A DNA stretch of 64,000 nt from Cohnella sp. OV330. GTDB lineage: Bacteria > Bacillota > Bacilli > Paenibacillales > Paenibacillaceae. The position numbers and the translations under genes were made by a program. Positions 1 through 64,000 of the stretch are shown here, piece by piece (the stretch's first letter is position 1; every line of letters begins with the position of its first letter). The notes beneath the pieces are model-generated. The model worked only from the letters and a program-made list of their open reading frames with translations. It searched no databases and was not told the origin of the DNA. The DNA lies in the NCBI RefSeq assembly GCF_900112065.1, contig NZ_FOKE01000014.1:1-64000 (forward strand). Direction: 5' to 3'.

Positions 1-650
1 GGACGGTTGCCTTGATAGCCGCCGCCGCCTTGGCCGCCCGCAGGACGGTTACCTTGATAGCCGCCGCCTTGGCCGCCCGACGGACGGTTGCCTTGGTAGC
101 CGCCGCCCTGGCCGCCGCCTTGACGATTGCCTTGATAGCCACCGCCCTGGCCGCTTCCTTGACCGCCGCTCTGCGGACGATCCGAGGCAGGCGCCGAAGA
201 AGCGGTGCCGCTAGGCGCGCTAGGCTGCGAAGGCGCAGCCGCTTGCGGGGCCGGCTCCGATGCTTGCTGCGCCGCAGGAGCGGGAGCAGGCGATGGCGAT
301 GGTGCCGTCGGCGCAGGCTGCGCGGGACGAGACGCCACAGATGCCGTCTCTTCCGAGCGGCGCGCCGGCTGCTGGCCGCCGCCTTGACGGTTCTGTCCGC
401 CTTGCTCTGCTGCCGGGCGATTGCCCGCAGGCTTGTTCTGCGCCATCTTGGCCGCGGCATTCGCCTTGACATCGCGGAAAAACTTCTCAACGGACGCGAC
501 CATGCCGTCTTCCATGACGCTCATATGGTTGTTGACCGGCTTGCCTACCCGCTCGAGAATTTTCTGCACTTCTTTGCTGCTCATATTCAGCTGCTTGGCG
601 TATTCGTACACCCGCAGCTTATCTTTGTTATCCGATTGTTTATTACTCAA
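1..650 (-). CDS. infB: Translation initiation factor IF-2, N-terminal part (3' end outside window)
   Basis: Only the first 216 codons are present. IF-2 is the GTPase that brings initiator tRNA to the 30S subunit; the GTPase domains lie beyond the window. The start is TTG at 650, overlapping the ylxQ stop (TTGAGTAA), with GGAGGTGGAG just upstream; no ATG is suitably placed. Residues about 12-60 form the small IF2_N domain ([18 protein letters not shown]). Residues 70-160 are a Pro/Ala/Gln-rich linker, and 161-216 carry a Gly-rich repeat with the core GGYQGNRP. The position at the end of rimP-nusA-rnpM-ylxQ-infB matches the conserved Bacillota operon. Confidence 0.96.
3..161 (-). repeat. Tandem repeat coding [12 protein letters not shown]-like units in infB
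   Basis: Four imperfect copies of a unit of about 36-42 bases code for [11 protein letters not shown] in the IF-2 N-terminal linker. The copies differ at the residue after Pro (Ala, Ser or Gln) and by one extra Gly. The array reaches the window edge, so the true copy number is unknown. Confidence 0.85.
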
Positions 651-984
651 TATTCTCCACCTCCGAATGTTGAACGAAGCTCTCGCGAACGAGATTCGCG
701 AAACCTTGGTCCGTGACGGCGAACAGCACGCGCTCGGGCTTGCCGACGGCGCCTCCCAGGTCGTACCGGGAGTAGCCCGTCAACAGCTCTACGCCATAGC
801 TTGCGCATTTGTCCGCCACTTTCTTGCGCGTATTGTCGGAAGCGTCCCGGGCAATGACCACCAGCTTCGCTTCCCCCGCGCGGATGCTCTTTAGCACCGT
901 CTCGTCCCCGGAGACGAGCTTGCCCGCCCGCATGGCGAGCCCCAGGCGCGACAGCGTCTTATCGTTCGTCGTCATCGCCGTCAT
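643..984 (-). CDS. ylxQ: L7Ae-family RNA-binding protein YlxQ
   Basis: A small protein of the ribosomal L7Ae/L30e/Gadd45 family, members of which bind kink-turn RNA; its exact role in Bacillota is unknown. The N-terminal [20 protein letters not shown] and the ASDNTRKKV segment are typical. It lies between rnpM and infB as in B. subtilis and overlaps both. Two starts are possible, ATG at 984 (4 bases after AAGGAG) or ATG at 975 (13 bases after it). I chose 984 (113 aa), but the family usually begins near the second. Confidence 0.88.
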
Positions 985-1279
985 CCAACTCCTTCGCGGC
1001 AATGAATTCGCCTTCCAGCTTCAAAAACTCTTCCTCCAGCCTGTCGTAAACCTCGGGCGGCACGGGCGCCTTCAGCGCACGCTCCAGCGCCTTCGTCTTC
1101 TTGGCCAGCTTGAAGTAGGACAGCTTGCCGCACAGATAGGCGCCCCTTCCGGGCTTTTTACCCGTCAGATCGAGAGAGATCTCCCCCGTCGGCGACCGGA
1201 CGATGCGAATGAGCTCTTTTTTAGGCATCATTTCTTGGCTCGCGATGCATTTGCGCTGCGGTATCTTCCTCGGTCTCAA
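959..1279 (-). CDS. rnpM: RNase P modulator RnpM (YlxR family)
   Basis: A basic 106-residue protein of the YlxR family, now called RnpM because it binds RNase P RNA and modulates the enzyme in B. subtilis. It has the conserved features RKCIAS near residue 10 and GRGAYLC near residue 45. The start is TTG at 1279 with GGGAGGCGAGG upstream. The tail is acidic (DDGDDDER) and overlaps the ylxQ start. Third gene of the rimP-nusA operon. Confidence 0.93.
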
Positions 1280-1327
1280 GGTTCCTCGCCTCCCATGCGG
1301 ACCGTCTATATGATTGCCGCTTGAAAA

Positions 1328-2425
1328 TTAATCGATCGTCACGCTGTCCTGGTGCATCGCGTCGCCTTCGGTCCGCGGGCGTCCGTATTCCTGCTCCGCC
1401 TGCGTCTCGCTCTTGATGTCGATCTTCCACCCGGTCAGCTTCGCCGCAAGCCGCGCGTTCTGTCCCTTGATGCCGATCGCGAGCGACAGCTGGTAGTCCG
1501 GCACGATCACGCGCGCCATCTTTTCGGCTTCGAACACGATGACCTCGAGCACTTTGGAAGGGCTGAGCGCGTTGGCGACGTATTCCTCGACGGAATCGGA
1601 CCAGCGGACGATGTCGATCTTCTCGCCCTTAAGCTCGTTCACGATCGTCTGTACCCGCACGCCCTTCTGTCCGACGCAGGAGCCGATCGGATCGACCTCG
1701 TCCGCGCGCGAATGGACCGCGATCTTGGAGCGAAAGCCCGCTTCGCGCGCGACCGAACGGATCTCGACCGTGCCGTCGAAAATCTCGGGCACCTCGAGCT
1801 CGAACAGGCGCTTGAGCAGTCCGGGATGCGTCCGCGAGAGGATAATCTGCGGCCCTTTGCTCGTATTCTCGACCTTCGTAATATAAGACTTCACCCGTTC
1901 GCCCTGCTTGAACTTGTCGGTCGGCATGAGCTCGGTGAGCGGCAGCGCCGCCTCGACCTTGCCCAGGTCGACGTACAGGTTGCGCATGTCGATCCGCTGG
2001 ATGATGCCGGTCACGATGTCCTGCTCTTTGTCCACGTACGCGTGATAGATCAGTCCGCGTTCCGCCTCGCGGATGCGCTGGGTCACGACCTGCTTGGCCG
2101 TCTGCGCCGCGATCCGTCCGAAATCCCGCGGCGTCACCTCGATCTCGGCGATATCCTCGATCTGATAGTGCGGATTAATGGAGCGGGCCGCGTCGATCGC
2201 GATCTCGAGGCGCGGGTCGAGCACCTCGTCGACGACGGTCTTGCGCGCATACACTTTGATCAGGCCGGTATTGCGGTTAATATCGACGCGAACGTTTTGC
2301 GCCGTATTGAAATTACGTTTATAGCTGGAGATAAGTGCCGCTTCGATGGCCTCGATGAGGACATCCTTGGCGATGCCTTTGTCGCGCTCGATCTCGCCTA
2401 AGGCTTCAATAAACTCCATGCTCAT
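1328..2425 (-). CDS. nusA: Transcription termination/antitermination factor NusA
   Basis: A 365-residue NusA of the short Bacillota type: N-terminal RNA-polymerase-binding domain (about 1-125), S1 domain (about 135-200, starting near [19 protein letters not shown]), then two KH domains (about 230-345), without the C-terminal acidic repeats of proteobacteria. It stimulates pausing and intrinsic termination. The start is ATG at 2425 behind AAAGGAGGAG; a second ATG two codons later is possible. A short C-terminal tail follows the second KH domain. It follows rimP closely, downstream of the shared leader at 2913-3038. Confidence 0.97.
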
Positions 2426-2451
2426 GGCTGCTACTCTCCTCCTTTCGCATA

Positions 2452-2913
2452 TTAAAAGACGATGGCCAGCCTCGCGGAAGCCACTTTATCGTAAGGAATC
2501 TCATGGCGCTTGCGTCCGACGGTCACGGTCAGAACGCTGCCGTCGAACCCGTCCAGGCTGCCTTCGAATTCCTTGGCGCCGTCCACCGGCTCATAGGTCG
2601 TAACGAATACATGTTTGCCGACAGCAGAAGCGACGTCCTCCGCTTTCTTCAGGGGACGTTCGGCGCCCGGGGAGCTCACCTCGAGGAAGTAAGCTTCGGG
2701 GATCGGGTCGGCTTCGTCGAGCTTCCCGCTTAAATATTCGGACACCCGGCCGCAGTCGTCGATATCGATGCCGCCCGCCTTGTCCACGAATACGCGCAGA
2801 AAGTAATTGCTGCCTTCCTTGACGTATTCTACATCCACCAGTTCGAAGCCGTTCTCCTCCACGAAGGGGGCGACCAGCTGCTCGACCGCGGATTTGATCT
2901 TTGAAACGCTCAA
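2452..2913 (-). CDS. rimP: Ribosome maturation factor RimP
   Basis: A 153-residue 30S-assembly factor. The family motif [12 protein letters not shown] is present around residue 85-97, followed by the C-terminal SH3-like beta domain. The start is TTG at 2913, with GGGAGGT 8-9 bases upstream; the reading frame stays open further upstream, but that part does not resemble the family. First gene of the rimP-nusA-rnpM-ylxQ-infB operon. Confidence 0.95.
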
Positions 2914-2987
2914 ATGACCAGACCTCCCGATTGCTTCAAATGGATATCTGCGGAATCGCACATGCAAAAGTGCCTATGCAAAACGTA

Positions 2988-3009
2988 AAGAGTGGGTTTC
3001 CCCACTCTT
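2988..3009 (-). terminator. Leader hairpin of the rimP-nusA operon (candidate NusA-dependent attenuator)
   Basis: A perfect 9-bp stem (AAGAGTGGG / CCCACTCTT on the transcribed strand) with a GAAA tetraloop, followed by the interrupted U-tract TACGTTTTGC. It lies in the 5' leader, about 30 bases after the predicted start of transcription and 75 bases before the rimP start. In B. subtilis nusA is autoregulated by NusA-stimulated termination ahead of ylxS (rimP); a hairpin with a weak U-tract fits that. The regulatory role is inferred. Confidence 0.6.
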
Positions 3010-3044
3010 CTGCAGACAGTGATATCCACATGATTACCAGAAAT

Positions 3045-3074
3045 AATATACCATAACCGCCAGGCCCCTTGCAA
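3045..3074 (-). promoter_or_regulatory. Sigma-A-type promoter of rimP-nusA-infB
   Basis: A -35 box TTGCAA (3069-3074) and -10 box TATATT (3045-3050), 18 bases apart, with the extended -10 element TG one base before the -10. It reads toward rimP, and transcription should start near 3038, giving a leader of about 125 bases. Confidence 0.7.
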
Positions 3075-3138
3075 TGCAATATTCAGGAAGCCGGGCCGCC
3101 GAGGACGGCCGCTTTCTTCGCCGCCGGAAGCGCAAGCC

Positions 3139-6100
3139 TTAGAACAACGCCAGCTGATTGGATTCAGGCAAGCCGCGGAAGCAGCCCATCGTCGTCAGCA
3201 GCTCGATGATCGTCTTCGTCGCCTTGGAGCGCTGCTGGAAGTCCTCGATCGAAAGGAAGTCCCCGTCGCCGCGCGATGCGGCAATGTTGCGCGCCGCGTT
3301 TTCGCCGATGCCGGCGACCGCCGAGAACGGCGGGATGAGCGCGTCCCCGTCCACGATGAAGCGGGTGGCGTCGGACCGGTACAGGTCCAGCGGCTTGACC
3401 TTGAAGCCTCTCGCGGTCATCTCCAGCCCCATCTCGAGGATCGGAATCATGTTCTTTTCCTTCGGCAGCGCCTGAAAGCCCTTGGCCTCGATCTCCGTCA
3501 TTCCCTTCAGGATCGCGTCGTATCCCTGGCAGAACAACTCGACGTCGAAATCGGCCGCCCGAACCGAAAAGTACGTCGCATAATATTGAATCGGATAATA
3601 CAGCTTGAAGTAGGCGGTCCGCACGGCCGAGATGACGTAAGCGGCGGCGTGGGCTTTCGGGAACATGTACTCGATCCGCAGGCAGGAGTCGATATACCAC
3701 TGCGGCACGCCGCAGCGCTTCATCTCTTCGATCCATTCGGGCGTAAGTCCTTTGCCCTTCCGCACGCTCTCGGTGATCTTGAAGGCGAGCGACGCGTCCA
3801 TGCCCGCCTTGTAGATGAGGAACAGCATGATGTCGTCGCGGCAGCCGATTACGGTCTTGATCGTGCAGGTGTTGTTCTTGATGAGCTCCTGGGCGTTGCC
3901 CAGCCATACGCCGGTGCCGTGCGACAAGCCCGAGATTTGCAGCAAGTCGGCGAACGACGACGGCTTCGTCTCCTCGAGCATCTGGCGAACGAACCGGGTA
4001 CCCATCTCCGGCACGCCGAAGGTGGCGACCTGGGACTTGATCTGGCTCGGCTGGATGCCGAGCGCCTCGACCGAGTTGAACAGGCTCATGACCTTCGGAT
4101 CGTTCATCGGGATCGTCGTCGGATCGACGCCGGTCAAATCCTGGAGCATCCGCATCATCGTCGGATCGTCGTGCCCCAGAATATCGAGCTTGAGCAGGTT
4201 GGCGTCGAAGGCGTGATAATCGAAATGGGTCGTCTTCCACTCCGCGCTCGTATCGTCGGCCGGATACTGGACCGGCGTGATGTCTTCGACTTCCATATAA
4301 TCCGGAACGACGACGATGCCCCCGGGATGCTGGCCCGTGCTCCGCTTCACGCCGGTCACGCCCTGCGCAAGACGGTTCAGCTCGGCGCCGCGCCAGCTTT
4401 TGCCGTGTTCCTCTTGATACTTCTTCGCGAAGCCGAAGCCGGTCTTCTCCGCGACCGTGCCGATCGTGCCCGCGCGGAACACGCCCTTCTCCCCGAACAT
4501 CTCCTTGGTGAAGTTGTGCGCGTGCGGCTGGTATTCTCCCGAAAAGTTAAGGTCGATATCGGGCACCTTGTCCCCTTTGAAGCCGAGGAACGTCTCGAAC
4601 GGAATGTCCTGGCCTTCGCCGCGCATCATCGTTCCGCAGTCCGGGCAGGCCTTGTCCGGCAAGTCGAATCCGCTTGGCACGCTGCCGTCGAGGAACCATT
4701 CCTGGTGCTTGCATTCGGCATTGCGGCAAAGGTAATGCGCGGGCAGCGGATTGACCTCGGAAATGCCGAGGAACGTCGCGACGACGCTCGAGCCGACCGA
4801 TCCCCGCGAACCGACGAGATAGCCGTCGCGGTTGGACTTTTTGACGAGCCGCTCGGAAATCAGGTAGTTCGCCGAGAAGCCGTACTTGATGATCGGCACG
4901 AGTTCCTTTTCCAGCCGGTCGATGACCACCTGCGGCAGCTCCTCGCCGTACAGGCTGCGCGCGGTCGCGTAGCACGTATTGCGAATCTCTTCGTCGGCGC
5001 CCTCGATGTTCGGCGTGAACAGCTCGTCGGGGAAAAGCTTAATATCCTCGAAGCGGTCCGCCAGCTCGTTCGTGTTGGTCACGACGACCTCGAAGGCTTT
5101 ATCCTTGCCGAGAAATGCGAAGGCGTCCAGCATCTCCGGCGTCGTCCGGAAGTGCGCGTCCGGCTTGCGCTGGTCCTTGAGCGGGCTAAAGCCCGTGATG
5201 CCATGAATCGTGATGTCGCGGTACAGCTTGTCCCTCGGCTCCAGATAATGCGCGTTGCCGGTCGCGATTACCGGCTTGCCGAGCCGTTCGCCGATGGCGA
5301 CGATCTTGCGCAGCGACTGTTCGAGCTCCGCCCTGCTGCCGACAAGCCCTTTGTCCAGCAAGTGCATGTAAAAATCGATCGGCTGGATCTCGAGAATGTC
5401 GTAGAATTCAGCGACCTCGGCAGCCTCTTCCTCCGACTTGTTCAGCACCGCTTCGTAAAATTCGCCCTTTTCGCAGCCCGAGACGACGAGCAGCCCTTCC
5501 CGGTGCTCGATGAGCTTGCTGCGGGGAATGCAGGCGACGCGGTGGAAATAGTCGGTATGCGACAGCGAGATGAGCTTGTACAAGTTCTTTTTGCCGGTCG
5601 CGTTCAGCATATAAATACAGCAGTGGAACGGACGCGTCGTTTTCCAGCTGTTCTCGTTCACTTCGTTGAGCCGCGCCATCCGGGTGACGCCTCGGGTCTG
5701 CGCGTCCTTGAGCAGCCCCTCGAGCACGCCGGCCAGGGCGATCGTGTCGTCGATGGCGCGGTGATGGTTCTCAAGGCTGACTTTATATAGATTCGACAGC
5801 GTATTTAAACGGTGGTTTTTCATCGTCGGATGCAGATAGCGCGCCAACTCCAGCGTATCGAGCACGGGATTGCTCGGCTGCGGCAGCCCGAGCTGCTTGC
5901 AGTTGTGCTGAATGAAGCCGATATCGAATCGGGCATTGTGCGCGACCAGTACGGCGTCGCCGACGAATTCGAGAAACTCGGTCAGCTTCGGCTCGAGCTC
6001 CGGCGCGCCGGCGACCATCTCGTCCGTAATGCTCGTGAGCTGCTGGATATTGTACGGAATCGGCTCGTGCGGATCGATGAACGTAGAGAAGCGGCCGATC

Positions 6101-7470
6101 TCCCTGCCTTCCTTCACTTTGACGCCCGCAAGCTCGATGATCTTGTTCGCCGTGACCGACAGGCCGGTCGTCTCGATGTCGAATACGACGAACGTCTCTT
6201 CCGCGAGCACGGTGTCGCGGGCGTTCAGCACGATATCGACCGCGTCGTTCACGACGTTGGCTTCAACGCCGTAGATCATCTTGATGCCGTTCTTCTTCGC
6301 AGCCTTCGCGGCTTCGGGGAAGCACTGCACGTTGGCGTGGTCGGTGACGGCGATCGCCTTGTGTCCCCACTTTGCGGCCGTCTTGATATAGGCGTCGACC
6401 GGCGCGATCGCGTCCATCGTGCTCATGGACGTATGCAAGTGAAACTCGACGCGCTTGTCGCTCGACTCGTCCCTGCGCGGCTTCGGTCCGTTGATCTCCT
6501 TGAGGTCGCTCGGCATCATGACGAGTTCCGGCGGGTTGAGGAACCGGTCGTATTCGACGCGCCCGCGCAGCTTCACCCATTTGCCGTTCGCAAGGAGGTT
6601 CAGCATTTTGACGTCTTCCTTCGTTTTGCCGAACATCTTGACGGTGAGCGAATCGGTATAGTCGGTCACATGGAATTGGTAGAGCGTATTGCCGTTGCGA
6701 AGCTCCTTGACCTCCAGGCCGAACACCGTGCCCTGCACGGTCGCTTTCTTTTCTTCCTCCTGAATGTTCTGAATCGGCACCGCGTCGTCCTTAATCTCGT
6801 AGCCATGCTGCAGCGTCTGCGGCGCTTCTCCGCCCGCGTCCTCCGGCGGCGCCTCGTCGGGCATGCTCTCCATCAGCTTGCGGACGTGCAGCCGCTCTTC
6901 CTCGAGCTGCCGCTGCATGAACGCCTCCACGGCTTCCTGCTGCTTCTCGCCTACGGCAAGCTTGATCCGGCAGCCGCGCCCGAAGCGCTCCTCGAAAAAC
7001 TTGGCTGCATACGTATCGACGGTCTTTTTGCGCGCCATCTCCAGGCTCGCTTCGTTCAGCATGAACAAGGTCAAAAGCTCGCCTTCCGCCTCGGGCTTGG
7101 CCTTGCCCAGCCATCCGTTCACCGAAGCGAACTCGCTCTGCATCCACTCGACGAAGAGCGGCCAATAATGCAGCAGCAGCTCGCTCGTGGCGATCGTCTC
7201 TCCATGGCGCAGGCACATCTCGATCTGCGCAAGATGGCCGAGCTTGTCTCGCACGCGGCTGTGAAATCCGGCATAGACGGGCGGCGGCAGCAGCGACTCC
7301 ATGACGAAGTGGAACCTCCAACTGCGGCTTGCCTTGCTCACTTCGACTCTCTCTATGTAACCGTCTCGGAAATGGGCGTCGATCCAATCTCCCGGAATCT
7401 CCGCTTGCGCCAGCAGCAGTTCGAATCTTTTCCTCTGATCGGGCTTCGGCAACATAATCGGAGTCTTCAT
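3139..7470 (-). CDS. polC: DNA polymerase III alpha subunit, Gram-positive PolC type
   Basis: The replicative polymerase of about 1440 residues. In order: N-terminal region, OB domain (around 240-330), PHP domain beginning VEFHLHTSMSTMDA, a DEDDh proofreading exonuclease inserted into PHP (FVVFDIETTGL), zinc cluster (CRNAECKHQEWF ... CPDCG), and the C-family polymerase core with the catalytic PDIDLNFSGEY. The exonuclease inside PHP defines PolC as opposed to DnaE. The start is unclear: ATG at 7470 follows AAAGGG with no spacing, and ATG at 7455 lies 15 bases after it. In B. subtilis it directly follows proS; here a catabolic islet intervenes. Confidence 0.97.
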   Translation of the reverse strand: MKTPIMLPKPDQRKRFELLLAQAEIPGDWIDAHFRDGYIERVEVSKASRSWRFHFVMESLLPPPVYAGFHSRVRDKLGHLAQIEMCLRHGETIATSELLLHYWPLFVEWMQSEFASVNGWLGKAKPEAEGELLTLFMLNEASLEMARKKTVDTYAAKFFEERFGRGCRIKLAVGEKQQEAVEAFMQRQLEEERLHVRKLMESMPDEAPPEDAGGEAPQTLQHGYEIKDDAVPIQNIQEEEKKATVQGTVFGLEVKELRNGNTLYQFHVTDYTDSLTVKMFGKTKEDVKMLNLLANGKWVKLRGRVEYDRFLNPPELVMMPSDLKEINGPKPRRDESSDKRVEFHLHTSMSTMDAIAPVDAYIKTAAKWGHKAIAVTDHANVQCFPEAAKAAKKNGIKMIYGVEANVVNDAVDIVLNARDTVLAEETFVVFDIETTGLSVTANKIIELAGVKVKEGREIGRFSTFIDPHEPIPYNIQQLTSITDEMVAGAPELEPKLTEFLEFVGDAVLVAHNARFDIGFIQHNCKQLGLPQPSNPVLDTLELARYLHPTMKNHRLNTLSNLYKVSLENHHRAIDDTIALAGVLEGLLKDAQTRGVTRMARLNEVNENSWKTTRPFHCCIYMLNATGKKNLYKLISLSHTDYFHRVACIPRSKLIEHREGLLVVSGCEKGEFYEAVLNKSEEEAAEVAEFYDILEIQPIDFYMHLLDKGLVGSRAELEQSLRKIVAIGERLGKPVIATGNAHYLEPRDKLYRDITIHGITGFSPLKDQRKPDAHFRTTPEMLDAFAFLGKDKAFEVVVTNTNELADRFEDIKLFPDELFTPNIEGADEEIRNTCYATARSLYGEELPQVVIDRLEKELVPIIKYGFSANYLISERLVKKSNRDGYLVGSRGSVGSSVVATFLGISEVNPLPAHYLCRNAECKHQEWFLDGSVPSGFDLPDKACPDCGTMMRGEGQDIPFETFLGFKGDKVPDIDLNFSGEYQPHAHNFTKEMFGEKGVFRAGTIGTVAEKTGFGFAKKYQEEHGKSWRGAELNRLAQGVTGVKRSTGQHPGGIVVVPDYMEVEDITPVQYPADDTSAEWKTTHFDYHAFDANLLKLDILGHDDPTMMRMLQDLTGVDPTTIPMNDPKVMSLFNSVEALGIQPSQIKSQVATFGVPEMGTRFVRQMLEETKPSSFADLLQISGLSHGTGVWLGNAQELIKNNTCTIKTVIGCRDDIMLFLIYKAGMDASLAFKITESVRKGKGLTPEWIEEMKRCGVPQWYIDSCLRIEYMFPKAHAAAYVISAVRTAYFKLYYPIQYYATYFSVRAADFDVELFCQGYDAILKGMTEIEAKGFQALPKEKNMIPILEMGLEMTARGFKVKPLDLYRSDATRFIVDGDALIPPFSAVAGIGENAARNIAASRGDGDFLSIEDFQQRSKATKTIIELLTTMGCFRGLPESNQLALF

Positions 7471-7484
7471 CCCTTTCAACAACA

Positions 7485-7544
7485 AAAGCCCCCGACCGCG
7501 CTCCCGCAAGGCGATCCTGCGGCAGGTTAAAGTCGGGAAGCTTT
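7485..7544 (-). terminator. Two-stem hairpin in the polC leader
   Basis: On the transcribed strand AAAGCTTCCCGAC pairs with GTCGGGGGCTTT (one bulge) and encloses a second stem (CCGCAGG with CCTTGCGG). It is followed by TTTGTTGTTG. It can act as terminator for the upstream catabolic islet, as an attenuator after the predicted polC promoter, or both. Only 14 bases separate it from the polC ATG at 7470. Confidence 0.5.
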
Positions 7545-7566
7545 CTGTTCTCGTACTTGTTCTATT

Positions 7567-7595
7567 ATTCTACCTGATAGACTTTGCGGCAGCAA
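7567..7595 (-). promoter_or_regulatory. Candidate polC promoter
   Basis: A -10 box TAGAAT (7567-7572) lies 17 bases from TTGCTG (7590-7595). A second possible -35, TTGACT (7597-7602), lies 17 bases from TATCAG. It sits in the gap after the oxidoreductase gene and would allow polC to be expressed apart from the islet. Confidence 0.4.
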
Positions 7596-7623
7596 TAGTC
7601 AAAGAACGACAATCCGGGGACGA

Positions 7624-8553
7624 TCAGGAACGGCTCGCGTACGCATCAAGCGACACCGGCGCGCCCCGAGCGTTAAGGCTACTCTCCGCGGCGTCCAGGA
7701 AGCGAATGATCGCCTGCGTCTCTTCGGCAGGGACCGGCGGGATGCCCGTATCGAAAAAGGAGACCGCGTCCGCGATCAACCGAGCATAATGAACTTTGAA
7801 TTCCGGATCGAGCGCAAGCGCCATAGTTTCGTCCCCGATCCGGACTTCAGCTTCGTAGACGTAACCTGCCTCCGGGCGCTTGCAGATGGCCGTGCCTGTC
7901 CGGCCGTCCGTCCACTCGCCCACGATGCGGTCGAATTCGTCGCAGCGCTCGGTTCGTACGGAGAGGCAGTCCTGTCCGAGGATCGCGAACAGCATCTCGG
8001 CGAGATGAATGCCGTACCAATAGTAGATCGATTGCGTCGGTTCGATCTGAAGCGGACCGCCAGCGGTCGCTTCAAGTATCGGCGCCTCTCCCAACGAAGC
8101 CTGCCCCATGGCGCCTTGCACGGCATACCGAAGGGCCGAAACGCTGAATATCGGTGTTCCGAATTCCCGCGAAAGGACCTCGATCTCGGCGGCATCGCGT
8201 CCGGATATGGCCAGCGGCTTGTCGATAAAGACAGGCTTGCCGTACGGCGCGACGCGTGCGAACAGCTCCGTGCGCACCCGGCCGTCGATCGACAGCAGCA
8301 TGAGCGCATCGCAGGATCCGGCAACCTCTTCCGGCGTGTCCGCACGGCGAATGCCGTGTTCGGTCTCGAGCCTTCCCATGATCGTCCCGACGCGCGACGC
8401 GCTGAGCGGAAAATCCGGCGACCCGCCCGGCCAAGCCATCGCGACGCGGTAACCGGGCACATGCATCGGGTCTTTCGGATCGTTTAGCAGCCCGGCGAAC
8501 GTACTCGCGTGGGAGGAGTCGGTGCCGATCAGTCCGATGGTGCGGAACTTCAC
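7624..8553 (-). CDS. Gfo/Idh/MocA-family NAD(P)-dependent oxidoreductase
   Basis: 309 residues. The N-terminal Rossmann segment reads IGLIGTDSSHASTF, and FIDKPLA matches the nicotinamide-side EKP motif of the family (here DKP). The C-terminal half has the expected alpha/beta sheet with IHLAEMLFAILG. These enzymes oxidise or reduce sugars, inositols, sugar acids and related compounds; the substrate cannot be read from sequence. The start is GTG at 8553, overlapping the amidohydrolase stop (GTGA), with AAGGTGGG 6 bases upstream. Last gene of the islet. Confidence 0.85.
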   Translation of the reverse strand: MKFRTIGLIGTDSSHASTFAGLLNDPKDPMHVPGYRVAMAWPGGSPDFPLSASRVGTIMGRLETEHGIRRADTPEEVAGSCDALMLLSIDGRVRTELFARVAPYGKPVFIDKPLAISGRDAAEIEVLSREFGTPIFSVSALRYAVQGAMGQASLGEAPILEATAGGPLQIEPTQSIYYWYGIHLAEMLFAILGQDCLSVRTERCDEFDRIVGEWTDGRTGTAICKRPEAGYVYEAEVRIGDETMALALDPEFKVHYARLIADAVSFFDTGIPPVPAEETQAIIRFLDAAESSLNARGAPVSLDAYASRS

Positions 8554-9776
8554 GGACGCCCACCTTCTTCTGCAGGAATGCCGAACGCCAGCGGGCCTTC
8601 TTCGAGTCTTCGCGACGCGATGCCCGCGAGCAGCGCCGCTCCGAGCGGCAGGCAAGCCTCGTTCAGCTCGAAACGGGGATGGTGCAGGCCGAACGCGCGC
8701 TCGGCGCCCTCGGCCGGACCCGAGCCGAGCCAGAAGAAGCAGCCGGGAACATGTTTCAAATACTCGGAGAAATCTTCGCCCGCGAGCGTCGGGGCGGCTA
8801 CGAGCCTTGTGCCGGGCCCCGCTACCGCGTCGATCGCCTCCCCGACCTTCCGCGCCGCTTCGGAATGGTTCACCAGCACCTGCGTCTGGCGGATATACGT
8901 CAGGCTCGCGCGGCAGCGATAGCCGTCCGCGATCCGCGTCACGATCCGCTCGATGCCTTCGGGCAAGCGCTCCCTAACTTCGGGATCGAAGGCCCGGACG
9001 GTGCCCGTCATGCGGCAGGCCGACGGAATCACGTTGTTCGCGTCTCCCGCATGGATGCTGCCGATCGTCACGACGACCGGATCGAACGGCGACGTCTCGC
9101 GAGAGACCAAGCTCTGCAGCGACATGACGATCGCGCTGGCGCAGACGATCGGATCGATGCCCTGATCGGGGATGGCGCCGTGCGCGCCCTTGCCCTCGAC
9201 CAGGATCTCGATGCGGTCGACCGAGCCCATCAGCGGGCCAGGCCGCACGGACGCCAAGCCGGCGGACAGCGTAGGCAGGTTGTGCAGACCGTAAATCTCT
9301 TCGACGCCCTCCAGCACCCCTTCGCGAATCATCGCCTTGGCGCCTTCGTTGATCTCTTCCGCCGACTGGAAAATGAGCCTGACCGTACCCTTAAGCGTCG
9401 ACCGCGCCTGGACCAACAGCTCGGCCGCTCCGAGCAGCATCGCCGTATGCGCGTCATGCCCGCAGGCATGCATCGCGCCGGGACGCTCGGAGGCGAACGG
9501 CAGTCCGGTCTCCTCGGCGATCGGGAGCGCGTCCATGTCGGCACGGAGCGCGACGACAGGACCCGCGGCATCCCCGACGATATCGGCTACGACCCCGTGT
9601 CCGCCGAATTCCGTGCGGCACGCCAGTCCGAGCGCGCTTAGCCGTTGCGCGACGAGACGCGCCGTCTCGCGCTCCTCGAAGCTGAGCTCGGGAAATCGGT
9701 GCAGCTGCCGGCGAAAGGACGTCAGATCGTCGGACAACAGCGCCGCTTTCTCTTTCCATGCGACGTTCCCGCTCAT
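8550..9776 (-). CDS. M20-family amidohydrolase (M20D, IAA-amino-acid hydrolase/N-acyl amino acid deacylase type)
   Basis: 408 residues. Metal-binding and catalytic motifs are intact: ALRADMDALPI, ACGHDAHTAMLL with the Cys ligand typical of subfamily M20D, a Glu-Glu pair in FQSAEEINEGA, HNLP, and GEDFSEYLKHVPG near the C-terminus. Members hydrolyse N-acyl or conjugated amino acids, releasing a free amino acid. The start is ATG at 9776 overlapping the sdaAA stop (ATGA) with AAAGGCGG upstream; the open frame continues upstream inside sdaAA but is not coding there. Translational coupling to serine dehydratase suggests the released amino acid may feed it. Confidence 0.88.
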   Translation of the reverse strand: MSGNVAWKEKAALLSDDLTSFRRQLHRFPELSFEERETARLVAQRLSALGLACRTEFGGHGVVADIVGDAAGPVVALRADMDALPIAEETGLPFASERPGAMHACGHDAHTAMLLGAAELLVQARSTLKGTVRLIFQSAEEINEGAKAMIREGVLEGVEEIYGLHNLPTLSAGLASVRPGPLMGSVDRIEILVEGKGAHGAIPDQGIDPIVCASAIVMSLQSLVSRETSPFDPVVVTIGSIHAGDANNVIPSACRMTGTVRAFDPEVRERLPEGIERIVTRIADGYRCRASLTYIRQTQVLVNHSEAARKVGEAIDAVAGPGTRLVAAPTLAGEDFSEYLKHVPGCFFWLGSGPAEGAERAFGLHHPRFELNEACLPLGAALLAGIASRRLEEGPLAFGIPAEEGGRP

Positions 9777-10660
9777 GAGCGGCCGCCTTTCTTGCGCAGG
9801 TCGCTCAAAATCGCTTTTCCCGTAGGCGTCTGGGCAAGGCCGCCCTTCGCCGTCTCCCGGTGCGCTTCGGGCATGGCGGCTCCAATATCCTTCATGACGC
9901 CGATGACCTCGTCCGAAGGAATGACGCTGCGCACGCCGGCAAGCGCCATGTCGGCCGCCGCGAGCGCGGTCACCGCGCCGAAGCCGTTGCGTACGATGCA
10001 GGGGATCTCGACGAGACCGCCCACCGGATCGCAGATCAGGCCGAGCGAATTTTTGAGGGCGAGTCCGACCGCATGGACGGCCTGCTCCGGCGTGCCGCCG
10101 CGCAGCTCCGTCAGCGCGCCGGCGGCCATGCCGACCGCCGAGCCGACCTCTGCCTGGCAGCCGCCCTCCGCGCCGGAAATGAACGACTGGTTCGCGATCA
10201 CGTAGCCGATCGCGCCGGCCGCGAACAGGGCTTCGACCATCCGGTCGTCGGTCCAGCCGAACCGCTCCTGCGTGCTCACGAATACGCCCGGAATGATCCC
10301 GCATGAGCCTGCGGTCGGCGTGGCGATGATGCGACCCATCGAGGCGTTGACCTCGGATACGCCTAGCGCATAGGCCAGCGCCGCGCTAGCTTCGTCGCCG
10401 AGCGCCGTTCCGCCGAGGGCCCGGTATTCCATGACCCGCTTCGCGTCTCCGCCCGTAAGCCCGCTTCGCGACTTCGTCTCCTCCGTCGTGCCTTTGCGGA
10501 CCGCTTCCTTCATGATCTGATAGTAGCTGGACATCTGGCCGACGACCGTTTCCTCCGTTTGATCCGATTCCCGGACTTGTTCCTCGATCATATAGCGGCC
10601 GATCGTCATATTCGCTGCCCGGCATTGCGCCGACAGCTCCGCAAGCGTGGCGAATCTCAT
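9773..10660 (-). CDS. sdaAA: L-serine dehydratase, iron-sulfur-dependent, alpha subunit
   Basis: 295 residues. The catalytic subunit of the two-part Gram-positive type L-serine deaminase, converting L-serine to pyruvate and ammonia with a 4Fe-4S cluster. Cluster cysteines are seen in SCGIIPG, GGCQAEVGSA and CDPVGGLVEIPC; the GRIIATPTAGSCG block is typical. It overlaps sdaAB by ATGA and the amidohydrolase by ATGA, so the three are translationally coupled. A relative acting on another beta-hydroxy amino acid cannot be excluded. Confidence 0.94.
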   Translation of the reverse strand: MRFATLAELSAQCRAANMTIGRYMIEEQVRESDQTEETVVGQMSSYYQIMKEAVRKGTTEETKSRSGLTGGDAKRVMEYRALGGTALGDEASAALAYALGVSEVNASMGRIIATPTAGSCGIIPGVFVSTQERFGWTDDRMVEALFAAGAIGYVIANQSFISGAEGGCQAEVGSAVGMAAGALTELRGGTPEQAVHAVGLALKNSLGLICDPVGGLVEIPCIVRNGFGAVTALAAADMALAGVRSVIPSDEVIGVMKDIGAAMPEAHRETAKGGLAQTPTGKAILSDLRKKGGRS

Positions 10661-11340
10661 TCTTGCCCCTCCTCTTGGTTCAGATCGACGAGGCGAACGC
10701 GCTCGACTTGCGGCAGCGCTTGGAGCTCGCGTCTCACCTCTAGCGGTACCGACTGATCCATCTCCATGACGGTGAGCGCGCGACCGCTCCTGCTCTGCCG
10801 GTCCACCTCCATCGCGCGGATGTTCAGGTCGACCCGCCCGACGATCAAAGCCATCGCGGCAACGGTTCCAGCCATGTCCCGATGGTTGACGAGCAGCGTC
10901 GGACAGTCCGCCCCGAACTTGACGTCGAAGCCATCCACGTTAACGATCTCGACATTGCCCCCGCCGATCGAGCATCCGATCATCGTCGTTTCTTGTTCTC
11001 CCTTTCGCAGGATGAACCGAACCGTATTGGGATGGCCGCCGGGCCGAAGCTCCGTGCCGAACCGCAGCTTCATGCCGGCCGCTTCGGCGAGCGCGATCGA
11101 ATCCCGGATCCGGTCGTCGTCCGGCGCGCAGCCGAGCAGGCCGGCGGTCACGGCAAGATCCGTCCCGTGACCCATATACGTTTCCGCGAACGAGCCCGAA
11201 AAGATGATGTCCGCTTCGTCCGGCTGCCCCCCGAGCGCCTGGCGCGCCGCAAGTCCAAGTCTCGCGGCGCCGGCCGTATGCGAGCTGGAGGGGCCGATCA
11301 TGCTGGGACCCATAATCGAAAACACGTCTTTAAATCGCAT
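10657..11340 (-). CDS. sdaAB: L-serine dehydratase, iron-sulfur-dependent, beta subunit
   Basis: 227 residues. Begins FKDVFSIMGPSMIGPSSSHTAG, the family's N-terminal signature, and ends in an ACT domain (about 150-220) which in this family binds serine. It partners the alpha subunit encoded next. ATG start behind GGGAGAGGGG. It lies 36 bases after the aldolase gene, the largest gap within the metabolic part of the islet. Confidence 0.94.
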   Translation of the reverse strand: MRFKDVFSIMGPSMIGPSSSHTAGAARLGLAARQALGGQPDEADIIFSGSFAETYMGHGTDLAVTAGLLGCAPDDDRIRDSIALAEAAGMKLRFGTELRPGGHPNTVRFILRKGEQETTMIGCSIGGGNVEIVNVDGFDVKFGADCPTLLVNHRDMAGTVAAMALIVGRVDLNIRAMEVDRQSRSGRALTVMEMDQSVPLEVRRELQALPQVERVRLVDLNQEEGQE

Positions 11341-11376
11341 GTCCGCCCCTCTCCCTTCGCTGTATCGATGTGCAGA

Positions 11377-12447
11377 TTAACGTTCCTGCAGCCATTCTTC
11401 AAGATGGGCCGCGACGAACGCATCGTCGTTCAGGTCCGGATACTGCGCGTAAACGCGGTCGATCTCCTCGGCTTGACCCGGCGACAGCTCCTCATGCGGA
11501 TTCAGGCACCAGGTTCCCTGAAGCAAACCTTGGCGGCGCAGCACCTCGTGGATGCCCGGGATGCAGCCTGCGAACTGGTGCGAAGGATCGAAAAATGCCG
11601 CGTTGGAATCGGTCACTTGGATGTTGCGGACAAGCCATTCCTTCGCGATCGCCGGCTCCCTTCTTGCCGTCTTGATCTCTTCGAGAAGCGCGACCGCCTT
11701 CTGCGTCCATACCGCCCAGTGGCCCAGCAGACCGCCGACTACCTGCTTTTCTACCGTTTGGCCGTCAATCGTAAAGCGGTACGTCGTGAACAGGTCCGCG
11801 ACGATATTGTCGTCGTTGCCGGTGTAGAGCGCGATCTCGTCCTTGCGAACAGAATGGCAGACGGCGCGGGCCACGTCAAGCGTCTGGTACCGGTTGAACG
11901 GCGCCATCTTGATCGCGACGACGTTCGGGATGTCGGCGAACGCGCGCCAGAATTCGTAGGTGAAAATTCTGCCGCCGACCGAAGGCTGCAGGTAGAAGCC
12001 GATGACCGGCATGAGCGCGGCGACTTGCCTCGTCCGATCGAGCAGCGCTTCCTCGGTCAGCTGTCCGAGCCCGCCCATGCTGAGCAGCGCGGCATCGTAG
12101 CCGAGCTTAAGCGCAATCGCCGTCTCGCTTAGCGCTTGCTCGACAGGCCCGCATACGCCTGCGACCTTGATGAACGGGCGGGAAGGCGCAGCCTTGTCGA
12201 CTTCTTCAGCGGCCATGCGCAGCACGGTCTCGTACAGATCGTGCTCCGAATCGCGAATCTCGAACTGAGTGGAATGGACCCCGACGGCCACGCCGCCGGC
12301 TCCCGAAGCGACGTAGTAGCGCGTGAGCGCGCGCTGCCGCCGCTCGTCGAGCTTGCGGTCCGCGTCCAGCGCGAGCGGGTGCGCCGGGATAACCAAGCCG
12401 TCCTGCAGCGCCGCGTTCAGCGCGTCCGACAAATATACGGTCGCCAT
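11377..12447 (-). CDS. Dihydrodipicolinate synthase/N-acetylneuraminate lyase superfamily protein
   Basis: 356 residues, a TIM barrel related to DapA and NanA but longer than the usual 290-300. The Schiff-base lysine is probably that in VVAIKMAPF. The beginning (VIPAHPLALDADRKLDERRQ) and GAGGVAVGVHSTQFEI differ from true DapA, so lysine synthesis is unlikely. The superfamily makes or breaks C-C bonds with pyruvate as one partner. ATG start at 12447 sharing one base with the previous stop (TGATG), with AAAGGGG upstream. Confidence 0.82.
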   Translation of the reverse strand: MATVYLSDALNAALQDGLVIPAHPLALDADRKLDERRQRALTRYYVASGAGGVAVGVHSTQFEIRDSEHDLYETVLRMAAEEVDKAAPSRPFIKVAGVCGPVEQALSETAIALKLGYDAALLSMGGLGQLTEEALLDRTRQVAALMPVIGFYLQPSVGGRIFTYEFWRAFADIPNVVAIKMAPFNRYQTLDVARAVCHSVRKDEIALYTGNDDNIVADLFTTYRFTIDGQTVEKQVVGGLLGHWAVWTQKAVALLEEIKTARREPAIAKEWLVRNIQVTDSNAAFFDPSHQFAGCIPGIHEVLRRQGLLQGTWCLNPHEELSPGQAEEIDRVYAQYPDLNDDAFVAAHLEEWLQER

Positions 12448-13463
12448 CAGAATTTCCCCTTTCGTTCTTGGAAGTGGGTCGGTTTGTTCCATGTCGCGCC
12501 GCCTTGCAGCACCCACTCTGCCGTCCAATCGATCATTTGCAACAGCGAGACGCTCGGATAGCCGAACAGCTGATGTGACTTCGAGGCGTTATTCAGAAGC
12601 GCGGTCTCGGATTCCTTGCCCTCGAACGTCGCTTCCTTGCCAAGCCGCTTGGACATTTGGCCAGCCGCCCATCTCACGGACATCGTCTCCGGTCCCGTCA
12701 CGTTCAGGATAGCCGGGGGGCTCGAAGCGATCGCCAGGCTGCGCAGCGCCATCGCGTTGGCGTCGCCTTGCCAGATGACGTTCGCATAGCCGGTCGTCAG
12801 ATCGATCGGGCGCCCTTCGTTGATCGCCCGCGCCAGCTCCAGCAGTACGCCGTACCGCATGTCGATCGCGTAGTTCAGCCTGAACATCGTCATCGGCGTG
12901 CCGTATTTGTGCGAGTGGTACTCGAAGATCCGTTCTCTGCCCAGCGTCGACTGCGCATATTCGCCGAGCGGTTCAGGCGCGATGGATTCGTCCGCGCCGC
13001 CGCCGCCGACCGGCATGAACGGATAAATGTTGCCCGAGGAAAAAACGACGATACGCGAATCCTTATACTTTTCGGCAACGCGCCCCGGCAAGTACGTGTT
13101 CATCGCCCACGTGAAATGCTCGCGGCCCGTCGTACCGAACTTGTTGCCCGCCATATAGATGACGTTCGAGGCGTTCGGCAGCGCCTTCAGCGCTTCGTCG
13201 TCGAGCAGCTCGCACGAGATCGTCTCAACGCCTGCAGCTTCAAGCTCCTGTCGCGTCTCGCTGCTGCTGAAGCGCGATACGCCGATGACGCGCTTGCCAA
13301 GTCCCCCGGCGCGCACGGCATTGGCCGCCAGCCGGGCCAAGCTCGGCCCCATTTTCCCGCCTACGCCAAGCACGACGATGTCCCCGTCGATCGACGACAG
13401 CTGCTTGATTAACGCTTCCGACGGTTCGGCCAGCTTTGCTTCCAGTTGTTCTATCGTATGCAT
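12447..13463 (-). CDS. Atypical NAD-dependent epimerase/dehydratase (extended SDR)
   Basis: 338 residues. The Rossmann motif VLGVGGKMGPSLARLA is preceded by about 55 residues, longer than usual. The strand and loop FSSGNIYPF and the later FRLNYAIDMRYG match extended SDRs. The catalytic YxxxK, however, reads Y-A-Q-S-T: Lys is replaced by Thr. Either the chemistry is altered or the protein binds rather than turns over its ligand. ATG start at 13463 behind GAGAGGAG. First of six tightly packed metabolic genes. Confidence 0.8.
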   Translation of the reverse strand: MHTIEQLEAKLAEPSEALIKQLSSIDGDIVVLGVGGKMGPSLARLAANAVRAGGLGKRVIGVSRFSSSETRQELEAAGVETISCELLDDEALKALPNASNVIYMAGNKFGTTGREHFTWAMNTYLPGRVAEKYKDSRIVVFSSGNIYPFMPVGGGGADESIAPEPLGEYAQSTLGRERIFEYHSHKYGTPMTMFRLNYAIDMRYGVLLELARAINEGRPIDLTTGYANVIWQGDANAMALRSLAIASSPPAILNVTGPETMSVRWAAGQMSKRLGKEATFEGKESETALLNNASKSHQLFGYPSVSLLQMIDWTAEWVLQGGATWNKPTHFQERKGKF

Positions 13464-13518
13464 GAGATCAGTCTCCTCTCGACTTGTACCTGATCCCATC
13501 ATACGTGCGATCGCTATA

Positions 13519-13563
13519 TAAAGACAGGTCCGTTTATCGTCTTTAAATTCATCCACAATGGAT
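13519..13563 (-). promoter_or_regulatory. Candidate operator/promoter of the catabolic islet
   Basis: The 128-base gap between the regulator and the epimerase gene holds an inverted repeat TAAAGAC-N13-GTCTTTA (13519-13545) and a second short one, ATCCA-CAA-TGGAT (13551-13563). A possible -10 box (TTATAT/TATATA, 13515-13521) overlaps the first repeat, with no good -35 box, as expected for an activator-dependent promoter. Binding by the neighbouring regulator is inferred only. Confidence 0.4.
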
Positions 13564-13591
13564 ATGCCTCTCTAAGAAAATCAAGGCAGGT

Positions 13592-14914
13592 TCATAAATG
13601 GTGGTCCGCCAAAAAGGAGAAACGATACACTTGGCGCGGTCTGCCCTTAGGCATTTTTTCCATGCCGGCGATGCCGACCAGTCCCGCATCCGCCCACTGA
13701 AGCAGCAGCCGATGCGCGCTGCGCACCGTAATGTTGAGCATCGATGCGAGCTCATGAACCTGGTAGTCGTACTTGCCGTGTCGGGACATATAGGCGAGCA
13801 GCTTGCTCAAATAGGCCCCCGTCATCCCCGCCTCCTCCGCTCGCCGCAGAAGCTCCGGATCGAGCGGCGCCATAATCGACGCTACCGGATCCGCCATTTC
13901 CAGCGGGCCGATGAGCGTTCGATCTTCCCGTACGATAAAGCAGGCGTTGCCCCCCGCGGCGACCGATTTGCGAAGCGCGCTCCGCGCGTTCGAACCGGCC
14001 TCGCTGGCCGTCGCGCCGAAGCCGATGCCGATGCTGAGCGATATTCCGTAGGACAGATTGGCGTCTTTGGCGAGCGGGATCGTTTTATAGCCGCCCGTTT
14101 CGCGCTCGAAGATGCCCCGGGTCGTAAAAAACAAATATTCGTCGCCGCCGACGGGCGTCAAGTAACCGTCCAGCGATTCGACGTAGTCGAGCACCATTCG
14201 GTGAATGTCCAGCTTGAGCTTTTGGATCTCGTGCTCGCTCGCGCTTCGCTGCACGAGCTTGCCGAATTCGTCTACCGTCACCATGCCGACGACGATCTGC
14301 GATTCCTTGCCTTTGCGGGATTCGGTCGACAGCAGCGCGCGTTCGAGCGTCACGATGATATCCTCGTCGGACGGCAACAGCAGCGCGTGAGGAATCTTCA
14401 CCCGAGAGAGCTCTTCCGCGACCCGCTCCACGCCGGTGAAGGCGTACACGCAGTCCTGAGATCCGGCGACTTTGCGATGATGCGCGACGAGCTTGTCCGG
14501 CGAAGCATAGGACGGACCTTCATAGACGGCGACCTTCAGTCCTTCAAGCGCCAGATCCCGAAGCGTCCGCATCACCATCGTCTTGGTCAGCGAATCGACG
14601 GATAAAACCGCCTCCGGCCCGAGGCGCCCTGCCCGCTGCGCTTCGAACAACGCTTTGTACAAGCCCGCCCCCGTCAACGGAACATGATGGACCGGCACGG
14701 CAACCGGCTTTTTCTCCTTGAGCAGACGCTGAGGCGCGGGTCCGGACAACAGCAGCGCCTCCACCTCGTCCTCAAGCAAGGCAGCTGTATCGGGAGCTTC
14801 CTGCTCTTGCTCGACGAGACGAACGACAGGCTCGAACGATGGGAACGCATTCATGACTCTTAATACGCGAGAAACGACGGCCTCCGTCCCTACGATCCCG
14901 ATTTTGATGTGCAT
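13592..14914 (-). CDS. Transcriptional regulator with sensor-like, GGDEF-like and winged-helix domains
   Basis: 440 residues. Residues 1-195 look like two Rossmann-like lobes and resemble in layout the ligand-sensing half of PrpR-type regulators. Residues 205-330 resemble a nucleotide-cyclase fold: VTVDEF (about 212-217) at the first metal position, PVGGDEY (254-260) at the GGDEF signature, then SIGIGFG and a final helix SALRKSVAAGGN. Residues 365-435 form a winged helix-turn-helix (YQVHELASMLNITVRSAHRLLL) ending in GRPRQVYRF. ATG at 14914 is preceded by AGGAGG at good spacing. It has its own terminator upstream and heads the islet. I do not recognise a named family. Confidence 0.75.
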   Translation of the reverse strand: MHIKIGIVGTEAVVSRVLRVMNAFPSFEPVVRLVEQEQEAPDTAALLEDEVEALLLSGPAPQRLLKEKKPVAVPVHHVPLTGAGLYKALFEAQRAGRLGPEAVLSVDSLTKTMVMRTLRDLALEGLKVAVYEGPSYASPDKLVAHHRKVAGSQDCVYAFTGVERVAEELSRVKIPHALLLPSDEDIIVTLERALLSTESRKGKESQIVVGMVTVDEFGKLVQRSASEHEIQKLKLDIHRMVLDYVESLDGYLTPVGGDEYLFFTTRGIFERETGGYKTIPLAKDANLSYGISLSIGIGFGATASEAGSNARSALRKSVAAGGNACFIVREDRTLIGPLEMADPVASIMAPLDPELLRRAEEAGMTGAYLSKLLAYMSRHGKYDYQVHELASMLNITVRSAHRLLLQWADAGLVGIAGMEKMPKGRPRQVYRFSFLADHHL

Positions 14915-14930
14915 GGTACTTCCTCCTGTG

Positions 14931-14964
14931 AAAAAGACCCCCGAAGCCAGCGCTGTCGGGAGCC
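14931..14964 (-). terminator. Rho-independent terminator after proS
   Basis: On the transcribed strand GGCTCCCGA pairs with TCGGGGGTC (two G-U pairs), closing a loop that itself contains CAGCGCTG, followed by TTTTT. It lies between proS and the regulator gene and separates the islet from the translation/lipid operon. Confidence 0.8.
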
Positions 14965-14985
14965 TTTTGTTAAACGCGTTTTGTT

Positions 14986-16434
14986 TTAGTACGCTCTTGC
15001 GAACACGACCGTATGCGCAGCCGGTTTGCCGCAGCATAGACATACGCTCTTGGTCGTCTGCGGCTCGAAGGGAATGTTGCGGCTCGTCGCGCCGGTCTCT
15101 TCCTTCACCTTGCTCTCGCAAGCGTCGTCGCCGCACCACCCGGCATAGGCGAAGCCGCGCTTCTCTTCGAAAGCGGCCTTGAGCTGGTCGAGCGTCTCGA
15201 CGTCGAACAGATGCGACTCGCGGAATTCAAGCGCGCGCTCGTACATCTGCGTATGCACCTCTTCGAGCAATTCGGCTACGGATGCCGCCAGGTTGTCGAG
15301 CGGCACCTGCTTCTTCTCGCCGGTCACGCGGGACACGAGCACGCAGACGCCGTTTTCCAGGTCGCGCGGACCGAGCTCGAGTCGAATCGGAATGCCGCGC
15401 ATCTCGTATTCGTTGAACTTCCAGCCCGGCGACACGTCGGAGCGATCGTCGACGCGAACGCGAATGCCGGCGCTCTTAAGCTCGGCGAACAGCTCGTCCG
15501 TCTTCGCGATGACCGTCTCGCGCGTCTTGGGCGGGCCGATCGGAATCATGATCACCTGCGTCGGCGCTACCTTCGGCGGCAGCACGAGGCCGCGATCGTC
15601 GCCGTGCACCATGATCAGCGCGCCGATCAATCGCGTGCTCACGCCCCAGGAGGTCGTGTGGCAATATTCCTGCGTGTTTTCACGGCTCAAATACTTGATA
15701 TCGAACGCGACGGCGAACTTGGTGCCGAGATAGTGCGAAGTGCCGGCTTGCACGGCGCGTCCGTCCTTCATCATCGCCTCGATCGAGTACGTGTCGACGG
15801 CGCCCGCGAAGCGCTCCGAAGGCGTCTTCTGGCCCTTGATGACCGGAATCGCCAGCACGCTCTCCACGAAGTCCGTGTACACGTCGAGCATCTGCATCGT
15901 CTCGCGGCGGGCGTCGGCTTCGTCCTCGTGCGCCGTATGCCCTTCCTGCCACAGAAACTCGCTCGTACGCAGGAACGGCATCGTCCGCTTTTCCCAGCGG
16001 AAAACGTTCGCCCATTGGTTGATGAGCAGCGGCAAATCGCGGTACGAGTTGATCCACTTGGCGTACATATGCCCGAACATCGTCTCCGACGTCGGCCGTA
16101 CGGCCAATCGCTCCTCCAATATCTCGCCGCCTGCCTCCGTCACCATCGGCAGCTCCGGATTAAAGCCCTCGACATGCTCTTTTTCCTTCTGGAAAAAGCT
16201 CTCGGGGATCAGCAGCGGGAAATACGCGTTGCGGTGGCCGGTCTCCTTGAAGCGACGGTCCAGATCGCGCTGAATATTTTCCCACAGCTCGTAGCCTTCT
16301 GGCCGGAATACGATACAGCCGCGCACCGGCGAATAGTCCATGAGCTCGGCCTTTTTGATGACGTCGATATACCAGCGGCTGAAATCCTCGGCCTGCGGCG
16401 TTATTTCCGTTACGAACCCTTTATCCTTCGACAT
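14986..16434 (-). CDS. proS: Prolyl-tRNA synthetase, short eukaryote/archaea-type (ProS type 3)
   Basis: 482 residues. Class II core with motif 2 FRWEKRTMPFLRTSEFLWQE and motif 3 GLVLPPKVAP, an anticodon-binding domain (about 290-390), and a C-terminal zinc domain with CGDDAC and CLCCGK. It lacks the inserted editing domain of the 560-residue bacterial-type ProS found at this locus in B. subtilis, so it is a non-orthologous occupant of the same site. The start is ATG at 16434, behind TAGGGGAG; an upstream in-frame start adds only seven residues. Confidence 0.95.
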   Translation of the reverse strand: MSKDKGFVTEITPQAEDFSRWYIDVIKKAELMDYSPVRGCIVFRPEGYELWENIQRDLDRRFKETGHRNAYFPLLIPESFFQKEKEHVEGFNPELPMVTEAGGEILEERLAVRPTSETMFGHMYAKWINSYRDLPLLINQWANVFRWEKRTMPFLRTSEFLWQEGHTAHEDEADARRETMQMLDVYTDFVESVLAIPVIKGQKTPSERFAGAVDTYSIEAMMKDGRAVQAGTSHYLGTKFAVAFDIKYLSRENTQEYCHTTSWGVSTRLIGALIMVHGDDRGLVLPPKVAPTQVIMIPIGPPKTRETVIAKTDELFAELKSAGIRVRVDDRSDVSPGWKFNEYEMRGIPIRLELGPRDLENGVCVLVSRVTGEKKQVPLDNLAASVAELLEEVHTQMYERALEFRESHLFDVETLDQLKAAFEEKRGFAYAGWCGDDACESKVKEETGATSRNIPFEPQTTKSVCLCCGKPAAHTVVFARAY

Positions 16435-16463
16435 AAGCTCCCCTACCCCTGACAACCTGGAAT

Positions 16464-17726
16464 TTAGCCTTTGACCAACCTAAGAATATCGTTGTACGTG
16501 ACGACGACCATCAGCAGCATCAATGCCGCGAACCCGATAAAGTGCACGAGGCTCTCGCGGTTCGGATCGACCGGACGGCCGCGGATCGCCTCGATGCCGA
16601 TGAACAGCAGGCGACTGCCGTCGAGCGCCGGGATCGGCAAGAGGTTGAAGATCCCGAGATAAAGGCTAAGAATCGCGCCCCACCAGGTCAGCTGCGTCAC
16701 GCCCTGCTTGGCGATCTCCACGGTCACCTGCGCCGTGCCGACCGGTCCGTTGAGCTCCTCGAGCTTGACCTCGCCGAAAATAATTTTGCGGAAGCCGTCG
16801 AAAATTTTCTTCGTGCTGTCCACCATCGCGTGGCCCGCCAGCGAGAAAGTCTCTCCGAAGCCGGGATGACGCATCTCCGGCGCCATGACGATGCCGACCT
16901 TGCCCGTGTCCGCATTCGGCGTTACCGTTATTTTCAGCTCTTGCCCGTCTCGGTTCACGATCCAGTTCATCGGCTTGCCGGCGCTGCCCGTGATTGCCTG
17001 CGACAGCTTCTGGCTGTCTCCTTCGACAGCGACGCCGTTGACGGAGACGACCAAGTCGCCCTTCTCCAGTCCGGCAGCTTTCGCCGCGCCGTCCGAAGTT
17101 ACGTCATTAATGAAAATTTTCGTATTCGGCTCGACCGCTACGCCGTACGATTGAAAAAAGACGGCGAACAGCACGAAAGCCAAAATAAAGTTCATGAGCG
17201 GACCGGCGAAAATGGTCATCGCCTTCTTGCCTGCCGAAGCGCTGCCGAACTGGCGGTCCAGCGGCGCGATCTGCGTATCTCTGCCTTTCGCGACGATGAG
17301 TGCCTGCGGGTGCACGTCATACCGCTGCACGTCGCCGTCCACGTCCAGCGTCAAATATAGATGACGTTCGAGATCCAGCGCCGTGACTTCGCCCCGCAAA
17401 ATCTGGGTGCGCTCGTCAAGCCGATCCAAATAAATGCGGGTCACCTTGTCGTCCTTGATTCGAACGCCTACGGTATGCCCTGCCTGCACCTCGACGACTT
17501 CGGGATCTTCTCCCGCCATCCGCACGAAGCCGCCGATCGGCAGCAGCCGCAGCGTGAACCGGCTCTCTCCGCGCTTGATCGAGAACAGCTTCGGGCCGAA
17601 CCCGATGGCAAACTCCCGAACGAGCACCCCGGCCCGCTTGGCAAAATAAAAGTGTCCGAACTCGTGTATCGAGACGAGCACGAAAAAGACGAGAACCGTT
17701 AGAAAAACAACCTGTACCATCTCCAT
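16464..17726 (-). CDS. rseP: RseP/RasP site-2 zinc metalloprotease
   Basis: 420 residues. An intramembrane protease that cleaves membrane-bound anti-sigma factors and leftover signal peptides. The catalytic HEFGH is at residues 21-25 in the first membrane segment, a PDZ domain occupies about 195-280, and NLLPIPALDGSRL holds the third zinc ligand. The region between the active site and the second membrane segment is longer than in the shortest family members. ATG start behind GGAGGG. Located between dxr and proS as in B. subtilis. Confidence 0.95.
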   Translation of the reverse strand: MEMVQVVFLTVLVFFVLVSIHEFGHFYFAKRAGVLVREFAIGFGPKLFSIKRGESRFTLRLLPIGGFVRMAGEDPEVVEVQAGHTVGVRIKDDKVTRIYLDRLDERTQILRGEVTALDLERHLYLTLDVDGDVQRYDVHPQALIVAKGRDTQIAPLDRQFGSASAGKKAMTIFAGPLMNFILAFVLFAVFFQSYGVAVEPNTKIFINDVTSDGAAKAAGLEKGDLVVSVNGVAVEGDSQKLSQAITGSAGKPMNWIVNRDGQELKITVTPNADTGKVGIVMAPEMRHPGFGETFSLAGHAMVDSTKKIFDGFRKIIFGEVKLEELNGPVGTAQVTVEIAKQGVTQLTWWGAILSLYLGIFNLLPIPALDGSRLLFIGIEAIRGRPVDPNRESLVHFIGFAALMLLMVVVTYNDILRLVKG

Positions 17727-17822
17727 GCAAGTTACCCTCCGTCCGCCCTAACGGCTGTCCTTAGATTAACATTATTCGCCGAGGCGATACAAGAGAATAC
17801 GGGTCTTGCAAAAGGTCGGTTG

Positions 17823-18971
17823 CTATTTGCTCCACCGGGCTGCCGCCTCGCGCGCCCGGCCGTCCGCGAAGGCGATCTCCTCGAGATCGGGCTCGGCGGT
17901 CGTCGCGTGCGCAGCGAGCGCCGATTCGACGATCTCTTCGATGGCCAGGAACGGAATCTCGCGATTCAGAAAACGCGCCACGGCGACTTCGTTCGCCGCG
18001 TTGAACACGGTCGGCGCGGTTCCGCCGGCTCTCCCCGCTTCGTACGCCATCCTGAGGCAAGGATACCGCTCGAAATCCATCTCCTTGAAGCGCAGCGTGC
18101 CCGCTCGCAGCAGGTCGAGCGGGGATGCGGGCGACGGGCGGCGCTCCGGGTAGGTAAGCGCGTATTGGATCGGCACGCGCATGTCCGGATTGCCGAGCTG
18201 CGCCATGACGCTCGTGTCGACGAATTCGACCATCGAGTGCACGATGCTCTCCGGATGAAGCACGACGTCGATCCGGTCGTATGGGAGATCGAACAGCCAG
18301 TGCGCCTCGATGACCTCGAGACCTTTGTTCGCCATCGTCGCCGAGTCGATCGTAATCTTGGCGCCCATCGTCCAGTTAGGATGCCGCAGCGCGTCCTCGA
18401 CCGTCACGTCGATCAGTTCGCTTCGGCCGCGGTCGCGGAAGCTCCCGCCGGAAGCCGTGATGACAAGCCGCTGTATGGCGCCGCGATCCTCCCCGTTCAG
18501 GCATTGGAAGATCGCGGAATGCTCGCTGTCGATCGGCAGCAGCGGCACGCCGCGGTCCGCGGCGCGGCGCGTTACGATATGTCCGGCCGTTACCAACGTC
18601 TCTTTGTTCGCCAACCCGATCGTAGCGCCGGCATCGATCGCGGCGAGCGTAGATTTCAAGCCGAGACTTCCCATCAGCGCGCATACGACATAGTCGGCGC
18701 CGGCCGCGGCCGCGGCTTCGATCAAGCCTTCTTCGCCCCAGACGAGCTTCGTGCCTGCCGGCAGGTCCGCCCTGATCTGGTCGGCGAGCGTCTTCGATCC
18801 GATCGAGACGAGTTTGGGCTTGAAGCGATGGGCTTGTTCGAGCAATTGCTCGTGACGCGTACCGGCCGCCAGGCTAACGACTTCATAGGCGTCCGGGTCC
18901 CGCGAGACGACGTCCAGCGTCTGGGTTCCTATCGAGCCGGTGCTACCGAGCACCGCCACCTTCTTTTTCAA
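17823..18971 (-). CDS. dxr: 1-deoxy-D-xylulose 5-phosphate reductoisomerase
   Basis: 382 residues. Makes 2-C-methyl-D-erythritol 4-phosphate, the first committed step of the MEP isoprenoid pathway. NADPH-binding LGSTGSIGTQTLDVV is at the N-terminus, and TASGGSFRD plus HPNWTMGAKITIDSAT form the active site. The start is TTG at 18971 with GGAGGG upstream. Its neighbours uppS and cdsA use isoprenoid or build lipids, giving a coherent envelope-precursor cluster. Confidence 0.97.
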   Translation of the reverse strand: MKKKVAVLGSTGSIGTQTLDVVSRDPDAYEVVSLAAGTRHEQLLEQAHRFKPKLVSIGSKTLADQIRADLPAGTKLVWGEEGLIEAAAAAGADYVVCALMGSLGLKSTLAAIDAGATIGLANKETLVTAGHIVTRRAADRGVPLLPIDSEHSAIFQCLNGEDRGAIQRLVITASGGSFRDRGRSELIDVTVEDALRHPNWTMGAKITIDSATMANKGLEVIEAHWLFDLPYDRIDVVLHPESIVHSMVEFVDTSVMAQLGNPDMRVPIQYALTYPERRPSPASPLDLLRAGTLRFKEMDFERYPCLRMAYEAGRAGGTAPTVFNAANEVAVARFLNREIPFLAIEEIVESALAAHATTAEPDLEEIAFADGRAREAAARWSK

Positions 18972-19008
18972 GCCGTTCCCTCCGTTATGTATGGCTAAGA
19001 TGCATGAA

Positions 19009-19794
19009 TTAGATCAACCCGAGCAAATGGACGAGGGGAAACACAATCAGCCAGCTGTCCGTACGGTCGAGTACGCCGCCGTGTCCGGGTAGCAGGTTGC
19101 CCGAGTCCTTGACGCCTCGCAGCCGCTTGTACGCGGATTGGATCAAATCGCCGAGCTGACCGGCGACGGCGGCGGCGAGCGCCACGGCGAGCGCCGTTCC
19201 GAAACCGATCCAGTCCGGCCAAATGACGGCGAATACGAGCGATACGAGCAGCGCGATGACGAGGCCTCCGAGCGCGCCCTCGACCGTCTTGTTCGGGCTG
19301 ATCGACGGCCACAGCTTCGTCCTGCCGATCGCCTTGCCGACAAAGTAAGCGCCGGCGTCCGAAGCCCAGATGCAAAAAAAGACGAGCAGCGGCCAGAACA
19401 TGCCGTGCGGCATCTCGCGGGTCAGCGCCATGTAGCGGAAGCCAAGTCCGATATAAAAAGCGCCGACGAACAGCAGCGCCGATTGATCGAGCGTAATCTT
19501 GTTTTTGCTGAAAACGGTCGCCGACAACAGCACGAACATCAGCACCCACGAAACCGCCTCCGCGCTCGGCGTCGTCCAGCCGAACGGCAGTCGCGGTAAG
19601 GCAAGCACGAGCGTCGCCGCAAAGCCGCAGAGCACGTCCATTCGGCTAAACGGCAAGTGATTGAGCTTGACGAATTCATGGTATCCGATAAGCGCGAGCG
19701 CCGCGAGCATGAGCGAATAATACCAGCCGCCCAATCCTAACAACGCTAAAAACGCGGCGCCGGCGACGACGCCCGTAACGATCCGTTGCCCCAT
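19009..19794 (-). CDS. cdsA: Phosphatidate cytidylyltransferase
   Basis: 261 residues, a polytopic membrane enzyme making CDP-diacylglycerol from phosphatidate and CTP. The C-terminal signature is present: SPNKTVEGALGG, then QLGDLIQSAYKR and GHGGVLDRTDS. Start at ATG 19794, four bases after the uppS stop and behind GGAGGG; the longer open frame overlaps uppS and has no membrane-like sequence. Confidence 0.95.
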   Translation of the reverse strand: MGQRIVTGVVAGAAFLALLGLGGWYYSLMLAALALIGYHEFVKLNHLPFSRMDVLCGFAATLVLALPRLPFGWTTPSAEAVSWVLMFVLLSATVFSKNKITLDQSALLFVGAFYIGLGFRYMALTREMPHGMFWPLLVFFCIWASDAGAYFVGKAIGRTKLWPSISPNKTVEGALGGLVIALLVSLVFAVIWPDWIGFGTALAVALAAAVAGQLGDLIQSAYKRLRGVKDSGNLLPGHGGVLDRTDSWLIVFPLVHLLGLI

Positions 19795-19798
19795 CGCC

Positions 19799-20602
19799 TT
19801 AGATCCCTCCGTAGCGGCGCGCGCGCCTCTGGTACTCGCGAATCGCATCGTGGAAATGCGCTTCGGAAAATTCCGGCCAATAGACGTCCGTAAACCAAAA
19901 CTCGCTGTAAGCGAGCTGCCACAGCATAAAATTGCTGAGTCGCAGCTCGCCGCTGGTGCGGATGAGCAGATCCGGGTCCGGAAGGTCTCCGCTCAGGAGC
20001 GACTGCTGGAACGTTTGCTCGTCGATATCGTCGGGCGACAACTCGCCCGACGCCGCACGCTTCGCGATCGTTCTGGCCGCCTCCACGATTTCCATCCGGC
20101 TTCCGTAGTTCAGCGCGAAGTTCAGGACGAGTCCCGTGTTGTTCGCCGTCCGGCGGACAGCTTCTTCGATCGCGTCAAGCGTAAAGTCGGGCAGCAGAGC
20201 CCGTACGCCCATCATTTTCACCTGCACGTTGTTGCGGATCAAGTCTTCGAGCTCGATCGACAGAAACTCTTGCGGCAGCTTCATCAGAAAATCGACTTCG
20301 GCTTTGGGCCGCTTCCAGTTTTCCGTCGAAAACGCGTACATCGTCAAAAACTCCACGCCGAGACGATCCGCGGCTTGGGTAATTCGCTTGACGGCCTTCA
20401 TGCCGCTATGGTGTCCCGCCACCCGCGGCAGTCCGCGGGCTTTGGCCCAGCGTCCGTTGCCGTCCATGATGATGGCCACGTGCCGGGGAATTCGGCCTTC
20501 CTTCAGCAAATCCTCGGACGTCTTGGACTGCGAGCTTCCCGCTCGCCCTTGCCCGCCGTCCTCCCGTTTGCCGAACAGACCGCCTAAGAATCGATTGCTC
20601 AT
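19799..20602 (-). CDS. uppS: Isoprenyl transferase (undecaprenyl diphosphate synthase)
   Basis: 267 residues. Adds isopentenyl units in cis to farnesyl diphosphate to make the C55 carrier for cell wall synthesis. Contains VAIIMDGNGRWA with the catalytic Asp, YAFSTENWKRP, and the substrate-binding DLLIRTSGELRLSNFMLWQ. The N-terminus has about 35 extra polar, Ser/Gly-rich residues compared with the common form. ATG start behind AGGGGG. Confidence 0.96.
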   Translation of the reverse strand: MSNRFLGGLFGKREDGGQGRAGSSQSKTSEDLLKEGRIPRHVAIIMDGNGRWAKARGLPRVAGHHSGMKAVKRITQAADRLGVEFLTMYAFSTENWKRPKAEVDFLMKLPQEFLSIELEDLIRNNVQVKMMGVRALLPDFTLDAIEEAVRRTANNTGLVLNFALNYGSRMEIVEAARTIAKRAASGELSPDDIDEQTFQQSLLSGDLPDPDLLIRTSGELRLSNFMLWQLAYSEFWFTDVYWPEFSEAHFHDAIREYQRRARRYGGI

Positions 20603-20635
20603 GGCTGTTCCCCCTGGATTTAGCGACCATTAAAT

Positions 20636-20654
20636 AGCCCCACCGAGTGGGGCT
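20636..20654 (-). terminator. Hairpin ahead of uppS
   Basis: A perfect 8-bp stem AGCCCCAC/GTGGGGCT with a TCG loop, followed by ATTTAATGG. A second, imperfect GC-rich hairpin with a GAAA loop lies at 20705-20729, just after frr. The gap between frr and uppS (136 bases) holds these two structures and nothing else I can name. The U-tracts are poor, so they could be weak terminators, RNA-processing sites or leader elements. Confidence 0.4.
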
Positions 20655-20738
20655 TGCGCTGGAGCAATACTGATGTTCACTGCGGGAATCCCCGAAAATT
20701 CAAACGAACCCCACCTTTCGGAGGGGCCGGTCGAAAAC

Positions 20739-21293
20739 TTAAACTTCCATGATTTCTTTTTCTTTGGCGGACAAGATCTTGTCCACCTCTGCGACGAAGC
20801 GATCCGTCGACTTTTGAATATCGTCCTGATGGCGGCGGGATTCGTCTTCCGAAATCTCGCCTTTTTCTTTTTTCTTGATGTCGTCGTTGGCGTCGCGGCG
20901 AATGTTGCGGATGGCGACCTTCGCTTCTTCGCCGAACTTTTTGGTCGACTTGACCAGATCGGCGCGGCGTTCTTCCGTCAACGGCGGGATGTTAAGCCGA
21001 ATGATCGTGCCGTCGTTCGCCGGGGTGAGCCCTACGTCCGACTTGAGGATCGCTTTTTCGATCGCGGCCAAAGCCGATTTGTCCCAGGGCTGAATGATCA
21101 GCGTGCGGGAATCCGGCGTGTTGATCGTGCCGAGTTGGTTGACCGGCGTGAGCGCGCCGTAATATTCGGCTTGGACGCGGTCGAGCATCGCGGCGGATGC
21201 GCGTCCCGCACGCAGGGTAGACAAGTCGCGGCGCAGTGCGGCCAGCGCTTTTTCCATCCGTTCTTCTGCGTTTTTCTTGATCGTTTGAGGCAC
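20739..21293 (-). CDS. frr: Ribosome recycling factor
   Basis: 184 residues, the usual length. Splits post-termination ribosomes together with EF-G. Typical segments: [38 protein letters not shown] near the N-terminus (three-helix bundle) and [13 protein letters not shown]. The start is GTG, directly abutting the pyrH stop (TAAGTG), so translation is coupled; AAGGGGAG lies within the end of pyrH. Confidence 0.97.
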
Positions 21294-22085
<792 letters not shown>

Positions 22086-22097
22086 TTAAGCGCTCTT

Positions 22098-22123
22098 TAA
22101 AAAAGGGAACACCGCGTGTCCCC
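22098..22123 (-). terminator. Rho-independent terminator after tsf
   Basis: Stem GGGGACAC/GTGTTCCC (one G-U pair) with a GCG loop followed by TTTTTT on the transcribed strand. Positioned 13 bases after the tsf stop. Confidence 0.85.
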
Positions 22124-22135
22124 CTGGCATTCCGA

Positions 22136-22786
22136 TTAAACTTTGACTTGCGCCATAACTTCTTCGACGAAGTTATCTTGCTTCTTTTCGAGGCCTTCGC
22201 CCAGTTCGAAGCGAACGAAGCGGCGGATGGAGATTTGCTCTCCGATCGTGGAGATCTTCTCGTTAAGCAGCGTTTGGATCGTCTTGTCCGGGTCTTTGAC
22301 GAACGATTGCTCGAGCAGCACGTTTTCTTCGTAATACTTGTTCAAACGGCCTTCGACGATCTTTTCGACGATTTTCTCGGGCTTGCCTTCGTTCAACGCC
22401 TGGTTGCGAAGAATCTCGGCTTCCTTGTCAAGGTCGGCTTGTTGAACTTCTTCGCGGCGAACGACCAGCGGGTTGGCTGCTGCGATATGCATCGCGATGT
22501 CGCGAACCAGTTCTTTGAATTGATCCGTCATGGCGACGAAGTCGGTCTCGCAGTTGACTTCGACGAGTACGCCGATGCGGCCTGCGCCGTGGATGTAAGA
22601 TTCTACGCGGCCTTCGGTAGCGATACGGTCGCCCTTCTTCGCTGCAGCGGCAAGACCTTTCTCGCGGAGCAGATCGGCTGCCTTCGTGATGTCGCCGCCG
22701 GCTTCCTCAAGCGCTTTTTTGCAATCCAACATGCCCGCTCCCGTTCTTTCGCGGAGCGCTTTTACGTCTGCTGCGTTAACTGCCAT
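22136..22786 (-). CDS. tsf: Elongation factor Ts
   Basis: 216 residues. Nucleotide exchange factor for EF-Tu. Contains the signature [16 protein letters not shown] and the second signature [10 protein letters not shown]. It has the short Bacillota form with one compact core domain and a C-terminal helix. ATG start behind AGGAGG. Located between rpsB and pyrH, with a terminator on both sides. Confidence 0.97.
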
Positions 22787-22854
22787 GGGATTCCCTCCTG
22801 GTATGTGGCCGCCGGACGCTTCGTGCGCGGACGGCTTTCGATTGGTTTATGTTT

Positions 22855-22896
22855 TCAAAAAAAGGGCGGTGAGAAGGTTCTCTTCTGACCACCCTT
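22855..22896 (-). terminator. Rho-independent terminator between rpsB and tsf
   Basis: A 15-bp stem (AAGGGTGGTCAGAAG with CTTCTCACCGCCCTT, one mismatch and wobble) with a short loop, followed by TTTTTTT on the transcribed strand. It begins about 30 bases after the rpsB stop and should reduce read-through into tsf. Confidence 0.85.
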
Positions 22897-22926
22897 GACC
22901 TCGCAATGCTGTAAGAACCGGCTGGC

Positions 22927-23625
22927 TTAGGCGGTCGTTTCTTCGCCTTGGCGGGATTCGACGATGGCGTCGGCCATCTTGCTCGTCAGCAGCTTAACGG
23001 CGCGGATCGCGTCGTCGTTGCCCGGAATGACGTAGTCGATCTCGTCCGGATCGCAGTTCGTGTCGACGATGCCGACGATCGGGATACCCAGCTTGCGGGC
23101 TTCGGCGACGGCGATGCGCTCCTTGCGCGGATCGATGATGAACAGCGCGTCAGGCAGTCTGCGCATGTGCTTGATGCCGCCGAGGAACTTCTCGAGACGC
23201 TCTTTTTCCTTGCGAAGGATGATAACTTCCTTCTTAGGCAACACTTCGAACGTGCCGTCCTGCTCCCACTTGTCCAGCTGGTGCAGACGATCCGTGCGCT
23301 TTTGAATCGTGGAGAAGTTGGTCAGCGTGCCGCCGAGCCAACGTTGATTGATGTAGAACTGTCCGCTGCGCTCCGCTTCTTCCTTTACGGAATCCTGCGC
23401 TTGCTTCTTCGTGCCGACGAACAGCATCGTGCCGCCTTGCTCGCCGAGCTGGCGAACGAAGTTGTACGCTTCGTCGACTTTCTTGACCGTCTTTTGCAGG
23501 TCGATGATGTAGATGCCGTTCCGTTCGGTAAAGATGTACTTGTCCATCTTCGGGTTCCAGCGACGCGTTTGGTGACCGAAGTGTACGCCAGCTTCGAGAA
23601 GCTGCTTCATCGAAATAACTGCCAT
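22927..23625 (-). CDS. rpsB: 30S ribosomal protein S2
   Basis: 232 residues. Begins [26 protein letters not shown], the S2 signature, and contains the second signature in [12 protein letters not shown]. Start at ATG 23625 behind GGAGGTG; the open frame upstream runs into the leader and is not conserved-looking. It has its own promoter, a long structured leader and a terminator, so it may be regulated as a single gene. Confidence 0.98.
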
Positions 23626-23685
23626 TTTAACTTGCACCTCCGTATGGTTTTGGATCGTGAATCTCCTCCGCCGGTTCGCGCTTCC

Positions 23686-23752
23686 CGTCAGAACTTCGCT
23701 TCTGCGAAGCACCGCTGACGGAATTGAACGGCGTGCGTTTTTTCACACCGTT
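23686..23752 (-). promoter_or_regulatory. Structured 5' leader of rpsB
   Basis: Right after the predicted transcription start lies stem AACGGTGTG/CACGCCGTT (23727-23752) with an A-rich loop. A second hairpin follows, with inner stem CTTCGC/GCGAAG and outer stem GTCAG/CTGAC (about 23688-23720). Ribosomal protein leaders often bind their own product; whether S2 binds here is unknown. Confidence 0.5.
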
Positions 23753-23756
23753 TAAC

Positions 23757-23785
23757 AATATAACATATGGGTGGCCGGCTTGCAA
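23757..23785 (-). promoter_or_regulatory. Sigma-A-type promoter of rpsB
   Basis: A -35 box TTGCAA (23780-23785) and -10 box TATATT (23757-23762), spaced 17 bases. The -35 lies in the loop and 3' arm of the inverted repeat at 23769-23801. Confidence 0.75.
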
Positions 23786-23801
23786 CACAAGCCGGCCACC
23801 C
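23769..23801 (-). terminator. 14-bp perfect inverted repeat between the flagellar operon and rpsB
   Basis: GGGTGGCCGGCTTG and CAAGCCGGCCACCC flank a 5-base loop. It starts 36 bases after the last gene of the flagellar operon, so it is the likely end of that operon, although only ATATGTTATATT rather than a U-tract follows. It overlaps the rpsB promoter. Confidence 0.6.
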
Positions 23802-23837
23802 GATCGGCCCCGCGCCTTATAGACGAATGTGGCCGTT

Positions 23838-24416
23838 TTACTTATTTTTGTCGCGAAGCAGCTCCGCGATAATCTCGTCGTACGTAATTTGACCTTCGAA
23901 TACGCTGAGGCCGACCCGCATTTTGCCGCTGTAAGGCTTGGCCGCCTTGACGAAGGCCGCCTTGTCCTGAATGACGCCGAGCGCCTTCAGGCCTGTCGCG
24001 ACCTTGTCGAGCGAATCGCCGGCCGCGACGTAAAGACCTAGCCTCGCTTCAGGGCCGGAATCCGCCGCCTGCGTAGGCGTTGGCGTAGCTGAAGCGCTAG
24101 GCGCAGGCGTGCTTGCGGGCGTCTCCGTTCCGGAGGCTGCTTGCCCGGACTTTTCTCCCCCGGCAGACAGTGCGTCCGCCTTGGCCTTAGCGGCAGCCTC
24201 GTCAAGCTGGGCCTGCGTGTACATCGGCTCGCTCAGCTTGTACATGGCGTAGCCTTTCCCTCCGGCTTGCTCCTGCAGCTGCGCTAAGGTAAGCGGCTCG
24301 GGCGGCAATGCCGTGCCCGCGCTTATGTCTTGGCCGAAGGTCATGAGCTGCAGAAGGGCGGCGCCGGCCATCAGGCCGACGCCGAAGCCGACCAGCAGCG
24401 CGCGGCGCTTATTCAT
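23838..24416 (-). CDS. Membrane-anchored protein with MltG/YceG-like N-terminal (LysM-like) domain
   Basis: 192 residues, function unknown. One membrane segment (about 6-26), then a charged region, a Pro/Thr/Ser/Ala-rich linker (about 95-118), and a C-terminal domain (about 124-190). The pattern of that last part (G-x-SL-x-x-VA-x-x-L-x-x-LGVI, later ITYDEII-x-x-LL) resembles the small LysM-like domain of the endolytic transglycosylase MltG, but the catalytic domain is missing. Last gene of the flagellar operon; its ATG overlaps the previous stop (ATGA). The link to peptidoglycan is inference. Confidence 0.55.
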   Translation of the reverse strand: MNKRRALLVGFGVGLMAGAALLQLMTFGQDISAGTALPPEPLTLAQLQEQAGGKGYAMYKLSEPMYTQAQLDEAAAKAKADALSAGGEKSGQAASGTETPASTPAPSASATPTPTQAADSGPEARLGLYVAAGDSLDKVATGLKALGVIQDKAAFVKAAKPYSGKMRVGLSVFEGQITYDEIIAELLRDKNK

Positions 24417-25114
24417 GGCCGGTTCACCTCCCGCTTGGCAAGCTGCAATATAAGCTGCACTTCGCCTTTGTTCATATTCATCGCCTTGGCCACCTGTTCG
24501 ACCGAGCGCCCCCGCTCGTACAGCTCCAGCAGTTCTGCGTAGCGTTCGCTAATCGCCGCCGGGCGCTCGGGCGTTCCGCCGATATCAGCCGCGTCGTCGT
24601 CGGCCGTTCCGCCCGGCTGAAGACGATTCGGGCCAATCTCGGAGCCGCGCGAAGGCCGACCCGCTTCGCGCGTTAGGCCGGCCTCGGCCGGCGCTTGTCG
24701 TCCGTCGGCGTTCGCCGATCCGCCCGCCGGCGAATCGGCTTCCGGCAGGATGCCCGTCGTGGCCGATTGCTGGTCGAATCCGGCAGGCTGCGCCGGCGAC
24801 TCCGCGCGCATTTTCTCCGTTACGAACGGTTCGCGGCCAACCGTTTCCGCCTTCCTGTATGCGGCGGCTTCCTCCATCTGACGCTCCAGATCGCGAATGC
24901 GCCGGCCGAGACGGCTCACCGTATCGTCCTGCTCCCGCTTGAAGGCGGCCACCGCGTCCACGAGCTCGCGGTTTTCCGTCTCTAGATCCTCGAGCAGCCT
25001 ATCGTAGGCTTCTTCATTAACGATTGCGGCTGCCTGCTCCTTCGGCTCGGGCTTCAGCCAGCCGTAACCCGCGATGGCGGCCCCGGCGATTACGAGCGTA
25101 ACCCACGGATCCAT
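24413..25114 (-). CDS. SwrB-like/DUF6115-type membrane protein with C-terminal helix-turn-helix
   Basis: 233 residues. An N-terminal membrane segment (about 4-20), a coiled coil (about 35-85), a long low-complexity Gly/Ala/Pro/Asp linker (about 100-185), and a short C-terminal helix-turn-helix-like segment SVEQVAKAMNMNKGEVQLIL. This layout, and the position a few genes after sigD, match SwrB of B. subtilis, which promotes flagellar assembly and swarming. Sequence similarity is loose, so the call rests mainly on architecture and position. Confidence 0.55.
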   Translation of the reverse strand: MDPWVTLVIAGAAIAGYGWLKPEPKEQAAAIVNEEAYDRLLEDLETENRELVDAVAAFKREQDDTVSRLGRRIRDLERQMEEAAAYRKAETVGREPFVTEKMRAESPAQPAGFDQQSATTGILPEADSPAGGSANADGRQAPAEAGLTREAGRPSRGSEIGPNRLQPGGTADDDAADIGGTPERPAAISERYAELLELYERGRSVEQVAKAMNMNKGEVQLILQLAKREVNRP

Positions 25115-25140
25115 TTCAATGCACTCTCACTTTCCCGATG

Positions 25141-25464
25141 CTATAGCGACAGGTCGATATGATGTCCTTTATACGGATGTTCGGCCGCGTGCGTCTCCGT
25201 CTGCTCGTGCTCGCCTGCCCGCTTCTTTTTCGCGAAAGGTCTCTTTTGACGGCTTTCCTTCGGATCGTCCTCGTCCGAGATCGATTTATGTCCGGTGCCT
25301 TCCGACTTGGCGTTCCGCTTGGCGTCCCGCTCGGCCAGCTTCTGGGCTTGCGCGCCTAGCGCGGCCTGGTCGATAGCCTGGCGAAGCTGCTGAGAAGCCT
25401 GCAAAGGCGTCAATTCGATCGAGCGAGGAATCGAGGTCTGCACGTCGATCGGCTTATAGCTCAT
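25141..25464 (-). CDS. Hypothetical protein, small, charged
   Basis: 107 residues, not recognised. The first 50 residues are a likely helix rich in Ala and Gln (LTPLQASQQLRQAIDQAALG), followed by a Lys/Glu/Asp-rich stretch and the ending YKGHHIDLSL. There is no membrane segment or signal peptide, so it is probably cytoplasmic. ATG start behind AGGAGG. It lies between fapA and the SwrB-like gene in the same operon. Confidence 0.65.
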   Translation of the reverse strand: MSYKPIDVQTSIPRSIELTPLQASQQLRQAIDQAALGAQAQKLAERDAKRNAKSEGTGHKSISDEDDPKESRQKRPFAKKKRAGEHEQTETHAAEHPYKGHHIDLSL

Positions 25465-25485
25465 GGCCGTTCGCCTCCTGTCGCG

Positions 25486-26898
25486 TTATAAAAGCGTTGC
25501 CATTGCGATCTCGCCTTCGTCGTATCGGAAGGTTACTCGTTTGGCGCTGTCTTTGACGAAACGCGTGTAACGCCCGATGACGATTTTCGTGCCTCCGTAA
25601 ACGGTATGTAAAACATTGACCTTAGCTTGCTCCGAATCTTCGAGCGTGCGTTCGATCTCGAGGATGTTCGCTTTGGCGGTCTTTAGCTCTTCGGTCACCT
25701 GCCTGCGCGTCGAATTCAGCTTGATTCGCATGGTCAACCGGTCGGCGGACAACTGCCCTGCCGCTGCCAGCTGGTCAAGCAATACGAGCGCCTTTTCCGT
25801 CTTGTCCAGACTTTCGGACAATTGCCGAACTTGCTGGCGGAGATCGGCAAGCTCCTGCCGCAGCTCCGGCTTAAGCCCGACCTCGATGGAGGTGACCGTG
25901 GACATCGAATTGCCGATCGTGCGGGCGACGACCAAGTCTCCCGCCTGCAGCAAGCCGCCGACGATCAAACCCTTGGCTCCTTCGCAGCGGATGCTTCGAA
26001 CCGCCCGGATGTTCGAATGCATGATGCTCTGCGACACGAGCACGTCCTGACCCGCAGTCACGTTGCTCTCTTGCACGAACGAACACTTCACGTCGACGCC
26101 TGCTTTGACATGGCCTTTGCCCGAGCCGATGATGCCGCCGGAAATCTCGATCGAGCCGTCCGACTCCAGATCCGCTCCCTCCACGCCGCCGGTGACCCGA
26201 ATATCCCCGGACGCTCGAATGCGGAAGCCGGTCAGCACGTTGCCGCGAATGACGACGGTGCCCACGAAATCGATGTTGCCCGTATGGTAATCGACGTCGC
26301 CGTTGATCTCGTAAACGGGAAAAACGTTCAGCTTCTCTTTGTCCGTCCACGTGACGAGTCCGTCCATCGCGGCGTACATGGCCGTTTTGTCCGGATTGAC
26401 GACGACGTTTTTGCCGACTTTGAAGCTCGCCTCTTTGCCTTCTTTGGGGGCGACGGGGTCGCCCGTCACCGCCGTGCCCGCCGTGCCGGGGAGCGGAGGC
26501 ACCCGCGTTGCGATCAGCTGGCCCGTTTTGACGTTGGCGAGCTGCTTCATCTCCCTGTAATCGACGCTGCCGTCTTCCCGCTCCGCCGGCCTCTTCGTCT
26601 GGCCCTGGTCCTCGAACAATACTTTGACGTAGCCGTTGACGCCCGGGGTCGGTTGCAGACCGATCGCAACGACGTTGTCGGTGTAAAAAAACGCTTGCGG
26701 ATTTTCGGCGATCTGAGCCAGCAGTTCCTGCTGAACGCCGTAACGAACGCCGGCGGACGCAAGGAGCGCCTCGAGTTGCCGTACGTTCGCTTCTTTCGTT
26801 TCTTCGATCGGCTTGATCAACAGACGGGCCTCCATGCGGTCTTCCGATATTTTGACCTGAAAGACTTGGTCGATCGCAAACGCCTCTTCCCCTCGCAT
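25486..26898 (-). CDS. fapA: Flagellar assembly protein A (FapA, DUF342 family)
   Basis: 470 residues. The central part (about 190-330) is a repetitive beta-helix (GDVDYHTGNIDFVGTVVIRG, then SGDIRVTGGVEGA) as in DUF342/FapA proteins. A coiled coil follows (about 345-430), then a short beta end. In Vibrio vulnificus FapA is involved in flagellar assembly; its role in Bacillota is not settled. ATG start behind GAAAGGGGG, directly after sigD. Confidence 0.85.
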   Translation of the reverse strand: MRGEEAFAIDQVFQVKISEDRMEARLLIKPIEETKEANVRQLEALLASAGVRYGVQQELLAQIAENPQAFFYTDNVVAIGLQPTPGVNGYVKVLFEDQGQTKRPAEREDGSVDYREMKQLANVKTGQLIATRVPPLPGTAGTAVTGDPVAPKEGKEASFKVGKNVVVNPDKTAMYAAMDGLVTWTDKEKLNVFPVYEINGDVDYHTGNIDFVGTVVIRGNVLTGFRIRASGDIRVTGGVEGADLESDGSIEISGGIIGSGKGHVKAGVDVKCSFVQESNVTAGQDVLVSQSIMHSNIRAVRSIRCEGAKGLIVGGLLQAGDLVVARTIGNSMSTVTSIEVGLKPELRQELADLRQQVRQLSESLDKTEKALVLLDQLAAAGQLSADRLTMRIKLNSTRRQVTEELKTAKANILEIERTLEDSEQAKVNVLHTVYGGTKIVIGRYTRFVKDSAKRVTFRYDEGEIAMATLL

Positions 26899-26919
26899 TA
26901 TAAATCCCCCTTTCCGGTT

Positions 26920-27705
26920 CTATTTCTGAAGCAACTGGTCCTTATGCTTGCCGAGCGCGCCGCGCAGACGCAATATCGCCTTGGAATGAAGCTGCGAGAT
27001 GCGGGAAGGCGACAGCGACATCACCTCGGCGATCTCGCTCAAAGACAGATCCTCGTAATAAAAAAGTGAGACGACCGTTCGCTCCTTAGGCGTGAGCTTG
27101 TCGATGCCGGCCGCCAGCGAGTCTCGCAAATAGGTCTCGTGCACCTTCGACTCCGGACTTTGCGCCTTGTCGTCCACGAGCAGCGACATTCGCGTCTCGG
27201 CATCCTCCTCGCGGATGGGCTCCTCGAGCGATCCGACCGTCGCGACGGCGACCTCCTGGAGCATTTGCTGAAATTCTTTGTCCGTTATATTCAAGTAGTT
27301 GCATATCTCTTCGTCGGTGGCGGAGCGAAGGTTCCGCTGCTCCAGGACGGCGTATGCATCTTCCATTTTTTTCGCTTTGTCCCGAACGGACCGCGGCACC
27401 CAATCTCCCTGGCGCAGCCCGTCGATGATCGATCCGCGAATACGCCAGGAAGCGTACGTTTCGAACTGCAGCCCCCGCAGATGATCGAATTTTTCGATGG
27501 CGTCGATCAGGCCCATCGAACCGTTGCTGACCAGATCGTCTTTGGAGACGTTTTTGGGCAATCCTGCAGCCATGCGGCTGGATACGTAATCGACGAGCGG
27601 AATGTACTTTTCGATCAAGCCTTTTTTAGCTTCGGTGTCGCCTTCTTCCTTCCAGCGGCACCACAGGTCGTAATGGGACAGCTTGGAACTCTTGGGTTCT
27701 GCCAT
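26920..27705 (-). CDS. sigD: RNA polymerase sigma factor SigD (FliA family)
   Basis: 261 residues. The flagellar sigma factor that transcribes late flagellar and chemotaxis genes. Region 2 spans about 30-100 (KYIPLVDYVSSRMAAGLP ... FETYASWRIRGSIIDGLR), region 3 follows at about 110-150, and region 4 with its helix-turn-helix is at about 205-255 (LSLSEIAEVMSLSPSRISQLH). Its place late in the fla/che operon follows the B. subtilis order, where distance from the promoter limits its level. Confidence 0.96.
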   Translation of the reverse strand: MAEPKSSKLSHYDLWCRWKEEGDTEAKKGLIEKYIPLVDYVSSRMAAGLPKNVSKDDLVSNGSMGLIDAIEKFDHLRGLQFETYASWRIRGSIIDGLRQGDWVPRSVRDKAKKMEDAYAVLEQRNLRSATDEEICNYLNITDKEFQQMLQEVAVATVGSLEEPIREEDAETRMSLLVDDKAQSPESKVHETYLRDSLAAGIDKLTPKERTVVSLFYYEDLSLSEIAEVMSLSPSRISQLHSKAILRLRGALGKHKDQLLQK

Positions 27706-27721
27706 CGCTGCATCACCTTCC

Positions 27722-28141
27722 TTAATCGTCGTTCAGGCGCCGGATCGCCTGTGCGACTTGTTCCGGATTCGGTTCGTCGATCGAGACGAGCCTTGGAGGC
27801 TTGAGCGGCTCGAAGCCGGCGGATTGCGACTCTTCGTTGCCCGTCCATTGTTCCCGCATAAGGCGGGAAAGAGATTCGTCGTCTTCGGCCGGCGTCGTCA
27901 TATCCAGGACGATCCCTCGCTCCTCTTCCGCTCGCTCTTTGTCTCCGCCAAGCGTTTTGGCGGGCTGCAGCAGCTGCTGCAGGACGATGCGGGCGAATAA
28001 GCCGAGCAAGCCGAACGCAAGGAAGGCGTACAGGCCTCGCACAAGCGAAGTGAGCGGCGGATTGCTTGACGAGGAGATCAAGAAAACTAAAACGGCCCCG
28101 AATACCGCGAACCCTAAATTCCATCGCCATGGCACGCTCAT
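27722..28141 (-). CDS. Hypothetical membrane protein between cheD and sigD
   Basis: 139 residues, not recognised. Two membrane segments (about 8-23 and 34-55) are followed by a charged cytoplasmic tail of 80 residues with EEERGIVLDMT and EPNPEQVAQAIRRLNDD. The end is reminiscent of small regulatory tails, but no motif can be named. ATG start one base after the cheD stop, with AAAGGAG inside the end of cheD, so it is translationally coupled. Confidence 0.7.
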   Translation of the reverse strand: MSVPWRWNLGFAVFGAVLVFLISSSSNPPLTSLVRGLYAFLAFGLLGLFARIVLQQLLQPAKTLGGDKERAEEERGIVLDMTTPAEDDESLSRLMREQWTGNEESQSAGFEPLKPPRLVSIDEPNPEQVAQAIRRLNDD

Positions 28142-28142
28142 T

Positions 28143-28637
28143 TCAAATCTCCTTTACCCCGTTCTGCACGCTGCGGATCGTCAACATCCCGCTCGCGCTG
28201 CTAAATTCGATCGTCCTGCCGAAATTGCCTCCCGTATCCTCGGCGATGACGGGAATATCGTAAGCGGCTAGCGCCAGCTTCGTGGACTCCACGTTGCGGG
28301 GACCGATGCGCATGCTGTCGCTGCCGCTCGCGAACGCGAACATTTGCGCGCCTCCCGCCAGCTTCGCGACGAGCCGCCTCACATTGGCGCCGCCGGCCTT
28401 CAGCCTGGACAGCAGCTCGGGAACGGCGGTATCCGCGTACTTCGCGATGTTGAGCTGTCCTTCCCGCGCGATATCCGAGCTAGGAAGCATAATGTGCGCC
28501 ATGCCGGCGATGCCGAGATTCGCGTCGTGAAGCGTCAGCCCGACGCAGGAGCCGAGCCCGGTCGTCTTGAGCGAGTCTCCGCCCAAGGCGACGTTCAAGT
28601 CCGCCATTCCGATTTTTACGATGATGACTTCTTTCAT
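28143..28637 (-). CDS. cheD: Chemoreceptor glutamine deamidase CheD
   Basis: 164 residues. Deamidates glutamines on chemoreceptors and, with CheC, forms a feedback loop on receptor activity. The catalytic Cys is residue 31 in GLGSCVG, the His is residue 48 in MAHIMLP, and GGAQMF is conserved. The ATG shares a base with the cheC stop (TAATG), reflecting the partnership of the two proteins. Confidence 0.96.
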   Translation of the reverse strand: MKEVIIVKIGMADLNVALGGDSLKTTGLGSCVGLTLHDANLGIAGMAHIMLPSSDIAREGQLNIAKYADTAVPELLSRLKAGGANVRRLVAKLAGGAQMFAFASGSDSMRIGPRNVESTKLALAAYDIPVIAEDTGGNFGRTIEFSSASGMLTIRSVQNGVKEI

Positions 28638-29254
28638 TAGATAGGCACTCCTAGCGCGCGGAACAAGCGCTCGAACGACTCGGGATCGGGAATAAAGAAA
28701 AAGTGCCCCTCCGCCCGACGATCGTCCTCCAAAAATGTCGTATCGATGAGCAGCGCCTCGTCGCCCATCGTGCCGAATTGAACCAGTCCGTAGCTCAGGA
28801 TCGCGCCGGCCATATCGACTGCGATCGCAGGCACGGTCGGCGACAAAGGCAAGCCGGTCAGATCGGCGAGAGACGACAGATACGATCCGGCAAGGATATT
28901 GCCGATCTCGCTCAGCGCAGACAGCTCCATCTCCGAATATTGAGGTCCTTCCGAGAGCTCGAACGAGAGCAGGCCTTGAAGCAGCGCGCGCGCCTGGTTC
29001 TGGCTCATCAGGAAGAACATGTTGCCCGGCGCCTCGCCTTCCACGCGCAGGAAGATGGCGACCACGACCTCCTCGGCGCCGCCGACGCGATCGGCGATGT
29101 CCTCGAAGGGAATAAAGCTTACTTTTGGGACGGCCATGTCGATCGGCTTGTCGAGCAGGCGGGAGAGCGCGGTCGCCGCATGTCCCGCCCCGATGTTGCC
29201 GACCTCGCGCAGGACGTCCATTTTGAATTCTGCGTTATGGCTGAACAGTTCCAT
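28637..29254 (-). CDS. cheC: CheY-P phosphatase CheC
   Basis: 205 residues. Both phosphatase motifs (D/S-x3-E-x2-N) are present: DVLREVGN near residue 13 and ALSEIGN near residue 112. It dephosphorylates CheY-P and is stimulated by CheD. Four bases separate it from cheW, and it overlaps cheD by one base. Confidence 0.96.
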   Translation of the reverse strand: MELFSHNAEFKMDVLREVGNIGAGHAATALSRLLDKPIDMAVPKVSFIPFEDIADRVGGAEEVVVAIFLRVEGEAPGNMFFLMSQNQARALLQGLLSFELSEGPQYSEMELSALSEIGNILAGSYLSSLADLTGLPLSPTVPAIAVDMAGAILSYGLVQFGTMGDEALLIDTTFLEDDRRAEGHFFFIPDPESFERLFRALGVPI

Positions 29255-29258
29255 GCCG

Positions 29259-29720
29259 TCAAGCTCCGAACTGTTCGAGCTGGATGATCTCCGACCGGTT
29301 GAGGACCTCGGACAGATTCAGCAGGATGAGCAGACGGTTTTCGCCGAATTTGGCCACGCCGCTCAAATATTTGGCTTTGATGCCGCCGACGACTTCGGGC
29401 GGGTTCTCGACCATGTCCGTGTTCAAGTCGATGACGTCGTTCGCCGAATCGACGATAAAGCCGACTTCTAGCTCGTTCGCCGCGACGATGATGATCCGCG
29501 AGTTTTCCGTCGGTTCGGATTCGGGAAGTCCGAATCGACTGCGCAGGTCGATGACCGGTACGACGACGCCGCGCAGGTTGATGACGCCCTTCACGAAAAC
29601 CGGCGTCTTCGGCACGCGCGTCACCGGCGTCATTCGTTCGATCGTCCGCACCTTGTCAACCTCGATGCCGTATTCCTCGTGTGCGAGCGTAAAAACGATA
29701 ACCTTGAAATCTTCTGCCAT
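29259..29720 (-). CDS. cheW: Chemotaxis coupling protein CheW
   Basis: 153 residues, a single CheW domain that links receptors to CheA. Typical segments are EYGIEVDKVRTIERMTPVTR and VKGVINLRGVVVPVIDLR. It sits between cheA and cheC as in B. subtilis. Confidence 0.97.
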   Translation of the reverse strand: MAEDFKVIVFTLAHEEYGIEVDKVRTIERMTPVTRVPKTPVFVKGVINLRGVVVPVIDLRSRFGLPESEPTENSRIIIVAANELEVGFIVDSANDVIDLNTDMVENPPEVVGGIKAKYLSGVAKFGENRLLILLNLSEVLNRSEIIQLEQFGA

Positions 29721-29747
29721 GACAGCATCCTCCTCGGATAGGAACGA

Positions 29748-31832
29748 TTATTTGATAAGCGCGTTCGGATCTACGATCAGCGCGACTTGCCCGTCTCCCA
29801 AGATCGTCGCGCCGGAGATGACGTCCAGATTCGTCAGATATTTGCCGAGCGTTTTCAGCACGATCTCGCTTTGTCCGATCAGCTCATCCACCAGCACGGC
29901 CGCGAGCTTCTCGCCCTTGCGAATGACGAGCATCTCCGTCTCCTGCTCGTTTTCCTCCGAATAATCCGGCGAATCCAGCACGGCTGCGAGCGACAGCACC
30001 GGAATGATCGACTTGCGGTACTCGATGACTTTGGCGCCGTGCAAATCGCGAATCGCGCTCCGCTGAACGATGCCCGTCTCGACGATGGAGGACAGCGGGA
30101 TGGCGAACTTTTCCGAACCGAGCTTGACCAGCATGGCCGTGATGATCGACAGCGTGAGCGGCAGCTGTATCGACCACTTGGAGCCTTGCCCGGCCTTCGA
30201 GGTGACCGAAACGACGCCGCCGAGCGATTCGATCTTCGACCGGACGACATCGAGGCCGACGCCGCGTCCGGATATGTCCGAGATCTTGTCCGCCGTGCTG
30301 AAGCCTGGGGCGAAGAGCAGCATGTTGATCTCGTCGTCGCTCAGCTTTTTGGCTTCGTCCGGGGAGACGATGCCCTTCTTGACGGCGATGTCGAGTACTT
30401 TGGGCTGATTAATGCCGCGCCCGTCGTCCTCGATCTCGATGAAGACGTGGTTGCCGCTGTGGAAAGCTCTCAGGTTGACGACGCCCGTCTCCGGCTTGCC
30501 CGCCTCGCGGCGGCCTTCGATCGTCTCGACGCCATGGTCGACCGAGTTGCGGATCAAGTGCACGAGCGGATCCCCGATCTCGTCGATGACCGTCCGGTCC
30601 AGCTCCGTCTCGGCGCCGGTGATGACCAGATCCAGCTTCTTGCCGAGCGACTTGGCCAGGTCCCGCACCATCCGCGGGAACCGGTTGAACACGCTGTCCA
30701 CCGGCACCATTCGCAGCTTCAGGACGATGTTTTGCAGGTCGCTGCTCACGCGCGCCATATGCTCGACCGTCTCGGTCAAGTCGTTGCGGCGAACTTCGCT
30801 CGCAAGCTGTTCCAGCCTGACGCGGTCGATCAGCAGTTCGCTGAACAGATTCATGAGCGAGTCGAGCCGTTCGATATCGACCCGGATCGTCTTGTTCGCT
30901 ACGGGCGCGGCTGCAGGCGCCCTAGCAGGCGCTTCGGAAGAAGCCGGCTTGTCGGCGGCTGCCGCCGCAGGGGAAGTCGCCGTCGCCGTCGCGGCCGCTT
31001 GCTGAGCGGCCTCTTGCATTTGCTGCTCCGCGCTGCGCGACTCGTCAAGCTCGCTTAAGCTCTCGAGATCGAGCGGAACGACGCTTACCGATTCGAGCTC
31101 GGAGATTTTGTCGAGCGTGTCTTGCAGTTCTTGTTGCGGAATGCGGGAAATGTAATAGACGGAAAACTGATGGCCGAACTGTTCCTGCTCGATGTCCTGC
31201 ACCGAAGGATGAGACTTGACGAGCTCTCCGTTGCGCTCGAGCGCATCGAATACCATATAAGCCCGGACGCCCTTGAGCAGGCAATCCTCGCGAATCGTTA
31301 CTTCGATATGAAAGGCGGGGCTCCCGTTTTCGATCGACTGCCTGAGCACCGACAGCTGGTACTGGTCGAGCAACAGATGCGTAGCCACCATCGCGAGCTC
31401 CGACGAACCGCTAGCGATCGCAGCTTGTCCGGCGGATGCCGGCGCGGCCGGCTCGCCCTTGACGATCTGCTTGAGCTGCGACACGAGCTCCTTGACGTCC
31501 GCGCTGCCCGTGCCGCCGCCAACGACGTCCTGGACCATGCCTTCAAGCGAATCGAGACATTTGAAAAGCGTATCGAAAATGTGGCCGTTCATTTTTAGCT
31601 TGTCGTTGCGCACCAAGTCGAGAACGTTCTCCATCTCGTGCGTCAGCGAGGCCAGATCCTCGAAGCCCATCGAAGCCGACATGCCCTTAAGCGTATGGGC
31701 AGATCGGAAAATGATCTGAACGATGCTGATATCCTCGGGCTGCTGCTCGAGACGCAGCATGTTTTCGTTAAGCGACTGCAGATGCTCGTTCGCTTCGTCG
31801 ATAAAAATGGACAAGTACTGATTCATTTCCAC
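29748..31832 (-). CDS. cheA: Chemotaxis histidine kinase CheA
   Basis: 694 residues. P1 phosphotransfer domain with the phosphorylated His at residue 46 (FRSAHTLKG), a P2-like CheY/CheB-docking region, a Pro/Ala-rich linker (about 275-310), dimerisation P3 (about 315-375), the ATPase P4 with HLIRNSVDHG and ISGRGVGLDVV, and a CheW-like P5 at the end. The start is GTG at 31832 behind AGGAGGTG; an ATG two codons later is possible. Confidence 0.97.
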   Translation of the reverse strand: MEMNQYLSIFIDEANEHLQSLNENMLRLEQQPEDISIVQIIFRSAHTLKGMSASMGFEDLASLTHEMENVLDLVRNDKLKMNGHIFDTLFKCLDSLEGMVQDVVGGGTGSADVKELVSQLKQIVKGEPAAPASAGQAAIASGSSELAMVATHLLLDQYQLSVLRQSIENGSPAFHIEVTIREDCLLKGVRAYMVFDALERNGELVKSHPSVQDIEQEQFGHQFSVYYISRIPQQELQDTLDKISELESVSVVPLDLESLSELDESRSAEQQMQEAAQQAAATATATSPAAAAADKPASSEAPARAPAAAPVANKTIRVDIERLDSLMNLFSELLIDRVRLEQLASEVRRNDLTETVEHMARVSSDLQNIVLKLRMVPVDSVFNRFPRMVRDLAKSLGKKLDLVITGAETELDRTVIDEIGDPLVHLIRNSVDHGVETIEGRREAGKPETGVVNLRAFHSGNHVFIEIEDDGRGINQPKVLDIAVKKGIVSPDEAKKLSDDEINMLLFAPGFSTADKISDISGRGVGLDVVRSKIESLGGVVSVTSKAGQGSKWSIQLPLTLSIITAMLVKLGSEKFAIPLSSIVETGIVQRSAIRDLHGAKVIEYRKSIIPVLSLAAVLDSPDYSEENEQETEMLVIRKGEKLAAVLVDELIGQSEIVLKTLGKYLTNLDVISGATILGDGQVALIVDPNALIK

Positions 31833-31863
31833 TGGGCGTCACCTCCTGAATGGCACATCTGCA

Positions 31864-33435
31864 TTAAAGCTGCTTCGCTTTTGGCTTTTCGACCGATTTG
31901 ACCAGCTCGGGGGCGATGCGATGCAGCGGAAGAGCCGTCTGCGCCGCGCCGCATTCCATCGCCGATCGCGGCATGCCGTACACGACGCAGGTTTCCTCCG
32001 CTTCGGCGATCAGCGTCGCCGCCCCGTCTTCTCGCAGCGCCTTCATGGCCTTGGCCCCGTCGCTGCCCATGCCCGTCATAAGTACCGCGTGGCGTCTCAG
32101 CTCCCGTCGTCCGACGAGCGAACCGAACATGACATCGACCGAAGGTCGGTGGCCGCTGACCGGGTCCTCTTCGGTAAGTCCGATCTTGTACCCGCCGCCG
32201 GCCTCCTTGATCAGCTTTAGATGCTTGCCTCCCGGCGCCAGGTAAGCTTGTCCCGGCAGCACCCGGTCGCCGTCCGCCGCCTCGCGCACCTCGATCGCCG
32301 AGCAAGAATCGAGCCGCTGCGCAAGCGAATGCGTGAACTTGGGCGGCATGTGCTGTACGATCAGGATCGGCGCCGGAAACGAGGCCGGAATCGCCGACAA
32401 CACTTCGTGCAAGGCCCGAGGCCCGCCAGTCGACGTTCCAATCGCGACGATATCGGTGAAGGATTCCGTCTGGCGAGGCGCCGACGGCAGAGGCGCCTTC
32501 GGTGGCTTGTCGGGCTGCGGCCTTTTGAGCGCCGGATCGGGCGGGATCGGCTTCGGCGATTTGGACGAATTCGCGACTGGCGCGCTCGGTTCCGCAGCCG
32601 ATTTTCCGGCTAATCCCGCCATTTCAGGCAACCGGCTTTTCCGATCGTATTTGTCTTTAGCCGGAGTTAGCGGCTTCGGCGTCGTTCGCCGTGCTGAGGG
32701 AATCTCTGACAGAGACTTGCCAGAAGCAGCAGGACGATCGATGGATGCAGCCGTTTCTTCTTGGGCCGCGGCTCCGTTCGAGAGACGCCGATTCGGACCC
32801 AAGCCGGCCTGTTCTGCCGCGGACTCGTGCGTCTCGCGATCTAGGGCCCGAGACGCAGAATGTTCAGGCTCTTGATTTTCGATATAAAGAGGAGCCGATG
32901 TTTCAGCTACCTCTCCAGGCGGCGCTTTCGGTTCCATATCCGTTCGGTCCGGCGAGGGCTCGGCGTCGGCTTGAATAACCATCGCTTCGGCGCCTTCCGC
33001 CGTCATCCGTCTTAGCCTCAACTCGCCGGAAGCCAGCAGTTCTCTGGCAATATGCAGCTTTTCGATCAACGTCTCGCCCATGTGCGAAACATCGAGCTTC
33101 AACGCGCCGTCCGGCTTGCGAACGAAGTCGAACGCGCCATATTGAAGCGCGCGGATCGTATCCCGCGTCCCTCTGTCCGTCACCGCCGACATCATGATGA
33201 CCGGCGTCGGACATTCGGCCATAATGCGCTTCAGCGCCTCGAGCCCGTTGATCTCAGGCATTTCCAGATCCATGACCGCGATATCGGGCCGCAGTTCGCG
33301 AACTTGACGAACGGCGTCCGCCCCATCGGCAGCCGTCCCTACGACTTCGAACGCGGCGTCGCCGGCGACCAAGTCTCCGACCAATTTCCTCATGAAAGGG
33401 GAATCGTCAACGACCAGCACCGTAAATGCTTTCAT
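31864..33435 (-). CDS. cheB: Chemotaxis methylesterase CheB with an extra-long linker
   Basis: 523 residues against about 350-400 usually. Residues 1-120 are a receiver domain with VVDDSPFMRKLV and the phosphorylated Asp in VMDLEMP. Residues about 335-510 are the methylesterase with AIGTSTGGP (catalytic Ser), VQHMP (His) and MGSDG (Asp). Between them lies a poorly ordered linker of about 190 residues rich in Glu, Pro, Ser, Ala and Lys. It removes methyl groups from receptors. The matching cheR is not in this window. Confidence 0.95.
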   Translation of the reverse strand: MKAFTVLVVDDSPFMRKLVGDLVAGDAAFEVVGTAADGADAVRQVRELRPDIAVMDLEMPEINGLEALKRIMAECPTPVIMMSAVTDRGTRDTIRALQYGAFDFVRKPDGALKLDVSHMGETLIEKLHIARELLASGELRLRRMTAEGAEAMVIQADAEPSPDRTDMEPKAPPGEVAETSAPLYIENQEPEHSASRALDRETHESAAEQAGLGPNRRLSNGAAAQEETAASIDRPAASGKSLSEIPSARRTTPKPLTPAKDKYDRKSRLPEMAGLAGKSAAEPSAPVANSSKSPKPIPPDPALKRPQPDKPPKAPLPSAPRQTESFTDIVAIGTSTGGPRALHEVLSAIPASFPAPILIVQHMPPKFTHSLAQRLDSCSAIEVREAADGDRVLPGQAYLAPGGKHLKLIKEAGGGYKIGLTEEDPVSGHRPSVDVMFGSLVGRRELRRHAVLMTGMGSDGAKAMKALREDGAATLIAEAEETCVVYGMPRSAMECGAAQTALPLHRIAPELVKSVEKPKAKQL

Positions 33436-33472
33436 GCCTTCTCCTCCCCTTTCGCTCTTGTCGTTCGATCGG

Positions 33473-34339
33473 TCAGCTCCACAGCTTGCGAACGCGCTGG
33501 AGGAAGCCTTTGATATTCGTCTGTACGGAAGTTTTTCGGCTTTCGTTTAAATATTCGGCGGCGATGCCGTCAATTCCTTTGGACGCAGGACAATCGGGGT
33601 ATAAATATGACAATGCCGTCTGTTTTTTGACGGCTTTCGACACATGCGCGTCGTCCGGAACGAATCCAAGCAATGGAATTTCGAGCGACAAGTAGGTTCT
33701 GGCAACCTGCCGAATATTATCGGAGGTCTGAAGTCCCTCCCGGTTGTCGCCGACCCGATTGACCACCAGCCGAAATTCGGCCTCTTGCCCCATCGTTTTC
33801 ACCATCTTCATGAGCGCGTACGCATCGGTGATGGATGTCGGCTCCGGCGTCGTCACGACGATCGTCTCGTCCGCCGCCTCAATGAAACGAAGCGTTTCCT
33901 TGGACAATCCGGCGCCCGTGTCGAATAGGACATAATCGACTTCGCCGTAAAGCTTGGCGATCTCCGAGGCGAAATACTCGAGCTCTTCATCGCTCAGCCG
34001 GATCAAATCTTTGAAGCCGGAACCGCCCGCGATGAACCGCAATCCGCCGGGGCCCTCCTGGATGATTTCCCAGATCGACTTGTCCCGCTTCAACAAATGA
34101 AAGAGATTGTAAGCCGCAGGCGTGCCCAGCAGCACGTCGATGTTTCCCATGCCGATATCGGCGTCGAACAACAGCACGCTATGGCCTCTTTTCTGCAGCG
34201 CTAAAGCGAAGTTCAAGCTGAAGTTGGACTTTCCGACGCCCCCTTTGCCGCTTGTGACCGTCAATATCCGCGTTTGCTTGGCATCGTCCGAGTCCCGCGA
34301 CAGAACCATGTGCCGCAGCGCCTCCGCTTGGTCACGCAT
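33473..34339 (-). CDS. flhG: Flagellar number/placement ATPase FlhG (YlxH, MinD-like)
   Basis: 288 residues. The deviant Walker A reads SGKGGVGKSNFSLN near residue 30, and DADIGMGNIDVL and LFDTGAG follow. It has the N-terminal extension preceding the Walker motif expected of FlhG (the FlhF-activating segment), here short (MRDQAEALRHMV). A membrane-targeting helix is expected near the C-terminus. Its start overlaps the end of flhF by 8 bases, fitting the FlhF-FlhG pair. Confidence 0.93.
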   Translation of the reverse strand: MRDQAEALRHMVLSRDSDDAKQTRILTVTSGKGGVGKSNFSLNFALALQKRGHSVLLFDADIGMGNIDVLLGTPAAYNLFHLLKRDKSIWEIIQEGPGGLRFIAGGSGFKDLIRLSDEELEYFASEIAKLYGEVDYVLFDTGAGLSKETLRFIEAADETIVVTTPEPTSITDAYALMKMVKTMGQEAEFRLVVNRVGDNREGLQTSDNIRQVARTYLSLEIPLLGFVPDDAHVSKAVKKQTALSYLYPDCPASKGIDGIAAEYLNESRKTSVQTNIKGFLQRVRKLWS

Positions 34340-35915
34340 GGGCCGGCGCTCCTTCCAACAGCTTGTCCGCCAGCCATGCCGGGTCGAACGCCCGAATATC
34401 GTCCGGAACCGTCTGTCCGAATGTAACGTATGGAATGCTGAATCCGAACTCGCGTACCAGATTCAGGATCGCGCCGTATGAATCGGTCTCGTCCATTTTC
34501 GTAAGCAGCAAGCGATTGACGCCGTACTTGACGAATTGGACGGACACCTGCCGCATGTCCTGATATTTATGGGTCAGGCTGAGGACAAGGATTTTCTCCG
34601 CTTCTTGCCCCGGCGCCAGCAAACTGTTCACTTCGGAAACGTAAAGTTCGTTGCGGTAATTCCTGCCCGCCGTGTCCATCAGCAGCAAATCGCGGTCCTC
34701 AAGTTTTTTGTAGGCTCTGGCGAGCTCCGAAGGGGAAAAGACGACCTCTAGCGGCACGTTCAGAATGTCCGCGTACGTCCGCAGTTGATCGACCGCGGCG
34801 ATTCTGTAGGTATCGGCCGTGATGAACCCGACGGAACGCCTGCGGGACAACGCTTGCTCGGCTCCCAGCTTGGCGATCGTCGTCGTCTTGCCCACACCGG
34901 TGGGACCGACGAAATGCACGATACGCGTATCCGTCGCGATGCCGGCATCCCGCGCAGGCGCAAGCCATGCTTGGAGCAGCTCGCGCGCTTCGTCGTAAGC
35001 CAGCCGTTCGAGCTCGGATTCGGCCGCATTTCCTTCAGCCGTTTCCATGCGTGACTTCAGCTTTGCGGAAACGGCGGCGGCGAATTCTTCGACGTATATC
35101 GGCTCCACGCCCTGCTGCGCGAGCAGGCGGCTGAGGCGAAGCACGGGCTCGGGCATGCGCTGCGGGGCCGATTCGCGGCCGGATTGCTGACGAAGGAGAT
35201 CCTTCATGGCCCTCAGCTCGGCCAGCAGCTCTGCCGTTTCGTCCGGCGCGACCGATTGCGTGGGAGGCGCAGGCGATGCTTGCGCTTTGGAAAGCGTCGA
35301 TTCCACCGACGCAAGCGATTCGTCTTTGGCAGCCTGAAGGAGGTCGGCGACGCTACGATCCGTCGCAGTATGGGCGCGCGCAGACGCGAGAGCACGGCTC
35401 ATCGCTTCGTCAAAGCTCGCTTGCGCGGGGGACCGCGCTCCCTTCGGCTCGTTTGACAGGCTAAACCGGTCGTTATCTTCGCCGGCTTCGCGGACGAAAC
35501 TGCCCTGCCCGCCGGAAACGGGCTGCGCTTCAGAAGCGGCAGCGGGACCGCCGGATGCTCCGCCGCCGTACCGTTGCCGAATGGCGCTGGCGGGAAGCGG
35601 CTGGGCTGCGGGTTCCGAGACGCCACGCGCCGGATCCGGATCCGAAGACAGCTCGGGTAAGGATGCAGCGCTCAGCTGTTTTTTGACGGCTTCCGGCTGT
35701 TGGCGCAATATCGGCTTCGCCGAAGGACGCGCTGACGGTTTGGCGGACTCGTCGACCGCCGCGATCACTTCCATCCGCTTTTTGCGGAACATGCCAAGAA
35801 ACCCGCCTGTGCGGATTTCTTTGGTGTTCAGGATGACGGCATCGGATCCGAGCTCGCTTCTGATTTGTTGGACGGCCTGCGGCAAATCATCCACTAAGTA
35901 TCGTTTGACCTTCAT
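34332..35915 (-). CDS. flhF: Flagellar biosynthesis GTPase FlhF with long N-terminal linker
   Basis: 527 residues, against about 370 in B. subtilis. The first 60 residues are the conserved N-terminal part, followed by a low-complexity Ala/Pro/Ser/Gln region (about 65-235). The SRP-type NG domain occupies about 260-520, with [40 protein letters not shown] and LTKMDETDSYG. It directs flagella to their site and works with FlhG. ATGA overlap with flhA and an 8-base overlap with flhG. Confidence 0.94.
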   Translation of the reverse strand: MKVKRYLVDDLPQAVQQIRSELGSDAVILNTKEIRTGGFLGMFRKKRMEVIAAVDESAKPSARPSAKPILRQQPEAVKKQLSAASLPELSSDPDPARGVSEPAAQPLPASAIRQRYGGGASGGPAAASEAQPVSGGQGSFVREAGEDNDRFSLSNEPKGARSPAQASFDEAMSRALASARAHTATDRSVADLLQAAKDESLASVESTLSKAQASPAPPTQSVAPDETAELLAELRAMKDLLRQQSGRESAPQRMPEPVLRLSRLLAQQGVEPIYVEEFAAAVSAKLKSRMETAEGNAAESELERLAYDEARELLQAWLAPARDAGIATDTRIVHFVGPTGVGKTTTIAKLGAEQALSRRRSVGFITADTYRIAAVDQLRTYADILNVPLEVVFSPSELARAYKKLEDRDLLLMDTAGRNYRNELYVSEVNSLLAPGQEAEKILVLSLTHKYQDMRQVSVQFVKYGVNRLLLTKMDETDSYGAILNLVREFGFSIPYVTFGQTVPDDIRAFDPAWLADKLLEGAPAHA

Positions 35916-37945
35916 GCATTCACCACCCCGACGCTTTGTACTTCAATATTGGGTTCAAGCTCGCTGTAGGAGAGCACGGGAATGTCCTGCAGACTGCGTT
36001 CGATCAGTTGGCGCATATACATCCGAATGTTCGGCGAAGTCAGGATGATCGGTTGTTGGCCGGCTTGAAGCGTTTTGTTGATCTGCTCGCTTAACCGGTT
36101 GTAAATCGCCTGCGTCGAGGAAGGCTCCATCGCGAGGTAGCTGCCCTGCTCGGACTGCTGAACGGATTCGGCGATCCTTTTTTCGACGCCCGGGCTGATC
36201 GTAATGACGCGCAGCGGTTCGCTTGGATTGGCGTATTGCTGCGTGATCTGCCTGGACAGCGCTTGTCTGACATACTCGGTCAGCACGTCCGGATCCTTCG
36301 TGTACTTGCCGTAATCGGCCAGCGTCTCGAAGATCGTAACGAGATCCCGGATCGAGATTTTCTCCTTGAGCAGCTTGGCTAGCACTTTCTGGATGTCTCC
36401 GACCGTGAGAATGTTCGGCACCAGCTCTTCCACGAGCGTCGCATAACTCTCGCGCACGCTCTCGACGAGGGACTTCGTCTCTTGGCGTCCGAGCAGCTCG
36501 TGCGCATATCGCTTGATCACTTCGGTCAAGTGCGTGGCAACGACCGACGGCGGATCGACGACGGTATAGCCGGACAGCTCCGCCCGCTCCTTCGTCGCTT
36601 CGTCGATCCAGAGCGCAGGCAGTCCGAACGCAGGCTCCTTGGTCGCGATTCCCGTGATCGATTCGTCTTCGAAGCCGGGGCTCATGGCCAGATAGTGATG
36701 CAGCAGCAGTTCGCCTCGCGCAACTGTGTTGCCTTTCATCTTGATGACGTATTCGTTCGGCTTCAGTTGGATGTTGTCCCGGATTCTAATGACCGGAACG
36801 ATCAGACCAAGCTCTAACGCGCACTGACGCCGGATAAGGATAATCCGGTCGAGCAGATCCCCGCCCTGCGACGTATCCGCCAGCGGGATGAGACCGTAGC
36901 CGAATTCGAATTCGATCGGATCGACCTGCAGCAGGCTAATGACGCTCTCCGGACTGCGGACTTCCTCGATCTCCTTTTCTTCGACGAGCTGCTCCTCCGC
37001 TTTTTGGCGTTTCGCTACATTAAGTTGCATGCGATAGCCGGCGATCACGAGGAGGACCGCGTACGGAAGCGTGGCCAGCGGGCCGATCGGCGTCGCGATC
37101 CCGAGCAGAATGATCGTGCCTGCCACGATATAGAGCAGCTTCGGATAACGGAACAGCTGCTTCGTCAGATCCTCCGCCATATTGCCTTCGGAAGCGGCGC
37201 GAGTAACGATGATGCCGGTTGCGGTACTAATGAGAAGCGCCGGAATCTGACTGACCAGACCGTCGCCGATACTGAGGATCGAATAAGTGCTTAGCGCTTC
37301 AGTGATATTCATGCCATGAACGGCCATACCGATGATAAATCCGCCGATGAGGTTGATCGTTACGATAATGATACTGGCGATTGCGTCGCCCTTAACGAAC
37401 TTGCTCGCGCCGTCCATGGCGCCATAAAAGTCCGCTTCCTTCTCGATCTTCTCCCGCCGTTCTCTCGCCTGTACCTCATTGATCATGCCGGCGTTGAGAT
37501 CGGCGTCGATGCTCATTTGCTTGCCGGGCATCGCGTCCAAGGTAAAGCGGGCTGCGACTTCGGCTACACGTTCGGAGCCTTTGGTGATGACGATGAACTG
37601 CACGACGACGAGAATAAGGAAGACGATAAATCCGATAGCAAGCTGTCCGCCTGCGACGAAGCTGCCGAACGTAGCGACGACCTTGCCCGCATCGTGCTCC
37701 GACAAAATAAGACGCGTAGTCGATACGTTGAGCGCAAGCCTGAACAAGGTCGTGATCAACAGCAACGTCGGAAAGATGGAAAAGTGCAGGGCATCCGTCG
37801 TATTCATCGCGATCAGAATGATCATGAGCGCCGCCGAAATGTTGACGATCAGCAGCAAATCCAGCAGATGCGTCGGGATAGGGACGACCATCATAAGGAC
37901 GATGCCGATGATGCCGACCAAAATGCTAACGTCCCGAAATTTCAA
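35912..37945 (-). CDS. flhA: Flagellar export gate protein FlhA
   Basis: 677 residues with the chosen TTG start at 37945, 6 bases after GGGAGGGAAG; this equals the usual family length. An ATG at 37963 has no ribosome binding site. The N-terminal half carries about eight membrane segments and the conserved FRLALNVSTTRLIL, TKGSERVAEVAARFTLDAMPGKQM and the FHIPEP-type cytoplasmic loop. The C-terminal cytoplasmic domain binds chaperone-substrate complexes. Confidence 0.95.
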   Translation of the reverse strand: MKFRDVSILVGIIGIVLMMVVPIPTHLLDLLLIVNISAALMIILIAMNTTDALHFSIFPTLLLITTLFRLALNVSTTRLILSEHDAGKVVATFGSFVAGGQLAIGFIVFLILVVVQFIVITKGSERVAEVAARFTLDAMPGKQMSIDADLNAGMINEVQARERREKIEKEADFYGAMDGASKFVKGDAIASIIIVTINLIGGFIIGMAVHGMNITEALSTYSILSIGDGLVSQIPALLISTATGIIVTRAASEGNMAEDLTKQLFRYPKLLYIVAGTIILLGIATPIGPLATLPYAVLLVIAGYRMQLNVAKRQKAEEQLVEEKEIEEVRSPESVISLLQVDPIEFEFGYGLIPLADTSQGGDLLDRIILIRRQCALELGLIVPVIRIRDNIQLKPNEYVIKMKGNTVARGELLLHHYLAMSPGFEDESITGIATKEPAFGLPALWIDEATKERAELSGYTVVDPPSVVATHLTEVIKRYAHELLGRQETKSLVESVRESYATLVEELVPNILTVGDIQKVLAKLLKEKISIRDLVTIFETLADYGKYTKDPDVLTEYVRQALSRQITQQYANPSEPLRVITISPGVEKRIAESVQQSEQGSYLAMEPSSTQAIYNRLSEQINKTLQAGQQPIILTSPNIRMYMRQLIERSLQDIPVLSYSELEPNIEVQSVGVVNA

Positions 37946-37992
37946 AGGTCTTCCCTCCCGCATGATTATCTCTACCAATTATTCGGCCCCGA

Positions 37993-39087
37993 TTAAACAT
38001 GGCGGCGCCCTTTGAGCCTGTATACGTAAGCCAGCACCTCGGCAACCGCTTGGAACAAATCCGCAGGGACTGCGTCCCCGATATCGGTTCGCTGGTATAG
38101 CGCGCGTGCGAGCGGCTTGTTTTCCATTGTCAAGACTCCATTTTCTTTAGCGATCTGACGAATCCGAAGAGCCAGATAATCCTGGCCTTTTGCGATCACT
38201 CTAGGCGCGTCCATTTTGGATGCATCGTATTGGAGCGCGACCGCGAAGTGAGTCGGGTTCGTGATGATGACATCGGCTTTCGGTACTTCCTGCATCATCC
38301 GCATCAACGCCAGACGGCGCTGCTTTTCTTTGATTTTGCCTTTGATGAGGGGGTCGCCCTCCGAGTTCTTATGCTCGTCCTTGATATCCTGCTTACTCAT
38401 CCGAAGACTTTTTTCATATTCGTATTTCTGATAAAAATAATCTGCGATCGCGAGAATGAACAGCGTCACGCCTACCAATAAGCCAAGCCTGACGGTCAGG
38501 CTTGCAACATAGGAGAAAATATCTTCAACCGGCACGTATGCAAGCGACATAATCTTATCGTGCTCTGCCCAAATGGTTAAGTAAACGATAATACCGACGG
38601 CGATCAGTTTAAGAGAGCTTTTAAGAAACTCGACAATTGATCTCATACCGAACAGATTCTTTAAACCGCTCAGCGGATTAAGCTTGCTGAATTTGGGTTG
38701 CAGAGGCTGAGTGGTAAATAACCAGCCGACTTGAACGTAGTTCGCGCCTAGTGCGACAATGATCGTTACGATCAGAATCGGAGCCAGAATAAGAAGCAAT
38801 TGAAGTACATAGTTCGCGAACAGCCCCATGACGTTCGCATCCGTGACTTCCATCGTCATTTGTCTTCTAAATATATCGCCGAACAGGGCCAAAACACGCT
38901 CTCGAAAAAACGGGCCTATCGCCATCAGAACGCTTACTGTCGCCACCAGAATAAACGAGCTGGCGATTTCGGCGCTTTTGGCGACTTGGCCTTTTTGCCT
39001 AGCATCCGAATGTTTTTTCGCCGTGCCCTTTTCGGTCTTTTCTCCGGCGAACAATTGAAGGTTCATCCGCAAGCGATTGGCTGGCAC
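37993..39087 (-). CDS. flhB: Flagellar export specificity switch protein FlhB
   Basis: 364 residues. Four membrane segments, a cytoplasmic linker rich in Lys, and the self-cleavage site NPTH (Asn277-Pro278). The cleavage switches export from hook to filament subunits. The start is GTG at 39087 behind GGGGAG; the N-terminus MNLQLFAGEKTEK is typical. Local base use in this gene and in fliR/fliQ is more AT-rich than in neighbouring genes by eye. Confidence 0.95.
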   Translation of the reverse strand: MPANRLRMNLQLFAGEKTEKGTAKKHSDARQKGQVAKSAEIASSFILVATVSVLMAIGPFFRERVLALFGDIFRRQMTMEVTDANVMGLFANYVLQLLLILAPILIVTIIVALGANYVQVGWLFTTQPLQPKFSKLNPLSGLKNLFGMRSIVEFLKSSLKLIAVGIIVYLTIWAEHDKIMSLAYVPVEDIFSYVASLTVRLGLLVGVTLFILAIADYFYQKYEYEKSLRMSKQDIKDEHKNSEGDPLIKGKIKEKQRRLALMRMMQEVPKADVIITNPTHFAVALQYDASKMDAPRVIAKGQDYLALRIRQIAKENGVLTMENKPLARALYQRTDIGDAVPADLFQAVAEVLAYVYRLKGRRHV

Positions 39088-39131
39088 GAATATTCTCCCC
39101 TTCGCAGCGATAGCGGACGTACGCGCCCTGT

Positions 39132-39920
39132 TTAAGTCGTTTTCATAATGACGAACATCTTTTCCAAGGCATTGAACATGCGATCGAATACGATTTGGAA
39201 CAGCGTGCTAAACCCTGGCATTAACAAAATAATAAGTGTCAACCCTATCAATAATTTGATCGGTACGCCGATAACAAAAACATTATACTGGGGAGCAGTG
39301 CGCGCTAATAGGCCCAAACCAATGTCGGTGACGAACATGGCAACGACGAGCGGCGCCGATATTTGCAGCGCAAGCATAAACGTATCGGCAAACGTATGGA
39401 CGAGGAAATCCGTCAATCTACCTTCATATATCGTTTGAAAAAAGCGATTGTCTAAAGGTAACCATTTGTAGCTGTTCATGATCGCGCCCAACAAGTAATG
39501 ATGGCCGTTCATAGACAAGAACACGAGCATCATCAGCATGAACTTCAGATTGCCGAATAGTGGCGCCGAAATGCCCGAGATCGGGTCGAGAATATTCGCA
39601 ATACCTAGTCCGATCTGAGTATCGATTAGCGTACCGGCGGTTTGAATCAAAGTAAAAAAAAGGGTTGCCGTGTAACCAATCACCAGCCCGGCCAATATTT
39701 CCTTGAGAACCGCCCCGATATAAGCGGCGTCGGTCGGTACCGGAGAATCGAAGCCCACCGTCAAAAACACGAGTAGAGCGATATAAACGCTAATGCCGGC
39801 TTTAAACGTTCGCGGGAGCGAGCGAGACGAAAAAATCGGCGCTACGAGCACAAACGATGAAATTCGACAAAGGACGAGCATATAGGCTGGCACGACCTGC
39901 ATTATATCTTGGATCGTCAT
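39132..39920 (-). CDS. fliR: Flagellar export apparatus protein FliR
   Basis: 262 residues, a polytopic membrane protein of the FliPQR export channel. Seen are the early VLCRISSFVLVAPIFSSRSLP, and a later ISAPLVVAMFVTDIGLGLLARTAPQ segment typical of the family. ATG start one base after the fliQ stop. Confidence 0.95.
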   Translation of the reverse strand: MTIQDIMQVVPAYMLVLCRISSFVLVAPIFSSRSLPRTFKAGISVYIALLVFLTVGFDSPVPTDAAYIGAVLKEILAGLVIGYTATLFFTLIQTAGTLIDTQIGLGIANILDPISGISAPLFGNLKFMLMMLVFLSMNGHHYLLGAIMNSYKWLPLDNRFFQTIYEGRLTDFLVHTFADTFMLALQISAPLVVAMFVTDIGLGLLARTAPQYNVFVIGVPIKLLIGLTLIILLMPGFSTLFQIVFDRMFNALEKMFVIMKTT

Positions 39921-39921
39921 A

Positions 39922-40191
39922 TCAGCCGATGTAATTCGCCAGATTGCCCAGCAAGTGGCCGGTAAAGTCGACCATCGTATTCAGAATCCAAGGACCGAAC
40001 ACCAGAATGGCCAAAAACACGGCTACGATCTTAGGTATAAAAGCGAGCGTCTGCTCTTGGATCTGCGTCGTCGCCTGGAATATGCTGACGAGCAGGCCCA
40101 CGACGAGACCGATGACCAGCATAGGCGCGCTCACTTTGAGGACGGTGAACAGCGCTTGTCCGGCCAATCCGATTACGAATTCCGCACTCAC
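39922..40191 (-). CDS. fliQ: Flagellar export apparatus protein FliQ
   Basis: 89 residues with two membrane segments. The family motif AGLLVSIFQATTQI is seen here as GLLVSIFQATTQIQEQTL. The start is GTG at 40191, behind GGGGGAGATC. Confidence 0.95.
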   Translation of the reverse strand: MSAEFVIGLAGQALFTVLKVSAPMLVIGLVVGLLVSIFQATTQIQEQTLAFIPKIVAVFLAILVFGPWILNTMVDFTGHLLGNLANYIG

Positions 40192-40215
40192 TAGCGATCT
40201 CCCCCTCTTGCTCCG

Positions 40216-40962
40216 TCAAGTTTGAAAACTCGTCAGGAGCGATTTGACGATCAGATACCAACCGTCCACGAGCACGAACAACAGAATCTTGAACGGAAGC
40301 GAGATCATGACGGGGGGCAGCATCATCATCCCCATGGCCATCAACGTACTGGCGACGACCATATCGATTACGAGAAAGGGAATAAAGATCATGAATCCCA
40401 TTTGAAACGCGGTCTTGAGTTCGCTGATCGCATAGGCGGGTACGAGCACCGTGATCGGGATATCCTGATAAGATGCCGGCTTTGGCGTTTGCGTATAGTT
40501 CAAGAATAACAGCAGGTCTTTCTCCCGCGTATGCTTGTACATAAAGGCTTTCATCGGCACCGAAGCTTTCTCCAAGGCGACCGTCTGCGTGATCTCGCCC
40601 TTAAGATAGGGCTGAACCGCTTGTTCGTTCACCTGCGAGATGGTCGGAGCCATAATAAAAAACGTTAAAAACAAGGCAAGGCCGATCAGCACTTGATTGG
40701 GCGGCGTCGTCTGCGTCCCGAGCGACGTGCGGACGAATCCGAGCACGATGACGATACGCGTGAAGCTCGTCATCAGCACAAGAATCGAAGGAGCCAGACT
40801 TAGTACGGTCAGCATCAACAGCAGCGACAACGACGAAGCGCCTACAGGCTGAGTGCCGTCGCCGGCCGTAATGCTAATGATCGGCTCGGCGTAAACGGAC
40901 GACGCTGCAGCGAAAAGCGTGCCGGCGCTCAAAAGGAAACTGAACATTAATTTGCGTTTCAT
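40216..40962 (-). CDS. fliP: Flagellar export apparatus protein FliP
   Basis: 248 residues. An N-terminal signal peptide (about 1-25, ending SVYAEP) precedes the core with MTSFTRIVIVLGFVRTSLGTQTTPPNQVLIGLALFLTF and the C-terminal GFMIFIPFLVIDMVV. Forms the export pore with FliQ and FliR. ATGA overlap with fliO. Confidence 0.96.
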   Translation of the reverse strand: MKRKLMFSFLLSAGTLFAAASSVYAEPIISITAGDGTQPVGASSLSLLLMLTVLSLAPSILVLMTSFTRIVIVLGFVRTSLGTQTTPPNQVLIGLALFLTFFIMAPTISQVNEQAVQPYLKGEITQTVALEKASVPMKAFMYKHTREKDLLLFLNYTQTPKPASYQDIPITVLVPAYAISELKTAFQMGFMIFIPFLVIDMVVASTLMAMGMMMLPPVMISLPFKILLFVLVDGWYLIVKSLLTSFQT

Positions 40963-41462
40963 GGTTCTTCCGTCCGATCCGCTGGCCGGCTGTCCGACAG
41001 CAGGCGATCTACCTGCTGCTTGCGTTCGGACAGCTGACGCAGTCGTTTTTCCAACGTTTGTTCAAAGCTGCTCGAATCCGTACCGCGTTCGGCGACGCCA
41101 GAGGAACCGGAGTTGTCGCCCTTGCGGTTCAGCCATTGCTTGAGCCAAGGAGGAACCGTAGACTTGGCGGACGCATCGGCATGATCATATTGGGCGATAA
41201 GCGCCGCCACGACTTCGGGGTCGGTGATGGACTCCAGCAGCTGTACATTTTCCCCTACGCCGAGCACGTAGATGCGACTGTTCCACTCTACGATCTGCAT
41301 CGACTTGTTCGCGCCGAGCGTTAATCCGCCGAGCGAGCGCATCGATCGGTTGACCCACCACCCGCGGTTGCGCCGGCCTACGAATCGAAGCAGCGCCACG
41401 ATGCCGCCGATCATGAGCAGCAGCACGAGCAGCACCCACAACATATCCCAAGATGATGTCAT
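40959..41462 (-). CDS. fliO: Flagellar biosynthesis protein FliO (FliZ-type)
   Basis: 167 residues. One N-terminal membrane segment (about 7-26), then the FliO domain with LTLGANKSMQIVEWNSRIYVLGVGENVQLLESI, and a charged coiled tail. FliO helps assemble the FliP ring. It lacks the cleaved signal sequence of the longer B. subtilis FliZ (FliO) protein. Sits between cheY and fliP as expected. Confidence 0.88.
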   Translation of the reverse strand: MTSSWDMLWVLLVLLLMIGGIVALLRFVGRRNRGWWVNRSMRSLGGLTLGANKSMQIVEWNSRIYVLGVGENVQLLESITDPEVVAALIAQYDHADASAKSTVPPWLKQWLNRKGDNSGSSGVAERGTDSSSFEQTLEKRLRQLSERKQQVDRLLSDSRPADRTEEP

Positions 41463-41478
41463 GCCGTTCGGTCGCCGA

Positions 41479-41841
41479 TCAACCCAGCGTTTTTTTGATC
41501 GCTTCGATAACGCGGTCCGCTTGGAACGGCTTCACGATAAAGTCTTTGGCGCCGGCTTGGATCGCATCGATGACCATCGCTTGCTGGCCCATCGCGGAGC
41601 ACATGATGACTTTAGCGTTGGAATCCATCTTGCGGATTTCCTTCAGCGCTGCGATACCGTCCATTTCGGGCATCGTAATGTCCATCGTGATGAGATCCGG
41701 GGACAATTCCTTGAATTTTTCGATCGCCTGCGAGCCGTCTTGCGCCTCGCCTACGACCTCATAACCGTTTTTCGTCAAGATGTCTCGAATCATCATGCGC
41801 ATGAATGCTGCGTCGTCCACGACCAAAATACGATTTGCCAT
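41479..41841 (-). CDS. cheY: Chemotaxis response regulator CheY
   Basis: 120 residues, a single receiver domain. Acidic pocket in VVDDAAFMR, phosphorylated Asp in ITMDITMPEMDG, Thr/Ser position in VIMCSAMGQ, and Lys in FIVKPF. CheY-P binds the switch proteins FliM and FliY; both are encoded just upstream. Confidence 0.96.
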   Translation of the reverse strand: MANRILVVDDAAFMRMMIRDILTKNGYEVVGEAQDGSQAIEKFKELSPDLITMDITMPEMDGIAALKEIRKMDSNAKVIMCSAMGQQAMVIDAIQAGAKDFIVKPFQADRVIEAIKKTLG

Positions 41842-41865
41842 AACGATTTCCTCCCAGGATGCTGA

Positions 41866-43164
41866 TTATTGGATTTTTTGAACGCGATCCCACTGACTGA
41901 CGATGTCTGTCACGCGAACGCCGAAGTTCTCGTCGATGACGACGACTTCGCCTTTGGCGATCAGCTTGTTGTTGACCAGAATATCCACCGGCTCGCCGGC
42001 CAGCTTGTCCAACTCGATGATCGAGCCTTGGGACAGTTCCAGAATATCCTTGATTTGTTTGTGCGTCCGGCCCAACTCTACTGTGACTCGCAGCGGTATG
42101 TCAAGCAAAAGATTTAAATTGGTCTCGTCCGCGTGCGCTCCGCCCCCTGCAGGGAACCCGGCAAACTGAACAGGCTGTACGTTGACGTTGCGGCCAGCCG
42201 GTCCGCCAAGGGTTTGCGGCTGTTGCGGCGGCATGGCGTATTGCGGCTGTGCGTACTGCGGTTGAGCGTACTGCGGCTGGGCGTACATCGGCTGCTGAGG
42301 CGGGTATCCAGGAGGCGGATAAGCGCCGGGCGGCGGATAGTCGTACGCAGTTTGAGCCTGCGGTTGCGGCGGTGCAGCTTGCGGCGGAGGCGCATACTGA
42401 GGCGCTTGCGCAGCCGGAGCGCTAGGCTGCTGGACCGGCGCTTGCGCAGGAGCCGGGGCCGGCGTTTCGTCCATGCCGCCGATGAGCGAATGAACGAGTT
42501 CCTTGGCGAATGCCACCGTCAACAGCTGCATGATCGTCGAATCGATCAGCTCTCCGATTTTCAGGCGGAACGAAATTTTAACGAACACTTCGTCAGGCGG
42601 TATCTTTTCGATGCCGGTGTTTTTTTGAACGTCCATCACGTCGACCGCCGGCGGAGAGATGTTCACGAAGCGATTGAAGATCGTCGACATCGACGTCGCC
42701 GACGAACCCATCATTTGATTCATCGCTTCTTGAACGGCGCTGATATGGATCTCGTTCAACTCTTCCGTCTGCACGTTGCCTTCGCCGCCGAGCATCAAGT
42801 CTGCGATCACTTGCGCGTCATGCGTCTTGATCACCAGCGAATTGATGCCTTCGAAGCCGTCTACATAATCCACGTGAACGGCGACATGCGGCCTCGGAAA
42901 CTCACTGATGAATTTATCGCGGGATATCATTGACACCTTCGGCGTCGTGATGTCGACCTTTCTGCTCAGCAGCGTCGATAGCGCGGTAGCTGCGCTGCCG
43001 AACGTAATATTGCCGATCTCCCCGAGCGCGTCTTGTTCCAGCGGCGTGAGATAGTCGTCGATGTGCATCTCAGCCTGCGCGGCGGGCGCCGGTTCCGGGT
43101 CGCCGGCAGATTGCCTCAGCAGGGCGTCAATCTCCTCCTGGGACAAGTAATCCTTACTCGTCAT
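41866..43164 (-). CDS. fliY: Flagellar switch and CheY-P phosphatase FliY
   Basis: 432 residues. A short FliM-like N-terminal CheY-P-binding helix (SKDYLSQEEIDALL), a CheC-like phosphatase domain (about 35-235) with ALGEIGN, a Pro/Gln/Ala/Tyr-rich linker (about 240-345), and a C-terminal FliN (SpoA) domain with IPLRVTVELGRTHKQIKDIL. Start at ATG 43164; it overlaps the fliM end by 11 bases. The linker contains a tandem repeat. Confidence 0.95.
   Translation of the reverse strand: MTSKDYLSQEEIDALLRQSAGDPEPAPAAQAEMHIDDYLTPLEQDALGEIGNITFGSAATALSTLLSRKVDITTPKVSMISRDKFISEFPRPHVAVHVDYVDGFEGINSLVIKTHDAQVIADLMLGGEGNVQTEELNEIHISAVQEAMNQMMGSSATSMSTIFNRFVNISPPAVDVMDVQKNTGIEKIPPDEVFVKISFRLKIGELIDSTIMQLLTVAFAKELVHSLIGGMDETPAPAPAQAPVQQPSAPAAQAPQYAPPPQAAPPQPQAQTAYDYPPPGAYPPPGYPPQQPMYAQPQYAQPQYAQPQYAMPPQQPQTLGGPAGRNVNVQPVQFAGFPAGGGAHADETNLNLLLDIPLRVTVELGRTHKQIKDILELSQGSIIELDKLAGEPVDILVNNKLIAKGEVVVIDENFGVRVTDIVSQWDRVQKIQ
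42235..42294 (-). repeat. 15-bp tandem repeat in fliY coding QPQYA/QPMYA
   Basis: Four consecutive 15-base units (42235, 42250, 42265 and 42280) code for Gln-Pro-Gln-Tyr-Ala, the most upstream in the gene being Gln-Pro-Met-Tyr-Ala. The units are nearly identical at DNA level and in frame, so copy number can change without frameshift. Confidence 0.85.
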
Positions 43165-44155
43165 GGGCTTCTTCCACTCCTTCGTCGATGATCTCGAGGA
43201 TCTGGACCGCAATCTTGTCCCGAACCGTGCCGGGGCTGCCGATATACTTCAGCTTGTCCCCGACTTTAATATCCAGGCCGCTGTCGACGCTCTTGCCGAG
43301 CGTAATGACGTCGCCGACGCCGAGATTTAAAAATTCGTGGATCGAGATTTGAGAGGATCCGAGTTCCGCCGCGATCGGCAGCTTCGCTTTCGTGACCCGC
43401 TGCTCCAACTGCCTGAATTCTTCAGGCGCACGCGATTTCTTTTGGGATACGAACCAGTGATGCACGGACAGCTTGGACATGATCGGCTCGATGACGACGT
43501 GCGGGATGCACAGATTGATCATGCCGGTCGTATCTCCGATCTTCGTGCTGAGCGAGATCAAGGCGATGGTCTCGTTCGGCGAGACGATCTGCATGAACTG
43601 CGGGTTCGTTTCCAGCGCCTCTAGCCTTGGCTCGATATCGATGACGGTTCGCCACGCTTCCTGCAGCGTCTCTAGCGCGCGGCTGAAAATTTTCTCCATG
43701 ATGATATTCTCGATCTCGGTCAAACTGCCGATCTTGGACGGTGCGGTCCCCGCGCCGCCCAGCAGCCTGTCGAGCATGGCGAAGGCAACGTTGGGGTGTA
43801 CCTCCAACACCATTCGACCCTCGAGCGGTTCCGCTTCGAAAATGTTCAGAATCGTCATCTTCGGGATGGAACGGATGAATTCATCGTACGGCAGCTGCTC
43901 GACCTGCACGACATTGATCTGAACGAACGTCCGCAGTTGAGCAGAAAAATATGTCGTCAGAAAGCGCGCGAAGTTCTCATGGATACGCGTCAAGCTTCGG
44001 ATGTGGTCTTTGGAGAATCGCGTCGCCCGTTTAAAGTCGTAAGCCCTGACCTTCTTCTGGGTATCCTCCTTGCGAAGCTCCTCGGCGTCCATCTCGCCGG
44101 AGGACAGCGCGGCCAGCAAGGCGTCGATCTCGTTTTGAGACAGAACGTCAACCAA
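43154..44155 (-). CDS. fliM: Flagellar motor switch protein FliM
   Basis: 333 residues. N-terminal CheY-P-binding segment LSQNEIDALL, a central domain (about 45-235) with LLGGAG, and a C-terminal SpoA domain (about 255-325) with GDVITLGKSVDSGLDIKVGDKLKY. Part of the C ring. The start is TTG at 44155 with AAAGGGGTG upstream. Confidence 0.96.
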   Translation of the reverse strand: MVDVLSQNEIDALLAALSSGEMDAEELRKEDTQKKVRAYDFKRATRFSKDHIRSLTRIHENFARFLTTYFSAQLRTFVQINVVQVEQLPYDEFIRSIPKMTILNIFEAEPLEGRMVLEVHPNVAFAMLDRLLGGAGTAPSKIGSLTEIENIIMEKIFSRALETLQEAWRTVIDIEPRLEALETNPQFMQIVSPNETIALISLSTKIGDTTGMINLCIPHVVIEPIMSKLSVHHWFVSQKKSRAPEEFRQLEQRVTKAKLPIAAELGSSQISIHEFLNLGVGDVITLGKSVDSGLDIKVGDKLKYIGSPGTVRDKIAVQILEIIDEGVEEAHDE

Positions 44156-44188
44156 TTTTGTTCACCCCTTTCCCGTATCCGGCGCGAC

Positions 44189-44671
44189 TTACAGCTCTTG
44201 CATTAAGAAATTCGTAATGCCGATCTTGACGACCTTGCCATTGGTGAGCACCGGGTTGATCTCGTTCAGCAGCTCGGCCACCAGCTCGTCCTTGCCCTTC
44301 GTGCCCTGCATCTCGTCCGGCGTCGTGTTCCAGAGCGCGCGATTGATGATAGGCTTGATGACGCTGTCTTTGATCTCGTCGAATTCGGCTTTCGCTTTTG
44401 CGTTGTCCAGTTGGAAGGTGAAGCCGAAGATGACGATGTAGTTCGTATCGGACAGGTTCGTTTTTATATCGTTCAAATCGGATGTGACCTTGCTCCGTTC
44501 TTCCGCGGAGAGCGCTTCGGCCTCTACGTGCTTCACGCTCTCCTGTACTGCCGTTTCCGTGTCTACGGCGTCTTTCTTGCCGAAGAAGGTGGACCAGGAA
44601 TAGAGCCCGGCGATCACGATCAGCGTGATCGCCAGAAGCAGAGATACAAGCCAAGGCAACATTTTTTTCAT
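44189..44671 (-). CDS. fliL: Flagellar basal body-associated protein FliL
   Basis: 160 residues. A membrane segment (about 5-26) and an extracytoplasmic stomatin-like domain ending in KIGITNFLMQEL, the usual FliL end. Supports stator function. ATG overlaps the flbD stop (ATGA). Confidence 0.9.
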   Translation of the reverse strand: MKKMLPWLVSLLLAITLIVIAGLYSWSTFFGKKDAVDTETAVQESVKHVEAEALSAEERSKVTSDLNDIKTNLSDTNYIVIFGFTFQLDNAKAKAEFDEIKDSVIKPIINRALWNTTPDEMQGTKGKDELVAELLNEINPVLTNGKVVKIGITNFLMQEL

Positions 44672-44901
44672 GAAGAAGCTCCCTCCGTTTGCGTATCGGA
44701 CGGACTCGTGAGCGCAGCCATGATGCCAATGCTTCGCAGATAATGGCGAATGGAGCGGATCACATCCGAACTATTTTCGACGACGATGTATTTTTTGCCG
44801 GTCGTCAGCGTGACGAGCGTATCCGGCGTCTGCTCTACCGATTCGATCAGCAGGGCATTGATAAAAAATTGCGTACCGTTAAGCCGCGTGACGGCGATCA
44901 T
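44668..44901 (-). CDS. flbD: Flagellar protein FlbD
   Basis: 77 residues. The small FlbD family of Bacillota and spirochaetes (not the Caulobacter regulator): MIAVTRLNGTQFFINALLIE, TPDTLVTLTTGKKY, VIRSIRHYLRSIG. The exact function is unclear. Its ribosome binding site GGAGGG is buried in the 3' arm of a perfect 12-bp hairpin that ends directly at the ATG. Confidence 0.93.
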   Translation of the reverse strand: MIAVTRLNGTQFFINALLIESVEQTPDTLVTLTTGKKYIVVENSSDVIRSIRHYLRSIGIMAALTSPSDTQTEGASS

Positions 44902-44933
44902 GGGAATCCCTCCGTAATTGGGGAGGGATTCCC
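44902..44933 (-). promoter_or_regulatory. Hairpin enclosing the flbD ribosome binding site
   Basis: GGGAATCCCTCC and GGAGGGATTCCC pair over 12 perfect base pairs with an 8-base loop. The 3' arm contains the only ribosome binding site for flbD and abuts its ATG at 44901. No U-tract follows, so it is not an ordinary terminator. Confidence 0.75.
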
Positions 44934-44988
44934 CCTCCCGCGGTGATTCTGGACTTTCGTACGATCATCATGATGCGGATATTAACGA

Positions 44989-45813
44989 TTAACGCTTCAG
45001 GTTCACGACTTCTTCGAGGATCGAGTCGGAAGTGGTGATGATGCGCGAGTTCGCCTGGAATCCGCGCTGCGCGACGATCATCTCGGTGAATTCGCTCGTC
45101 AGGTCGACGTTCGACATTTCCAGCTGGCCGGCAACGATCGTGCCCGTGCCGCGTTCCGCGTCTTGCGCGGTACCGAGGTTCAGCTCGCCTTCCGGATTCG
45201 CGTTCGGCGTTACGCGGTACAAATTGCCGCCGATCTTTTCCAGGCCGCTTGGGTTGACGACTTTGGCGACGCCGATTTGAATGCCGGTATCCACCTGATT
45301 GCCGTCCTGGTCGATCGAGACGATGCTGCCGTTCTGAGAGATAGAGAACGAGGTTACGCCTTCATCCAGCGTGATCGGCGCGTCTCCGTCGGCGGATACG
45401 ACGAACATCCCGTCGCCATTGACCAACTGACGGTTCGCGTCGAGCGTAAAGTTGCCCGCACGAGTCAGATACGTCGCGTCGGAATCGCCGCTCGGCTTGA
45501 CAGCGAAAAATCCGTCGCCGTCGATCCGCAGGTCGGTCGGCACGTTCGTGGTCATCGCGCTTCCCGCCGTATGGACGTTGTCGATCGAGGCGACCGAAAC
45601 GCCAAGACCGATCTGTTTGGCGTTAACGCCGCCCGAAGTCCCCTCGACTGGCGACGTGACGCCGGACATCGACTGGCTCAAAATGTCCTTGAACATGACG
45701 CGGCCCGCCTTGAAACCGACCGTATTGACATTCGCGATATTGTTGCCGATAACGTCGAGTTTGGTTTGGAATCCCCGCATGCCGGATACGCCCGAATACA
45801 TGGAACGCAACAT
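44989..45813 (-). CDS. flgG: Flagellar hook/distal rod protein, FlgG/FlgE family
   Basis: 274 residues. N-terminal rod signature LRSMYSGVSGMRGFQTKLD with GNNIANVNTVGFK, and C-terminal SEFTEMIVAQRGFQANSRII. The gene at this place in B. subtilis was once called flgG and encodes the hook protein FlgE; the short form and the position after flgD suggest that role here too. Databases usually label it flgG. Confidence 0.85.
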   Translation of the reverse strand: MLRSMYSGVSGMRGFQTKLDVIGNNIANVNTVGFKAGRVMFKDILSQSMSGVTSPVEGTSGGVNAKQIGLGVSVASIDNVHTAGSAMTTNVPTDLRIDGDGFFAVKPSGDSDATYLTRAGNFTLDANRQLVNGDGMFVVSADGDAPITLDEGVTSFSISQNGSIVSIDQDGNQVDTGIQIGVAKVVNPSGLEKIGGNLYRVTPNANPEGELNLGTAQDAERGTGTIVAGQLEMSNVDLTSEFTEMIVAQRGFQANSRIITTSDSILEEVVNLKR

Positions 45814-45875
45814 TAAAATTCACTCTCCATTTAAGTTTCCTTCGCAGACGAACCGCTTCATTCATTCCACGGTTC

Positions 45876-45903
45876 AGGCCTCCTCGTGAGGTCCGGCCTT
45901 TTT
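45876..45903 (+). terminator. Terminator-like hairpin on the opposite strand
   Basis: Read on the + strand, AGGCC...GGCCT with an inner CCTC/GAGG stem is followed by TTTTT. No + strand gene is present, so it may stop antisense transcripts or act as a plain RNA hairpin in the operon. It occupies the 98-base gap between two flagellar genes. Confidence 0.4.
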
Positions 45904-45911
45904 CTGCTTGG

Positions 45912-46313
45912 CTATTTTACGAAGACGGCGCTATCGATGTTGGTGAATACGTGCTGCTGCATCGACTTGTCGTCCATGGCCGTTACGACGGTGCGGCTCG
46001 GTACGTTGACGATCATTGCCACGTTCCGGTAAAGCACGAGCGAGTCTTTGGCGCCTTTCGCCGAAGCTTGATCCACGGCCGAAGCGATCGCGCTAAGCTG
46101 TTCGGGACTGAGCTTGATGCCTCGTTGAGAAAGACGCTGTTCGGCATGATGGCTGAATTTCAGCGATTCCGCGGCAAGCATCGTTTTAAAAGCATTGCCG
46201 TCCGGCGACTTCGTTTCTTCCGTATGGCGCAACCCTTGACGCGTCGCCGACGTCAATGGAATGACAGGCCTGCCTGCGAGTCCGACGCTCAGACCGGACA
46301 TCGGATCATTCAC
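45912..46313 (-). CDS. Flagellar operon protein, TIGR02530 type
   Basis: 133 residues. Matches the small flagellar operon protein found between flgD and flgG/E in many Bacillota: KFSHHAEQRLSQRGIKLSPEQL, then AKGAKDSLVLYRNVAMIVNVPSRTVVTAMD. The function is not established; location suggests hook assembly. The start is GTG at 46313 overlapping the flgD end by 8 bases. Confidence 0.88.
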   Translation of the reverse strand: MNDPMSGLSVGLAGRPVIPLTSATRQGLRHTEETKSPDGNAFKTMLAAESLKFSHHAEQRLSQRGIKLSPEQLSAIASAVDQASAKGAKDSLVLYRNVAMIVNVPSRTVVTAMDDKSMQQHVFTNIDSAVFVK

Positions 46314-46758
46314 CGGTCTCCGCCTCGCCCTCCTGCGCGGCGATGGTCACGGACGTCAAGTCCGAGATCGCCACTTCGTCTTTTCCGATAACGGCGAACT
46401 GGTCTCCGTTTTTCATCTTGATCGAATCGACGACGCCTGTCTTCGTTACCGTCGAACCGTTATTCGTCGCGCCAAGCCATTCGACCTGCTTGCCGATCAG
46501 ACTGGAGGCAAGCGCCGCGGATTGGCTCAAGCTATGCAACTCGGTCGCCATGTTCATCGTCTGTTCTAGGGAGGAGAAAGTCGCCATTTGAGCGACAAAG
46601 TCTTTGTCTTGCATCGGCTCCATCGGATCTTGGTTTTGAAGCTGCGTTAGCAGAATCTTCATGAATTGATCCTTGCCGAGCTCCGAGCTCGCTCCCGTAG
46701 GTTCCGTCTTGTTCAAGGTCGAATAGTTCGACCAAACCGTTTTCGAGATCGTTGCCAT
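46306..46758 (-). CDS. flgD: Flagellar hook assembly scaffold FlgD
   Basis: 150 residues, the short Bacillota form. The N-terminal export and capping region contains LGKDQFMKILLTQLQNQDPMEPM, followed by ATFSSLEQTMNMATELHSL. It caps the growing hook. ATG start behind GGAGGTG. Confidence 0.94.
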   Translation of the reverse strand: MATISKTVWSNYSTLNKTEPTGASSELGKDQFMKILLTQLQNQDPMEPMQDKDFVAQMATFSSLEQTMNMATELHSLSQSAALASSLIGKQVEWLGATNNGSTVTKTGVVDSIKMKNGDQFAVIGKDEVAISDLTSVTIAAQEGEAETGE

Positions 46759-46784
46759 TTTTTTCGGTCACCTCCTTGGTTCGC

Positions 46785-48191
46785 TTATGCCGTGACGTTG
46801 AGGGAACCGCCGAAGCCCGCTTCTCTTAAGGTGGCGGATCGCTCGAGCTCCTCTTCGAATTCCTCCAAGGTTTCTACGCCGTCCGTCGACCGTTTAGATT
46901 CGCCGCCCTGCGATTGCTGCCTCCGCTGCTCCTGGTTCATGAAGGAGGGGCTGTCCGCTGCCGGCTGCTGCTGTTGAACGACCTCGACCCGGTCTACCTG
47001 GATGCCTTGGTTCTGGAGCGTTCCCCGAAGCTGCGCCATTTGATTTTCGAGCAATTCCTTCGCAGCTTCATTGTGCGTAACGAATTGCGCGTTCAAGACG
47101 CCGTTTTGAATCGTAAGGCGGATCTGCACTTCGCCCAGATGCTCCGGATGCAGATTAAGGTTCGCTTCGGAAATACCGTTGCCGCTCGTCAGCTTAAACT
47201 GTTTCACGAGAAACTTGTCCATCTGCTCCGCGAATTGATTTCCCGGCACCGTCACAGGCGCCTGCTGCTTGACGCTAGCGGCGAAATCCGGTTTCACGCC
47301 GGCGTCCGAAGCGATCGGTTGCCAGTTCAGATTCGCCGGTTGCTCTTCCGTGCCGGCGGTCGCGTCCGCGATCGTCGCTTGTTCGGAAGTGGCGCTTTCG
47401 CCCTGCGCGGACGAAGCATGCAGGTTCCAATAAACGACCGGCTCTTTGAATACCGGATAGGATCGCTTGACCTCAACCTGGGAAGCGGCAGCATCGACAC
47501 TCTCCGCATCAGGTTCGGCGGACTGAACGGCAGAATGCCCCTGATTCGTTCCTGCGGGTTTGCGATCCGTTTTGACAGGCGAAGGACCAGGCTGCTCCGT
47601 TTGCAGGAATTGTTGTATCCCCGCTCCGGCTTCGGCTGCCTCGGCCGTCGACAATTGACCGTTCTGCATCATCGAACGAAGAGTTTGGATAGCGTCCCGC
47701 AGCGCCGGCACGATGACCGAAGCCTGCGTTTGTTCGGCGACCGGCGCGTTCGTTGCGGCTCCGCTCTGTAAAGCGGCGGTTCCCGCGTTCCCGGCAAAAG
47801 CGGCTTGACCTGCATTTTGTTGAAGCAGCGCTTGGAGGCTGGCAAGCAGCTCCGCCATTTTCTCCAGCAGCGCATCCGAAGGCTGGGTGTCCTGCTCGAC
47901 CTGACCGAGCTTGTCCTCCAACCCGTTCAACAACTGAGCGAGCTCGCTTTCGCCATCCGACGAGGCTTCGCCGTTCGAATCTTCGGGCGCTGCGCCTAAT
48001 ACGGCGGTTAGCATGCCGAGTAATCCGGCCAATGGATTGGAATTGGCCGTCCCTGCACCGGCGGTCGTGCCGCCCGCGTCGATCTTTTGAACCAACACGC
48101 CCTGGAAAATGCCGGCAGCGGCTGAATTTTTGGACGAGCCCGTACCGCTCGCGTTCGTGCTTGCCGTTGCGTTCGTCGATTGAACATTCAT
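46785..48191 (-). CDS. fliK: Flagellar hook-length control protein FliK
   Basis: 468 residues. A long low-complexity Ala/Gly/Ser/Gln N-terminal part acting as ruler, and a C-terminal Flg_hook domain (about 340-430) with LNLHPEHLGEVQIRLTIQNGVLNAQF, which interacts with FlhB. I placed the start at ATG 48191, six bases after GGGAGGTG; the GTG three codons upstream overlaps that site. Confidence 0.92.
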   Translation of the reverse strand: MNVQSTNATASTNASGTGSSKNSAAAGIFQGVLVQKIDAGGTTAGAGTANSNPLAGLLGMLTAVLGAAPEDSNGEASSDGESELAQLLNGLEDKLGQVEQDTQPSDALLEKMAELLASLQALLQQNAGQAAFAGNAGTAALQSGAATNAPVAEQTQASVIVPALRDAIQTLRSMMQNGQLSTAEAAEAGAGIQQFLQTEQPGPSPVKTDRKPAGTNQGHSAVQSAEPDAESVDAAASQVEVKRSYPVFKEPVVYWNLHASSAQGESATSEQATIADATAGTEEQPANLNWQPIASDAGVKPDFAASVKQQAPVTVPGNQFAEQMDKFLVKQFKLTSGNGISEANLNLHPEHLGEVQIRLTIQNGVLNAQFVTHNEAAKELLENQMAQLRGTLQNQGIQVDRVEVVQQQQPAADSPSFMNQEQRRQQSQGGESKRSTDGVETLEEFEEELERSATLREAGFGGSLNVTA

Positions 48192-48234
48192 TTTTTTCAC
48201 CTCCCTTCGATTAGAATCATCCGTCGAGCCTCAT

Positions 48235-49158
48235 TTAAGGGTTCGCGGGTACAAGCTTGCTTACGAGCGACGCAGCCTTTTCCGCATCTTTTTGCGACAT
48301 AGCCGCGAGTACGCCGGATCGGGCGGTGTTATCCATCGCGCTCAAGATTCTAAGCGTCTTCGTCTGCTCCGTGCTCGCCATCTTCAGCAGGAGATCAGCC
48401 GCGCTTGCCGCGTCCATCGAAGAAAAGGTGCTTGCGAGCGCTGCGCTGTCGAGCGAGCTCGACGCCGTCTTCGTCTGGCTTTCCAGTTGTTTGACTCTCG
48501 CCTGCAGCGCCGCGATCTGCTGGTTGGTCACGCCATCGGCGTCCTTAAGCCGCATCGTGATATCCGCTGCTACAGCCGGCGTCATCTTTTCGAGAATGCG
48601 GCCTCTGGAGGCATCGTTCATCGAGCCCATGACGAGCGCCGCTTCCTCTGCGGTCAAACTCTCCATAATCGGAGCCGCCTTGCCTGGCGTCATCTTGCCG
48701 TACATATCGGCCAGCGATCGAATCTTGGCTTGATAGGCATCCTGGTTGATCTGATGGTCGCTCGCCTGTTTGTCGAGCGCGGCGATCTTTTCCTGGAGAT
48801 CCGCGATCGTCTTCTGCTGCGTGACGCTTTTGGCGTCCGCCGCCTTGAGCGCAGCGTCGCGCTGCGACAGAAGCGCTTGAAGCTCGGCCAGCTTCGTACG
48901 CGCCTCGCTTACCGACTCGACCTCTGACTGCTTTGCGGGATCCACGGTGCTTTTCGCGTCCGGAACGAGCGAATCGATGACCGGTATTTGATTGCCGATC
49001 GTCTGCGCCTTCTCTCGCAAAGCCGGATTGAAAATAATGAGAAGAACGAACAGTAATATCGCCGTGAATACGATAGGCGTTATAAAAAAGAGAAAACGTT
49101 CAAATCCGGAATAGCCGCTTTTTTCCGCGCTGGCATCCGCCACGGCCTTCCCCTCCAT
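48235..49158 (-). CDS. ylxF: YlxF-like protein with MgtE N-terminal-type domains
   Basis: 307 residues. One membrane segment (about 24-46), a coiled coil (about 75-145), and two helical MgtE_N-like segments (about 150-205, with MTPGKAAPIMESLTAEEAALVMGSM in it, and about 240-305). Position between fliJ and fliK equals ylxF of B. subtilis. Related proteins (MotE) act in the motor of other bacteria; here the role is unknown. Confidence 0.82.
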   Translation of the reverse strand: MEGKAVADASAEKSGYSGFERFLFFITPIVFTAILLFVLLIIFNPALREKAQTIGNQIPVIDSLVPDAKSTVDPAKQSEVESVSEARTKLAELQALLSQRDAALKAADAKSVTQQKTIADLQEKIAALDKQASDHQINQDAYQAKIRSLADMYGKMTPGKAAPIMESLTAEEAALVMGSMNDASRGRILEKMTPAVAADITMRLKDADGVTNQQIAALQARVKQLESQTKTASSSLDSAALASTFSSMDAASAADLLLKMASTEQTKTLRILSAMDNTARSGVLAAMSQKDAEKAASLVSKLVPANP

Positions 49159-49175
49159 TCACCAAGCTGACTAAG

Positions 49176-49616
49176 TTACCTTCTGGCCGATGCTCTCCGC
49201 AGCGCAATCTCGTCCAATTCGTTCTGCTCGCGGATGAGCGCTTCCTGCCGGTACTTTTGCAGCGATTTGGAGCGTGCGTTTTGCCATACCTTCTCGTCCA
49301 CCATCTTGTCGGTGAGGAATACCTGACGCTGCTGGACATGCTCTTCGGCCGCGCGCACGCCTTGTCTTTGTTGCCTGATCCTGTCGTCCAAAAAAGTGAT
49401 GTAATCCTGCAGCAGGTGAAGCTCGGCTAGCGCAGTCGGTCGCGACGAACGCTCGGACAACTCTTGTTCGTAAGCGCCGCGCTCCTGTCGGAGCTGGTCG
49501 AGCTGCTCTTCTTCGCTACGTAGGCGTCCGAGCGACGCGGCGTATTCCCATTCCGCCATCGACTTCTCGCTTCCCTTAAGATCTACGATCTTTTGCAACG
49601 GGTATCGGAACCGCAA
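49176..49616 (-). CDS. fliJ: Flagellar export chaperone/stalk protein FliJ
   Basis: 146 residues, almost wholly a two-helix coiled coil, beginning RFRYPLQKIVDLKGSEKSMAE. FliJ is the stalk of the FliI ATPase ring. The start is TTG at 49616, with GAGG in the upstream 18 bases. Confidence 0.9.
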   Translation of the reverse strand: MRFRYPLQKIVDLKGSEKSMAEWEYAASLGRLRSEEEQLDQLRQERGAYEQELSERSSRPTALAELHLLQDYITFLDDRIRQQRQGVRAAEEHVQQRQVFLTDKMVDEKVWQNARSKSLQKYRQEALIREQNELDEIALRRASARR

Positions 49617-49628
49617 GAATATTCAGCC

Positions 49629-50945
49629 TCATCTCTTGTAGAAGTCAATGACCAACCGTTCCTGCGCCTGCTGCAGCGTCAGCTTTTCCGTTGTTCGCTG
49701 CCTGCAGTAATCGTTGATGGCGTCGATAAATTGAATGGCTTTATCGATCTGGGGGTTCGTCCCCCGCTGGTAAGCGCCGATATTGATCAGATCCTCCGAA
49801 TCGCGATAGACGGATAACAATCGCTTCAATTGCTCCGCGGCATCCTGCTGTTCGGAGGCGACGATATCCTTCATGACGCGGCTGATGCTGGCCAGCACGT
49901 CGATGGCCGGGAAGTGCCCTTTGTGGGCCAAATGCCTGCTTAAGACGATGTGGCCGTCCAAGATGCCGCGAACGGCGTCCGCGATCGGCTCGTTCATGTC
50001 GTCGCCGTCTACCAGCACGGTATAAAAAGCGGTAATGGATCCGGCAGGGCCCGTCCCTGCCCGTTCAAGCAGCTTCGGCAGCGCCGCGAAAACGGACGGC
50101 GTGTAGCCTCGCGTAGCCGGCGGCTCCCCGATGGCGAGTCCGACCTCGCGGAGCGCCATCGCGTACCGCGTGACCGAATCCATCATCATCATGACGTTCA
50201 TGCCGCGGTCTCTGAAGTACTCTGCGATCGACGTCGCGATTAACGCGCCTTTGATCCGAATCAATGCGGGCTGGTCGGATGTCGCCACGATGACGACGGA
50301 TCTGGCAAGACCTTCGGGGCCGAGATCGCGTTCGATGAACTCGAGCACCTCCCGTCCGCGCTCCCCGATCAGGGCGATGACGTTGACGTCCGCCGACGTG
50401 TTGCGCGCGATCATGCCAAGCAGCGTGCTTTTGCCGACGCCCGAACCGGCAAAAATGCCCATCCGTTGTCCTTGCCCCACGGTCAGCAAGCCGTCGATGC
50501 AACGAACGCCGGTCCCCAGCGGATCGGTCACGCGCGGACGCTTGAGCGGATTGCTCGGTATGCTCTGCGTCGAATACCTGGGCATTCGCGCCGGCAATCT
50601 ACCGCCGTCGAGCGGTCGGCCGAGCCCGTCGAGCACTTGTCCGAGCAGCTCGGATCCGACCTGTACGGTCAGCGGCCGGCCGGTTGCGACGACATCGCAG
50701 CCGGGTCCGATCGCCTGTAGCTCGCCTAAAGGCATCAACAGCACGCGGTTGTCGCGAAATCCGACGACCTCCGCCTCGATCGGCGCCCCGCCCCGAACCG
50801 GATAGATGAGGCAGACCTCGCCGATCGCCGCATCCGGTCCTTCGGACTCGACGGTGAGGCCGATGATCTGCGCCACTTTTCCGTTTACGCGGACCGGATC
50901 GATATGCTTCAGCGCCTCGGCGTATTTCCCGAGATCAAGCGCCAT
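49629..50945 (-). CDS. fliI: Flagellum-specific ATPase FliI
   Basis: 438 residues, F1-beta-like. Walker A is FAGSGVGKSTLLG (about 165-175), Walker B is in MMMDSVTRYAMA, and RGYTPSVFAALPKLLERAG follows. It drives early steps of export together with FliH and FliJ. It overlaps the fliH end by 11 bases. Confidence 0.97.
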   Translation of the reverse strand: MALDLGKYAEALKHIDPVRVNGKVAQIIGLTVESEGPDAAIGEVCLIYPVRGGAPIEAEVVGFRDNRVLLMPLGELQAIGPGCDVVATGRPLTVQVGSELLGQVLDGLGRPLDGGRLPARMPRYSTQSIPSNPLKRPRVTDPLGTGVRCIDGLLTVGQGQRMGIFAGSGVGKSTLLGMIARNTSADVNVIALIGERGREVLEFIERDLGPEGLARSVVIVATSDQPALIRIKGALIATSIAEYFRDRGMNVMMMMDSVTRYAMALREVGLAIGEPPATRGYTPSVFAALPKLLERAGTGPAGSITAFYTVLVDGDDMNEPIADAVRGILDGHIVLSRHLAHKGHFPAIDVLASISRVMKDIVASEQQDAAEQLKRLLSVYRDSEDLINIGAYQRGTNPQIDKAIQFIDAINDYCRQRTTEKLTLQQAQERLVIDFYKR

Positions 50946-51768
50946 CCGCGTTCATCCCTTCTTCGGAGGAATGCGCCGCGATTTGCAACAGTTCTTCGCG
51001 GATCGTCTCCAACTGCGTATCGACTCTTGCGTCGATGCTGCCGTAGGCGGATCGGATCACGCAGCCGCCGCCTCGAACCGTAGGGTCCGGGACGATCTGC
51101 AGCTCCGCTTGCGAATCGACGGCCAGCGCGAGCTCGTCTTTGGCTGCCTCCACGAATTCGAACTGATCGGGCGCAACGCATAGCGTGATCGTTCCTTGCT
51201 CCTTGCGCCGTGCCAATGCTTGCTTCATCAAGTCCAAGGCCGTCTCCGGGGCGCTTCCCAATGCGCCGCGCACGATTTTCCCGGCGATCTCGCAGCTCAG
51301 CTCGACGACGAATCGCTCCGCTTCGGCGATGATTCGCGCCTTGGCTTCATAGGCCTGAGACACGACGCGCTGCGCTTCCTGCATCATCTGATCCATCCTG
51401 GCCAGCGTCTGATGCTCAGCTTGCTCAGCACCGCTCGCGAAGCCTTCCTCATAGCCTCTGCGCTTAGCATCTTCTACGAACTCGGCATCTTCAGCCCTTC
51501 GCCCCTCCCACCAATCCGCCGCTTCCGCTTCGGCTTCGGCCTGGATTCGGATTGCTTGCTCGGATGCGTCTTGAAGAATGCTTTTCGCCGTCTCCTCGGC
51601 ATCGGCCAATATCCGGTCTTTGAGCTGAAGCGTCTCTGCGCCGACCGCTTCTTCTTCGTCCGCTTCGGCGCCTCCTTGCTTCATCGATTGAGAGACGAAT
51701 CGAATCTGCTCCAACCGCTTCAGTTGTTCGACTGAAATGACATGAGAGGATTTGATCAGATTAGACAA
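50935..51768 (-). CDS. fliH: Flagellar assembly protein FliH
   Basis: 277 residues. A long helical, Glu/Ala-rich first part (about 20-150) with a RRGYEEGFASGAEQAE segment, and a C-terminal V-ATPase E-subunit-like domain. Regulates FliI. The start is TTG at 51768, overlapping fliG by 8 bases, with GGAGGAG inside fliG. Confidence 0.9.
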   Translation of the reverse strand: MSNLIKSSHVISVEQLKRLEQIRFVSQSMKQGGAEADEEEAVGAETLQLKDRILADAEETAKSILQDASEQAIRIQAEAEAEAADWWEGRRAEDAEFVEDAKRRGYEEGFASGAEQAEHQTLARMDQMMQEAQRVVSQAYEAKARIIAEAERFVVELSCEIAGKIVRGALGSAPETALDLMKQALARRKEQGTITLCVAPDQFEFVEAAKDELALAVDSQAELQIVPDPTVRGGGCVIRSAYGSIDARVDTQLETIREELLQIAAHSSEEGMNADGA

Positions 51769-52777
51769 TGATATCGTCTCCTCCGCCGCGAGCGATGATG
51801 ATCTCGCCGGACTCCTCGAGCCTGCGGATCGTCGCTACGATGCGCGTCTGCGCTTCTTCGACGTCTCGCAACCGGACGGGTCCCATATATTCCATTTCTT
51901 CGCGGAACGTCTCGGCCATGCGCTTCGACATGTTGCGGAAAATCGCGTCCCGCACTTCCTCGCTTGCGACCTTAAGCGCCAGCTGCAGATCGGGGCTCTC
52001 GACGTCGCGAATGATTCGTTGGATCGAACGATTGTCGAGATTGACGATATCTTCGAAAACGAACATACGCTTTTTGATCTCTTCGGCGAGCTCCGGATCC
52101 TGAATCTCGAGCGAATCGAGAATGGTACGCTCCGTACCGCGGTCTACGCCGTTCAAGATCTGAACGATCGCTTCAATGCCGCCTGCATTCGTGTAATCCT
52201 GGGTGACGGTCGAGGAAAGCTTCTGCTCGAGCACTCGCTCTACCTGCGCGATGACATCAGGCGACGTGCTGTCCATCAGCGCGATTCTCCTGGCGACGTC
52301 TGCCTGCTTTTCCGTCGGCAGCGAGGACAAGACCGCCGACGATTGTTCGGGCGCAAGGTAAGAGAGCACGAGCGCGATCGTTTGCGAGTTTTCATTCTGG
52401 ATAAAGTTCAAAATTTGCGTCGGTTCCGCCTTGCGAGCGAAGTCGAAAGGCCTTACTTGCAGCGTTGCGGTCAGGCGATTCAAAATGTCGTTCGCCTTTT
52501 GCGATCCAAGCGCTTTCTCGAGAATTTCCTTGGCGTACGTAATGCCGCCCTGCGTCAAGTACTCCTGAGCCACGCATATTTGATGAAACTCGCTGAGGAT
52601 CGATTCCTTTTCGATATGATCGACTTTGCGGACGTTGGCGATTTCGAGCGTAAGCTGCTCGATTTCTTCCTCCCGCAGATGCTTGAAAACTTGAGCGGAC
52701 ACTTCGGGTCCGAGCGTGATGAGCAGAATCGCCGCTTTTTGACGGCCGCTGAGCTGCGTTTGCGTTCCTTTAGCCAT
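51761..52777 (-). CDS. fliG: Flagellar motor switch protein FliG
   Basis: 338 residues, the family length. N-terminal domain beginning LSGRQKAAILLITLGPEVSAQVFKHL, the EHPQ-like region replaced by ENSQTIALVLSYL, and the C-terminal torque domain with RTILDSLEIQDPELAEEIKKRMFVFEDI. I used ATG 52777 behind GAGGTGG; a GTG three codons upstream overlaps that site. Confidence 0.96.
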   Translation of the reverse strand: MAKGTQTQLSGRQKAAILLITLGPEVSAQVFKHLREEEIEQLTLEIANVRKVDHIEKESILSEFHQICVAQEYLTQGGITYAKEILEKALGSQKANDILNRLTATLQVRPFDFARKAEPTQILNFIQNENSQTIALVLSYLAPEQSSAVLSSLPTEKQADVARRIALMDSTSPDVIAQVERVLEQKLSSTVTQDYTNAGGIEAIVQILNGVDRGTERTILDSLEIQDPELAEEIKKRMFVFEDIVNLDNRSIQRIIRDVESPDLQLALKVASEEVRDAIFRNMSKRMAETFREEMEYMGPVRLRDVEEAQTRIVATIRRLEESGEIIIARGGGDDIIV

Positions 52778-52788
52778 GTATGCCACCT

Positions 52789-54372
52789 CTATTCATCCAC
52801 CAGCCATGTACGCAATAGATTGACGAATTCGTCCGGTTTGCGCTTCGCGAGCCCTTCGAGCTGCTTGCGGACCTGGCTCTCGTTCGTGACGCTCTCGATG
52901 TCGATCGTCGGCAGCTCCGCGCGCGGCGCGTCGAGCAGCTCTTGCGCAGCCGCGGCTTCGGCTTCCCTTGCGTTTTTGCGTCTGCGGTATACCAGATATC
53001 CGGCACCGCCAAGTACCGCGAGCGCCGCGACGCCGATACCCGCCAGCCAAAGCGACGAAGCGGATACGCCCCCGCTCCCTGCGGACTCGTTGGAAAATTC
53101 CTGCGACACGACTGAAACGCGATTGGCAAGGTCGGCGTCCGACAGCGTTTGCCCGGAATCCGCAAGCAGGATCCGCACGTTGTTGCGCAGCATTTGTTCG
53201 AGCTGCGTCTGCTTCTCCGGCGTCATGACCGTCGAATCGACGGCTACGCTGATCGCGAGATCCTTGACCTGATAAGGCGCGTACGCGATGTTCGTCGTTT
53301 CCCGGCTCGGTTCGTAGTTCGTCGTGCCGCTCGTGCTCTCGGAGCTCGCCGTTCCGGATGTGCCGCCGGACGGATAGTTCGGCACGTCGGTCGATCCCGT
53401 GCCTGCGACGCCGCCTGCCGTACCCGTGCCGCCGGTCGTCGATTCGCTTTGCGTCTGCTCGCTGATGACGATGCCTTTGTTGTCGTTATTATCGAGCGGC
53501 TTGACCAGATTGAGCTGCGTAGATCTCTGATCGAAGTTTAGCGTCGACACGACGCTGACGACGAAGTTGTCCATGCCGACCGTCTTGGCCAATATCGATT
53601 GGATGTTCGTCTTTACGCCGCTCTCGTACTGCTTTTGTATCGCGAATTGCTCGTCGAGGGCGCTGCCCCCGACCGCCCCCGTCCCGCCAAGCTTGGCGGA
53701 TGGTGCGAGATCTCCCGTCGTGCTTGTAATCGTAATGCCGTCGTATTCGAGGTTCGGGACCGATGTCTTGACCAGTTTGTAATAGCTGTCGATCTCTTCT
53801 TGCTTCGGGCGGTATCCCGGCTTGAAGGTAATCTGTACGGAAGCCGTGGCGAGCTCCTTGTCCGAATCGTTGAGGAAGACGGATTCTTCGGGCAGATTGA
53901 TCAGTACCTTCGCCTTTTTGACGCCCTGCATGCCTTGGAGCAGCTGCTGCACTTCGCCGTTCAGCGCGTTGCGGTACTTCACCTTGAATTCCTGATCGGT
54001 CGTGCCGATCGTCGAGGAGGATTGGCTCAGCTCCTCGAAACCGATGCTGCCGTTCTGCACGAGACCTTGGGAGCCGACATCGACCCTAACTTTGTCCGCC
54101 GACGCGCTCGGAACGGAGATGCTCGTGCCGCCGTCGCCGAGCTTGTAAGGAATGCCGCTGCCGTTCAAATATTCCATGATGGCCGACGCGTCGCCGCTGT
54201 CGAGATCCTGAAAGGCCAGCTCGTACTGCGTACGCGTAAGCAAGTATGAAATAAAAATGATAAAGATCAGTATAAACGCCGCGGATGAAGCTAAAATCCA
54301 TTTTTGCTTTTTACTGTATTGATTCCAAAAGCCGAACAGTCTATCTCTCAAGCGGGCCCATCTTTCGTTCAC
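52789..54372 (-). CDS. fliF: Flagellar MS-ring protein FliF
   Basis: 527 residues. Two membrane segments (about 27-47 and 445-465) enclose ring-building domains, with LVKTSVPNLEYDGITI in the second and a Gly/Thr/Ser-rich periplasmic loop (about 300-350). The C-terminus TNESQVRKQLEGLAKRKPDEFVNLLRTWL binds FliG. The start is GTG at 54372 behind GAGGTG. Confidence 0.96.
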   Translation of the reverse strand: MNERWARLRDRLFGFWNQYSKKQKWILASSAAFILIFIIFISYLLTRTQYELAFQDLDSGDASAIMEYLNGSGIPYKLGDGGTSISVPSASADKVRVDVGSQGLVQNGSIGFEELSQSSSTIGTTDQEFKVKYRNALNGEVQQLLQGMQGVKKAKVLINLPEESVFLNDSDKELATASVQITFKPGYRPKQEEIDSYYKLVKTSVPNLEYDGITITSTTGDLAPSAKLGGTGAVGGSALDEQFAIQKQYESGVKTNIQSILAKTVGMDNFVVSVVSTLNFDQRSTQLNLVKPLDNNDNKGIVISEQTQSESTTGGTGTAGGVAGTGSTDVPNYPSGGTSGTASSESTSGTTNYEPSRETTNIAYAPYQVKDLAISVAVDSTVMTPEKQTQLEQMLRNNVRILLADSGQTLSDADLANRVSVVSQEFSNESAGSGGVSASSLWLAGIGVAALAVLGGAGYLVYRRRKNAREAEAAAAQELLDAPRAELPTIDIESVTNESQVRKQLEGLAKRKPDEFVNLLRTWLVDE

Positions 54373-54416
54373 AATTTCACCTCATCTGCGGACTTTGGAT
54401 GCTTGTCTAACCCAAG

Positions 54417-54731
54417 TTACATCTGCATCCGCATGACTTCTTGGTAGGCCTCGACCACTTTATTGCGAACTTGAGCGGTCATTTCGAGACTGAGTTCGGC
54501 TTTGGTGGAAGCGATCATCACATCGCTCACATCCGCGTTCCCCACTATAAATTGATCCGTCACTTGATGTGCATTTTGCTCTTGGGCAGATACGCTATCT
54601 ACGGCCTTTTTCAGGAAATCCGCAAAGCTTGCCGTCGCTTCGGAAGGCGTCGTTCCGGCCTGCGCGTTTTGAAGCTGGGACATCGAAGCGGCCGTAATGC
54701 CGGAAGCGCCCAAAAGATTATTAATAATCAT
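54417..54731 (-). CDS. fliE: Flagellar hook-basal body protein FliE
   Basis: 104 residues. Joins the MS ring and rod. Typical FADFLKKAVDSVSAQEQNAHQVTDQFIVGNADV and the end VRNKVVEAYQEVMRMQM. Confidence 0.95.
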   Translation of the reverse strand: MIINNLLGASGITAASMSQLQNAQAGTTPSEATASFADFLKKAVDSVSAQEQNAHQVTDQFIVGNADVSDVMIASTKAELSLEMTAQVRNKVVEAYQEVMRMQM

Positions 54732-54791
54732 GTTTCAATCCATCCTCGCGTGGGTAATGAGGTTCGTGGGTACTGCGAACAAATACATAAA

Positions 54792-55241
54792 TTAAGTGCC
54801 TCTGCCGATTTCAAGCGTTTTGGAGAACATCGATTTGCTGGCGTTGAGGGCCGTGACGCTGGCTTCGTAGGAACGCGTGGCCGAGATCATGTCGACCATT
54901 TCCTTCAGCACGTCGACGTTAGGCATGCTGACCATGCCGTTAGCGTCGGCGTCGGGATGGGTAGGATTGTATACTTGCTTGAACGGCGTCTGGTCGTCCT
55001 TGATCGCCGTGACTTTTACGCCCTGGGCGCCTGTCGCGTCCATCTTGTCGTTCAACAAATTTTGGAACGTCGTGTCGACCGGCGCGACTTCCACCATTTT
55101 CCTGCGGTATGGAACGAATTTGCCGTCGACATAAGAAGCGCGCGTCGTTTCCGCATTCGCGATGTTCGACGAAATGACGTCCATGCGCAATCTTTGCGCG
55201 GTCAAGGCGGAAGCGCTGATATCGAAGCTTCCCAGAATCAT
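54792..55241 (-). CDS. flgC: Flagellar proximal rod protein FlgC
   Basis: 149 residues. N-terminal ISASALTAQRLRMDVISSNIANAETTR and C-terminal VDMISATRSYEASVTALNASKSMFSKTLEIGRG are the rod-family ends that pair into a coiled coil. ATG start. Confidence 0.96.
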   Translation of the reverse strand: MILGSFDISASALTAQRLRMDVISSNIANAETTRASYVDGKFVPYRRKMVEVAPVDTTFQNLLNDKMDATGAQGVKVTAIKDDQTPFKQVYNPTHPDADANGMVSMPNVDVLKEMVDMISATRSYEASVTALNASKSMFSKTLEIGRGT

Positions 55242-55287
55242 TAATGCCCCTCCTCGAGTGGGTCTTCTTTTGATTCAAAGCGTACGC

Positions 55288-55695
55288 TTATTTACCCATT
55301 CCTGTGCGCATCATCTTTACGTCGTGGTTCAGCTGTTGGATATATAAGTTATAACGCAGTTGATTTTCGGCAAGCTTGGTCATCTCGCTGTCGATATCTA
55401 CGTTGTTGCCGCTGTTGTTAAAAACCGTCGTCTTGTCCGACAGCACTTGCGCGTCCGGAAGCGAGCCCGAAGCGCCGATCGCGATATGTCTCGGATCCGT
55501 CCGTTTCCCGATTATTGTCGATTGCCCGGTGTTGTCCATCGCCGCACTCAGCAATTGCTCGAATTGAACGTCCGACCTTTTAAAGTTAGGCGTATCGACA
55601 TTGGCCACATTGTTTTGCAGAACGCTCTGCCTCAACGAAGCCGCATGCAATGCGCCCTCGAGCCGCTGGTAGCTAACGCCGCTCAGCAAATCCAT
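55288..55695 (-). CDS. flgB: Flagellar proximal rod protein FlgB
   Basis: 135 residues. Rod-family N-terminus with RQSVLQNNVANVDTPNFKRSDV, and C-terminal MTKLAENQLRYNLYIQQLN. First gene of the fla/che operon; ATG start behind AAAGGGGG. The upstream gap of 235 bases holds the codY terminator and promoter candidates. Confidence 0.96.
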   Translation of the reverse strand: MDLLSGVSYQRLEGALHAASLRQSVLQNNVANVDTPNFKRSDVQFEQLLSAAMDNTGQSTIIGKRTDPRHIAIGASGSLPDAQVLSDKTTVFNNSGNNVDIDSEMTKLAENQLRYNLYIQQLNHDVKMMRTGMGK

Positions 55696-55706
55696 GTCTC
55701 AACCCC

Positions 55707-55721
55707 CTTTATTAGAAAACT
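55707..55721 (-). promoter_or_regulatory. Possible CodY box ahead of flgB
   Basis: AGTTTTCTAATAAAG matches the CodY consensus AATTTTCWGAAAATT at about 11 of 15 positions. It overlaps the start of the flgB ribosome binding site. CodY represses the fla/che operon in B. subtilis, but this match is weak. Confidence 0.3.
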
Positions 55722-55838
55722 ATCACTTCTCTAATAATAACTTCGTCCTAAAAATCCAAATTCCTCTTTTTTTTCGACAAAGTCTTCACCAGAAGTGGAA
55801 AAAAGTCGATATATAGGAGATTAAAAATTTCTAAAGAT

Positions 55839-55867
55839 ATCATCTATGAGTGGACCTAATAAGACAA
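55839..55867 (-). promoter_or_regulatory. Candidate fla/che promoter
   Basis: TTGTCT (55862-55867) and GATGAT (55839-55844) at 17-base spacing, just after the codY terminator. The surrounding 150 bases are markedly AT-rich compared with the rest of the window. Another TATATA box occurs at 55808-55813 without a good -35. No clear sigma-D site was found. Confidence 0.3.
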
Positions 55868-55869
55868 TA

Positions 55870-55906
55870 AGAAAAAAGCCCTAATCTTCACGAGGAAGTT
55901 TAGGGC
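55870..55906 (-). terminator. Rho-independent terminator after codY
   Basis: GCCCTAA-CTTC...GAAG-TTAGGGC hairpin with one mismatch and a short loop, followed by TTTTTT on the transcribed strand. It separates codY from the fla/che operon. Confidence 0.88.
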
Positions 55907-55930
55907 AATCATCGATTTAATGTGGGAAAA

Positions 55931-56698
55931 TCAGGATTTTCTGGCCGCCAATTCCGGCAGCAATTTCGGATTCATGATTCGAATGTAAGTCCCCTTCATG
56001 CCAAGCGACCGCGTCTCGATGACCCCGGCGCTCTCCAGCTTCCGAAGCGCATTCACGATGACCGACCTCGTTATTCCCGCTCTGTCCGCAACCTTCGAAG
56101 CGACGAGAAGGCCTTCTTTTCCTTCTAATTCCTCAAAAATCTGGTCGACTGCCTCCAATTCGCTGAAGGAAAGCGAACTAACCGCGATCGCGACGACCGT
56201 CTTGCTGCGAGATTCCAGCTCGGCTTCTTCCGCCCGTTCCCTCAAGATCTCCATGCCGATAATCGTCGAACCGTATTCCGCAAGAATGAGGTGATCGTCG
56301 CCGAAATGGCCGCCTTCGCGGGCAAGGACTATAGTCCCTAAACGGTCTCCTCCTCCAATAATTGGCACAATTGTCACATGCGTGCCCGCAAACGCGGCAT
56401 CGACCGGCGCCAAGAGCGATTGTATGTCAACGTCGACCGCCGTCGTCTCGATTCGAAGCAGTCGAGCGTTCGTTTCGTTCGGAAAACGATAATCTTCCTG
56501 TCCTTCTTGCTTCAGCATCCATTCCTGAAAATGGGAAGGCAAGGCGGCCCCTAATAATTTTCCGCGCCTGCTGACGACGAACACGCCGCCCGTAAGCGTC
56601 CCCCGCAAGCCTTCGGCCATCTCCAGAAAGCTTAACGATTTCCCCGCGGCCTTCTGAAGCAGCGCGTTCAGCGTGCGGGTCTTTTCCAAAAGCGTCAT
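55931..56698 (-). CDS. codY: GTP/branched-chain amino acid-sensing repressor CodY
   Basis: 255 residues. An N-terminal GAF domain (about 1-155) that senses isoleucine/valine, a linker helix, and the C-terminal winged helix with [29 protein letters not shown]. It senses GTP and branched-chain amino acids and controls nutrient and motility genes. Lies after hslVU and before flgB as in B. subtilis, with its own terminator. Confidence 0.97.
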
Positions 56699-56733
56699 GA
56701 CTGCGTCCTCCTGCCTGACTTAAGCAACGGCTT

Positions 56734-58128
56734 TTACAATATATATTGGCTTAAATCGCGATTGCTCGCTATCGTGCCGAGCTTTTCCCGCACATACTCC
56801 GGCGTGATCTCCAGTCGTTCGAGCTGCAGCTCCGGCGCCTCGAAGGACAAATCCTCAAGCAGCTTCTCGAGCAGCGTATGAAGCCGCCGCGCGCCGATAT
56901 TTTCGGTATTGCGGTTCACGTCCTGCGCCATATTCGCCAGCTCCGAGATCGCTTCCCGCGTGAATTCTACCTCGATCCCTTCGGTGCGCAGCAGGGCCGC
57001 ATATTGCTTTGTCAACGCATTCTCCGGCTCCGTCAGGATTCGTACGAAGTCTTCGTCCGTCAAGCTGCTGAGCTCGACGCGGATCGGAAAGCGCCCTTGG
57101 AGCTCCGGAATCAGGTCCGACGGCTTCGCGACATGGAAGGCGCCCGCTGCAATGAACAAAATATAATCCGTCTTGACTGGACCGTACTTGGTCACGACGG
57201 TCGAGCCTTCGACGATCGGCAAGATGTCGCGCTGCACTCCCTCACGCGACACGTCAGGCCCCTGCCCGCGGCCGTTGCTGGCGATCTTGTCGATCTCGTC
57301 CAGGAAAATAATGCCCGATTGTTCGGCGCGCCGAACCGACTCGGAGACGACCTCGTCCATGTCGATCAATTTGCCCGCTTCTTCCTGAACGAGCACCTTG
57401 CGGGCGTCCCGAACGGGCAGCTTGCGCTTTTTGCGTTTTTTAGGCATGAACTGGCTCAGCATTTCCTGCATGTTTTGGCCCATTTGCTCTTGTCCGGGAC
57501 CGGAAAACAAATCCATCATCGAAGGCGTCTGGTCTTCGACCTCGACCTCGACAAGCTCGTTTTCCAGCTTTCCCTCTTCGAGCTTGGTTAAAAGTTCGGC
57601 ACGCTTGGAGACTAGATCCGGGTCGACCGGTTCGGGTTCCTCGGCCTGCGCGTTCGCATTGCCGCCGAAAAGCATCTCCAGCGGATTGCGCTGCGACTTC
57701 GCCTTGGCCGGAGAAGGCGCGAGCAATGCGGCTAAACGTTCATTGGCCGCGCGGACGGCTTTATCCTTCACCTTTTCCGTCCGTTCTTCCTTCACCATGC
57801 GGATCGAGGTTTCGACGAGATCCCGAATCATCGATTCGACGTCGCGCCCTACGTAGCCGACTTCGGTAAACTTCGTCGCTTCAAGCTTGATAAATGGCGC
57901 ATGAACGAGTTTCGCAAGCCTGCGGGCGATTTCTGTCTTCCCGACGCCTGTCGGTCCGATCATCAATATGTTTTTAGGCACGACCTCGTCTCGCATCTCG
58001 TCGGGGAGTCTGCTGCGGCGATACCGGTTGCGCAGCGCCACGGCTACCGAACGCTTGGCGGGTTTTTGACCGACGATATATTTATCCAGCTCGGCCACGA
58101 TCTGGCGCGGGGTGAGTTGATCGTTCAT
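56734..58128 (-). CDS. hslU: HslU (ClpY) protease ATPase subunit
   Basis: 464 residues. Walker [10 protein letters not shown], Walker [12 protein letters not shown], and the I domain (about 110-240) with a charged, Glu- and Lys-rich insertion. The pore motif GYVG and the C-terminus SQYIL that docks into HslV are intact. ATG at 58128 follows GGAGGG; the longer frame overlaps hslV. Confidence 0.97.
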
Positions 58129-58151
58129 CGCTATCCCTCCACTTATCCGAT

Positions 58152-58694
58152 TCAAATCTCTTCGACGACGAGATTGTCGTTCGTGAATACGCAGATCTCG
58201 GAAGCGATCTGCAGCGAGTTTCTTGCTATCTCAGCGGCAGTAAGCTGCGGCGCATGGCGCTTCAATGCTCGGGCTGCGGAAAGGGCAAAGCTGCCGCCCG
58301 ATCCGATCGCGAGGATCCCGTCGTCGGGCTCGATGACCTCGCCGTTCCCGGACAGCAGGAGCATGCCTGTAGCGTCTACGACGAGCAGCATCGCCTCGAG
58401 CCGGCGCAGAACGCGATCCGATCGCCAGTCTTTGGCGAGCTCGACGGCGGCCCGCTGCAGGTTGCCGTGATGCTCTTCCAACTTGCCTTCGAACTTTTCG
58501 AACAACGTAATCGCGTCCGCGACCGATCCCGCAAATCCGGCAAGCACCTGGCCGCGATACAGACGGCGCACCTTTTTGGCCGAAGCCTTCATCACCATGC
58601 TATTGCCGAACGTGACCTGACCGTCCCCAGCGATCGCGCCCTTCCCGTCGTGCCGGACGGCGCAAATCGTCGTCGCGTGAAAAGTTGCTTCCAA
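58152..58694 (-). CDS. hslV: HslV (ClpQ) protease proteolytic subunit
   Basis: 180 residues. [13 protein letters not shown] places the family's catalytic N-terminal Thr after processing, and [14 protein letters not shown] is typical. The start is TTG at 58694, 6 bases after GGGAGGAATT; an upstream in-frame start lacks similarity to the family. Forms a proteasome-like protease with HslU. Confidence 0.95.
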
Positions 58695-58788
58695 GCTAAT
58701 TCCTCCCTGGTCTATCGCTATTGAATCATGCTTCGGTTCTTTGTCCGACATTGACCTTTTCAATAACCGGCATCTATTGCGCCAAAGA

Positions 58789-58816
58789 AGCGGTCAGCTC
58801 ATCATGCGCTGCCGCT
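58789..58816 (-). terminator. Weak terminator-like hairpin after trmFO
   Basis: AGCGGCAGC pairs with GCTGACCGCT (one bulged A), followed by TCTTTGG. It lies in the 141-base gap between trmFO and hslV where B. subtilis has codV/xerC; nothing else is visible there. Confidence 0.3.
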
Positions 58817-58835
58817 GCTTCGATTGCTTATCGCA

Positions 58836-60164
58836 CTAAGAGCCCACCAACCGCGATTCCTCGGCGAATGCACGGACCGCCTCAAGCGCGCGTTCCGCGA
58901 TCGCCTCGTTTTTCTCTTTCTTGCTCTTCACTTTCCTGCCGAGCGGCGGGAACAAGCCGAAGTTCGCGTTCATCGGCTGGAAATGGCGAAAATCGGCCGT
59001 CGTAATGTAATGGGCCATGCTGCCAAGCGTCGTGTGCTCGGGCAGCGTCACCGGCGCCAGACCGCGTGCGAGTCGGCCCGCGTTCAACCCTGCGATCAAA
59101 CCGGAGGCCGCCGATTCGACGTAGCCCTCGACGCCCGTCATCTGTCCAGCGAAAAAGAGCGAATCTCTTTCCCGATATTGATAGGTAGGCCGCAACAGCT
59201 TCGGAGAATTGATGAACGTATTGCGATGCATGACGCCGTAACGCACGAATTCCGCATTTTCGAGACCGGGGATCAACGAGAACACGCGCTTCTGTTCGCC
59301 CCATTTGAGATGGGTCTGGAAGCCGACCAGATTAAACAGCGTGCCTGCCGCATTATCCTGCCGCAGTTGTATGACCGCGTGCGGCAGCTTGCCGGTCCGC
59401 GGATCGACAAGGCCTACAGGCTTCATCGGGCCGAACAGCACCGTCTGCTTGCCGCGGCCCGCCATTACTTCGATGGGCATGCAGCCTTCGAAGTACATTT
59501 CCTTCTCGAAGTCTTTGATCTCGGCCGTCTCGGCGGTCGTGAGCGCCTCATAAAATGCGTCGAATTGCTCCTCGGTCATCGGGCAGTTCAAATACGCCGC
59601 TTCGCCTTTGTCGTACCGCGATGCGAGGAAGACTTTGTCCATGTCGATCGAGTCTTTCTCGACGATCGGCGCCGCCGCGTCGTAGAAATAAAAATATTCT
59701 TCGCCGAACAAGTCCTTGATCTGCGCCGACAATTCCGGAGAGGTCAGCGGACCGGTCGCGATGACGACGATCCCGTCCTGCGGAATCGAGGATAGCTCTT
59801 CGTTGACGACGGTGACGAGCGGATGCTCGCGCAAGCGGCTCGTTACTTCGCCGGAAAAGCCTTCGCGGTCGACGGCAAGGGCGCCGCCAGCAGGCACGGC
59901 ATGGCGATCCGCCGACGATAGGATAAGCGACTGCAGCAGTCTCATTTCTTCTTTAAGTACCCCGACCGCATTGGTCAGGCCGTTGGCTCTTAAGCTATTG
60001 CTGCATACGAGCTCCGCGAACCGGTCCGTATGGTGGGCCGGCGTTTTGCGAACGGGTCTCATCTCGTACAGCTTAACCGGCACGCCTTGGGAAGCGATCT
60101 GCCAAGCCGCTTCGCTGCCTGCAAGTCCTGCCCCTACCACCGTTACGGCTGGATATGTATTCAC
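58836..60164 (-). CDS. trmFO: tRNA m5U54 methyltransferase TrmFO (folate/FAD-dependent)
   Basis: 442 residues. FAD-binding [16 protein letters not shown] at the N-terminus, [21 protein letters not shown] and [19 protein letters not shown] are family signatures. It methylates U54 in tRNA using methylenetetrahydrofolate. The start is GTG at 60164 behind AGGAGGCAAC. Confidence 0.96.
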
Positions 60165-60196
60165 GATCAGTTGCCTCCTGCCCTGCAAATGCATTC

Positions 60197-60237
60197 GGCT
60201 CTCTCGATCGCAAGTCGCGCTTGCGATCTGGAGAGCC
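60197..60237 (+). terminator. Long hairpin between topA and trmFO
   Basis: GGCTCTC-GATCGCAAG ... CTTGCGATC-GAGAGCC: 16 base pairs with a 2x2 internal loop and a 5-base loop. A TATTTTTTAG tract follows on the + strand side, next to the topA stop; no U-tract follows on the transcribed strand. It may end an antisense transcript or protect the topA 3' end. Confidence 0.5.
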
Positions 60238-60246
60238 GCCTATTTT

Positions 60247-62343
60247 TTAGTCGAACGCTTCTTCGAGTTCTGCGGCTTCTTCCTGATGCGTGCACGCGGT
60301 GCAATGCCATTCTGTCTGGCCTCGCACGCGTTTTTCCACCATCATGCCTCCGCAATCGGGACAAGGTTTCGGTACCGGTTTGTCCCAAGAGACGAAGTCG
60401 CATTCCGGATACTTGTCGCAGCCGTAGAACATGCGTCCCTTCTTACTGCGCCGCTCGACGACCTGCCCGCTCTTGCACTTCGGGCAAGTGACGCCCGTTG
60501 CCTTGACGATCGGCTTCGTATTGCGGCATTCGGGAAACCCCGAACAAGCTAGGAACTTGCCGAATCTGCCCATTTTGTAAACCATCTGGCTGCCGCATTT
60601 CTCGCAGATCTCGTCAGATGGCTCGTCTTTGATTTCAATTTCTTTCATTTCTTCCTCGGCCACTTCAAGCCGCTTCTCGAACGACTTGTAAAATTCGCCG
60701 ATGACGTCGACCCAATCTTCTTTGCCGTCTTCGACATGGTCGAGGTCGCCTTCCATATGCGCAGTGAATTCGGCATCCAGGATTTCGGGGAAAAACTCCT
60801 CCATGAGCTGAATGACGAGTTCCCCGAGCTCGGTCGGGAAAAACTTCTTCTCCTCGATGGCGACATAATTACGTTTTTGAATCGTCTCGAGGGTCGGCGC
60901 GTACGTGCTCGGACGGCCGATGCCGAGTTCCTCAAGCGACCGGACCAGGCGCGCTTCCGTATAACGCGGAGGCGGCTGGGTGAAGTGCTGCTTCGGCTCG
61001 ACAGACTCCGTCAGCACTTTGTCTCCGGTCGTCAGCGCAGGCAGCAGTCGCTCCTCGTCGGGCGTGTCGTCATCGCTGCCTTCAACGTATACCTTCATAA
61101 ATCCGGCGAATTTAAGCTTCGAGCCGGCCGCTCGGAATGTCGCTTCTCCGCTCGCCAGGTCGACCGTCATCGTGTCGAGCACGGCGGAAGACATCTGGCT
61201 CGCGACGAAGCGCTCCCATACGAGCTTGTAGAGCCGAAGCTGATCGCGAGACAGATACTGCTTCACCTCTTCGGGCGTTCGCAGAACGGAAGTCGGCCTG
61301 ATCGCCTCATGCGCGTCTTGCGCGTTGGCATTCTTTTTTAAATAGACGCGCGGCGTTTCCGGGTAGAAGCTCGCCCCGTACTTTTCCTCGATGAAGCCCT
61401 TGGCTTCCTCTTGCGCGATCGGCGAGATACGCGTCGAGTCCGTACGCATGTACGTAATAAGACCGACCGTACCTTCGGCGCCGATATCGACGCCTTCATA
61501 CAGCTGCTGAGCGACCTGCATCGTTTTGGAAGCGCGGAAGTTCAGCTTTCGTGCCGCTTCTTGCTGCAAGGAGCTCGTAATAAACGGCGGCGACGGGTTG
61601 CGCTGCCTTTCCTTTTCCTTGATCTCGCCGACGGTAAAAGGACGATCGCCGATTTTTTCAAGTACTTTGTTGACGTCCGCTTCGGTGTGAAGCTCGCTCT
61701 TGTCGCCGGCCAGCGAATGGAACTTCGCTTCGAACGCAGACGCCCCCTGCTTCAAGTGAGCGGTGATGCTCCAATATTCGACGGGCTCGAATACTTTGAT
61801 TTCGTTTTCCCGGTCCATGATCAGCTTGACCGCAACCGATTGAACGCGGCCTGCGCTCAAGCCTTTTTTCACTTTTTTCCAAAGCAGCGGGCTGATCTTG
61901 TAGCCGACCAGTCGATCGAGTACGCGCCGGGCTTGCTGCGCGTTGACAAGATCCATGTTGATCGGGCGAGGCGTCTTGAATGCGTCTTTGACGGCCTGCT
62001 TCGTAATCTCATTAAATACGACGCGGCAAGCGTCCTTTTCGTTCAACTCCAAATAATGGGCAAGGTGCCATGCGATCGCTTCGCCTTCGCGATCGGGGTC
62101 GGCCGCGAGATAGACGCGCTTTACCCGCTTGCTGGCGTCCTTAAGCTCTTTGAGGACGCTCCCCTTGCCTCTGATCGTTATATATTTCGGTTGAAAATCG
62201 TTTTCCACTTCCACGCCGATCTGGCTTTTCGGTAAATCGCGGATGTGCCCCATGGATGCCTTGACGATATACTTGCTGCCTAAGTACTTGCCGATCGTCT
62301 TGGCCTTGGCCGGGGATTCTACGATGACGAGTGAATCCGCCAC
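60247..62343 (-). CDS. topA: DNA topoisomerase I
   Basis: 698 residues. TOPRIM domain at the N-terminus ([27 protein letters not shown]), the catalytic Tyr in [14 protein letters not shown], and three C-terminal zinc ribbons ([21 protein letters not shown]). It relaxes negative supercoils. The start is GTG at 62343 behind GAGAGGAGG. Confidence 0.98.
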
Positions 62344-62422
62344 GTCAAAACCTCCTCTCCTACGGTCAACGGGCCCCTGGCTGGACCGTCGTCCGCTGAA
62401 AATCCGGAATCGACGGGACGGC

Positions 62423-63517
62423 TCAAAGGGCTATATATACGGAACCGGGCTGCTGGTGTATTCGTTGCTTTATTTGTAAAGATATCAGAACCGCGTGTAA
62501 AAGTCCAAACGTGAGGCCGCTGCGATGACATAGCTCCTCCGCGGAAGCGGGCCCGTCGGCTAGCAGACGGAATATTCGCGCTTCCTGTTCCGTCAGCTCC
62601 GGCTCGCCGTACGAAGGCATTTCGGGAATCCGAACGCCGCCTAGATAGCGACGGTAATGCTTGATCACATCCTCCGCTTCAAGCACTTGGGCGGCCGCTC
62701 CGTCGCGAAGCAGCTCGAGCGTGCCGCGGCTTCTCGGCGAGCTGATCGGACCCGGCACTGCGTATACGTCTCGATTTTCCTTGATCGCTTCGTTCGCCGT
62801 AAGCAATGCCCCGCTGCGCGACGCCGCCTCTACTACGACTACCCCGAGCGACAACCCCGCGATGATTCGATTGCGCATCGGAAACATGCCGGGATGAATC
62901 GGGACGTCCGGCGGCGTCATCGAGACAATTAAGCCCTCTTCAACGATTCGCCTGTAGAGCACGCGGTTTTCGGGCGGGTAAACCACATCCGCCGGCGAGC
63001 CAAGCACCGCCACCGTCCCGCCGTTGCCGCGAAGCGCGCCGGCATGGGCGGCGGCATCGATGCCTTTGGCCATTCCGCTCGTTACCGCGAGCCCGGCATG
63101 ACTGAATGCGGCCGATAAATCCTCGGCCGCCCGCTTGCCGTATATCGTCGCTTGCCGCGTGCCGACGACGGCAACCTGCGGTCTAGCAAGCAATTCCAAT
63201 CGTCCAATATAATAGAGCACCCAAGGCGGTCTGTAAATATGCCGCAGCAAATCCGGATAGTCCGGATCCATTTCCGTTACGACGGATAGTCCTGTTTTCT
63301 CCCATCTGGCGCGGCGCTGTTCCATTCGTCGGCTTTCCAAGCTCGCGGCAATCGCCTCCGCGCGTCGGACGGATAGCCCCAATTCCCGCCATTCGGCGGG
63401 TCTTCGCAGCGCTGCGTCCTTTAGACCGTCTTTTGCCATAATCGTGTTGATCGTTTCCCAGCCGACGCCTTCCGTCTCGTGTAGCGCCGCCAACGTATCG
63501 CGCATCTGCTCGAGCAA
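62423..63517 (-). CDS. dprA: DNA-protecting protein DprA
   Basis: About 364 residues. Loads RecA on incoming single-stranded DNA in transformation. The Rossmann-like core shows [36 protein letters not shown], and [15 protein letters not shown]; a winged-helix C-terminus follows (about 300-360). The start is uncertain: TTG 63517 (AGGAAGG 11 bases upstream), GTG 63526, or ATG 63505. The open frame reaches into the terminator at 63542. Confidence 0.94.
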
Positions 63518-63541
63518 TTTCGGCACAACCTTCCTGTTTTT

Positions 63542-63588
63542 CAAAAAACAAACAGCCCTCCACGCTCCGTTCAGAGCGCGGAAGGCTG
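63542..63588 (-). terminator. Rho-independent terminator after sucD
   Basis: A 15-bp stem (CAGCCTTCCGCGCTC with GAGCGTGGAGGGCTG, two G-U pairs) and 6-base loop, followed by TTTGTTTTTTG on the transcribed strand. Confidence 0.92.
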
Positions 63589-63624
63589 CCTGCCATCCGA
63601 AAAATCACGTATTTTGTCTAAAAA

Positions 63625-64000
63625 TTAGCTCTTGCACTTTTCCAGCATGCCGCGTTCTTCGAGAACCGCGACCAAAGTAGCGCCCATGTCGGAAGGCGTC
63701 GGCGCAACTCGAATGCCGCATTCTTCAAGCACTTTGATCTTCTCGGCAGCGGTGCCTTTACCGCCGGAGATGATCGCGCCGGCATGGCCCATACGTTTGC
63801 CGGCAGGCGCCGTAGCGCCGCCGATGAAGCCGACGACAGGCTTGGTCATGTTGGCTTTGACCCACTCCGCCGCTTCTTCTTCGGCCGTGCCGCCGATCTC
63901 GCCGATCATGATGACCGCGTACGTATCCGGGTCTTCGTTAAACAGGTTCAAAATATCGATGAACTCGGAGCCTTTGACAGGGTCGCCGCCGATGCCGACC
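63625..64000 (-). CDS. sucD: Succinyl-CoA synthetase alpha subunit, C-terminal part (5' end outside window)
   Basis: The last 124 codons. The TCA-cycle enzyme subunit: [12 protein letters not shown], then the active-site His loop [11 protein letters not shown], and the usual C-terminal [10 protein letters not shown]. sucCD-dprA-topA order is as in B. subtilis. The ADP- or GDP-forming specificity cannot be read from this part. Confidence 0.96.

Follow-up and report, generated by a model that had tools for sequence, protein, structure and literature searches.

What does a domain of the nucleotide-cyclase type do in the middle of a transcription regulator? The question is raised by a gene, here called REG, in a 64,000-nucleotide stretch of Cohnella sp. 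OV330 (contig NZ_FOKE01000014.1, positions 1 to 64,000; hereafter the window). A preliminary description, made from the sequence, saw in its product a PrpR-like sensor half, a GGDEF-like domain and a C-terminal winged helix, and proposed that a regulator of this kind, acting on a local catabolic operon, would tie gene control to a guanine nucleotide or to c-di-GMP. By examining predicted models, profile matches and orthologue alignments, together with the neighbouring genes and their promoter in related genomes, we arrive at a different emphasis: REG is quite probably a one-component, metabolite-responsive transcription factor for one catabolic operon, working through a winged-helix dimer on an inverted repeat at the promoter of EPIM, the first gene of that operon. 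It is an unstudied type of bacterial gene switch and a variant of known regulator kinds; a literature search, judged by titles and the beginnings of abstracts, found no paper on this architecture.

Architecture of the regulator

The gene and its parts are laid out as follows, all on the minus strand:

13592..14914, minus strand: REG coding sequence, 440 amino acids plus stop
14920..14927, minus strand: Shine-Dalgarno-like AGGAGGAA upstream of the REG ATG, read from the sequence
14312..14914, minus strand: PrpR-type two-lobed sensor, residues 1-201 (fold match of the predicted model)
14303..14368, minus strand: connecting helix, residues 183-204 (predicted secondary structure)
13919..14302, minus strand: GGDEF-like domain of the GdpP / GTP cyclohydrolase III type, residues 205-332 (fold and profile matches)
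14135..14149, minus strand: GGDEY, residues 256-260 (sequence, conservation)
14114..14125, minus strand: TTRG family signature, residues 264-267 (R266 in 122 of 124 rows)
13619..13858, minus strand: winged-helix DNA-binding domain, about residues 353-432 (predicted secondary structure, conservation)

The three-part architecture of sensor, cyclase-fold domain and winged helix is confirmed as real by the predicted models, which bear out this side of the preliminary description: residues 1-201 take the two-lobed PrpR sensor fold, the model of residues 205-332 matches nucleotide-cyclase (GGDEF / GTP cyclohydrolase III) folds in a fold search, and the C-terminal winged helix is predicted at about residues 353-432. 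The motifs that had been named (GGDEY at 256-260, VTVDEF and the rest) were all located in REG as given. The reading frame is open over its full length in most REG-positive relatives, and the nearest named relatives found for the window are C. rhizosphaerae, Cohnella sp. GbtcB17 and C. ginsengisoli.

The closest structural parallels to the sensor are PrpR N-terminal sensors (2pju, 2q5c), and a search of the whole protein with Pfam PrpR_N reported no match at E ≤5. PrpR belongs to the sigma-54 activators and carries an AAA+ domain; in REG the sensor is followed instead by the GGDEF-like domain and the winged helix. Four sensor residues (D107, H146, T160 and L169) are invariant in 124 of 124 homologue rows.

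A conserved but degenerate cyclase fold

Conservation was read from two alignments. The 80 orthologue rows comprise 78 of 80 orthologue loci (the best 80 of 153), the window and L172, and represent 79 distinct places because L172 repeats the record of L063; the 124-row homologue alignment leaves out two pieces each of L066 and L080, which are too short. In the orthologue rows the mean share of the commonest residue is highest in the GGDEF-like domain, at 0.805, followed by the winged helix (0.731) and the sensor (0.592), which makes the middle domain the most strongly kept part of REG; across the whole family, Q206 and the glycines of G296-x-G298-x-G300 are kept in 124 of 124 rows. Such conservation exceeds what a bare dimer module would need and speaks for some ligand; judging from the alignments, a ligand or a tight dimer contact would be expected of this part rather than the role of a pure spacer.

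The closest sequence relatives of the domain are GdpP and GTP cyclohydrolase III. The kinship with GGDEF or GTP cyclohydrolase III families that the preliminary description suggested holds in profile searches for the former, in its GdpP version, but falls short for the latter: Pfam GGDEF_GdpP (PF24898) scores 32.9 bits on the domain alone, above its curated cut-off of 30 (29.5 bits, just below it, on whole REG), and GTP cyclohydrolase III (PF05165), whose fold is similar, scores 19.0 bits on the domain, below its curated cut-off of 21.3. The match to GTP cyclohydrolase III (MJ0145, 2qv6) spans only the second half of the 252-residue chain. The GGDEF domain of GdpP/YybT is the nearest Pfam family, and the GdpP sequences in our alignment, like the REG domain, lack the first metal Asp. 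GdpP itself is described in the available text of PMC3164647 as a membrane c-di-AMP phosphodiesterase of PAS-GGDEF-DHH/DHHA1 arrangement, with SSDQF in S. aureus; unlike REG, it has no DNA-binding domain. PF00990 matches only 6 of 57 relatives of the REG domain, with a best E of 0.023.

The possibility that GGDEY is a chance match was rejected, because fold, profile and conservation agree. The motif GG[D/E]E[Y/F] is present in 64 of the 80 orthologue rows and in 4 of 44 other homologues, the rest of which carry GPGRY, GGGEY, DRDEI and others.

Active-site residues and nucleotide binding

Does the domain work as a cyclase, or bind a nucleotide at all? With hhalign, REG was set against 17 diguanylate cyclase domains from its own genome (probability 93.8, E 1.8e-7) and its positions were compared with the PleD residues D327, N335, D344, K442 and R446, as listed in the available text of PMC7288161. 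The first metal Asp (D327) falls on position 213, where the 80 orthologue rows have N in 48, K in 7, H in 7, D in 6, T in 5 (REG of the window among them, T213), A in 4, V in 2 and Q in 1. The next Asp of that strand, at position 215, is kept in 80 of 80. The guanine contacts N335 and D344 correspond to V221 (A 36, V 30, I 8, Y 3, F 3) and I230 (V 67, I 13), and are hydrophobic in every one of the 80 rows. The third letter of the GGDEF motif (position 258) is D in 70, N in 7, E in 1 and another residue in 2, and the fourth (259) is E in 78. K442 corresponds to position 318 (K 64, R 11, V 5), which is V318 in the window, and R446 to G322, a glycine in 80 of 80. The c-di-GMP I-site (RxxD), which stands before the GGDEF motif and maps to S247..G250, is absent: no row of the 80 has R at 247, and all have G at 250. 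Invariant in the same rows are R266, K277 and R311.

Because these key residues are replaced, metal binding by the usual pair, guanine recognition and c-di-GMP feedback are lost in REG, and on its sequence the protein should not make c-di-GMP; the supposed tie to a guanine nucleotide or c-di-GMP thereby finds no support. An active diguanylate or hybrid cyclase joined to a DNA-binding domain, making its signal at its own promoter, is extremely improbable. Such an enzyme might be read from the retained GGDEY and from five orthologues with Asp213, GGDE[Y/F] and Lys318 (L100, L102, L105, L106 and L107, from Paenibacillus ehimensis, P. tyrfis (two), P. elgii and P. oleatilyticus), a single small clade which, by analogy, would carry the full set of metal ligands. 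Yet both guanine contacts are replaced throughout the 80 rows, the PF00990 matches are few and weak, and the genome already holds 21 GGDEF matches of at least 116 bits; the window protein in particular was rejected as an active cyclase on T213, V318, the hydrophobic guanine contacts and the absent I-site.

The judgement that nucleotide binding is plausible survives in part: the guanine-specific residues are gone, but D215, E259 and D258 are largely kept, so binding of another kind could still occur, and weak binding, as in GdpP, is possible by analogy. A domain that binds ATP, GTP or a relative without forming a cyclic product would make the operon answer to the energy or nucleotide status of the cell, a second input in addition to the metabolite. 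We regard this as rather unlikely, even with the three invariant basic residues and relatives that point that way: the first metal Asp is equally missing from the aligned GdpP sequences, ATP is bound and slowly hydrolysed by the GGDEF domain of YybT/GdpP (available text of PMC3164647), and a degenerate GGDEF domain of Caulobacter binds GTP and activates a phosphodiesterase (available text of PMC7288161). The first metal Asp, however, is missing in 74 of 80 rows, five rows, that of the window included, have V as the equivalent of K442, the equivalent of R446 is always G, and the signature is kept in few of the other homologues; by eye, R291, an ATPase residue of YybT, aligns with A320 of REG, and the ATPase activity of S. 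aureus GdpP has been argued to be unimportant (both as given in the available text of PMC3164647).

Most likely, then, the GGDEF-like domain of REG is a degenerate cyclase fold that would serve in transmission and in the dimer. In S. aureus GdpP, point mutations in the GGDEF domain change the domain next to it in a way that does not depend on any ATPase activity, according to the available text of PMC3164647. A bolder version, in which a widespread regulator family reads two signals, a metabolite through the PrpR-type sensor and a nucleotide through the palm domain, with GGDEY selected within a nucleotide site and the metal set of the Paenibacillus clade as part of the same picture, seems to us quite unlikely; if it were true, DNA binding would depend on a nucleotide bound, or even turned over, beside the promoter.

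The adjoining operon

Downstream of REG, on the same strand, lies a block of genes for which the comparison covers the 80 orthologue loci:

12447..13463, minus strand: EPIM, NAD-dependent epimerase/dehydratase family, the probable target operon's first gene (Pfam Epimerase; 77 of 80 loci)
11377..12447, minus strand: DHDPS-like aldolase-family gene (Pfam DHDPS; 74 of 80 loci)
10657..11340, minus strand: L-serine ammonia-lyase beta subunit (TIGR00719; 56 of 80 loci)
9773..10660, minus strand: L-serine ammonia-lyase alpha subunit (TIGR00718; 56 of 80 loci)
8550..9776, minus strand: M20-family amidohydrolase (TIGR01891, Peptidase_M20; 46 of 80 loci)
7624..8553, minus strand: probable Gfo/Idh/MocA-type oxidoreductase, last in the block (by-eye label and start codon)

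The last of these genes has no Pfam or NCBIfam match, and relatives of it, mostly weak, occur in 34 of the 80 loci. Among 296 genomes across the order (EPIM called at E ≤1e-100, REG at E ≤1e-80), 87 have both EPIM and REG, 31 only EPIM, 2 only REG and 176 neither (Fisher p 2e-45, a value that ignores kinship, the REG-negative genomes being largely of other genera). The association extends to another phylum: on a Prescottella plasmid the immediate neighbours of a distant REG homologue are genes of the L-serine ammonia-lyase, EPIM-like and DHDPS-like kinds, and an M20 gene lies within a few genes of it. Gene neighbourhood, co-occurrence and the operator described below agree with the idea that REG regulates a local catabolic operon, and REG probably controls the adjoining breakdown genes.

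A predicted operator at the EPIM promoter

Between REG and EPIM lie three further elements:

13519..13545, no strand: predicted operator TAAAGAC-N13-GTCTTTA (perfect match)
13522..13527, minus strand: putative -35 hexamer CTGTCT, within the operator (read from the sequence; TTGTCT/CTGTCT recurs in relatives)
13498..13503, minus strand: putative -10 hexamer TATGAT, 18-nt spacer (read from the sequence; recurs in relatives)

In a consensus promoter scan this EPIM promoter was not reported. Upstream of EPIM, relatives share a block of the form tAtTTAAAGAC.aTTtAaaGActTGTCTTTatATa, followed by a TATGAT-like hexamer. When inverted repeats with 7-base arms were sought with arms and spacer left free, TAAAGAC-N13-GTCTTTA was the commonest, present in 37 of 93 EPIM upstream regions (at most 1 in five shuffled sets). 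At least 12 of the 14 arm bases match in 76 of the 93 regions, on which the pattern itself had been picked, and in 0 of 1860 shuffles.

A pattern search allowing up to two mismatches found the only perfect operator of the 7.47-Mb genome at the EPIM promoter; the 12 other sites with two mismatches, compared with 17 for a reversed control pattern, represent no excess. Among 60 genomes, the window's own included, 15 carry a perfect operator and all 15 are REG-positive, while a REG orthologue at E <1e-100 is found in 26, leaving 11 REG-positive genomes without a perfect site. This conserved, predicted operator on the promoter of the downstream operon is new here.

Two loci, L066 (Cohnella ginsengisoli, 8001-9321) and L015, have a broken REG frame, in two overlapping pieces lying in different frames; the operator upstream of EPIM is still perfect in both despite the interruption.

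Operator and regulator across genomes

Whether the operator belongs to REG can be judged from genomes that have EPIM with and without it. A 36-bp matrix trained on 69 sites (from the orthologue loci and the window; G565 and G482 are included, as L067 and L045) was applied with a cut-off of -2.75, the 99% point of 400 shuffles, and with a stricter one of 6.4, the highest shuffle. The REG-positive set scored consisted of 15 genomes (13 of 89 REG-positive genomes plus G028 and G036), and the comparison set of all 31 EPIM-positive genomes without REG at E ≤1e-80. EPIM upstream regions exceed -2.75 in 15 of 15 REG-positive genomes but in only 5 of the 31, the other 26 scoring below it (Fisher p 3e-8, kinship ignored). 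At the stricter cut 12 of the 15 remain; of the 31, G599 and G452 do so, and G685 lies right at the threshold. Six of the 15 have a variant site and low scores (-1 to 11), mostly because the inner spacer is one base longer.

In a renewed profile search, a related or a broken REG was recognised in each of the five exceptions. Four of them (G452, G627, G661 and G685, all of genus g21) carry a related regulator (E about 1e-100) that lies roughly 10 kb away from EPIM; in the fifth, G599, REG lies in three pieces beside EPIM, and its sister G461 has REG whole. Site and regulator may have changed together in the four g21 genomes. This re-search covered 7 of the 31 REG-negative genomes, plus G461, so that the others may contain weaker REG relatives.

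The chief competing explanation is that another regulator binds the site and REG is simply a neighbour. The link does rest on comparison, and in three further g21 genomes (G171, G364 and G434), where a related regulator is also found close to EPIM, the scores stay under the cut, at -10 to -17. We nevertheless consider another owner very unlikely: in 8 of the 15 REG-positive genomes EPIM is on another contig than REG (these are drafts, and the contigs may be neighbours), yet the site is present, in three of the eight as the variant; G001 and G031, which belong to the window's genus and have EPIM, show no REG relative at E ≤1e-5 and no operator; and every one of the five exceptions has some form of REG. 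The link between operator and REG is shown by comparison across genomes, and REG is the probable owner of the site.

Two forms of the site may be recorded here. In L271 (G470), L272 (G473) and L273 (G487), where REG and EPIM are on separate contigs, the operator has one extra base in the inner spacer (AAAGACCTTGTCTTT). In L249 (G452), L256 (G627), L262 (G661) and L264 (G685) a related operator reads TTTTAAGG(A/T)CGAT(T/A)TAAAGACGTTGTC.

Proposed mechanism

For REG as a metabolite-responsive factor, we suggest the following course of events. The PrpR-type sensor would bind a small molecule, in all probability one of the pathway's substrates or intermediates; the connecting helix and the GGDEF-like domain would pass the change on to the winged helix, most likely through the way they set the dimer; and the winged-helix dimer would bind the inverted repeat, with half-site (T)TTAAAGAC, which overlaps the putative -35 of the EPIM - DHDPS-like - serine ammonia-lyase - M20 operon. 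Since the operator is centred near -40, a class II activator is slightly favoured over a repressor. A loosely bound nucleotide might act as a second input.

Family spread and related regulators

A search of 398 Bacilli genomes gave REG homologues in 145 (E ≤1e-10), often several per genome, with 111 at E ≤1e-40; the other 34, whose best E is weaker than 1e-40, are counted on their search score. Homologues also occur in two Actinomycete plasmid records (Nonomuraea and Prescottella), and three annotated plasmid copies are labelled "hypothetical protein". At 43 further loci the neighbours include EPIM and DHDPS-like genes in 17, M20-type hydrolases in 15, an oligopeptide-ABC-type ATPase in 13 and a common hydroxylase-type cluster in 3. 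From these neighbourhoods the homologues look like a family of local regulators whose catabolic operons differ, in keeping with an N-terminal part that senses ligands. The conserved cluster stands beside distant REG homologues in L175, L188 and L193, and is annotated in L175 (a Bacillus badius plasmid) as 4-hydroxyphenylacetate 3-hydroxylase, flavin reductase, RidA and DUF1028.

A close known parallel in domain order is the PucR/CdaR class, whose members, such as MabR (Rv2242), likewise combine a sensor, a degenerate GGDEF-like domain and an HTH, and act as dimers. According to the available text of PMC11617747, the solved GGDEF fold of MabR carries HGTWL in the A-site position and RHGR in that of the I-site, and has neither an A-site nor an I-site sequence. 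Its sensor is globin-like whereas that of REG is PrpR-type, and in REG the HTH is a winged helix and GGDEY is kept. Membership of REG in PucR/CdaR was rejected on Pfam models: GGDEF_2 and HTH_30 went unreported at E ≤5 (a search in which the HMMER filters drop most matches above about 0.1). No PucR GGDEF_2 structure was among the 50 fold matches listed for REG, a list that leaves room for similarity.

Several regulator classes (PucR/CdaR and AraC) carry a degenerate GGDEF-like domain between their sensor and their HTH, and the ligand of the one in MabR is stated to be open in the available text of PMC11617747. The REG family offers an unusually good test case for them, as the domain is its best conserved part, the regulator probably acts on a single target, and an operator has been predicted. 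Sensor and DNA-binding domains are in one chain, and the operator is tied to REG by comparison.

In the same genome, three AraC-type regulators (L114, L115 and L117) have a GGDEF-like domain before the HTH, as REG does. GGDEF_2 scores 47.3 bits in L115 and 24.9 in L117 (cut-off 24.5), and L114 scores 24.2 to GGDEF_GdpP, under the cut-off of that model. They differ from REG in their AraC HTH and, mostly, in the GGDEF-like family concerned; where REG has its PrpR-type sensor, L115 has a receiver domain and L114 a weak Cache match.
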